From: a virus
Direction: 5' to 3' (one strand)
IMG/VR virus record: IMGVR_UViG_3300025070_000123
Location: 1 to 34,397 of that record
Length of the DNA: 34,397 nt
Below, one piece after another: positions 1-34,397 of the stretch. The position numbers were made by a program, and so were the translations under genes. Numbering within the stretch: position 1 is the stretch's first letter; each line of letters opens with the position of its first letter. The notes under the pieces are model-generated. The model was not told where the DNA came from. It made no database searches and worked only from the letters and a program-made list of their open reading frames with translations.

Positions 1-3000
1 CATTCCAATACACATAATTATCATCATAATTAAGCTTTCCAGCTTTCATATCTTTCATGTGTTGTTTTTCATGAGCAATAGTTTTTGCGCGTTCAACAGG
101 AGATAGGTTAGGGTCTATCTCTATAGTTCCATCATTGTTCGCTCTTCCGGCTATGCCGTTTTCTAATTTTTTAAATGCAGATTCTTTAAATTCAACTTCT
201 TTAAAATCTACATCTTTAAAATCCATAGCTTTAAACTCAGTGTCTTTACTTTCCTTAACACCAAGCTCCCAACTACTCCATCCAGCAAGCATCCAAATCT
301 TCTGCCATAACTCGGCTTCTTCATTTTTAATTGCCGCTAAATGTCTTGCTTTCCTAATTACTCTATCTAAAGGCACGCCACCAAATGATGCAACTTCACC
401 TGCCATAGTTAAAGCCTCATTATCTAAAGAAGGCGTAAATGTATCGCCCTCTTCTATTTTATTAAAAGCTCTATAAGCACCGGCTAAATCTCGCATCTTA
501 GAATTCAAAGGCGGAGAGATAGATGTAGCTGTTATAGCAAAGGCATTAGCGTCGGGTCTTTTCTTACCAGTCTGCTGCATATAACCTTCTTTCATCATTG
601 CATATAGTGTTGATGCTACAGCCCCAGGATTACCTGTAGACTTAGCGAAAGAAGTTAAAGTACGCTCTAACATTAATGCATATTTCTCTTCTTTCATTTC
701 TTCATCTTCAGGGTCATCTGAATTAAGTAAAGCTACTAAGCCGCTTTGCAATGCGTTAAACATTATAGCTTGCCCAACAGAGTAATACAATATAGATTGC
801 ATATCTGTTCTTAATGTACCAGCTGCAGCAGATCTACCAGATGTAATATCTTGTAGTTTCCTTTTTGTTATCCTTGCATACTGAAACGGCGTATTAGCAA
901 ATGCATATATTATTTTACCAATTGACGATGCTTGTATTTCAGAAATTTTAGATGGATCAGAAGACTGTTGAGATTCTTCAGCCGTGTTTCTCCAATCAAT
1001 CATAGCCTGAGCTTCAGCATCGGCCTCGCTCATTCCTTCCTTCATTAGCATATTAACTCTATTCCTATAGTATGCAGCACCCCCAAGAGCAATAGCAAAG
1101 CTATCCGCATACCTTGTTGGTAAAAAGCCAAACTTAAGTATCTTGTTTAAACCTTGTGGCCCTTCTGCAATCTCATCTGCTAATACATCAAACTTCGCGC
1201 CATCACGTCTATTGGATAGATAATCACTATTCCATAGTTTATTATAATCTGCTTTCCATTGCTTTTGATTTGCAAATGCTGCAGTAGCTTGGAATATATT
1301 ATTACCAGGTTTACCTAAAAAGTTTAATGTAGATAGCAACTGCAATATGGCGGAACGAGTGTTTAAGAACATTGTTGTTCCTACCGCTCTGTTTAGCCAA
1401 TTCATGTAAGAGTTTGCATTAGCATCAGTAGATACTCTATTTCTACCGCTTTTCATTCTACGTAGTGTAGATACTATTGCTTGTCTATACTTTTCACCGT
1501 ATTGGTCTGCAATTAAATCAAGTGTTGCGTCTGTAAATACAGCATCAACATTATTACTAAATGTTTCAAGATGTCTTTTACGTGCACCATTATTAATAGA
1601 ATCATAAATCTCTTTAGCAAACGCTCTTGTTTGCCAACCTGATTCAAGTTTAATCGGGAATGATTCAGCAACTTCGTTGGCCAAGTCTAATACTTCAGAA
1701 TTACTTTCTACAGCGTGTATAAGCGCATCTAAATGTTTTTTCTTAGCAATACCTGGATCAACACCTTCTTTAAGTGCATTGTAAACTTTAATAGCATCAC
1801 CTAAAGTATATGGTGTACCACCAACTTTTTCTTCAAAGTTAAAACCTTTAGACATATCAGTCCAAGCTTTAGACTTATGAAGTATTTCAGTGTCAAGAGT
1901 AGCAATACCATTTGAATATGGTTTTAGCAAATTCTCTTCCATCCATTTGCGTGCATCAACACCTAATTGACCTTTGGGTAAGAATGCGTATAGCAAACCT
2001 TTAAAATCTTCAGCATTAGGTGGAATAAACCATCTTGATGCCTTAGCACCTTCACCTTTTGCTTGGTAAATTATTCTTCTAAACATAGACTGCAGCTTAG
2101 AAGCCTGCTCTTCATTTACTTTGTCCTCAGCTTGTTTTTTAGCGCTTTCTTGAGCAATCTTATCGGCTTTAATAAGTTCAGCTTTTCCTATGAGTAACAT
2201 TTTTGATTTACCAGCAGGAACTTCTTTAGTATTTTTAGATATAAGCCTAACAAAGTCTATGAACTCCATCATACCTTCTACTTCGGTATATGCGTCATTT
2301 ATAGCTTGTGCTAAATTTTTATTTTCTCTATAGGATAACTTTAATTTATTTAAAGCTCTTACTATAGGATCAGATTTTGCTTTAGCGCTTTTACTAATAC
2401 TAGCTTCAGATTTTTGAAACCAAGATTTACCTTCAGCAACGTTTTGCAATTTGTCAAAGTTTGCTGCAGGATTACCTTCTAATATATCCTTTACAGCCAG
2501 CTTAGTAACTTCTTCCACAGTTAAATCAGCAAAGTTTTTAATTGTTGGATCAAACCCTAAAGCTTCTCTAACATAATCAAAGAATTTATCAATTAATGTT
2601 TTTGCCTCAGTATCACCTTCAAATAATTCGTAAAGCGACTTACCTTCTTCACCTAATATATGAGCCATTACTTCATTCTTGTATTTGAATGAATCAACCT
2701 CATATAGAGAATATATATCTGAGTCAGCCATTCTTTTTATAGCAGATTCAAATCTTGGATGAGCCCTTAGCTTATCATATATTGCATTGAATAAATCTGG
2801 ATCTTTGTCATTTACTAAATCCGCCCATTCGTGAGTAAACTCATGCATTGCAGTGTCAACACCAGCTTTTTCTTCATTAATGAATATTGCTCCGGGAAGT
2901 CTAAATCCTTTCTGATTAGTGTACCCTTCTGCTTTTTGTTTTGAAACCCCAAGCCCTACTAAATATTCAATAGCTTCGTCTTTCGTTTTAAATACATTTG

Positions 3001-6000
3001 TACCATAAGCAGATTGCAATAAATCAGATAAAGCCTCTACTCTTTCATTTCCTGATAATTCAGGATCCGGTATACTGTCTTCTTGCAGCTCAATTTTAGA
3101 TTGTATTTTATCTGGAGTTTTATCTTTAAATTGTTCTGTTAATTCTAAATTTAATAAAACACCACTTCTTTCTTTAAAGCCAAACTCTTCTGCAACTGTT
3201 TGCCCTGTTTCTATGTTAACTAAATTAGTGGGATCCATCCCTCCCATTATAGAATTTGTGCTATCATTGAAATAGCGACCAAGTGTATTAGAATAAATTA
3301 AACGAAAAGTTTTTTGCATGGTAGATGCAAATCCCCCTTTTTCAACTATTTCGTCATATTTTAAAGAAAGTAAAGTTCTAAAATATTGTTTTTTAATTAA
3401 AGGCAATATACTTCGAGCGCCGTTTTTTGCCTTTTTAGCCGCAATACCAATGTAATTAGCAACGGTGCTAGCAGTCATAGTGTGCTCATCTCTCCAGTTT
3501 CTTACGGCATTTTTCTTGTAATCCGAACCGTACTTTGTCCCCTCAGTGCCAAATTCTAAATTTTTAGTTGTATATCGCAGAGGAGCAACAACTTTTATTA
3601 TGCCGTCAGTAGCTGCGGATGCATCATGTATTAAAATAGCCGCTAATAGTACGTCTTCTTGCATAATTTCGTCAATAAAACCAATAAATTCAGAAAAAGC
3701 TTTATCATTTTGCGCCTGTCTTTTTTGATTTTCTGTATATGCTTTAGTACCTTTTGTAGTAGCTTCTGGTGTAACAGCTAATGGTTTTATTTTAGTATTA
3801 GGTTTAGCATTAGACGCTATTATAGCGTTTTTTAAATCTATATACGTAGGATCTGTTTGGTTAAAATAAATTCCACCACCCGCAGGCATATCAACTCTTT
3901 GCCCATCAACTTTTTTACGCCCCCTTGACCCCATTTTAAACCAGTCTAATGCCTCTAGAGATAAACGCCCTTGTTTGGCTAAATTCATTAACCCTTCGTG
4001 CACTTTTTTTCTTATTTCATTGCTGGTTCTCTCTAATCTTCCTAATCCTAAAGTTTCAGCTAAATCTCTAAAGTCGTCTAATTGACCTTCTAAGTCTCCT
4101 TGTGGCGCTTCAGGCATAACTTCAACACTTCCGGCAGTTATCTCTTCAACAGCCTCTTGATACGCCTTAGCCTGCTGTACTTTACCTTTAACATCAGCAT
4201 TGTCGAGTGCATTTTTAACAGCATCTACATTCTTAATAGCGTCGTCTGCAAAATAAAAGTCGTTATAACCTTCATTTATTTTGCCTTGCACCCAATCAGC
4301 TTTAGCCTGCGCAGTTCCGTCACCTAAACCAATAATATTTTCTTTCCTAAAATCTAGTCCAGCTAATTTTAAAAATTCTTGTATTGGACCAGCTGAATCT
4401 GCAGGTCTAGCTGTTAGAACAAATAAATCTTCATTACCTCTAGCGGCATTTATTTTTTGCGCTACTTCAAACAAAGGCCCCTTCTTACCGTCTATAACTT
4501 TGCTAAATTCAGAAAAGTCAAACGTAGCTCCTTTATCTTTTAGCTCTTGGTCTCTTTTAGCATATTCAGTTGCGTTTAGCTTTCCAGTAGTCCCATCAGG
4601 TAGCGTGTATAGCACTTGTGAATTACTTTTAGCTAATGTATCATCAAAGTCAAATATTCTAATTTTTTTAACTTCCTGCGGCGCTTGTTGAAATGATATT
4701 TGTTGTTCAATGTTAAAAGCTTCTTGTTCCGCTTGTCTTGACTCAAAATAAGATTTTCTAGCATCTGCGGCAAGCTGTGATTCAATTGCTTTTACAAGTT
4801 TATTTTTTCTATCATTTCTAGTTGACGCTTGTTCATTCTTAGCCTCATAATAATCTAAAAAGTCTTGTTTACTCGGTGGATATTTATTCCAATGTTTTGA
4901 AATACCCTTACCTTTTTGAAAATCAATATTGCCTAAAGCAATTGTTCTTAATGTTTCAAAATTATTATTTATAAATTTACTAAAGCTATCGTTGTTTTTA
5001 GTATTGCTACCAATAAACTTTTTAATAGCTTTATCGTATTTATTTGTAAATATAGAATTAAAAGCTTTTTCAGCTTCAGCTTGTCTTTTCTTTTGAGTAA
5101 CTTCGCCTAATTTTTCTAATTCTAATATTGTTTTTTGTAAACCAATTTCTACATCGTTAGTTAAATCTCCTAGTTCTTTACCTAGACCTAATTTTTGATG
5201 TAAAAACTCAGGACCTAAATCTATTTTATCAACATCGATTCCTTCTGAGTATTGAGACAACGCTTCTTTGCTGTCCAAACCTTTATCAATATCTTGTTTA
5301 GCGAGTCCCTTTACAAGTCTATTCGCCCTTACTCGTAATCCTGATTTTTTATTGGCTAGATATGCCGCAAGCGGTACACCTGTTGACGGATCGTATGTTC
5401 TAACTAAATCTCTTAAGCCACCTTTACCCGTTGTTAAAGCGGCAACAAAATCGTCATAAGTACCAATTCTTTTATCTGGTGCTATTTTAGACCAGAATGA
5501 AGTTGCTATTGATCTAATTAATCCTTGTTGTAATTCAGAAACCTCACCCCAAGAATTTTTACCTTTTTTTTCGTATGCTTCTTGTGTTTTTTTAGAAAGA
5601 TCAATATTTTTTTTCTTTTGAGGCCCCTCAGGGTTAGCCATATCAGCAGAATCTGTATTAGCTACTGTTAAAAGCTGTGCTGATTTAAGGACTTCAAGTT
5701 GCTGCTTAGCAGCTTCTTTAGCTGTTTCAGAAGAACTAGGATCGTTTAATATAGATTGATATAATGAAATATCATCATCCATATTCATAAGATCTAGCAT
5801 TTCATCTTCATTAAGCTCATCAAGTTGAAAATCTATATAGTCATCAACTTTCTTAAGTTGTTTTTCTAATTTATCAATTTGAATTTCAAATGCTTCTGCC
5901 GCGGCATCGCCATCGGTTTCTCGCACTTCTTTTAATTGAGCTTTTGATTTTTTAAGCTTTAATTTAAGTTTAGCTTTTAAATCAGAATCAACTTCAGGCT

Positions 6001-7330
6001 GAATTTTTTTCTTTACAGCCTCTTTGTTTTCTGTTATTATTTTTCTACGTCGATTCTGAACTTCTTCTGCTAGCTTGTCATCGTTTTTAACTTTAACGCG
6101 CATACCAGCAAATTCTTCATCTGTAGAATTAGCAACCATATCTTTTATAATTGCTTTGCCTTCGTTTTGCTTAGTTTTTTTACCGTTTACTACATATTGT
6201 GGATTACCAGTAAATGTTTGAGCTGCAATAGATACAGGAGCCATTGCTGTACCAGCTATACCTTCTAAAAATATTTCTTCACCAGCTAATTCTTGGCCTG
6301 CTGCTAACATACCTGCGGTTTCACCTAAAGATCCGCCTACGGCTTCAACGCCTACTGCACTGGCTAGTCTACCGACCTTTTTAAGCTTGCTTAATCCTTT
6401 TCCAGCTACTGCGCCCACTTTACCCGCAATACCCCCAGAAAGAGCTTCTATTGCGCCAATAGCAACACCTCTACCTATAGCTTTGCGGTATAAATCGCTC
6501 ATTTGATCTTCATCGTTTAAAACTTTACGAAGATCTTCATTGTTATCAAAGTTACCGTTATTGTCTTTTACCTTTTCCTGTAGAAGTTCGCTAAAAGTAT
6601 TCAATGATTCCATAGCCATCATAGCGGAACCTTGAGCACCAGCTACAGCACCCGCTACAGCGCCTATACCAGTAGGAGCGCCAACAGCAGCTCCAGTGGC
6701 AGCGCCTCCGGCTACTAATCCTGATACCGCACCGCCTTCCGCAGCAGTACCCACCATTTGAGATAGTGAAGATAACATAACTTCAGGCCCTATGGAAGGA
6801 TTTTTTACAAAAGCTTTTAAACCTGCTAAAAAACCGCCGTCACCTTCATCTTTATATTTTTGAACGTTGCGCTGGTAATTCTGCATTTCTTCAGACTGAG
6901 CTGTATCTTGTATATATTTTATACTATCTCTATATACATTTAATTTTTCATCTGAAACATCGCCTGCAAAAACATCTGCTATTTCACCAGCAGCACTTGA
7001 TTGTCTCCATCCTGATTTTACAGCACGATACATATCGCTAGCAAAATCTACACCAAAAGTATCTTGACCAAAAGTTTCTTCAAGCCACGTTGGAACTTCA
7101 GGCTCTACTTGTTGCTCCGATAAACCATTTTCCGACTGCAAACCCAATTCGCTTGGTTGATCTGCCACTACAGTCGCAGTCTCCCCCGCAGCGGCATCCG
7201 TCTTTCCCCCATATTTAGATTTAAAATCATTTACAACAAATTGTATATTAGCTTCTGACTCACTATTATTGATCATTTGCTGAACAATACCGTCTAGTTT
7301 TTGTCTTTGTTCTTCTGTAAGTTGTTGCAT
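1..7330 (-). CDS. Giant multidomain ejection/polyvalent protein, 3' end outside window
   Basis: The frame opens at an ATG at 7330, overlapping the upstream stop as TAATG, and stays open to the window edge: 2443 codons with no stop. Visible parts in order: Gly/Ala-rich hydrophobic stretches at about residues 185-240 and 275-365, of the kind seen in membrane-inserting phage ejection proteins; a Lys/Glu-rich helical stretch near 415-500; a YDPSTGVPLAAYLANKKSGL segment near 645-665; a HAD phosphatase domain (DxDxT 894-898, TAR 973-975, K1010, DD 1029-1030); a gluzincin-like site (HEFTH 1496-1500, E1553); a hydrophobic helical region near 1980-2010 that could be a polyvalent-protein-associated domain; five pentapeptide units near 2363-2387; and a second HExxH (HEKQH 2420-2424). 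By position, last of three genes after the nozzle, it matches T7 gp16 or crAss-like cargo proteins. No lytic transglycosylase was recognised. The ejection role is inferred; the HAD call is strong, the other domain calls weaker. Confidence 0.85.
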   Translation of the reverse strand, partial: MQQLTEEQRQKLDGIVQQMINNSESEANIQFVVNDFKSKYGGKTDAAAGETATVVADQPSELGLQSENGLSEQQVEPEVPTWLEETFGQDTFGVDFASDMYRAVKSGWRQSSAAGEIADVFAGDVSDEKLNVYRDSIKYIQDTAQSEEMQNYQRNVQKYKDEGDGGFLAGLKAFVKNPSIGPEVMLSSLSQMVGTAAEGGAVSGLVAGGAATGAAVGAPTGIGAVAGAVAGAQGSAMMAMESLNTFSELLQEKVKDNNGNFDNNEDLRKVLNDEDQMSDLYRKAIGRGVAIGAIEALSGGIAGKVGAVAGKGLSKLKKVGRLASAVGVEAVGGSLGETAGMLAAGQELAGEEIFLEGIAGTAMAPVSIAAQTFTGNPQYVVNGKKTKQNEGKAIIKDMVANSTDEEFAGMRVKVKNDDKLAEEVQNRRRKIITENKEAVKKKIQPEVDSDLKAKLKLKLKKSKAQLKEVRETDGDAAAEAFEIQIDKLEKQLKKVDDYIDFQLDELNEDEMLDLMNMDDDISLYQSILNDPSSSETAKEAAKQQLEVLKSAQLLTVANTDSADMANPEGPQKKKNIDLSKKTQEAYEKKGKNSWGEVSELQQGLIRSIATSFWSKIAPDKRIGTYDDFVAALTTGKGGLRDLVRTYDPSTGVPLAAYLANKKSGLRVRANRLVKGLAKQDIDKGLDSKEALSQYSEGIDVDKIDLGPEFLHQKLGLGKELGDLTNDVEIGLQKTILELEKLGEVTQKKRQAEAEKAFNSIFTNKYDKAIKKFIGSNTKNNDSFSKFINNNFETLRTIALGNIDFQKGKGISKHWNKYPPSKQDFLDYYEAKNEQASTRNDRKNKLVKAIESQLAADARKSYFESRQAEQEAFNIEQQISFQQAPQEVKKIRIFDFDDTLAKSNSQVLYTLPDGTTGKLNATEYAKRDQELKDKGATFDFSEFSKVIDGKKGPLFEVAQKINAARGNEDLFVLTARPADSAGPIQEFLKLAGLDFRKENIIGLGDGTAQAKADWVQGKINEGYNDFYFADDAIKNVDAVKNALDNADVKGKVQQAKAYQEAVEEITAGSVEVMPEAPQGDLEGQLDDFRDLAETLGLGRLERTSNEIRKKVHEGLMNLAKQGRLSLEALDWFKMGSRGRKKVDGQRVDMPAGGGIYFNQTDPTYIDLKNAIIASNAKPNTKIKPLAVTPEATTKGTKAYTENQKRQAQNDKAFSEFIGFIDEIMQEDVLLAAILIHDASAATDGIIKVVAPLRYTTKNLEFGTEGTKYGSDYKKNAVRNWRDEHTMTASTVANYIGIAAKKAKNGARSILPLIKKQYFRTLLSLKYDEIVEKGGFASTMQKTFRLIYSNTLGRYFNDSTNSIMGGMDPTNLVNIETGQTVAEEFGFKERSGVLLNLELTEQFKDKTPDKIQSKIELQEDSIPDPELSGNERVEALSDLLQSAYGTNVFKTKDEAIEYLVGLGVSKQKAEGYTNQKGFRLPGAIFINEEKAGVDTAMHEFTHEWADLVNDKDPDLFNAIYDKLRAHPRFESAIKRMADSDIYSLYEVDSFKYKNEVMAHILGEEGKSLYELFEGDTEAKTLIDKFFDYVREALGFDPTIKNFADLTVEEVTKLAVKDILEGNPAANFDKLQNVAEGKSWFQKSEASISKSAKAKSDPIVRALNKLKLSYRENKNLAQAINDAYTEVEGMMEFIDFVRLISKNTKEVPAGKSKMLLIGKAELIKADKIAQESAKKQAEDKVNEEQASKLQSMFRRIIYQAKGEGAKASRWFIPPNAEDFKGLLYAFLPKGQLGVDARKWMEENLLKPYSNGIATLDTEILHKSKAWTDMSKGFNFEEKVGGTPYTLGDAIKVYNALKEGVDPGIAKKKHLDALIHAVESNSEVLDLANEVAESFPIKLESGWQTRAFAKEIYDSINNGARKRHLETFSNNVDAVFTDATLDLIADQYGEKYRQAIVSTLRRMKSGRNRVSTDANANSYMNWLNRAVGTTMFLNTRSAILQLLSTLNFLGKPGNNIFQATAAFANQKQWKADYNKLWNSDYLSNRRDGAKFDVLADEIAEGPQGLNKILKFGFLPTRYADSFAIALGGAAYYRNRVNMLMKEGMSEADAEAQAMIDWRNTAEESQQSSDPSKISEIQASSIGKIIYAFANTPFQYARITKRKLQDITSGRSAAAGTLRTDMQSILYYSVGQAIMFNALQSGLVALLNSDDPEDEEMKEEKYALMLERTLTSFAKSTGNPGAVASTLYAMMKEGYMQQTGKKRPDANAFAITATSISPPLNSKMRDLAGAYRAFNKIEEGDTFTPSLDNEALTMAGEVASFGGVPLDRVIRKARHLAAIKNEEAELWQKIWMLAGWSSWELGVKESKDTEFKAMDFKDVDFKEVEFKESAFKKLENGIAGRANNDGTIEIDPNLSPVERAKTIAHEKQHMKDMKAGKLNYDDNYVYWN
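170..244 (-). repeat. Five tandem 15-bp units encoding pentapeptide-like repeats
   Basis: Within the giant ORF, five consecutive 15-base units encode DTEFK, AMDFK, DVDFK, EVEFK and ESAFK. In the register TEFKA/MDFKD/VDFKE/VEFKE/SAFKK they resemble the pentapeptide-repeat consensus (small residue, D/N, central L/F). That family forms right-handed beta-helices. Five units make only about one and a quarter helical coils, so this may be a short linker just before the C-terminal HExxH motif. Confidence 0.7.
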
Positions 7331-9291
7331 TAGTATTTATATTGAGTTCTAAAATTTTCTGCATTTTGCGTTCGTCCGCTTTGATAGCCTGTGACTCCAG
7401 CGTATCTAGCTATTTGACTTTTAGCTGTTTCGCTATTTGAATCTAATCTTTCTGTTATATCGCCTGTTTTTTTATCTCCAATAAAAAAGCCTTTATCATC
7501 TTTTTTTATCGTTAGATTTGATGGCAATGTATTTTGATACATAATTCTTGTACTTTCATTAAGAGGCCCAAATGTATCAAATTGTGTTCTAATTCTTGCT
7601 ATTTCCCTTTCCCCAGCTGTTGTACCACCTGTTCTTTCTGTTGTAAACTTAGTAGTTTTAGTCATAGGGAAATACTTTTCAGCTACCTGCGTATCATATA
7701 AATATTCAGAAGCATCATATAGCATTGCACTTTTATTAGCGGCAGGATCACTACCTAAAAAGTTTTGATAAGCTGTATGATTAACACCGTATATTTGAGC
7801 CATTATAGACCTTAGATCAGCTTCATTTGAACCTAAATTAGTTCTTATGCTTGCAATACCAATATCTCTTGCTTTTTTAGCGTTAGGTGTTGAAACTCCA
7901 AAACCTAAATCTGTTTTTACGGTAGAAGTGTAAGCATTAATATTTTTCAATGCTCCTGATATTACAGGCGCTAAGCTAGCTTTTTTAACAACTCTAAACC
8001 CAGCAGTTCCATTTGCTATTTTCGATGTAGGTATTTTAAAATCTCTACCACCTCTTGTTGTTCCTGTAACGTAATCAACACCATCAATGTTTTTTATAGA
8101 TATTTTTTCTGGACTTTTTTCACCAGTCATAAGAAAATCTAACATTTCAGGGTCAGATGCTTCTGTGTCAATAGTACCTTTGTTTTCAATAAAATCTTTT
8201 ATTGAATTAGTTATATTAGTACGTGTAGCGGCAGCAGATTGTAGTTCTGAGACTAAATTAGCTTTTACGTTTTCGTAATCTAATTTACTTATATCACCAT
8301 TGGCATAAGAGTTGAAAGCCTCATTTAATCTTTTCTTTTTACCCATTGAAAGCTCCAGGTAGTCTTGTCTAGCTTGATCAGTTAAAAAGTCAGCCTCTAC
8401 ATTTAAAGAACCCATTTGGTCTTCTAGCTCCTCTTCATAATCTGCTTTAACGGCTTGGTCATAGTTGTATTTATCAATTACTAAATTATAACCTTCAATA
8501 GCAGCTTTACCTATTTCACCTGTATAACCAGGTGCAGTAGCTTGGCGCATTTGTCTGTAGTCAACATCGTCTGTTCTAAGGTACGGCGATTTAGTAATAT
8601 GAGCAACCCTATGCAAGGGCGTATCATCTTTACCTTTGTTTTTATATCTTGCGCCGTCTAATATTTGCAATACTTCTGGTTTCAGCCTAGGCGGCCCGCC
8701 AATATCATATTTGCCTGCTGTAAAAAAGTTTTTAATGCCTTGCCCAATACCCTCAAGGCTTTGAGAAATATAAGAATTTTTAAGACCGCCATATCTATTT
8801 AAATCATTAACTTCTTCTTGAGTTTTTGTTGTGGTAATAGGCGTAAAAGAAGGTATTCCCGTTAAACCAAAATCTCTAAACTGTTCCCCAGGGCCATATA
8901 AAACATGCTCAATAGAACCAAAACCCGTATCTTTAGCATCTCTACCCGTGCCTTTGCTTTCATCTTTATCTGAATCTTGGATTACCGGCCTTTCATTAGG
9001 TGTAAACAAATTAGGCAACTCCGTTTTTTCCGAAAAAAATCTATTTTTTAATTGCAATTCTTTATCAAATGCACCTTTTAATTTACCGGCTCCATCTGAT
9101 AATTTTACATTAGCTTCTTTTAACTTTGAAACGTCTGGTTTTGCTGTTGGTTTAGGCAGATCCTCTTCTCCTTCTCCTAACTTAAAATCCATTTGAGAAA
9201 GCAAAGCACCTAGTCCTATTAAAGCTTCGCCTGTTAAGCTTCTGGGTTGCCCCGCTGATGCTATCAGTCCGTATTTTAATAAATCTTTCAT
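7330..9291 (-). CDS. Putative internal virion/ejection protein, 653 aa
   Basis: No family is recognised from the sequence. The protein is long, hydrophilic and mostly helix-like, with a short hydrophobic N-terminal stretch (about residues 5-35) and a disordered Lys/Asp-rich region to about residue 120. The middle (about 270-370) is rich in charged and Tyr residues, as expected of long helices. It starts at 9291 in a TAATG overlap with the preceding 213-residue gene and ends in a TAATG overlap with the giant gene, so the three look translationally coupled. Second of three genes after the nozzle, it occupies the position of T7 gp15 (middle internal virion protein). The role is inferred from position; it could also be another structural or cargo protein. 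Confidence 0.75.
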   Translation of the reverse strand: MKDLLKYGLIASAGQPRSLTGEALIGLGALLSQMDFKLGEGEEDLPKPTAKPDVSKLKEANVKLSDGAGKLKGAFDKELQLKNRFFSEKTELPNLFTPNERPVIQDSDKDESKGTGRDAKDTGFGSIEHVLYGPGEQFRDFGLTGIPSFTPITTTKTQEEVNDLNRYGGLKNSYISQSLEGIGQGIKNFFTAGKYDIGGPPRLKPEVLQILDGARYKNKGKDDTPLHRVAHITKSPYLRTDDVDYRQMRQATAPGYTGEIGKAAIEGYNLVIDKYNYDQAVKADYEEELEDQMGSLNVEADFLTDQARQDYLELSMGKKKRLNEAFNSYANGDISKLDYENVKANLVSELQSAAATRTNITNSIKDFIENKGTIDTEASDPEMLDFLMTGEKSPEKISIKNIDGVDYVTGTTRGGRDFKIPTSKIANGTAGFRVVKKASLAPVISGALKNINAYTSTVKTDLGFGVSTPNAKKARDIGIASIRTNLGSNEADLRSIMAQIYGVNHTAYQNFLGSDPAANKSAMLYDASEYLYDTQVAEKYFPMTKTTKFTTERTGGTTAGEREIARIRTQFDTFGPLNESTRIMYQNTLPSNLTIKKDDKGFFIGDKKTGDITERLDSNSETAKSQIARYAGVTGYQSGRTQNAENFRTQYKY

Positions 9292-9932
9292 TAGCTTTGT
9301 TCGGGCACTCCCCCAAAGTTTTTAGTTAAATTTTTCATAAGGCCTCCTTTTGCAAACCCGGCAGTTCCAATGCCACCAGCTAAGCTACCAATACCACCGA
9401 CTAACCCAGCCGTGGCTTGCGCTCTAGCTTGATCTGCAGCAGCTTTCCTTCCAGCCGCAAGATTTAATAATTGCTGTTGTTGACCGTATTGCTGTTGCTG
9501 TAATGCCGTACCTCCTTGCGCTTCCATTTGCTGAAGCCTTGCTTCTTGTTGCATTCTTCTAGCTTGATTAGCCTGTTCCTGTCTTGCAATATCAGCAGAT
9601 ATACCAGCTTTAGATTGCAAAGCAGCTTGTGCTATAGCTTGTGCACCACCTGCGGCTCCACCTGAAGCTACAGCAGCTTGCATCGACTGTGCTAACGCCG
9701 CATCAGTTTGTTGTGCTTGGAATTGTGATGCTTGTTGATTAACAGTTGCATCTTCAAAAACGTTTTCTAAACCAGCAAATTCATTAGTAAATTGAAAATC
9801 TTGTAGCGCTTGTCTTTGAGCTTCAAATTCCGCAGCTGCAGCTCTAGCTTCTCTGCGCCTAGCTCCGCCGCCAACCAAAGAGCCTGCAATCTGTGTTGCG
9901 CCACCGATTATACCCATTATTGGTAATGCCAT
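9291..9932 (-). CDS. Small Ala/Gln-rich internal virion protein (gp14-like)
   Basis: This 213-residue protein opens with a hydrophobic Gly-rich segment (GIIGGATQIAGSLVGGG, about residues 7-23), followed by an Arg/Ala-rich helix. The middle is Ala/Gln-rich (about 60-165) and a second Gly-rich hydrophobic stretch (AGLVGGIGSLAGGIG) lies near 173-187. Two membrane-active glycine-rich ends around a helical core are typical of small podovirus ejection proteins such as T7 gp14, which sits at the same place after the nozzle gene. The leader contains no Shine-Dalgarno sequence (AAATAAATAAAATATG). The stop overlaps the next start. Similarity to gp14 is by architecture and position only. Confidence 0.75.
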   Translation of the reverse strand: MALPIMGIIGGATQIAGSLVGGGARRREARAAAAEFEAQRQALQDFQFTNEFAGLENVFEDATVNQQASQFQAQQTDAALAQSMQAAVASGGAAGGAQAIAQAALQSKAGISADIARQEQANQARRMQQEARLQQMEAQGGTALQQQQYGQQQQLLNLAAGRKAAADQARAQATAGLVGGIGSLAGGIGTAGFAKGGLMKNLTKNFGGVPEQS

Positions 9933-9948
9933 ATTTTATTTATTTATT

Positions 9949-12900
9949 TTAAGTTTGACTGATATAATATTCTGAACTTACAGCAAACAATTCTTTTACT
10001 GTAGTGCCTGAGTTTCTAAATCTAGTTTTTTGAAAAAATCCTTTAGTACCAGATATATCTTGTGTATTTGCGCCATCTTGTATAAGTGGCCACAAACCAT
10101 CTGAACCAACTGATCCTCCAGGATCAATTATATATACAGGTTGCGTGCCTACAATGGCACCTCTATATTTGCCTTCTTTTAAGAACCAACCTAAAAAGCC
10201 AGCATCTTCAGAATCTAATATTCTTACGTTAGTAATTCCAAATTGTGAATCTTGATCTCCAATTATTTCTATTGCTTCCCAGCCTTCGCTACCTTCATAG
10301 TTAATAGATAACCAGTCTGAAACAAAAGTTGGATTATCATTAAATATTACTTGTACTTCAGAAGCTGTAAATCCAGTAGCTGCATTAAATCCGGCATCTG
10401 TTGGAAGTAGTGGGTTATAGAAAGTATTTCTGTTTTGTAAGTCAGAATTATGTAAATATACTTTACCGTCTTTAAACGTATAAAATTTACTATTTGATGT
10501 AATACCAAATTCAGGTACAAAACTAAATCTTGATGTCCAGCCTTTAGCTCTTGGGCTGTATGCTAATGTTATTTCCGATGTTTCATTAGGAATCGTTTCA
10601 GAGCCAATAGAGGCATCATTTTGGTTATACCCTTGTATTGATATTAAGTATTGTTTTTTATACCCGTTATAAGCCCCTATAAGCTTTGCATCTGCGGTAG
10701 CGTTGTTAATGTCTTTCACATGAAGGGCACCTAATCTGTCTCTAAAGAAGTTCGACATGCCTATTGAGCTAATTGGAAATATTTGTCCATTAGCGGGAGA
10801 CAATTGCAATACTACACCTCTCTTGGCATCTGTAAAATAAGCGTTGTTATTAAAAAATGCAAACGACTCAGGATGAGTACTTATACCAAAGTCCCCTTGA
10901 TAAGACATTGCTTGCCCTAATACTAAATTAGTAGCTGTAACGTTTACGCCTTCATCAGCATTAAACAACGCGTCTTTATCAGCAAGTATTTTAAATACTT
11001 TATCTTCTGTTAATGCTAATAAATTTGTATCTAATGTATAAAGTTTTTGAATACCACCATAATTTGGCTCTAATTCCTTAGTAGGATTAAGAGACATGTT
11101 AAATTGGTTTAATTCATTTATACCTGTTTTAGAATTAAATAAGCCTGAAAATATAATACCAGACTTTCTTGTTTCTTGAGCATACCTTGTTTCAGGTGTT
11201 GTTACTCTTATGCCTTTAGCTACTTCAACAGTATTAAATTTATCAAATAATTTAGTAGATTCTAAATAAATTTTACCGTGTTGTTGACTAGTTGCAGGTA
11301 AAGCTGTAGCAATACAATTTGCAAATTCTATTGTATTAGTTTGTCCATAGTCTTCGTCTATTGTAAAAGTTTTGCTGCTTTCCCAATATAAATTTAAATT
11401 TGAATCTGCTATTGGCTCAGTTTCAAAGTTTATTTCTTTTATATTACTACTTTCAACCTTACCATCGGTATTATATTCAGTTTGCCCTGTAGGCAAAGTC
11501 GTTATAATAGAATCAGTTGTTTCTCTGGGTACTTTTACAAAAAATGTACCTTTTAATTTTTCTTTGCCGTCTTCTGAAATTCCTAATTTATAAAAAGAAA
11601 CATTTGAATCTACGCTAGCCCCTTGCATATCTAATCCGCCCTTACTTAGCCCTGTCCCTGATATTACTGCTCCGTCTTCATTTATTCGTTTACTTAACGT
11701 AAATTTAAATGCGTTTCTGTGCTCTCTGCTGTTTACCCGCATCCATCTAATTTCATCAACTAAAACGTAGTCTGTTTGATAAGAAGCATTATTGCCAGAT
11801 TTCGTAGGGTTTATTCTCATTGCTAATCTTTCACCATACCCGCTGACGTCTATAACTAATTCTGGGCTTGTATTATCCCCATGAGTTTGCTCTAATGTTA
11901 CCGCAGCAGAAGGGTCTTGAGATAGTATATAAGCATTCAAGCTTGAAGCAATTCTTTGAAAATTAGGTATGCCATCGTTACCTTCGTCTTCTAAAACTAT
12001 TATTGGATCATTTACTAGCGTCGTATAAGAAGCTATAGAAGTTTGGCCGTGTGCTGTAGTAGGCTCTATTATTCTAGTAGTACCTTCAAAAAAAGTTGCT
12101 CCGGAAACAGTATGAACCGTTCTTTCTAGCACTTGATTTTTAACTATATCAGGAGCTTCATTTTCAATGTCTAGCACAGGATGCCTGGATTCTGTGGTGA
12201 ATATAGAATCAACACCGTCAAAATTATGTCTTTTTGGTATTAATATACTTTCTTCTGTAATTTTATTTCTATCGGAAGAGGGGAATTGTACATATACATT
12301 GTCAGAATTATTATCAGACTCATTCCCGTCATTATAAACGTTAAACCCTGATAAGTTAAAATGCTCTCCAGAAACATCTTTTACATAATACCTATAGTAT
12401 TTAGCCCAATTTGGGGCTGCAAACTTTTCTTTATCTATAGTTGCTGTTAATAGCGTTCTAAATGTTAATGAAAAATCTGTTTTTACAGTTGAGCCCTCAG
12501 TGCTAACATCTTTTGTTTTTTGTGTAATTATATTACCTACTCTTCCAAATTTATCAATAAAAGCAACGCCAACATCATATGTTCTATTACTTTTTATTGA
12601 AGGGCCGTTTAAAGGTTCCGCAATAGTAGCTGTACCAAGCGTAATTCTTAAATCATTATTTTGATCAAATTTATGCGTATAATTACCGTACATTAATCTA
12701 TTCGCAGTTACCTCTTGTGCCTTAGCTTTTAAGGGAACATTGTCAAAATGTCTGTTTAATTGATCGTTAGGTAAAGCTGTTTCAAAAGATCTTTCTGATA
12801 TTACTACAGGATCTAAAAATTCACTTATGCCTCTTTCACCTTCTGCTAGTTCTATAGTCTTTAATATATAAACTGTACTAGATAATGACTCTGTGTAAAG

Positions 12901-13137
12901 TATATCTACAGCTACAACATCAGGTCCCCCTCTTCCAATATTATTTAATGTTATATTTTCAAGGTTATTAGCCATTGAGGTATTATGCCCTTTTTTGAAA
13001 AAATCTTCTACGTCCGGATCTTTAGGAAAAAAAGCCACTTTACTAAAAGGCGCATATGGCGAATACTCCCCGTCTTCATACCGCCATCTATAACTAAAGT
13101 ATGGGAAAATCTTTTCAAATGGTAATTTTTTTGCCAT
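9949..13137 (-). CDS. Tail nozzle (muzzle) protein, C-terminal part, 1062 aa
   Basis: The N-terminus carries the conserved nozzle motif FPYFSYRWRYEDGEYS (residues 11-26) followed by PYAPFSKVAFFP (27-38), then NTSMANNLENITLNNI and VVAVDILYTES. In nozzle/stabilization proteins of related phages, as I know them, this block lies in the middle of one long polypeptide, after the ITGIN...TDN..EPKKINI block. Here that earlier block is on the preceding ORF (13141-16365). The rest (about 100-1062) is beta-rich and should form most of the propeller-like nozzle body that closes the portal channel until infection. The ATG at 13137 is 3 nt after the upstream stop (TAATACATG) with no Shine-Dalgarno sequence. 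The nozzle assignment is good; the division into separate chains is unusual. Confidence 0.8.
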   Translation of the reverse strand: MAKKLPFEKIFPYFSYRWRYEDGEYSPYAPFSKVAFFPKDPDVEDFFKKGHNTSMANNLENITLNNIGRGGPDVVAVDILYTESLSSTVYILKTIELAEGERGISEFLDPVVISERSFETALPNDQLNRHFDNVPLKAKAQEVTANRLMYGNYTHKFDQNNDLRITLGTATIAEPLNGPSIKSNRTYDVGVAFIDKFGRVGNIITQKTKDVSTEGSTVKTDFSLTFRTLLTATIDKEKFAAPNWAKYYRYYVKDVSGEHFNLSGFNVYNDGNESDNNSDNVYVQFPSSDRNKITEESILIPKRHNFDGVDSIFTTESRHPVLDIENEAPDIVKNQVLERTVHTVSGATFFEGTTRIIEPTTAHGQTSIASYTTLVNDPIIVLEDEGNDGIPNFQRIASSLNAYILSQDPSAAVTLEQTHGDNTSPELVIDVSGYGERLAMRINPTKSGNNASYQTDYVLVDEIRWMRVNSREHRNAFKFTLSKRINEDGAVISGTGLSKGGLDMQGASVDSNVSFYKLGISEDGKEKLKGTFFVKVPRETTDSIITTLPTGQTEYNTDGKVESSNIKEINFETEPIADSNLNLYWESSKTFTIDEDYGQTNTIEFANCIATALPATSQQHGKIYLESTKLFDKFNTVEVAKGIRVTTPETRYAQETRKSGIIFSGLFNSKTGINELNQFNMSLNPTKELEPNYGGIQKLYTLDTNLLALTEDKVFKILADKDALFNADEGVNVTATNLVLGQAMSYQGDFGISTHPESFAFFNNNAYFTDAKRGVVLQLSPANGQIFPISSIGMSNFFRDRLGALHVKDINNATADAKLIGAYNGYKKQYLISIQGYNQNDASIGSETIPNETSEITLAYSPRAKGWTSRFSFVPEFGITSNSKFYTFKDGKVYLHNSDLQNRNTFYNPLLPTDAGFNAATGFTASEVQVIFNDNPTFVSDWLSINYEGSEGWEAIEIIGDQDSQFGITNVRILDSEDAGFLGWFLKEGKYRGAIVGTQPVYIIDPGGSVGSDGLWPLIQDGANTQDISGTKGFFQKTRFRNSGTTVKELFAVSSEYYISQT

Positions 13138-13140
13138 GTA

Positions 13141-16100
13141 TTAATAATTTAAATATGGGTTGTAATATTGGTCTCCATATCCTAAACCTGGTTGAGGAGA
13201 ATGGTGCGGGCTAGCATCTTGATAAACTTCTATCGCTTGAACTTTTGAAGGGTCTAATGAGTGTAATATTGTAACAGTACATCTTCTCATTTGATTTGTA
13301 TTATTTCTTGGCACATTTAATTCTAACACCTTGTGGCCATTGCTGTTTGTCCCGTTTTGTCTAAAGGTTACAGGAATACTATATGGATCACCAAACCACT
13401 CCCCAACTTTTACGGTATAATTAGCATTGCTAGGTGATAATTCTACCTCAATGTATCTTTTGCCGTGTGCAATACCCTCATAACTATATTCAAGCCAGCT
13501 GTCTTGTGTAAATATTGTATTTTCACCTTTTACGTTGCCAGCACCTCCTAATGTTTTAAAACTTGTTATTGTGTTACTAACCCCGTTGCCTACACTATTA
13601 CCTATTACAGCAACAACTTTATAATCTTCGTTTGGTTCAAGACCGGTTTGAAAATGAAAAGGTAACGCTTCCACTTGAACAGCGTCGCTATCAGCAATTA
13701 GTTGTGCTGGTGTTGTCCCGCTAAAATCAGAAGCTTTTATATAATAGTAAGATTTTGTTGTATATGCATTAGGAGCGGTTCCACCGTCAGATAACATAAT
13801 ATATGAAAATCTTGCCCCATTTTCACTTTCGTCTGTTACTGTTACAACACTGGGCAAAGGCTTTTTTAAAGCAGGGCCTGTTGTGCTTTTTTCTATATTA
13901 GAGGAAAACTCCCCTGCTACAAAACCAGAAGTTACAGATTGGGTGTGCCCGTTATTAGCTACAACTATTATTGAATACTCAGTATTTGCATCTAAACCGG
14001 GTATTATAGCCGAAACTCTAGAAGCAGATGATGAGCTATGCATCGGAACGCTTATTGTTATTGTTCCAGAAGTGCCCGTACTTCTTATATCTGATTTTTT
14101 AAGGGCATCCGTAGCCCCTACAACTTCAGATGTTTTTTTGTAATAATAAGTAGGAGACATATTAAATAAGTTCCTATTACTAGATAATTCAGCGTTTATT
14201 GTTATTGAATCAGCGTGCTTTAATTCTGGGCCTACTATATATAAATTAAAATTCTCAGGATATGTTACTGCTGCGGCTGTTGTTTGAAATTCGTATATAT
14301 CTTCGCCGTCATAAACACTTCCTTCATTATCCACCTTAGCATATTCATAGTGAGCGCCTTGCACATAAAACGCTTGAACATAATATTTTTGATTAGCGGT
14401 TAATCCCGTTTTAGCAAAGCTAAAATTACCATTTCCCGTGCCCGCAGTTATAAAAGCATTTAAAGTAGTTAAATCTCCTGAAGAAATTAATTCATGATTT
14501 GATGCACTAGTTTCTCTAAAAGCAGCAAGATCTGATAAGCTTGTTGCCCAAACAAAGCCTGCTCCCTGTATAGCTCCAGCATTAGTTAATTTTTTAGTTA
14601 CTGTTCCATTAAATGTAGCTGTTGTAGTGCCATATGGGTTAACGCTTCTCGTTTGAATAGTTACACCAGCTGTATCTACATTATAAGGAGCACTATATAC
14701 GTCACCTAAGAAAGAAGTTTCACCTATAGTAGCTACCGCACAAACATGGTATCTAAAACCTGCGTTAATAGCAGAAATTATATTATTACCTGAAAAAGTT
14801 GCGGTATGAGAACCAACTGCGCCATTAGCTTGATCTGATGGTATTTCTGTAGCGGTATAAGCGGAAATACGTTTTTGCATTTCTCTTCTTCTAGCATTTT
14901 GATCAACGCCTAAAGTTTCGCCTGTAGCTGTCCTTGTTATATAAAAACTTACTTTATCAACATTTAAACTTTCCGTACCTGGCAAAATACCTTCGCAAAA
15001 AACGGCTACTGTGCTTGTGCCAGATATAAAATCTATTCTAGGGGTTTGGGTTTTTATTCCAGGGTTATTTGATTCTTCTAAATATATAGCTTCACCAATG
15101 GAGCCATACCCAATCATATCAGAATCATTGACAGCGTAAGGCATATAATATATTGTTTCGCCTGTAGTTACAGCCGCCGGTGTTCCTTGCAATTGTGTAT
15201 TATAAGAAAATTTTTCTCGAAAATTAAATGCAGATAAGCTTGAATCAGGAACTTTAAATACACCAGAAATTGATTCGTTTTTTAATTTTATAAATTCATT
15301 TGTTTTAGAGCTAAAATAAAAACCTCTTTCTTTTATTTTGCCAAAAGGTTTATCTACTTTTGCACATAAAAAAGCGTGAGTTTTATATCTACTTGTTCCA
15401 CCACCGTAATTAGTTATTAAAGTAGGCTTAGACGCTTGATTCATAACATAGGATCGCACTACACCTTGATCTTCGCCATTTTCATTTTTTCCCCATGCTT
15501 GTACATATATTTTTTTACCCGCTCCGTTAATTGACAAATCAATACTAAATTTTTGAAATTCTTTAACGGCATTTATTTTTTCAGCCCCAGATATTGGAAC
15601 CCCATTTGAATGAAGATTAGTAGGCGCTGCTGAAGTATCTAATGAACTTACTATTTTGTAATAAAATCCTGTAGAATAAACATTGCCACCACCGTCATCT
15701 TTTACTGTTCCATTTAACGTTACTGTTAAAGTTTCTTTTCTAGTTGGCTGATCAGTAGTAATATCTAAAGTACCACCTGTTGTTGCTACTCTAAAATCGT
15801 ATATTTCTCCAGTTACTTGTTCATTAACATTTGTTTGACCAAAAGCCAAGAAAAAATATTTAGAACCCGAAACTAATCCTGATGTTATTAAACTTTCAAA
15901 AGTAGTTCCATCATTACCAACTAAAACTTGTGTACCTTGCGATATTAAAGTATTTTTATTTGGAGGGGTATCTGAGTCTAATTCTAAATAGTAAAAACCT
16001 CTTTTCTTAAAAAAAGCTCCGCCGTTTATTGAACTACCTTTTAATAACGCTGTTGATGAAGTGGTTCCTACATTAGGGTCTGTAATTATTTGTGGGTCTT

Positions 16101-16365
16101 CAGCTTCTATATTTACATCTTCAGAATCAGTTAAACTGGTTTTTATAGATGTAGGCGGATGAGGTCTAATAACCGTAATATCTCTTTGCAAAAACTCTCT
16201 ATTATAAATATGAGTAGTTCCAGAACTATGATCAGCGGCTTTAAAACTGTCTATATTAATTTTTTTAGGCTCATTCTCATTATCTGTAAAGAATAACATG
16301 TTATCTACAATGTTTATTCCTGTAATTAAACGATCTGGGCTAAAATTTAATTTATTACTTGCCAT
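13141..16365 (-). CDS. Tail nozzle middle part with FN3-like and BACON-like domains, 1074 aa
   Basis: Residues 5-71 hold the second conserved nozzle block: LNFSPDRLITGINIV, then MLFFTDN and NEPKKINI (31-38), ending RDITVIRPHPP. From about residue 95 the protein becomes a chain of beta-sandwich segments with FN3/Ig features, for example KYYVQAFYVQGAHYEYA and EDYKVVAVIGNSVGNGVSN. These end in short 'F.T' strands near 715, 865 and 955. The C-terminal 100 residues resemble BACON domains: LELNVPRNNTNQMRRCTVTI followed by IEVYQDA. BACON domains are typical of Bacteroidota proteins and known in crAssphage. The tail is Pro/Gly/Tyr-rich. Probably one propeller segment plus a glycan- or cell-contacting arm. 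It starts one base after the stop of the 69-residue ORF. Confidence 0.75.
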   Translation of the reverse strand: MASNKLNFSPDRLITGINIVDNMLFFTDNENEPKKINIDSFKAADHSSGTTHIYNREFLQRDITVIRPHPPTSIKTSLTDSEDVNIEAEDPQIITDPNVGTTSSTALLKGSSINGGAFFKKRGFYYLELDSDTPPNKNTLISQGTQVLVGNDGTTFESLITSGLVSGSKYFFLAFGQTNVNEQVTGEIYDFRVATTGGTLDITTDQPTRKETLTVTLNGTVKDDGGGNVYSTGFYYKIVSSLDTSAAPTNLHSNGVPISGAEKINAVKEFQKFSIDLSINGAGKKIYVQAWGKNENGEDQGVVRSYVMNQASKPTLITNYGGGTSRYKTHAFLCAKVDKPFGKIKERGFYFSSKTNEFIKLKNESISGVFKVPDSSLSAFNFREKFSYNTQLQGTPAAVTTGETIYYMPYAVNDSDMIGYGSIGEAIYLEESNNPGIKTQTPRIDFISGTSTVAVFCEGILPGTESLNVDKVSFYITRTATGETLGVDQNARRREMQKRISAYTATEIPSDQANGAVGSHTATFSGNNIISAINAGFRYHVCAVATIGETSFLGDVYSAPYNVDTAGVTIQTRSVNPYGTTTATFNGTVTKKLTNAGAIQGAGFVWATSLSDLAAFRETSASNHELISSGDLTTLNAFITAGTGNGNFSFAKTGLTANQKYYVQAFYVQGAHYEYAKVDNEGSVYDGEDIYEFQTTAAAVTYPENFNLYIVGPELKHADSITINAELSSNRNLFNMSPTYYYKKTSEVVGATDALKKSDIRSTGTSGTITISVPMHSSSSASRVSAIIPGLDANTEYSIIVVANNGHTQSVTSGFVAGEFSSNIEKSTTGPALKKPLPSVVTVTDESENGARFSYIMLSDGGTAPNAYTTKSYYYIKASDFSGTTPAQLIADSDAVQVEALPFHFQTGLEPNEDYKVVAVIGNSVGNGVSNTITSFKTLGGAGNVKGENTIFTQDSWLEYSYEGIAHGKRYIEVELSPSNANYTVKVGEWFGDPYSIPVTFRQNGTNSNGHKVLELNVPRNNTNQMRRCTVTILHSLDPSKVQAIEVYQDASPHHSPQPGLGYGDQYYNPYLNY

Positions 16366-16366
16366 A

Positions 16367-16576
16367 TTATATTTCTGTGTATTCTACAGTTACTTCAGCG
16401 TCAACAGGGTGACTTTCTATTATTTTTAATTCAACTCCAGACTCTATTTCATCTCCTACATTAAAATTAAATGTAAAAGGAAGCCCAGTTATATTATCTA
16501 TTCTTATGTCGCCCGCCGTGGTAAAAGATACCCCTTTGGATGTTCCTGTTACTGGTGATATTTGAAATTGTGCCAT
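16367..16576 (-). CDS. 69-residue beta-rich protein inside the nozzle gene set
   Basis: Family not recognised. The sequence alternates polar and hydrophobic residues (FTFNFNVGDEIESGVELKII, VDAEVTVEYTEI), as in a small beta-sandwich. There is no signal peptide or membrane segment. The start overlaps the stop of the nozzle N-terminal ORF (TAATG at 16576) and the next nozzle ORF starts one base after its stop, so it lies tightly inside the divided nozzle set. It may be a bridging or decorating subunit of the nozzle, or a detached Ig-like piece. That role is inferred only from position and composition. Confidence 0.7.
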   Translation of the reverse strand: MAQFQISPVTGTSKGVSFTTAGDIRIDNITGLPFTFNFNVGDEIESGVELKIIESHPVDAEVTVEYTEI

Positions 16577-18564
16577 TATGGTGTATATGTTATGTTAACT
16601 GTTGGAGTTGCGCCCAATAGAGAGGGTGTTCCTTCAAAAATTATTCCTGGCACATTGCCGAACATAGCAGTTGATGTGTCTTCTATATAATAATTAAAGT
16701 CAACGCCCTCTGTTTTGCCAGAAACTGTTACTGTTAATTTTGTTGCATCAAAAGCACTAACAAAAGCCTGAGGTGCGTCTACAGTAAAAGTAGTAGCAGT
16801 ATTATTTAATGGTATACAACAAGCCATTTTTTCGCCAGATTGAACAGGCCCTAAAACAAAGCTAGCTAATCCATTCCCACCATTTCCAGTAGAAACATTA
16901 TATTCGTAAGAGTTTATATTTGCAGAAGCTACAAAAATACCAGTTAAATTTAAATTTAAAGTAGATGTATAAAATGTACCACTCGGCGATCCAACATTAA
17001 CCCTAAACGTTTTATTAGTAAATCCAGATATACCAGAAATAGTTACTTGATAACTAGTGTCTATTGTAGTTCCACTCATTCTAACAGCTTGCATCCCGCT
17101 AAAAAATCCCGCACCTGAAAAGCTAGGACCAGATGGCGTAACAGAAAAAGTTGGTATGCCCGTTGTTCTATTAGCGTATAAACCATCGTTAGAAGGCCCC
17201 GTGGCCATAAAAAATGTTTTATAATTTAAGCTAGTTCCAGCTGATTTATAAAATGTTCCATAACCAACGTTTCGGGCATCTACATCGTCTACCCCTAAGG
17301 CGACAACTCCATTTACAATATTTGGGAATAAAAAGTATTCCGTTCCGCTTACTCTGTTAATAGAGCTAGTAGTTAAAGTAAAGTATTTAACATCACTCAA
17401 TGTGGTACCTACTGAATTAGTTGCGTAAGCTACAGCAGCAATTTGTGTTCCTTGTGTTTGCCCTGTTACAGTCGCTGAAAACGGCGATGTTATTGCGCTT
17501 GATAATGATACTTGCGTACCGCTAGCTTGTATTTGCGCGGCTGTATATGCGTTTGATAAGGTCGTAGCTGTAGATGTTTGTGCTACTGTTACAGGAAAGC
17601 TAGGTAAGGTTGAAAATGTTATTTCGGCCGGGTTATTCCCCTGTGATACTGTGAAAGTGTATGTTGAAGCAGATACGGTGCTATTATTTTTATCAATAAC
17701 AATTATATCAGATCCGCTTACTCCATCGAAAGGATCAATTACTCTTGGAAAAATTTCGCCTAGCAAAGCATTATTATTTATTACTTTGTCTTCTGTTACA
17801 ACAAATTTATTACTATAAACGTTTATTGTAGAACTTCCTCCTGTATTAACTATCCAATAAAATCCAATATCAGTTAGCGCAGCACTATTATTTGTATATC
17901 TACCATTTAGTTTAAAGCTTGTTGTAGCAATATTCGAAGGTTCATCTTGAATTACTTCAGGGGCTGTAATAGGCGGCTGATTAGCTGTTAGTTGCCCATA
18001 AACATACGACCCTTTGTTCGAATATGAAGATGGAACTTCTATTCTAACATCTATTTTTCTTTCAGTGCTTGTACTAACGGTAGTGTTAAAATCTTGAGTC
18101 ACACTTTCAATTTCTCCTAATTCAGAAACAACAGTTATTGCTCCATTTTTTGCTACAGAAGCTTGTGCGGTTGCATCTTGAAATTTAAAAGTTAATTCCG
18201 TTGGAGTTGGCGGTGCAATGCTACTATCTATTATTACTGTTGAAACAGTACCGGCTGTGCCATCATATTCAAATATTGCGTCAGAATTATCACCTGTTAC
18301 AAAATAATATATTTTATCAGATTCAGGGTTGGCATAAGTTCCAATTACTTTTGCGTTAGGGTTAGATGTTGTGCTTAAACCAAGTATATCTTGGCCATCT
18401 ATAAGCTGATTACCCTTCAAATTTTCAATGGCTCCAACATTGCCGTCTTCTGAAAAATCTACACTAATATTTAAAGCATCTCTATATTCGCCAGGTCTTA
18501 GTATTCTTTCATCTGCGTCTCTGTCCATTTTAGCGGACTGAAACGTTCTTTTGCTTTCTGCCAT
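16576..18564 (-). CDS. Tail nozzle (muzzle) N-terminal part with Ig/FN3-like extension, 662 aa
   Basis: The first 115 residues carry the hallmark N-terminus of podovirus nozzle/stabilization proteins: DRDADERILRPGEYRDALNI (about 14-33), VGAIENLKGN (43-52), then KIYYFVT (84-90) and AIFEYD (96-101), which read as first propeller blades. In related phages the chain continues into an ITGIN...TDN..EPKKINI block; here it instead enters Thr/Ser/Gly-rich beta-sandwich sequence to the C-terminus (about 120-662), including FN3-like pieces such as IAAVAYATNSVGTTLSDVKY. The extension probably projects from the tail. The gene starts 10 bases after the tail-adaptor stop with no Shine-Dalgarno sequence. Its stop overlaps the start of the 69-residue ORF. 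The nozzle call rests on remembered family motifs. Confidence 0.78.
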   Translation of the reverse strand: MAESKRTFQSAKMDRDADERILRPGEYRDALNISVDFSEDGNVGAIENLKGNQLIDGQDILGLSTTSNPNAKVIGTYANPESDKIYYFVTGDNSDAIFEYDGTAGTVSTVIIDSSIAPPTPTELTFKFQDATAQASVAKNGAITVVSELGEIESVTQDFNTTVSTSTERKIDVRIEVPSSYSNKGSYVYGQLTANQPPITAPEVIQDEPSNIATTSFKLNGRYTNNSAALTDIGFYWIVNTGGSSTINVYSNKFVVTEDKVINNNALLGEIFPRVIDPFDGVSGSDIIVIDKNNSTVSASTYTFTVSQGNNPAEITFSTLPSFPVTVAQTSTATTLSNAYTAAQIQASGTQVSLSSAITSPFSATVTGQTQGTQIAAVAYATNSVGTTLSDVKYFTLTTSSINRVSGTEYFLFPNIVNGVVALGVDDVDARNVGYGTFYKSAGTSLNYKTFFMATGPSNDGLYANRTTGIPTFSVTPSGPSFSGAGFFSGMQAVRMSGTTIDTSYQVTISGISGFTNKTFRVNVGSPSGTFYTSTLNLNLTGIFVASANINSYEYNVSTGNGGNGLASFVLGPVQSGEKMACCIPLNNTATTFTVDAPQAFVSAFDATKLTVTVSGKTEGVDFNYYIEDTSTAMFGNVPGIIFEGTPSLLGATPTVNITYTP

Positions 18565-18574
18565 TTAATTTTAT

Positions 18575-19519
18575 TTAATGTTTAATCCATTTAGCTTTGC
18601 CTCGTAGTACTTGAGCCATTTCTTCTAGCTTATAATTTGAAAGTCTTATTTTTGCATTTCTCATTTTAGAGCTAGCTTCTTTTTTATATAAAGGCGCTAA
18701 CTGTACTGTTGATGGTCTTAGCTTTGATAAATTATATAACATGTAAGCATATAAAGCATCCTCAGCAAGCTTTGGAACATATACCTTAGATAGGTCTCCA
18801 TTATCTGCAATGCCATCAGAAATATAGTCTAAAATGATTAGGTTGTCAGGTCTCCCACTAAAGGTGCTATCAAAAAATATTACACCTGCCTCGTTATCTA
18901 TAAAAAATGTACCAGCTCCAGACATATCTTCTGGATTGCTTCCGTATCTTTTATTAAGATAAGGAAAATCATCATCATCATAATTATAGTTATCTTCTAA
19001 AGATCTTGTTCTATTAGCTGGATTATTAGGGTCTTGAAATCTAGTAATCGCAGTTGACTTAGCGGCAACCTGTACTTCGCCTTCACTGTCATATAAAAAA
19101 TTGTGGTCTCCATCCTGTAAAGGTGCGGTTGGATTGTCTACTTTTCTAGACGGTAATAAAATATCTTTTTTACCATCTTCGCCCACCTGCGAAACCTTAA
19201 TGTAATTTACATAATCTTGCGGTAATGGAAATTGCAGAGTAGATCCTAATTCTATTTCTACACTTTTTTCACTATGCAAAATATCATAACTAAACTCTTG
19301 CATACCTCTTTGCGCCCAGAAATCTACTTCATAGCGAGGAACTTTAGCAAGAGCTTTATCTTCGCCAATATATGCAACAATAAAATTATTTATAATATCC
19401 TCTAAACTAGTTCTACTATAATAACCTAAACCTTTAAAATTAGCAGGAGTATTACCAGCGTCACCCTCAAAGTTTGCGTAATATTGTTGACTAGTATATA
19501 TTTTTCTTGATTCTGCCAT
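18575..19519 (-). CDS. Tail-tube/adaptor protein (gp11-like), 314 aa
   Basis: The protein resembles the adaptor (tail tubular A) found in many marine and crAss-like podoviruses. Features seen: an N-terminal LEDIINNFIVAYIGEDKALA helix region (about 39-58), VDFWAQRGMQEFSYDILHSE, LQFPLPQDYVNYIKVS (about 95-110), and a C-terminal helical part (EDALYAYMLYNLSKLRPS, then basic KMRNAKIRLSNYK). Members of this family sit between the portal/ring complex and the nozzle. The start overlaps the stop of the ring protein (TAATG at 19519). The nozzle N-terminal ORF follows after 10 bases. Assignment is by motif memory and position; no structure was compared. Confidence 0.72.
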   Translation of the reverse strand: MAESRKIYTSQQYYANFEGDAGNTPANFKGLGYYSRTSLEDIINNFIVAYIGEDKALAKVPRYEVDFWAQRGMQEFSYDILHSEKSVEIELGSTLQFPLPQDYVNYIKVSQVGEDGKKDILLPSRKVDNPTAPLQDGDHNFLYDSEGEVQVAAKSTAITRFQDPNNPANRTRSLEDNYNYDDDDFPYLNKRYGSNPEDMSGAGTFFIDNEAGVIFFDSTFSGRPDNLIILDYISDGIADNGDLSKVYVPKLAEDALYAYMLYNLSKLRPSTVQLAPLYKKEASSKMRNAKIRLSNYKLEEMAQVLRGKAKWIKH

Positions 19520-20226
19520 TATCGTTCAGATTGTATTATTTGTTGTTCTTTTGCTGCCGCAGCTTGAGTTATATCTGCAGCTCTTATAATTACTCCCGCA
19601 TAAGATAATATTTTAACTACTAGTTCGTGCTCTTCGGATGCGTGCAACTCAAAATTTTGATAATCAGAAGCACTCAAATTAGCAACTACTTGGCCGGCCG
19701 CAGTACCCCCAACCCATTTCACTTCAGCAGGTTTTCTTATGTAATTTATATCTATACTAGTTATTCCAGCAGTTGGGTACATAACTACGCCACCCTCATG
19801 TCTAACGTATACAGGGTTATTTACTGTAGGCTTAGTAAGCGGCGATCTATTTAGATATAATATTTTTTGGCTTGACACTTCACTTGCGTGTATAGCATTT
19901 GTAGATACAGTACCTAGCCTAAAAAAGTTAGAAGGGTAAGCATAGTAGCTTGAGGTTGTATTACCCGCGGCGTTGGGAAATGTTCCAGGAGGGGTTATTG
20001 TTTCTTCGTTTTCAAACAAAGCTATTTTTTCTTCTACATTTTTTCTAATATCCGAATAATCTGAATCATTAGAAATAACATAGTTTCTTAAAGAAAAATA
20101 ACCTTCAAAAATTTCATTTTGAGCCTGGTTAGCAAGCGAATTAATTTCAGCTGGCGTAATATAACCTCTATTTTCTTTATTAAGTATGTTTAATACTGTT
20201 TTATAAACGTTGTCTATGCTTACCAT
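19519..20226 (-). CDS. Ring / head-tail connector protein, 235 aa
   Basis: The N-terminus (VYKTVLNILNKENRGYITPAE, then INSLANQAQNEIFEGYF, residues about 7-44) matches the helical start I know from crAss-like ring/connector proteins. A beta-rich middle follows with YAYPSNFFRLGTVST and VYVRHEGGVVMYPT, then DINYIRKPAEVKW. The C-terminal helix (HASEEHELVVKILSYAGVII) resembles the end of gp6/gp8-type connectors. It should form a ring under the portal and bind the adaptor encoded next. A 57-base spacer containing a perfect inverted repeat precedes the gene, one of the longest gaps here. It ends in a TAATG overlap with the adaptor. Confidence 0.7.
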   Translation of the reverse strand: MVSIDNVYKTVLNILNKENRGYITPAEINSLANQAQNEIFEGYFSLRNYVISNDSDYSDIRKNVEEKIALFENEETITPPGTFPNAAGNTTSSYYAYPSNFFRLGTVSTNAIHASEVSSQKILYLNRSPLTKPTVNNPVYVRHEGGVVMYPTAGITSIDINYIRKPAEVKWVGGTAAGQVVANLSASDYQNFELHASEEHELVVKILSYAGVIIRAADITQAAAAKEQQIIQSER

Positions 20227-20247
20227 TATTATTTTTATTTATTAGAT

Positions 20248-20275
20248 GGTTATAGTTAACCGAATAACTATAACC
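20248..20275 (-). promoter_or_regulatory. Perfect inverted repeat in the ring-gene leader
   Basis: Ten-base arms (20248-20257 and 20266-20275, GGTTATAGTT/AACTATAACC) are fully complementary around an 8-base loop. The hairpin lies in the 57-base gap between the neck-region gene and the ring gene, about 20 bases before the ring ATG. No run of U follows on the minus strand, so it is a poor intrinsic terminator. An mRNA-processing, translation-control or protein-binding site is possible. Only the inverted repeat itself is certain. Confidence 0.5.
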
Positions 20276-20282
20276 TGGTATT

Positions 20283-21008
20283 TTATGAAAGTTTCTTTTC
20301 AATAGCTTTCATAACGTCTACGCCTTCATCTGTTTTTAAGAATCGCGCAAACGCTGCGTATGGATGTTCATCAAATGGTACAGTCATAATTTTTTTACCA
20401 TTTGTACTCCACTTAAATACTGTATTATCATCTGTTAGTTTAACAATACCAGCTTCTACACATCTATTAGCTAAGTTACGAAGCTTAATATCTTCGTCTT
20501 TTGCCACTTCAATAAATAGTTTTGGATCGCTTTTAGCAAACAAATAACAATCTCTTTTTATTTCTTTAGAAGACATTGTTGTTACATCAGAACCAATTTC
20601 AGTTCTAAGTATAGCTTCAAGATGCTCAACATCAAGCTCTTGTACCAGTTTCAATGCTTCTAATTCTAATTCTATAATACTTATATCATCAACAGCTTCT
20701 TTTACGGTGTCAATTTCTTCCCATAAGTTTAGTCTATCAGGATGATATAATGATAATAATTGTTGTAGTAAAGGTTGTGTTCTGGGTACCATGAGTACCC
20801 CATCTCGGAATACTATATGTTTAAGTTGTGCAAAACCATCTTGCTCATCAATAAATAATGACTTTTGATTATCAGCATATCTTATTTCCCTATTAATTGC
20901 TTTACTTTCATCAAAGTGCAATAAACCTGTACTTTTAATCTTGTATGTTAACGGAGACATACCATTCTTAAGAACGTATGTTCTGTCTTTTATTTCCCAA
21001 TTTTTCAT
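20283..21008 (-). CDS. Conserved-type neck-region protein of unknown function, 241 aa
   Basis: I recognise the style of this protein from marine phage structural modules but know no function. The N-terminal half has short strands with charged turns: DRTYVLKNGMSPLTYKI, LLHFDESKAINREIRYA, IVFRDGVLMVPRTQPLLQQL (about 69-88). The middle is an acidic helix (about 100-135, VKEAVDDISIIELELEALKL). The C-terminal part (about 145-241) is mixed helical with LRNLANRCVEAGIVKLTDD, which could be a small winged-helix-like fold. It lies between the capsid gene and the ring gene, after a terminator-like hairpin. A head-completion or capsid-associated role is inferred from position; a regulatory role cannot be excluded. 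Confidence 0.7.
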   Translation of the reverse strand: MKNWEIKDRTYVLKNGMSPLTYKIKSTGLLHFDESKAINREIRYADNQKSLFIDEQDGFAQLKHIVFRDGVLMVPRTQPLLQQLLSLYHPDRLNLWEEIDTVKEAVDDISIIELELEALKLVQELDVEHLEAILRTEIGSDVTTMSSKEIKRDCYLFAKSDPKLFIEVAKDEDIKLRNLANRCVEAGIVKLTDDNTVFKWSTNGKKIMTVPFDEHPYAAFARFLKTDEGVDVMKAIEKKLS

Positions 21009-21035
21009 AATATAATTTAATAAGATAATAGCTAA

Positions 21036-21055
21036 AGGGTGGCCGTAACCACCCT
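21036..21055 (-). terminator. GC-rich hairpin after the capsid gene
   Basis: A 7-base stem (AGGGTGG/CCACCCT) with a 6-base loop stands 17 bases after the capsid stop. On the minus strand it is followed by a U-rich stretch (TTTAGCTATTATCTTATT). Short TAGC/GCTA arms just outside could extend the stem. It is the most GC-rich stem in this otherwise AT-rich spacer. It looks like a weak intrinsic terminator that would lower expression of downstream tail genes relative to the capsid gene, or like an mRNA-stabilising 3' end. Confidence 0.5.
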
Positions 21056-21071
21056 CTGCTATATTAATTTA

Positions 21072-22535
21072 CTACTTCAATAAGAAGAAGTTGTTGGCTC
21101 CTTGAGTAATCAAACATCTTTCAGATAAGAAGTTAACTCTCATTTCGTCCAAGCTAGAAGTGTATGCGCCTCCTACTGATCCAGTAATCCAAGTTTTCAT
21201 TTTTCTGTCATCAGTTTCAGAAGAACGATAACGTACGTGTAAAAATGGTCTTTTGATATTTTTGCCTAGATCTTGATCGTATACAGTAGATGTACCTGCA
21301 GGAATAATAGTTCCTTCAACGTCACCGAATCCGCCTCTTGTAGCAAAGTCATTTAGATATTTCCAGTCAGTCTTATAAAAATCATAAGCACCTCTTCTAA
21401 ATCCAGAGAATCCTAGGTTTAGGGCCATATCTTCAGAATTATTAAATACTCCGTAAGAAGTACCGCCTGCTCCGTAAGAATTTTTAGAAGCCAATACATC
21501 ATCAATAGCTAGAGACAAAGCTCTATTGCTATAAATCATATTTTCTTCAATAGCTCCATTCTTATCTAGTTGCTTAAGGATGTTATCAAAACCAACCATA
21601 GTTGGAGTTCCTCCACCTAATAGATCTGTAGATAGTCCGTCATATACATTACCTCTTGCTTCTAGTGCAGCAAAGAAACCTTCAGATCCAGTGTAGCTTG
21701 CAGCAGCAGTACCAGCGGATGCAGTTTTCTTAACTGACTCTACCATAGACATTTCTAGGTAATCTTCAAATCTTAGTCTGGTTTCGTGCTCAGACTTTAG
21801 ATACCATAGGTAACCAGAAGCACCATTTTCAGAAGTAACTTCAATCCAACCAATCTGAGCAGTGTCAGATCCGTTAATAGCGTAGTTATCTTTTAGAATA
21901 ATAGGCTTGTTAGTATAAGAGCTGTAGTCAGAATCCAAAGACCCAACCATTCCGTCAGTTCCTTTAGCAAACTCAGATCCGTATACTAGTACGTTTGCTT
22001 TTGCATAAGAAGCAGCACCTGTAACACCTGTCCAGTCAGCAGCTGTATAAGCAACAGCAGTAAAAGTTCCGGTATCACCAGCAGCGGCAGCTCCAGCAAC
22101 AGTAACAACCCCTTTAACTACGGGTCCTGTAGCAGCACCTCCAGAAGTTAATCCTTGTACCATAATGGTTTGTCCAGCTCTAACTACAGGAGCATCTCCA
22201 GCGGCATAAGCAGTGCCATCAGGTTTAGCATCAAAAGTAACTGTAAATACAGACTCACCAGTACCGCTAGCAGTAGCAATAGCTACATTGTCGTAACGTG
22301 TGTGTAATCTCCCTTGCTCAATCCATCTGATTTCGTCAGAAGTAGATGGCATTTCAGCTGATACCATACGTAGGAAAGAAGAGATAGAACGATTTCCGTA
22401 AATCTCAGCTTCTTTTTCGTATACATCAGGTAAAAATTGTTTTGTAAAATCGAAATCGGTAATATAATTACCTTGAAATAATGATCCCTTGCTAGATGAA
22501 GGGGTTAAGTTTTCAATGCCAGTTGATATAGCCAT
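21072..22535 (-). CDS. Major capsid protein, HK97-type, 487 aa
   Basis: Length, position directly after the scaffold gene and composition fit the major capsid protein. The N-terminal arm (about 20-80) has LPDVYEKEAEIYGNRSISSF and EIRWIEQGRLHTRYD. An Ala/Gly/Thr-rich stretch (about 88-185) looks like an inserted beta domain. The core has LKSEHETRLRFEDYLEMSMV (about 255-275) and EENMIYSNRALSLAIDD. The C-terminus ends in LSERCLITQGANNFFLLK. The gene uses more GC-ending codons than its neighbours, as strongly expressed genes often do. Its leader (AAATTTATTACAATG) has no Shine-Dalgarno sequence. A terminator-like hairpin follows. The HK97 fold is inferred from context. Confidence 0.85.
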   Translation of the reverse strand: MAISTGIENLTPSSSKGSLFQGNYITDFDFTKQFLPDVYEKEAEIYGNRSISSFLRMVSAEMPSTSDEIRWIEQGRLHTRYDNVAIATASGTGESVFTVTFDAKPDGTAYAAGDAPVVRAGQTIMVQGLTSGGAATGPVVKGVVTVAGAAAAGDTGTFTAVAYTAADWTGVTGAASYAKANVLVYGSEFAKGTDGMVGSLDSDYSSYTNKPIILKDNYAINGSDTAQIGWIEVTSENGASGYLWYLKSEHETRLRFEDYLEMSMVESVKKTASAGTAAASYTGSEGFFAALEARGNVYDGLSTDLLGGGTPTMVGFDNILKQLDKNGAIEENMIYSNRALSLAIDDVLASKNSYGAGGTSYGVFNNSEDMALNLGFSGFRRGAYDFYKTDWKYLNDFATRGGFGDVEGTIIPAGTSTVYDQDLGKNIKRPFLHVRYRSSETDDRKMKTWITGSVGGAYTSSLDEMRVNFLSERCLITQGANNFFLLK

Positions 22536-22552
22536 TGTAATAAATTTTTAAG

Positions 22553-23776
22553 TTATTGTTTTAGTTTCATTCTCAGTTTAGAACTAGAATCACCCGAAAC
22601 AACTTTAAACTTTTGGCCTGAAGCTGTTTTAATAACACCCTCTTGCCTTGGGTCCATATTTATATTTTTAGCATCCTTAGCGGATTGACGTAGAGCATCG
22701 GCACGGCCTTGCTCATAAAAATGTTCAGCTAGCTTATCTGCATTTCTTGCAGTAAACAATGCTTTATGGTAGCCCTTAGCGTCACTAATTTGACCATTGT
22801 CATCTAAAAATGGTTTTACAAAATTATTAATATCAGATTGTTGTGTTTTTGTGTCATTAACATTATTGACTTTATAACGGTATTTATTGTTTCCAACTTG
22901 GAAATCAAACCCTTTAAAATCCTGACTAAACACGTTGTCTGTTTTTTGTAAAAAACTTTCAGTAAGTTGTTTGCTTGATTCAGCGTTCTGTTGATATGTA
23001 TTGTAATACTCTAAAGCTTCTTGGTACTCCTGAGGAATATCTGTTTGCTTCTTCAACTTGAGGTCAGCATAATATTTCTCTTTGTTTCCTTCCAAAAACT
23101 TTTTAGCATTAAATAGCTCTTCTTTAAATGCTCTTTTCTTAGAGCGTATTTCTCTTGGGTCGTCATCTTCTTCATATGAAAAATTATCTTCCATATATTC
23201 AGACACCTCTTGTGAGTCCCAAGGCTTAGATTGTTTATAATATTCTCGCAATAGATCGCCATCATTGTATTTTGATAGGTCTCTATTTAATAAAACAAAG
23301 TCTTCAACACTGCCGCCTGTTTCTTCCATAAACTTAACAAGCTTTTCTACATTTTCAGGAAGTACAACTTCTGGTTCTGCAGGTTTTGGTTGTTCGTTTA
23401 CTTGCGCAGCTCTTTCGTCTACTTTAGGCTGATTAGTTTCTACCGTTTCTTCTTCATCTTTGATGAGCTCGAGCGGCGAGTCTTGCTCTTCTGTTTCTTT
23501 GGCTTCGGTTTGTTCTTGTACTTCTTGCTCCACTTCTTTGCTATCTCCGGGTGCATCTTCCACAGGAACCTCCTCTGCTTCTCGCTCTTGAACGGCATCT
23601 TTTTCTTTGTTTAATTCGTCTAAATTAATTTTTGGTACTTCATCAACCTCTTTGCCTGCGGCTTCAGGTTCAATCTTACCTTCTTCAACTGCTTTATCTA
23701 AAACAGCTTGTTCTTGTTCTTGTGCTGACTTTTGTTCAACGTCTTCAGCAGCACCTTTAATTTTCCATTCTGCCAT
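22553..23776 (-). CDS. Capsid scaffolding protein, 407 aa
   Basis: The N-terminal 150 residues are strongly acidic and Glu/Gln-rich with low complexity (EQKSAQEQEQAVLDKAVEEG; KEVEQEVQEQTEAKETEEQD). The second half is helical and basic-acidic (FLEGNKEKYYADLKLKKQTD; EYYNTYQQNAESSKQLTESF), ending in a basic tail (SSKLRMKLKQ). This acidic coiled protein with a basic C-terminus, placed between portal and capsid genes, is the classic layout of a scaffold, whose basic end contacts the capsid shell. No protease motif was noticed, so removal of the scaffold may not depend on a protease within this protein. Its spacing is 30 bases after the portal stop and 17 bases before the capsid start. Confidence 0.78.
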   Translation of the reverse strand: MAEWKIKGAAEDVEQKSAQEQEQAVLDKAVEEGKIEPEAAGKEVDEVPKINLDELNKEKDAVQEREAEEVPVEDAPGDSKEVEQEVQEQTEAKETEEQDSPLELIKDEEETVETNQPKVDERAAQVNEQPKPAEPEVVLPENVEKLVKFMEETGGSVEDFVLLNRDLSKYNDGDLLREYYKQSKPWDSQEVSEYMEDNFSYEEDDDPREIRSKKRAFKEELFNAKKFLEGNKEKYYADLKLKKQTDIPQEYQEALEYYNTYQQNAESSKQLTESFLQKTDNVFSQDFKGFDFQVGNNKYRYKVNNVNDTKTQQSDINNFVKPFLDDNGQISDAKGYHKALFTARNADKLAEHFYEQGRADALRQSAKDAKNINMDPRQEGVIKTASGQKFKVVSGDSSSKLRMKLKQ

Positions 23777-23806
23777 AATTTAATAATATATAATAGTTAA
23801 TAATTT

Positions 23807-26167
23807 TTATTTAGGTTCAAATCTGCTAAGGTCTATACCACCTAAAACATCATTTCCACTAGATTCAAAAGCTTTTTTGGGCTCAGGGTTTGATACTGGC
23901 TTTTGCAACTCTATTTGTTTTTTTGCATCAAGCTCCATTCCTTTAAGCTTCATATTCAAATCAAATTCATATTGCATCAGCTCGCGTTTTGTTTGCGCTT
24001 CTGATTCTAATTTTTGAATATCAAGTTGAGATTGTAATTGGGCTAATTTGCCTTTAGCTTCAACCTTCATATTTTCAGCTTGAGCTTTAGCCATTTCAGC
24101 GGCTTGAGCAGCTTGGGCATTAGCTTGCGATTGTGCTGCAATATTTCTTTCTGCTTTTAATTGGTCTGTAGCCTCCTTCTTAGCTCTTCTGTATTTTAAT
24201 AGTTGATTAGCTAGTTTTATGTTTTTTACTTGTCTTATATCAATTATATCTTCAAGATGTATTTGATCTCTTGACAATGCTACTTGTATATTATTTTCTA
24301 CAAGTTGTTTTTCATCTTCATCTGGATCTAGCTCTAAGAAAATGCCAAAGTCATGCATATGTAAATTATCCATTTCTTTTAAAGCACCCACACTAAATCT
24401 TCCGATACCTCCAATCATCGCATCTCTTTGTGGATGATACGCCAGCACGTCTTTTATTCTTACAGATATAGCTTCTGCTAAAGTACTTGTAATGTATAAA
24501 GAACTATGTAATATATGCCTAGTTGCTGTATTAGAATTTGCAGCAGCCAATTTTTGTACACCTACTAAAGCATATGGGTCTGGATCAGATCCATCTCTTG
24601 CTTCATTTAATCCGGTAACATCGCGAAGCATTTGCAAATAATAATTATATGCTTGTATTAATGCTTGGCTTTGTTGTCCGCCACCACCAGGTAATTCCTG
24701 TATTGGTACTTTGCCAGGGTTCATATCGCCATCAACAGTCATAGACCTTCCTATAACTGATCCTGTTTGGAAATATAAGTTTAAAGCTTCTTGCGGATTA
24801 TAATTTGTGCCATTACCTAAATCAATTTCAGCTAATCCATCGGCATCTAAATAAACACCAGATGGTGTCATTCTTTGAATTACTTGCTGCAGTTTTAAAT
24901 GTGTAAGCTGTATTAAATCAGCATAAGTAACCATTCTGCTAACTAAGCTTTCAATTTTACCCTTATACATTCTAGGCGCACTAACAACATAATTCATCAT
25001 TACTTTGTTAATGTTAGAATCGGGTCTAACCATATTAGTAGCTTTTTGCCACTTTAAAAGTTTGTTAGAACCTAATACTAATACGCCTTCGTATATAGTT
25101 TCCATAGCCTGAGCTACTTTTTCAAATCTAGTTCTTTGGTCTTTAGGAGGGTTAAACTTATCATCTTTCTTTATAGCTTTTTTGGCTCCTGTAGATGTTT
25201 CTTTTATTTTATATACACTTTGTTCCCAAGTCTTCCAATTAAAATATAATACAGTTAATGTATTTGTATCAAACGTATCGTTTGAATCATTGTCTATATA
25301 ATCGTAATTATTATAATTAGAAGATTTTTTTACAATGTCTTCAAACTCTTCATCTGTTAATTCTGGAAATTGTTTTTTAAGCTCATTAGATTTAATTTGC
25401 TTAACTTCACCAAAATAATATACATCATCAAAATTAGGATCTTCAGTGTACGAATATATTAAATTTGATGGGTCAACATATTCTAATTTTATACCGTCTG
25501 TATTATTAAATGTATGCTTGGCAGCTGCAATACCTAAAACAGTTTGATCGTAATCACATCTCTTTTTTATTTCGTGATAAGCGTTTCGTTTAAAAGTATT
25601 ATCAATAGCTTGCTCATGAGCTAATTCAATAGATTGTTTATAACCTATTTGCATATGAAGCTCTAACTCTTCTTTATTAGACGGTAGATCTTCTTGCTTT
25701 ACATTTCTTACATCAACACCTAAAGTTTCATCTATTTGTGTAATTAACTCTTGAGTATTCATATCCTCAAGCATCATTTCTACAAAATTAGTTCTTTCCT
25801 TAACAGATGTTGGATCTTGCGCAAAAGCTTTAACTGTAAACAATCTATCTTGCATACCATTAACAACTATATCTACAAACTTAGGTATAATTGGCACTGG
25901 TTTCCAATCTAAATTAAGATAAGATAAATCTCCATTTACAGAAAACTCATCTTTATATTTCTGAACAGATTGCTCACCTCTGGCATATAATCTTAGTTTA
26001 TGAAAGTCTCGTTGATTTTGTACGAACCTTCCCGTGCCAGATGATTTTCTAAACCATTCGTTTTGTATACCCCGGGCCACTTCCATTCCGTAGTCTTTGC
26101 TAGATTTAGTAGCATCGTCAACCGATTGGCTGGGAAATTGGGTAACTTGTCCTGTAGCTTCTGCCAT
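23807..26167 (-). CDS. Portal protein, 786 aa
   Basis: A large portal of crAss-like type, between TerL and scaffold. Features seen: FVQNQRDFHKLRLYARGEQS (about 47-66); LNLDWKPVPIIPKFVDIVV (stem/wing entry, about 84-102); a central wing with VDPSNLIYSYTEDPNFDDVY; and helical SAPRMYKGKIESLVSRMVTY before QVIQRMTPSGVYLDADGL. Further on come ELPGGGGQQSQALIQ and YYLQMLRDVTGLNEARDGSD. From about residue 640 to 750 a long Ala/Gln/Lys/Glu-rich coiled coil follows, probably the barrel and an internal extension into the head. It starts 3 bases after the TerL stop without a Shine-Dalgarno sequence. It forms the dodecameric DNA channel and docks TerL during packaging. Confidence 0.85.
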   Translation of the reverse strand: MAEATGQVTQFPSQSVDDATKSSKDYGMEVARGIQNEWFRKSSGTGRFVQNQRDFHKLRLYARGEQSVQKYKDEFSVNGDLSYLNLDWKPVPIIPKFVDIVVNGMQDRLFTVKAFAQDPTSVKERTNFVEMMLEDMNTQELITQIDETLGVDVRNVKQEDLPSNKEELELHMQIGYKQSIELAHEQAIDNTFKRNAYHEIKKRCDYDQTVLGIAAAKHTFNNTDGIKLEYVDPSNLIYSYTEDPNFDDVYYFGEVKQIKSNELKKQFPELTDEEFEDIVKKSSNYNNYDYIDNDSNDTFDTNTLTVLYFNWKTWEQSVYKIKETSTGAKKAIKKDDKFNPPKDQRTRFEKVAQAMETIYEGVLVLGSNKLLKWQKATNMVRPDSNINKVMMNYVVSAPRMYKGKIESLVSRMVTYADLIQLTHLKLQQVIQRMTPSGVYLDADGLAEIDLGNGTNYNPQEALNLYFQTGSVIGRSMTVDGDMNPGKVPIQELPGGGGQQSQALIQAYNYYLQMLRDVTGLNEARDGSDPDPYALVGVQKLAAANSNTATRHILHSSLYITSTLAEAISVRIKDVLAYHPQRDAMIGGIGRFSVGALKEMDNLHMHDFGIFLELDPDEDEKQLVENNIQVALSRDQIHLEDIIDIRQVKNIKLANQLLKYRRAKKEATDQLKAERNIAAQSQANAQAAQAAEMAKAQAENMKVEAKGKLAQLQSQLDIQKLESEAQTKRELMQYEFDLNMKLKGMELDAKKQIELQKPVSNPEPKKAFESSGNDVLGGIDLSRFEPK

Positions 26168-26170
26168 TTT

Positions 26171-28408
26171 TTATTGTATTATTTTACTTTTTGAACCTTG
26201 GTTATTATATCGTGAAAACCCAAAGTCTATTTTCTTAACTTGTCTTGCGGTTTTAGACGCATATAAATGTCTTTGGCATGCCATTATAGCAAGGCCAGAA
26301 CTTATAGACGCATCAAACTTTGTTCTTTTGTTAATATCAAATTTAGCCCAGTCTTCCAAAGTTCTTTGAAAATACATTCTACCGCAATCTCCGTTTTCTT
26401 TTAACCCAACGTGGGTTTCAATATAGCTTTCAATTGCAGCCGCGTGGGCTTGTCTTATATCTTCTGAAGTATTAGGTATACCACCTAATTCTTTTTCTGT
26501 TACAGATAATTTATTTCTAGGTCTATCAGGTCTATTCATTGAATATCCCCTATAGCCTCTTCTTTTGATATGATATAATAATCTAGGTTTATTATTTTCA
26601 GCAAGTATTGGCATACCGTAAAATATCATCGCCATAAGTACGTCTTCAAAAAATATTTCAGCTGTTTGTGGTCTAGCAACATATTCTAAAAAGAATTGAC
26701 TAGACGGTACATCTGAAAGCATACTAAATGTAGTAAGCCCGTGAAGCGCACCATTAGATCCGCTACCATCAGTTGTTCCGCTAATATCATAGCTATCACA
26801 ACCAAAAGCACCTAAATCTTTATTGCCTGGGTATTTAATACCGTTTTTTACTATTATATTATTTTGCATTTCAACTGGTGGAATCCAAGACAGTTTAAAT
26901 CTACCTGTTTTGTTTGGATAAAATTCTACTATAGAATCTTTAACTCCATTCTTCCAATTAAATGATCCACGAGTTACATAACCCTTCATTGTCATTTCTT
27001 CGTTGAAATCTATTTGTTCGTATATTTTATTTAGATTGAATAAAGACTTTTCTATTTCATCTCTAAAGGCGTGCTTTTCGCTTCTTGGAAACTGTCTATA
27101 AAATTCATTTAAAGCATCATTATTCCCTTTAAGTCCATCTGCTTCATTCTCCCAATGATCGATAACTCCATACCTGATAAGCTCTCCGTCGATTCCTTCA
27201 ATAGGTTTTTCTGGACTATCGAATACAGGAAATCCATATTTGTCAATGAACCCTTCATAGTTCCACTCCATAGGTATGAACAAAGAGTATAGTCCACTAG
27301 CAGTCTGCCCATTGCGGTTTCGGTTTTCAACTTTTGAATCATTATATAATTTTTTAAAGTTATTACCACCCTTATCTAGAGCATTTGATGTAGACCCCAT
27401 CATACATTTACCAACAACTTTTGCTCCTAGCCTTAAACAGGTTTTAGTAACACGCCAGTTATTTAATATATTATCGGGTTTTTCCCATTTACCAGATTCA
27501 TCGTGAACTAGTAATTTTAATTTCTCACCATCGTAGGAGTTATCGCCTGTGTTCTTCCAGTCAATTGTAGTGTCCAATCCTTCGCCAACCTGTACTTCGT
27601 TTTGATCAGTTGCTTTGAGTGAATTTCTTGTAAGCCTTTTAGATGGTATTTTGTAGGAAAGTTCTGTTTTAGGTCTTTCCATACCGTCTTGTATTGGTTT
27701 AAAGAAGAATGGGTAGTTGATCGATATAGGTACAATCTTGTCGGTAAACATTTTTTTTGCATCTCCACCGCTTTTGGATAATACCCCAAATCTTGCATCC
27801 TTTGATATTGTAGCTTGATTAACTGTTTCTGCGCTTGCCATAAAGGAGAAGCCACTCCGTCTATTTTTGAGGTAGCACATTCCGTAGCACCTGTAATCTG
27901 CTTTGCAAGCTTCCCAAAAATAAAAGAATATTTTATTTGATTGTCTGAACTCAGGCGCACCAACATCAATTTTTGTCCAGTTAAGGTACATATAATGCGT
28001 TCCTGTAATGTAGGTTGCTGTGCCGTTGCACATAAACCAGTAGCCATCATTGCGATAATCAAACTCCGAATTAATATATTCGTAATATTTTTCTTTAATT
28101 TCATCTGGATATAATTGAAAATCATGTATTGATTTAATTTTTGATAGCGTAGCGGGTTTTAAGGTTTGCTTAAAAACTTGATCTTCAGGTTTTTCGCTAT
28201 TTGAATATACTTCTTTTGGCATTGCAGGAAGTGCAATACGCAATCCTTGTACTTCAAAAATTTCACCTATAGTTCCATCTTTACTTATTACTACACAATC
28301 AAGATCGTCATTATAACCGTACTTGTAATTTTTTAGCTTGTTGTTTCTTTTTACATTTTTAGTAGATAAATGCGCGGAGTGTATAGCATATAGATTTTGT
28401 TTATACAT
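26171..28408 (-). CDS. Terminase large subunit, 745 aa
   Basis: ATPase and nuclease domains can both be read. The Walker A-like loop is KNRRSGFS (181-188), preceded by a hydrophobic strand. Walker B is LLVHDES (299-305) with D303/E304. The region after it (WRVTKTCLRLGAKVVGKCMM, about 318-336) fits the coupling strand. The RNase H-like nuclease has FGCDSYDISGTTDGSGSNG (535-552), with D538 a likely metal ligand, then ILAENNKPRLLYHIKRRGYR (601-620). The variant Walker A lacking a GK[ST] ending and the IKRRGYRGYSMNRPDR block are like TerL of crAss-like and marine Bacteroidota phages. The start overlaps the stop of the 86-residue gene (TAATG at 28408). It cuts and pumps DNA at the portal. Confidence 0.9.
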   Translation of the reverse strand: MYKQNLYAIHSAHLSTKNVKRNNKLKNYKYGYNDDLDCVVISKDGTIGEIFEVQGLRIALPAMPKEVYSNSEKPEDQVFKQTLKPATLSKIKSIHDFQLYPDEIKEKYYEYINSEFDYRNDGYWFMCNGTATYITGTHYMYLNWTKIDVGAPEFRQSNKIFFYFWEACKADYRCYGMCYLKNRRSGFSFMASAETVNQATISKDARFGVLSKSGGDAKKMFTDKIVPISINYPFFFKPIQDGMERPKTELSYKIPSKRLTRNSLKATDQNEVQVGEGLDTTIDWKNTGDNSYDGEKLKLLVHDESGKWEKPDNILNNWRVTKTCLRLGAKVVGKCMMGSTSNALDKGGNNFKKLYNDSKVENRNRNGQTASGLYSLFIPMEWNYEGFIDKYGFPVFDSPEKPIEGIDGELIRYGVIDHWENEADGLKGNNDALNEFYRQFPRSEKHAFRDEIEKSLFNLNKIYEQIDFNEEMTMKGYVTRGSFNWKNGVKDSIVEFYPNKTGRFKLSWIPPVEMQNNIIVKNGIKYPGNKDLGAFGCDSYDISGTTDGSGSNGALHGLTTFSMLSDVPSSQFFLEYVARPQTAEIFFEDVLMAMIFYGMPILAENNKPRLLYHIKRRGYRGYSMNRPDRPRNKLSVTEKELGGIPNTSEDIRQAHAAAIESYIETHVGLKENGDCGRMYFQRTLEDWAKFDINKRTKFDASISSGLAIMACQRHLYASKTARQVKKIDFGFSRYNNQGSKSKIIQ

Positions 28409-28668
28409 TACTTAACTCTGTTTTCTACACCATAAAAACTGTCCTTAGCAGTCTTAGGTGATTCGTTCATCATTTCATTTATTTCTTCTACTCTTTGTAA
28501 AAGGGCAATAGCGTCTTCCATTGCAAGCCTATAAGCCGAGGCTGATATTTTTACTTTTTCAGGATCTAGCTCGTCTGGATCCATTCTCTTATTCATTACC
28601 TTTATTAATTCATCAATTGAATTTTCAGCGGCATCAAGAATAAGTTTGCGTTTCTTTTTTATGTCCAT
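28408..28668 (-). CDS. Small helical protein, candidate small terminase, 86 aa
   Basis: The protein is almost wholly helical and charged: a basic start (MDIKKKRKLILDAAENSIDE), an acidic MDPDELDPEKVK linker, then a second helix (YRLAMEDAIALLQRVEEINE). It lies directly upstream of TerL and is joined to it by a TAATG overlap, where many phages encode the small terminase subunit that recognises packaging DNA. No helix-turn-helix is obvious, so the role is inferred from position and size. Its start lies within the last 35 bases of the preceding gene. Confidence 0.6.
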   Translation of the reverse strand: MDIKKKRKLILDAAENSIDELIKVMNKRMDPDELDPEKVKISASAYRLAMEDAIALLQRVEEINEMMNESPKTAKDSFYGVENRVK

Positions 28669-29221
28669 AGTTGATAGTTATTTCCGTTGATAAAATTCTA
28701 TATAATTTTTTATCATCTATGTTAAATTCGTATTCAGATTCTGGCGTAAAGCCCACAATATCTCCACAGGACAATCCTAATGAGCTTAAATAGTCGTTAG
28801 TATATGTAAGCACTCCCAAAAGTTTTTGCTCGCTCTCGGTGCTCCATATGTCTTCGTTTTCTAAAGGTTTTACAAAACAATACATATTTGGGCAATGCCA
28901 TTTGCCATTTTGATTATATGCAAACAACTGATCAGGTGATACTGAGTATCTATCTTCGTCTATATAATTACCTGAGTTTCTTTCATTACCTCTAACATCA
29001 TACCATCTTCTAAATACATTATGATGTATTATAACTTGATCCCCTTTTTTTATGGGAGTTTTAATATTTATAGGTGTGCTTATTACCGTACCAATTCGAT
29101 TTACAAATTCGTAATCTCTTTCTGTTATTTCAGTATTTAATATAAGCTCTTTACCATCGACAGATGTTTTGTTATTGTACCTTTCATTTGTTGATATAAT
29201 ATAATTGTATAATGACTTCAT
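28634..29221 (-). CDS. Tandem GroES-like (co-chaperonin) protein candidate, 195 aa
   Basis: Two GroES-like half-patterns can be seen. In the first half, IGTVISTPINIKTPIKKGDQ then VIIHHNVFRRW (about 43-75), followed by DRYSVSPDQLFAY (about 90-103). In the second half, LLGVLTYTN, then CGDIVGFTPESEYEFNIDDK and KLYRILSTEITI (about 152-185). GroES has the same order: G.V..., V..GD.V.F, ..y...Y.i....I. The protein could act as a phage co-chaperonin for host GroEL in capsid or tail folding, as T4 gp31 does for gp23. The usual mobile loop is unclear and the duplication is unusual, so another beta-barrel role is possible. It ends 35 bases inside the next gene. Confidence 0.6.
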   Translation of the reverse strand: MKSLYNYIISTNERYNNKTSVDGKELILNTEITERDYEFVNRIGTVISTPINIKTPIKKGDQVIIHHNVFRRWYDVRGNERNSGNYIDEDRYSVSPDQLFAYNQNGKWHCPNMYCFVKPLENEDIWSTESEQKLLGVLTYTNDYLSSLGLSCGDIVGFTPESEYEFNIDDKKLYRILSTEITINYGHKKETQTYS

Positions 29222-29440
29222 TTAATAATCTAAATTGTATTCTATAGACACAGCCATATTTTTATTAAAATGTTTCCAGGGTAATTGTGATCCCTTCTTT
29301 TCAATGTATATCTGAAAAGAACCTTCTTGTTCAATTATATCGCAAATCTTATGCCCTCCGTAAACTTCCTGGCCTACAGAATAATGCATAGCCTCATTTT
29401 TATAGTCTTGGCCTATGCTAATTTTTCTAATTAATTTCAT
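29222..29440 (-). CDS. Hypothetical protein, 72 aa
   Basis: Family not recognised. A compact protein with alternating beta strands: MKLIRKISIGQ, YSVGQEVYGGHKICDIIEQE, SFQIYIEKKG, KNMAVSIEYNLDY. There is no signal peptide or membrane segment. It sits between the M15 peptidase (10 bases upstream) and the GroES-like gene, whose ATG at 29221 directly abuts its stop. It is reported as coding because its ends fit the tight, co-directional spacing of the cluster. The function is unknown; a small accessory beta-sheet protein is the most that can be said. Confidence 0.65.
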   Translation of the reverse strand: MKLIRKISIGQDYKNEAMHYSVGQEVYGGHKICDIIEQEGSFQIYIEKKGSQLPWKHFNKNMAVSIEYNLDY

Positions 29441-29450
29441 TTAATTTATT

Positions 29451-29795
29451 TTAGTATGTCCATATAGTGGTTTCAGGTGCCCCTGGATAACCAATGCCTA
29501 CGTGCACAAAATTATTTTTTCTTGATATACCTATGCGAGTAAATCCTACTTTAATAGCAGCTTTAACTAATTTAAAAGTTGCCTCACCGCCTACACATGC
29601 AATATCAACTGCGGCCCCATAAGCGTGCTCGCCTGGTTTAGATTTCTTAGCTTCTATAGGGTGATCAGGACTTCTATAAGTTGATGTTAATTTAATTGGG
29701 TATCCATACTCCTCTCTTAACTCATCTAGCATAGCTAGTAGAACTGGATTCATTTCATCAAATTCACTAAATTCGGATTCTTCGAAATATTTCAT
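29451..29795 (-). CDS. M15-family zinc peptidase, phage endolysin, 114 aa
   Basis: Peptidase M15 (D-Ala-D-Ala carboxypeptidase-like; peptidoglycan endopeptidase in phages). Visible motifs: LTSTYRSPDHP (about 37-46, substrate-binding Arg), then EHAYGAAVDI with zinc ligands H57 and D64, and NFVHVGIG with H98 as third ligand. At 114 residues it is about the normal length of the compact phage type and has no signal peptide, so it needs a holin to reach the wall. Its start overlaps the stop of the 52-residue membrane protein (ATGA). It follows the holin-like gene in the lysis cassette and would cut peptide cross-links at the end of infection. Confidence 0.88.
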   Translation of the reverse strand: MKYFEESEFSEFDEMNPVLLAMLDELREEYGYPIKLTSTYRSPDHPIEAKKSKPGEHAYGAAVDIACVGGEATFKLVKAAIKVGFTRIGISRKNNFVHVGIGYPGAPETTIWTY

Positions 29796-29950
29796 TTTTT
29801 ATTTCTATCTTTTAATTTAATATAAATATTCATCCCAGTATATATTATTGTCATAACTAACACTATAGTTTGCAATGTGGGGTTGATGTTAGGCATAGCC
29901 GAAAAGGCTACCGCTCCGACGTTTATGCCGTAAATTTTTAAATCGCTCAT
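29792..29950 (-). CDS. 52-residue single-span membrane protein in the lysis cassette
   Basis: This small ORF starts at an ATG that overlaps the holin stop (TAATG at 29950) and ends at a TGA that overlaps the endolysin ATG. The sequence begins MSDLKIYGINVGAVAFSAMP, has one hydrophobic segment (LQTIVLVMTIIYTGMNIYI, about 26-44) and a basic tail (KLKDRNKK), giving a probable N-out, C-in one-span protein. Its position between holin and endolysin suggests a second holin, antiholin or pinholin-like regulator. The exact overlap at both ends and the clear membrane segment support its being real. Function is inferred. Confidence 0.78.
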   Translation of the reverse strand: MSDLKIYGINVGAVAFSAMPNINPTLQTIVLVMTIIYTGMNIYIKLKDRNKK

Positions 29951-30363
29951 TATTTGTGTTTACTGTTTCCAAATACTTTTTCTACTCCGCGAGATCCAAA
30001 ATAGCCACCAATGACAATAGTAAGCAAACCTGTAATTGAATCTAATGGGTAACCCATATACCATCCAGCTACATAGCTTATTGTTAAAAATACTAAAGTT
30101 AAAGGGCGCACATTGGCTGCAAGCCACGACCCTGAAGTCGCATCTGCAACCCAACGTTTAGTTGTGCCGTCTATTTCTGCTCTTTCTAAATCTAATTTTT
30201 TTAATGCAATTCTTTTATCTTCTTCGCTCATATCTGAGCCGCCAATAATAGCTTGTATTACTGAACCCACAGGTGTATCACCAGCTATCGCGCCTACGAC
30301 GTTAGGAATCTTTTCTAATAAAAACTTCCCAACGCCGGTGTCTTTAAAACGTTTTTTAGCCAT
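29950..30363 (-). CDS. Holin-like protein (3TM-holin family type), 137 aa
   Basis: The N-terminal half is soluble and basic, with a short hydrophobic Gly/Ala stretch (IPNVVGAIAGDTPVGSVIQA, about 19-38) and a charged helix (DKRIALKKLDLERAEIDGTT). The C-terminal half has LAANVRPLTLVFLTISYVAG (about 81-100) followed by a second membrane segment, SITGLLTIVIGGYFGSRG (about 108-125), then a charged end. NxRP followed by two spans is the pattern of the 'holin of 3TMs' family found in phages and gene-transfer agents. It would pore the inner membrane and release the M15 endolysin encoded two genes on. Its stop overlaps the start of the 52-residue protein. Confidence 0.75.
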   Translation of the reverse strand: MAKKRFKDTGVGKFLLEKIPNVVGAIAGDTPVGSVIQAIIGGSDMSEEDKRIALKKLDLERAEIDGTTKRWVADATSGSWLAANVRPLTLVFLTISYVAGWYMGYPLDSITGLLTIVIGGYFGSRGVEKVFGNSKHK

Positions 30364-30385
30364 TTAATTTAATTTAAATATTACT

Positions 30386-30736
30386 CTAAGTAGCTTGCTG
30401 AGATATTGTATAAAAGAACTCAGGCGTGCCATCATCATCTGTGCATACTATTTGAATAAAGTTTTTAGCAGCAGAAGTATCATCATAGTCTCCGCTTAAT
30501 TTAATTGCCTCTGTTGGAAAAGTAAGGGTGTTCCCACCACCTGCTCCAGTAGCTACAATTATTTTTACCATACCTATTTTATAATCTGTAAAAGAAAATG
30601 TTACTGCGTGGTTTGGAGTTATTCTGAATATTTGAGCACTGTTCCAGTCAATAGATACGGATGTGCCTGACGCTAAATTTGCCGAGGTTGTAAATTCTGG
30701 TGCTATAACACCTGATGTTATTTTTGTTAAAGCCAT
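30386..30736 (-). CDS. Small beta-rich structural/tail-associated protein, 116 aa
   Basis: The protein begins MALTKITSGVIAPEFTTSAN, a start common in marine phage tail-fibre-associated proteins, then alternates strands and Gly turns (RITPNHAVTFSFTDYKIGMV; IIVATGAGGGNTLTFPTEAI). It ends with a polar strand (DGTPEFFYTISQQAT). No catalytic motif or membrane segment is visible. It lies 5 bases after the LamG adhesin gene and just before the holin, so it is most likely a tail-fibre accessory or capsid decoration subunit. Family not named with confidence. Confidence 0.6.
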   Translation of the reverse strand: MALTKITSGVIAPEFTTSANLASGTSVSIDWNSAQIFRITPNHAVTFSFTDYKIGMVKIIVATGAGGGNTLTFPTEAIKLSGDYDDTSAAKNFIQIVCTDDDGTPEFFYTISQQAT

Positions 30737-30741
30737 AATTT

Positions 30742-33700
30742 TTATTTAAAAGCCATATAGATGTATGTTCCTAAGTTTGCATTGAATCCTGCTCCTGCAT
30801 CTGTTATTTGAAATCCTGTTGAATTAGGTTGCAATCCACCTGCTCCTAAAGTACCTTCTGATGCTGAAGTATTAGCAAACAAAAACTTACCTGTTGTTCC
30901 ATCCATTCCCCTTGCGGAATCCATTATATACCATCCATATCCTGATGTATCTGTTCGCTTAATCATAATAAATTTTGGCTCAAAGCCTGTTGTTACAATC
31001 GGACCTGTACTTGAACCATTCCCTGTATAACTCCCTATCTTACTATATCCTGGAACTGAATGGAAACAGTAGGATATGAAATTCTTTGAGTTAGTGTTGG
31101 ATGCAGTACTTGTACCAATGTTAAGTGTCGTAGCATTAGATGAACCTACCGTTGTACTTGAACCCATTGCGCCAGTATTAAATAATAAGTAATTTGTGTC
31201 GTTATTTCCAATAGACGCTCCAGTTATAAGCCAAACATCTGGAAAATCAAGTCCTTTAGTTATTACTATATCGGGGGCAGAGCTTAATCCGTGACCTACT
31301 GTTGTTCCGCCTGTTCCATTACCAGTATATTTAACAATACTAAACCCTGCTTCTGTATTGGCACTAACTTGACTGTCAATACTACCTTGTTCGTTTAAGA
31401 CTGCCTCTCCACCGCCCTTGAATACCCAACCTACATAGGTTTGTCCACTTTGATGTGTTTCATAAGAACCTGTATATGTAGAGTGTGTTGAAGAACCTTC
31501 TACCAAAGTAAATCCATTAGAATCAAAAGAATTTAAATAGCCGTTTGTTCTTTGATATTGCTCTGCGTCTGTTCCATCGCTTCTTAACCAATTTGCTACA
31601 CCTCTTACAGAATCAAAAATTCCATTGGAAGCTGCTAAACTTCTTGACTTAATCCAAACCAAATCAGGCTCAAAACCAACATTAGAAATATATTGAGTAC
31701 CACCATTACCCTCATACAATACAGTCTTAAAGTTAGATGTATCTACTTCAGGCTTTTCGTTGTAAAGTTGTGTTACTTGACTACTTGTAAGGGCAGTTGA
31801 ATAGATGCGTACTTGGTCAATGTCGCCATCGAAATTATTAGCACCATTTGCATTATAATTATTTCTGCCAATTTGTAACGTTGTTGAATTGCTATAAGTT
31901 CCGCTTGTAGATGTAATTGTTCCTACTAAACTACCATCTTTATACGCTTTAACGCTTGTGTTATCTTTTGTAATTACAACGTGATGCCAATTACCATCCG
32001 CCATTCCTGGCACAATTGAGTAGTCAAGGTAAGTTGTACTTGCTGAATTTCTGTGGTAAAAAAGAAGATTACCATCTGCAGAAAAATCAATTCTTACAAA
32101 AGCAACAGCACCGCTATTTGTATTTATAAAAGTTTGACCACCTGAACTATTGCTCGATTTTCCCCAAAAAGAAATTGTATAATCAGAATTTAATATGTTA
32201 GTTGAAATACCACTTTCAATATAACTTGTACTACCATTAAACACCGCTGCTTGACCATACCTTCCAAACCTGTATTCAACGTTTGATTCAGTGCCATCGT
32301 AAGCATAAGTTATATTAGTATCTGTTCCGTTATAGTTACCAGATAAATCTGTAGAATTACCATCTAATTGATATGTTGCAATTGCTGTTTTACCAGATGG
32401 AAATGACAGTGTACTAGTATCACTGACTGTTTCAGCGTATAAATTTAATACATCTGTAGAACTTAATGCGGTATTATATATTCTTACTTGGTCTATTTCC
32501 CCATTAAAATAATAAACTCTACTGCCAAACGCTCGCGCTACTCCAATACCAAATTGAGTCATATCCCAAGAATCGGTATATGCGCCGCTAAACACTTCTG
32601 TTCCGTTTTGATACATCTTCAATACACCGCTTTCTCTTGCAAATACTGCGTGATTCCAAGTGTCTTGACTATAAGTGGTATCCCCCTTTTTAGTAACAGT
32701 ATCATCTGTAACCATTAAAACTTTTGGGCTTACATTTCCGTTTGCAGCAAACCATTGTGTCGTTGTAGAAAACAACGCGCCCTGTGAACTTCCTGAATTT
32801 TGATTAAACCAACAAGAAAAAGTAAAATCTCCTGTTCCAATACTTGGCAAAGAATTACTCGTTATATAACTACTACTCCCATTAAATACCGCACCCTCAT
32901 TAAACTTACCAGTTGACTTAGCTGAGTCTTTACTATTATTATCTAATTTATAATATGCAGTATTAGCAATAGGGTAAGCAATATCGGTTGTTGTAGCCGT
33001 ATACTCGCAAGCAATTTCGCCTGCACCATTGCCATAAAGTTTACCAACTTCTGCAGATGATAACGCTTTAGAGAATATTCTTACTTGGTCTATAGAGCCA
33101 TTAAAATATTGAGTATTTAAATTACCTAAAGAACCTATATGAAAATTTGTATTACCTGCTCCGTAAGTGGGTGCTGTATATGTAGTACTACTGTCCTCCG
33201 AGCCATTGATATATAATTTTGTTGAATTTCCTGAACTATCAATAGTTAATGCAACGTGATGCCAAGTATTTGCTAATAAAGCAGTAGAACTTGTAATAAC
33301 ACCAACAGCCGTATTATAAGACAAATATCCCCCATCGTTTATTCTTAATCCCCATCCCGTGTTAGACGAGCTAAAATTAGAAACTATTTGCTGAAATCCA
33401 CTTGTTGTTCCTAAGTTTATCCAAGCTGAAACGGATATAGTGTTAATATTAATAACGTTGCTTGAAACTTCTATCTCACTACTACTCCCATTAAACCTAG
33501 CGCCATATAATGATTTCCCTCCAACGCCAAAGTCTACGTTTGTAGGGGTTCCGTCATATCTATATGTTATATCTGTTTCTACACCATCATAAGCCGTAGT
33601 ACCCATAGATTCTTTTGCACTACCATCTAGATTATAGTTTGCAATGCATCCAAATAAATGTGTGCCTACAGTTGAATTGTTTTCTTGGTATAATTGAGTA

Positions 33701-34350
33701 ACTTGAGATGACGTAAGTGCTGTATTATATATTCTCACTTGGTCTAAATCTCCTTTATAATACTGTGTATTAAAATTACCATTTGTGCCTAAAGCCACGC
33801 CTGTAGTGCCACTTCCCCCATAAGAAGCAGAAGGTAATGACTGTGTACTTACTAATGAATTATCTATGTATATCTTTCTTTCTAAATTAGGAACATCTAT
33901 CGTAACCGCAACGTGGTGCCATTGACTATCATTGAAAGTTTGAGTTGTAGTAAATGTCGTAGAATTGTTGCTATATCTTGTTAAAAAATATAGCGTACCA
34001 TTAGTTAAATAATAAACATTTAAACTTATCCCAGCTCCCGCATAAACACTGTAGATAATACTATTACCTGAAATCCCTGTGTAAGAAGTATTCATCCAAA
34101 AAGAAACAGATTGTGAAACCTTTTGGTTTAATAAACCTGATAATCCACTTGAACCTGTACCAAGATTTATATAACTACTACTCCCATTAAATATAGCAGC
34201 TTCACCAAATTTACCTGAAGCACCTCCAACGTCTGAAGCATCATAATCTAAACCGTACAGGGCTACGCCGCTTCCGTCTTTAAATATATCTGTCGTATCT
34301 GTAAAACACGGACGTGAAAACGTATTAATTAATTGTGATGTTCCTATCAT
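30742..34350 (-). CDS. Tail adhesin with four LamG-type modules and DUF7483-like tail, 1202 aa
   Basis: Four LamG/concanavalin-like lectin modules are read from repeated hallmarks. FNGSSSYI-type strands begin at F54, F286, F489 and F704, and DQVRIYNTAL...LY-type ends lie near 220, 440, 645 and 875. Each module is about 200-230 residues. LamG folds bind glycans through a calcium site, so the protein probably recognises host surface sugars. The C-terminal 320 residues repeat GFEPDLVWIKSRS...DSVRG and GFEPKFIMIKRTD...MDSARG, a pattern I associate with DUF7483 in marine phage tail proteins, ending in YIYMAFK. The chosen ATG at 34350 overlaps a TGA in another frame; an in-frame TAG lies five codons upstream. 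Neighbouring modules share near-identical DNA. Confidence 0.85.
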   Translation of the reverse strand: MIGTSQLINTFSRPCFTDTTDIFKDGSGVALYGLDYDASDVGGASGKFGEAAIFNGSSSYINLGTGSSGLSGLLNQKVSQSVSFWMNTSYTGISGNSIIYSVYAGAGISLNVYYLTNGTLYFLTRYSNNSTTFTTTQTFNDSQWHHVAVTIDVPNLERKIYIDNSLVSTQSLPSASYGGSGTTGVALGTNGNFNTQYYKGDLDQVRIYNTALTSSQVTQLYQENNSTVGTHLFGCIANYNLDGSAKESMGTTAYDGVETDITYRYDGTPTNVDFGVGGKSLYGARFNGSSSEIEVSSNVININTISVSAWINLGTTSGFQQIVSNFSSSNTGWGLRINDGGYLSYNTAVGVITSSTALLANTWHHVALTIDSSGNSTKLYINGSEDSSTTYTAPTYGAGNTNFHIGSLGNLNTQYFNGSIDQVRIFSKALSSAEVGKLYGNGAGEIACEYTATTTDIAYPIANTAYYKLDNNSKDSAKSTGKFNEGAVFNGSSSYITSNSLPSIGTGDFTFSCWFNQNSGSSQGALFSTTTQWFAANGNVSPKVLMVTDDTVTKKGDTTYSQDTWNHAVFARESGVLKMYQNGTEVFSGAYTDSWDMTQFGIGVARAFGSRVYYFNGEIDQVRIYNTALSSTDVLNLYAETVSDTSTLSFPSGKTAIATYQLDGNSTDLSGNYNGTDTNITYAYDGTESNVEYRFGRYGQAAVFNGSTSYIESGISTNILNSDYTISFWGKSSNSSGGQTFINTNSGAVAFVRIDFSADGNLLFYHRNSASTTYLDYSIVPGMADGNWHHVVITKDNTSVKAYKDGSLVGTITSTSGTYSNSTTLQIGRNNYNANGANNFDGDIDQVRIYSTALTSSQVTQLYNEKPEVDTSNFKTVLYEGNGGTQYISNVGFEPDLVWIKSRSLAASNGIFDSVRGVANWLRSDGTDAEQYQRTNGYLNSFDSNGFTLVEGSSTHSTYTGSYETHQSGQTYVGWVFKGGGEAVLNEQGSIDSQVSANTEAGFSIVKYTGNGTGGTTVGHGLSSAPDIVITKGLDFPDVWLITGASIGNNDTNYLLFNTGAMGSSTTVGSSNATTLNIGTSTASNTNSKNFISYCFHSVPGYSKIGSYTGNGSSTGPIVTTGFEPKFIMIKRTDTSGYGWYIMDSARGMDGTTGKFLFANTSASEGTLGAGGLQPNSTGFQITDAGAGFNANLGTYIYMAFK
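32862..32888 (-). repeat. 27-bp direct repeat copy A in the LamG gene
   Basis: Identical over 27 bases to 34167-34193. It encodes the FNGSSSYI strand of the third LamG module. An 18-base core of it is also present at 33478-33495 in the second module. Confidence 0.85.
33478..33495 (-). repeat. 18-bp core repeat in second LamG module
   Basis: Identical to the central 18 bases (ACTACTACTCCCATTAAA on the plus strand) of the 27-bp repeats at 32862 and 34167. The distances, 609 and 696 bases, are both multiples of three. Confidence 0.8.
34167..34193 (-). repeat. 27-bp direct repeat copy B in the LamG gene
   Basis: Identical to 32862-32888 and 1305 bases from it, exactly 435 codons. It encodes the same FNGSSSYI strand in the first LamG module. 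Recombination between the two copies would remove two modules in frame. Confidence 0.85.
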
Positions 34351-34397
34351 AACCAGGGAAAACTACTTGTTTCAGTACCTTTATTTAAATTAAATTT
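34347..34397 (-). CDS. C-terminal end of an upstream gene (partial)
   Basis: A frame open from the window edge ends with TGA at 34349-34347, overlapping the LamG ATG as ATGA. Only 16 residues are visible, ending GTETSSFPWL. The ATGA overlap is the same junction style as elsewhere in the cluster, which supports its being a real gene end. With so few codons it could also be leader sequence. Nothing can be said of function. Confidence 0.4.
   Translation of the reverse strand, partial: KFNLNKGTETSSFPWL

Follow-up and report, generated by a model that had tools for sequence, protein, structure and literature searches.

We propose that this gene is a cassette rack, in which the lectin cores of a receptor-binding gene are swapped by short-homology exchange at two DNA words; we put the probability of this reading at about 0.78. 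The gene lies at positions 30742 to 34350 on the minus strand of the window (the whole stretch of viral DNA analyzed, 34,397 nucleotides) and encodes 1202 amino acids, with four Laminin_G_3 (ConA-like lectin) modules and DUF7483 at the C terminus. The Laminin_G_3 profile (PF13385) matched in each module (E = 3.5e-89 and 297 bits against a cut-off of 27.6, over four stretches), and DUF7483 matched the C-terminal part (E = 8e-90). PHROG matches of the product were phrog_19943 (virion structural protein) and phrog_24898 (tail fiber protein), with their best stretches C-terminal. An AlphaFold model of module 1 (pLDDT 81) resembled LamG, neurexin, pentraxin, and CBM40 folds, with TM-scores of about 0.55 to 0.67. 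By homology, the product is probably a surface-binding phage protein of the tail or receptor-binding class, with a putative role in host-receptor binding.

Relatives revealed the frame segments of the rack, which have fixed lengths of 195, 273, 228, and 276 nt; each linker carries the final strand of a lectin module together with the initial strand of the module after it. Read along the minus strand, frame segment F0 (34168 to 34350) runs from the N terminus to the end of the first 5′ word and is followed by exchangeable lectin core 1 (33745 to 34167), F1 (33472 to 33744; 273 nt), exchangeable lectin core 2 (33091 to 33471), F2 (32863 to 33090; 228 nt), lectin core 3 (32494 to 32862), F3 (32218 to 32493; 276 nt), lectin core 4 (31819 to 32217), and the C-terminal frame with DUF7483 (30742 to 31818).

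Edge words and repeats in the window

The 5′ edge word of the cores is TTTAATGGGAGTAGTAGT (FNGSSS; about 18 to 24 nt), and the 3′ edge word is ATAGACCAAGTAAGAAT (IDQVRI; about 9 to 20 nt). On the minus strand, the 5′ words of slots 1 to 4 lie at 34168 to 34191 (TTTAATGGGAGTAGTAGTTATATA, FNGSSSYI), 33472 to 33495 (FNGSSSEI), 32863 to 32886 (FNGSSSYI), and 32218 to 32241 (FNGSTSYI, a diverged copy). The corresponding 3′ words, also on the minus strand, lie at 33727 to 33747 (LDQVRIY), 33073 to 33093 (IDQVRIF, part of the 19-nt repeat 33075/32478), 32476 to 32496 (IDQVRIY), and 31801 to 31821 (IDQVRIY).

A repeat search confirmed the exact 27-nt repeat reported in the first-pass annotation, at 32862 to 32888 and 34167 to 34193 (1305 nt apart), which encloses the 5′ words of slots 3 and 1, and likewise its 18-nt core within the slot 2 word (33478 to 33495; 609 and 696 nt from the other copies). 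All copies had been read as encoding FNGSSSYI; this holds for the 27-nt pair, but in slot 2 the sequence is FNGSSSEI, and the 18 nt common to all three copies therefore encode FNGSSS only. The repeats are in register, as had been claimed, and lie on the minus strand within the single open reading frame (ORF) at 30742 to 34350. All spacings are divisible by 3, although this is no evidence by itself because repeated domains necessarily have their homologous positions in frame. A second repeat family, absent from the earlier description, occurs at the opposite module edge (19 nt at 32478 and 33075, within the IDQVRIY box).

Frames and cores among relatives

Loci and records of relatives are given L- and G-numbers, and the window is abbreviated W in pairwise comparisons. 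Backbone identity to W was 85 to 95% for L007, L220, L221, and L223. Among these five, related cores were found in 1 of 40 same-slot and 1 of 120 cross-slot comparisons, and the sisters' cores in the slot of core 1 were unrelated to it. Frame segments were retained in their slots: F0 was 85 to 97% identical to that of L007, L220, L221, L222, and L223; F1 was 84 to 89% identical in five sisters; F2 was 81 to 95% identical in L220, L221, L223, and L224 and 87% identical over 231 nt in L007; and F3 was 86 to 93% identical in L007, L220, and L223. The C-terminal frame is variable among sisters too.

Frame identities between W and L007 were 97, 89, 87, and 93%, with segment ends at the words. In window gene coordinates, the segments ended at nt 186, 881, 1488, and 2132 (5′ words at 160, 856, 1465, and 2110) and started at nt 605, 1258, 1840, and 2530 (3′ words at 607, 1261, 1858, and 2533). 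L005 and L220 were 97.2% identical over 2032 nt downstream and had different cores 1, 2, and 4 and an identical core 3. The possibility, raised in the first-pass annotation, that all relatives carry the same four modules thus does not hold, since their modules differ.

The window genotype was stable across three records (1 mismatch in 3618 nt between W and L003; 0 in 2307 nt between W and the partial L004), and no core exchange was observed within this one population. As far as seen, the repeats do not form a switch within a clone, since other records of the window phage show an identical core set. Core sets recurred in other records as well (L005/L007, 0 mismatches in 3612 nt; L006/L007, 0 in 3033 nt).

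Cores in other slots and other frames

Some cores could be traced to other slots and other phages. Core 3 of the window was found in slot 4 of sister L007 (95% identity), without its own linkers, and was 95% identical to the last core of L009. Core 4 recurred (94 to 96%) in L008, as its first module, and in L010, as its second; at the cut-off applied, neither contig has a backbone that matches the window in nucleotide sequence. Core lists were built from modules with a recognized 5′ box (283 of 346), modules whose boxes escaped the pattern being dropped, and yielded 226 usable cores. Among cluster representatives, 45 core pairs had at least 78% identity, and 22 of the 45 had foreign frames on both sides; these pairs are not independent, several sharing one core, and the loci include some fetched with the 5′ word. 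Eight of the 22 came from loci found with protein queries only (L008, which also holds the word, is among these loci). Cores in foreign frames differed from each other by 2 to 22%.

The similarity between shared cores in foreign frames begins at the F codon, where it rises from 0.54 to 0.96, and ends just past GACCAAGTA: beyond the initial 12 nt of the 3′ word, it drops from 0.90 to 0.56. In many core pairs, the identity at the 3′ word extends over only 9 to 17 nt. Alignment ends in the LamG region fell at the words in 2882 of 4059 cases, compared with a mean of 511 and a maximum of 595 in 500 random placements; each pair was counted in both directions, the ends are not independent, and loci fetched with the 5′ word are included. 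In 158 loci not chosen by word (1.48 Mb), every copy of either word (84/84 for the 5′ word and 57/57 for the 3′ word) lay in frame in a LamG ORF.

Codon usage at the words

From the LamG-gene codon usage of a first tally, we calculate a chance of ~0.0025 that an identical set of six codons would appear in two independent FNGSSS stretches. That tally was biased, as it included at least 118 loci fetched by the exact 18-mer, and it was redone without word selection. The loci for the codon test were found at the protein level only, comprising 70 ORFs with 151 modules and then 125 ORFs with 256 modules, of which 251 were below 42% GC.

In viral modules selected independently of the word, the 5′ word carried GGG in 122 of 217 cases (expected, 0.12) and AGT in 161/190, 150/168, and 152/198 (expected, 0.32), and the 3′ word carried GAC in 192 of 221 (expected, 0.24). 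Four conserved core columns were at or below expectation (Gly 115, 138, and 151 for GGG; His 98 for CAC), and one core column, Ser 36, was also codon-biased (TCT in 120/232 versus 0.26). Bacterial LamG genes were near expectation (GGG, 6/39 and 16/107; GAC, 14/42 and 57/126) and have little or no such lock. Conservation of the words at the DNA level is stricter than the protein would demand. This population test shows a real codon lock and rules out chance or codon bias as the origin of the repeats; codon preference alone, which the first-pass annotation had considered, does not account for them.

The lock is incomplete: among random viral pairs, only 10.7% (5′ box) and 8.5% (3′ box) have at least 18 nt in common. 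No link was seen between module number and lock strength (GGG at 0.56, 0.66, and 0.46 for one, two, and at least three modules). Two of seven loci with LamG genes from further named phages yielded only 11 modules, a number insufficient for testing codon usage. Matches to the 5′ word in Cellulophaga phages (cultured isolates) were taken as chance, because in the four records examined they were not in LamG genes; in these records, they fell inside or next to a short ORF (~39 codons) that is located upstream of genes for ERF or other recombination functions. The 3′ word gave weak scattered matches only when searched against cultured isolates.

Recombination genes and alternative explanations

An ERF annealase was present in 8 of 10 long records, the two without a match being the window fragment and the 92.6-kb record G017. 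The ERF match in L007 had an E value of 5e-30, and a PDDEXK-like gene is the next gene after it. Profiles for Resolvase and Phage_integrase had no match in any of the 10 records, some of which may be incomplete, and silent alternative cassettes were absent from the 65-kb L007 record, whose LamG modules are the four of this gene. The longest inverted repeat arms in 31000 to 34397 of the window are 15 nt. A shufflon or invertible switch was rejected, given the lack of a serine or tyrosine recombinase in the 10 records and of silent cassettes in L007. A diversity-generating retroelement was also rejected, since no reverse transcriptase was found (RVT_1, 0/10 records, some perhaps incomplete) and cores are replaced wholesale rather than mutated at single positions.

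We considered whether the words are sites recognized by a dedicated nuclease or recombinase, making exchange directional and frequent. Junctions that are sharp at both words, a DNA lock that peaks exactly there, the lack of word copies elsewhere in loci not chosen by word, and a 3′ word that seems short for plain homologous exchange would all fit such a system. However, the two words, as read from the sequence, are neither inverted nor identical relative to each other, serine and tyrosine recombinases were lacking in the 10 records, and core edges with no local identity apart from the words would have the same appearance under plain annealing. We regard a dedicated system as unlikely.

Duplication, deletion, or unequal crossing-over of whole modules between the repeats, the model of the first-pass annotation, appears quite improbable. 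Recombination at the repeats is supported, but its usual product is not the deletion or duplication of a whole module: a core is replaced from one word to the other, the linkers keep their slots, and a core that changes slot leaves its linkers behind. The model is mostly wrong about the product. Versions with other module numbers, which it anticipated, do exist, as relatives carry three, four, or five modules (L222, three; L220, five; L222 and L038, a locus found by word, are one contig). The linker of L222 is chimeric, starting like F2 and ending like F3, as whole-module events might leave it, but the junction lies inside this linker and not at the FNGSSS repeat. Whole-module events account for changes in number, not for the main turnover.

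Divergence in place, with purifying selection on the frames, rapid evolution of the cores through point mutations and indels, and words that only mark the conserved edge, also predicts the same-slot contrast between frames and cores and the alignment ends at the words. It is contradicted by cores of 78 to 98% identity that lie in foreign frames and other slots even though their frames are unlike (22 of 45 pairs; W core 3 matching L007 core 4, and W core 4 matching L010 core 2), and the codon lock is not a protein effect. We consider it highly improbable, and tenable only for slots lacking a known donor. Assembly chimeras are barely credible: a short-read assembler could be misled by the 27-nt repeat into joining wrong modules inside the gene, but other records repeat the core sets (W/L003, W/L004, L005/L007, and L006/L007), and a mis-join in one sample would not give cores in foreign frames that are 2 to 22% apart, as real descendants are.

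Discussion

Under the cassette-rack reading, the setting would be co-infection, with two related phages meeting in one cell. Strands would anneal at both words, most likely through the phage ERF-type single-strand annealing protein, and one core would be swapped for another from a large shared pool, in frame and with the frame segments untouched. Cores would pass in this way between phages and between slots. Since only cores with matching words would be exchangeable and every exchange would spread the words, the words would be held at the DNA level. A change of glycan receptor or host binding is a plausible benefit. Rad52-like phage annealases (Red-beta, Erf, and Sak) are described as efficient on short or diverged homology, with ErfD3 equal to Red-beta in efficiency and an efficient pairing length for Red-beta of 23 to 27 bp (PMC3945230). 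The 9 to 17 nt at the 3′ word are below this length, so exchange there may be rare, may be aided by flanking partial similarity, or may follow another mechanism.

More tentatively, and with the odds against it, the words might be an evolved exchange standard, in which selection for exchangeability keeps the DNA words across phages of one lineage with one common core pool, as a shared socket for receptor specificity that is perhaps cut or recognized by a dedicated phage protein. The rack offers phages a concrete route, at the nucleotide level, along which binding specificity may change more quickly than the remaining genome. Two codon-locked words flanking a variable core are a searchable signature, and the words predict which phages can trade receptor parts. 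They also raise the testable question of whether recombination sites in receptor-binding genes are kept by selection for exchangeability itself.

Diversity-generating retroelements retain a fixed ligand-binding scaffold while the binding surface changes. The rack, too, keeps a scaffold and varies the presumed binding part; unlike them, it replaces cores wholesale. Receptor-binding modules of Ackermannviridae tailspikes are swapped between related phages, and a multi-slot rack is not mentioned for them in the account at hand (PMC8432352). Recent domain shuffling in phage receptor-binding proteins has been treated at the level of protein families and domains, with no occurrence of the words lectin, LamG, or concanavalin in the main text (PMC10684548); unlike the domain mosaicism described there, the junctions of the rack lie inside the domain and are defined to a few nucleotides. 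The work on annealases deals with how the genomes of temperate phages become mosaic in general, rather than with cassettes that are repeated and carry locked words (PMC3945230). Our literature search found no description of this LamG rack, which does not by itself establish absence from print. In the T-even gp38 adhesins, conserved, glycine-rich motifs are reported to alternate with hypervariable receptor-contact segments (PMC12529663). Pfam and PHROG profile searches gave no match to the gp38 family, but only to LamG, DUF7483, and phage structural families. Unlike gp38, the unit of the rack is the interior of a LamG/ConA-like domain, there are several slots, and cores change slots; its motifs are FNGSSS and IDQVRI, with conservation visible at synonymous positions. 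Without being a gp38 member, the rack works like gp38: conserved motifs alternate with variable segments, and the junctions fall at the motifs.

A fixed rack with exchangeable lectin cores

The first-pass annotation had proposed that identical in-frame repeats between LamG modules might act as a receptor-specificity switch, and the existence and placement of these repeats were confirmed in the window sequence. All FNGSSS repeats lie in one gene of 1202 codons (30742-34350, minus strand). Profile searches identified in it four modules of the Laminin_G_3 family, with DUF7483 at the C-terminus; its relatives in PHROG are classed as structural proteins of the virion and as tail fibre proteins. A second repeat of 19 nt (32478/33075), encoding IDQVRIY, lies at the opposite module edge from FNGSSS. 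No further exact direct repeat of at least 18 nt was found in the whole window, a virus record of 34,397 bases. Hereafter, the DNA encoding FNGSSS at the 5' core edge and IDQVRI at the 3' core edge is called the 5' and 3' word; cores occupy slots 1 to 4 of a rack formed by the N-terminus, linkers, and C-terminal part.

The backbone of the sister L007 is 94.7% identical to the window over 5997 nt. When the two genes were aligned, the homologous pieces were the N-terminus, linkers, and C-terminal part, each stopping at a 5' word or starting at a 3' word. The sole common core was window core 3, which sits in slot 4 of L007 (94.9% identity) and is also the last core of another fetched locus, L009 (95.1%). 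Window core 4 matched core 2 of L010 (95.5%) and core 1 of L008 (94.2%), two loci whose backbones did not match the window's nucleotide sequence at the chosen cut-off. Core 2 of the sister L220 corresponded to core 1 of L010 (92.8%), and core 2 of L221 to core 3 of L222 (81.8%), both sisters. Among ten genes compared, frame segments of 195, 273, 228, and 276 nt were constant in length and slot, with 77-98% identity in close relatives. Related cores were found in 1/40 same-slot and 1/120 cross-slot comparisons in a separate count of five genes. L005, a further fetched locus, and L220 are 97.2% identical over 2032 nt downstream, yet three of their four cores differ; core 3 is identical in both. 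An assembly artefact is very unlikely because matching core sets turn up in separate records. The window had one mismatch in 3618 nt with L003 and none in 2307 nt with L004; there were none in 3612 nt for L005/L007 or in 3033 nt for L006/L007.

Module number also changes. L222 and L038 are one contig, on which the gene holds three modules; one of its linkers starts like frame segment F2 (between cores 2 and 3) and ends like F3 (between cores 3 and 4), and the middle of this linker resembles the L008/L010 linkers. In L220, slot 4 is followed by one more LamG match, the fifth, within the C-terminal part (aa 946-1129 of ORF L220|+|2009|1384); this match carries its own FNGSSS and IDQVR boxes.

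The DUF7483 part (window 30742-31818) was about 77% identical between sisters over part of its length and matched only in patches elsewhere, whereas genes flanking the lectin gene were about 94-97% identical. Given this strong variation, the DUF7483 part may represent another rapidly evolving region for binding. Shortly downstream of the lectin gene are holin-like (PHROG) and M15 peptidase endolysin genes (29451-30363). A very long open frame of 2443 aa (2-7330) runs off the record; by eye, its MHEFTHEW resembles a zinc metallopeptidase motif.

Similarity breaks at the words

Eleven junction pairs were inspected. Nine had a foreign 5' frame, and in all nine similarity started at the F codon; in eight it stopped soon after GACCAAGTA, and in the ninth (L176/L232) the 3' frame was itself related. 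The remaining pairs, L005/L220 and L026/L267, had frames in common and no break in similarity. Among 45 core pairs with at least 78% identity, drawn from cluster representatives, the 5' frame was foreign in 25, the 3' frame in 27, and both in 22; at the 5' word, mean similarity rose from 0.54 to 0.96, and past the 3' word it dropped from 0.90 to 0.56. LamG-region alignments ended at words in 2882/4059 cases versus a mean of 511 under random placement, although these ends are not independent.

Word codons are locked beyond gene codon usage

Codons were counted in 251 viral modules (<42% GC) chosen without reference to the word, with each gene's own usage as expectation. The FNGSSS glycine was GGG in 122/217 (0.12 expected), its three serines AGT in 161/190, 150/168, and 152/198 (0.32 expected), and the IDQVR aspartate GAC in 192/221 (0.24 expected). 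Conserved in-core columns were mostly at or below expectation: three glycine columns had GGG in 14/182, 10/232, and 11/224, and His 98 had CAC in 71/195 (0.38 expected). Serine column 36 was the single exception among tested core columns (TCT 120/232; 0.26 expected). LamG genes of bacterial genomes (189 modules) showed little or no lock, with GGG (6/39 and 16/107) and GAC (14/42 and 57/126) near expectation; AGT at Ser 17 was somewhat raised, in small numbers (4/7 and 8/20). Exact runs of at least 18 nt were shared by 10.7% of random viral pairs at the 5' box and 8.5% at the 3' box, versus 0-0.2% at core columns and at bacterial boxes.

If the modules were merely young, core codons should also be shared; they mostly are not, unlike word codons, and the words thus spread, or are maintained, separately from the cores. 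At 158 loci not chosen by word, all 5' (84/84) and 3' (57/57) word copies were in frame inside LamG ORFs; at 118 loci chosen by word, the 5' word lay elsewhere in 5/157 cases.

Recombination functions and host group

The L007 record carries an ERF-family annealase gene followed by a PDDEXK-like gene. ERF was found in 8/10 long records, and RVT_1, Resolvase, and Phage_integrase in none of the ten. According to PMC3945230, Erf of phage D3 matches Red-beta in recombining identical and diverged sequences; Red-beta is cited there as pairing efficiently at lengths of 23-27 bp, and RecA at 31-34. The 5' word, 18-27 nt long, sits at the Red-beta pairing limit and the 3' word is often shorter; exchange would therefore proceed by rare annealing at words, with products picked by selection. 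A search of the L007 record revealed no reserve of silent cores, so core donors are probably other phages.

Near the replication genes of a sister genome, a protein (L436 2770-3555) has a start that by eye resembles a GIY-YIG nuclease, a possible candidate for cutting at words. In two Cellulophaga phages, 22/23-nt matches to the 5' word query (4001-4023 in both L437 and L438) lie in small ORFs directly upstream of an ERF gene and of other recombination genes, respectively; we take these as chance.

Relatives of the window terminase occur in 87 phage records, mostly of Flavobacterium and Cellulophaga phages, and at least 598 related stretches were found in viral contigs; the 18-nt 5' word was found in at least 119 viral contig stretches. 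Among 29 longer records, most of them fetched via a word or LamG query, TTTAATGGNAGTAGTAGT was present in 25, its reversed control pattern in none, and a terminase of the window's PHROG family in 18. On this basis, the host group is probably flavobacterial.

Fold and comparison with gp38 adhesins

The predicted module structure (pLDDT 81) has a LamG/ConA-like fold and aligns with structures of laminin, neurexin, pentraxin, and sialidase CBM40 at TM scores of about 0.55-0.67. The words map to its predicted first strands (E19-22/E28-32) and last strand (E166-176). In this fold class, the first and last strands form the framework and the remainder bears the ligand-contact loops. Fast core replacement in a virion protein would fit receptor or glycan specificity.

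T-even gp38 adhesins are reportedly the subject of a 1998 study by Tetart. PMC12529663 describes the architecture of these adhesins, and the lectin rack operates like them. The rack differs in using another, LamG/ConA-like fold, in having several slots among which cores change place, and in the codon-level lock of its words.
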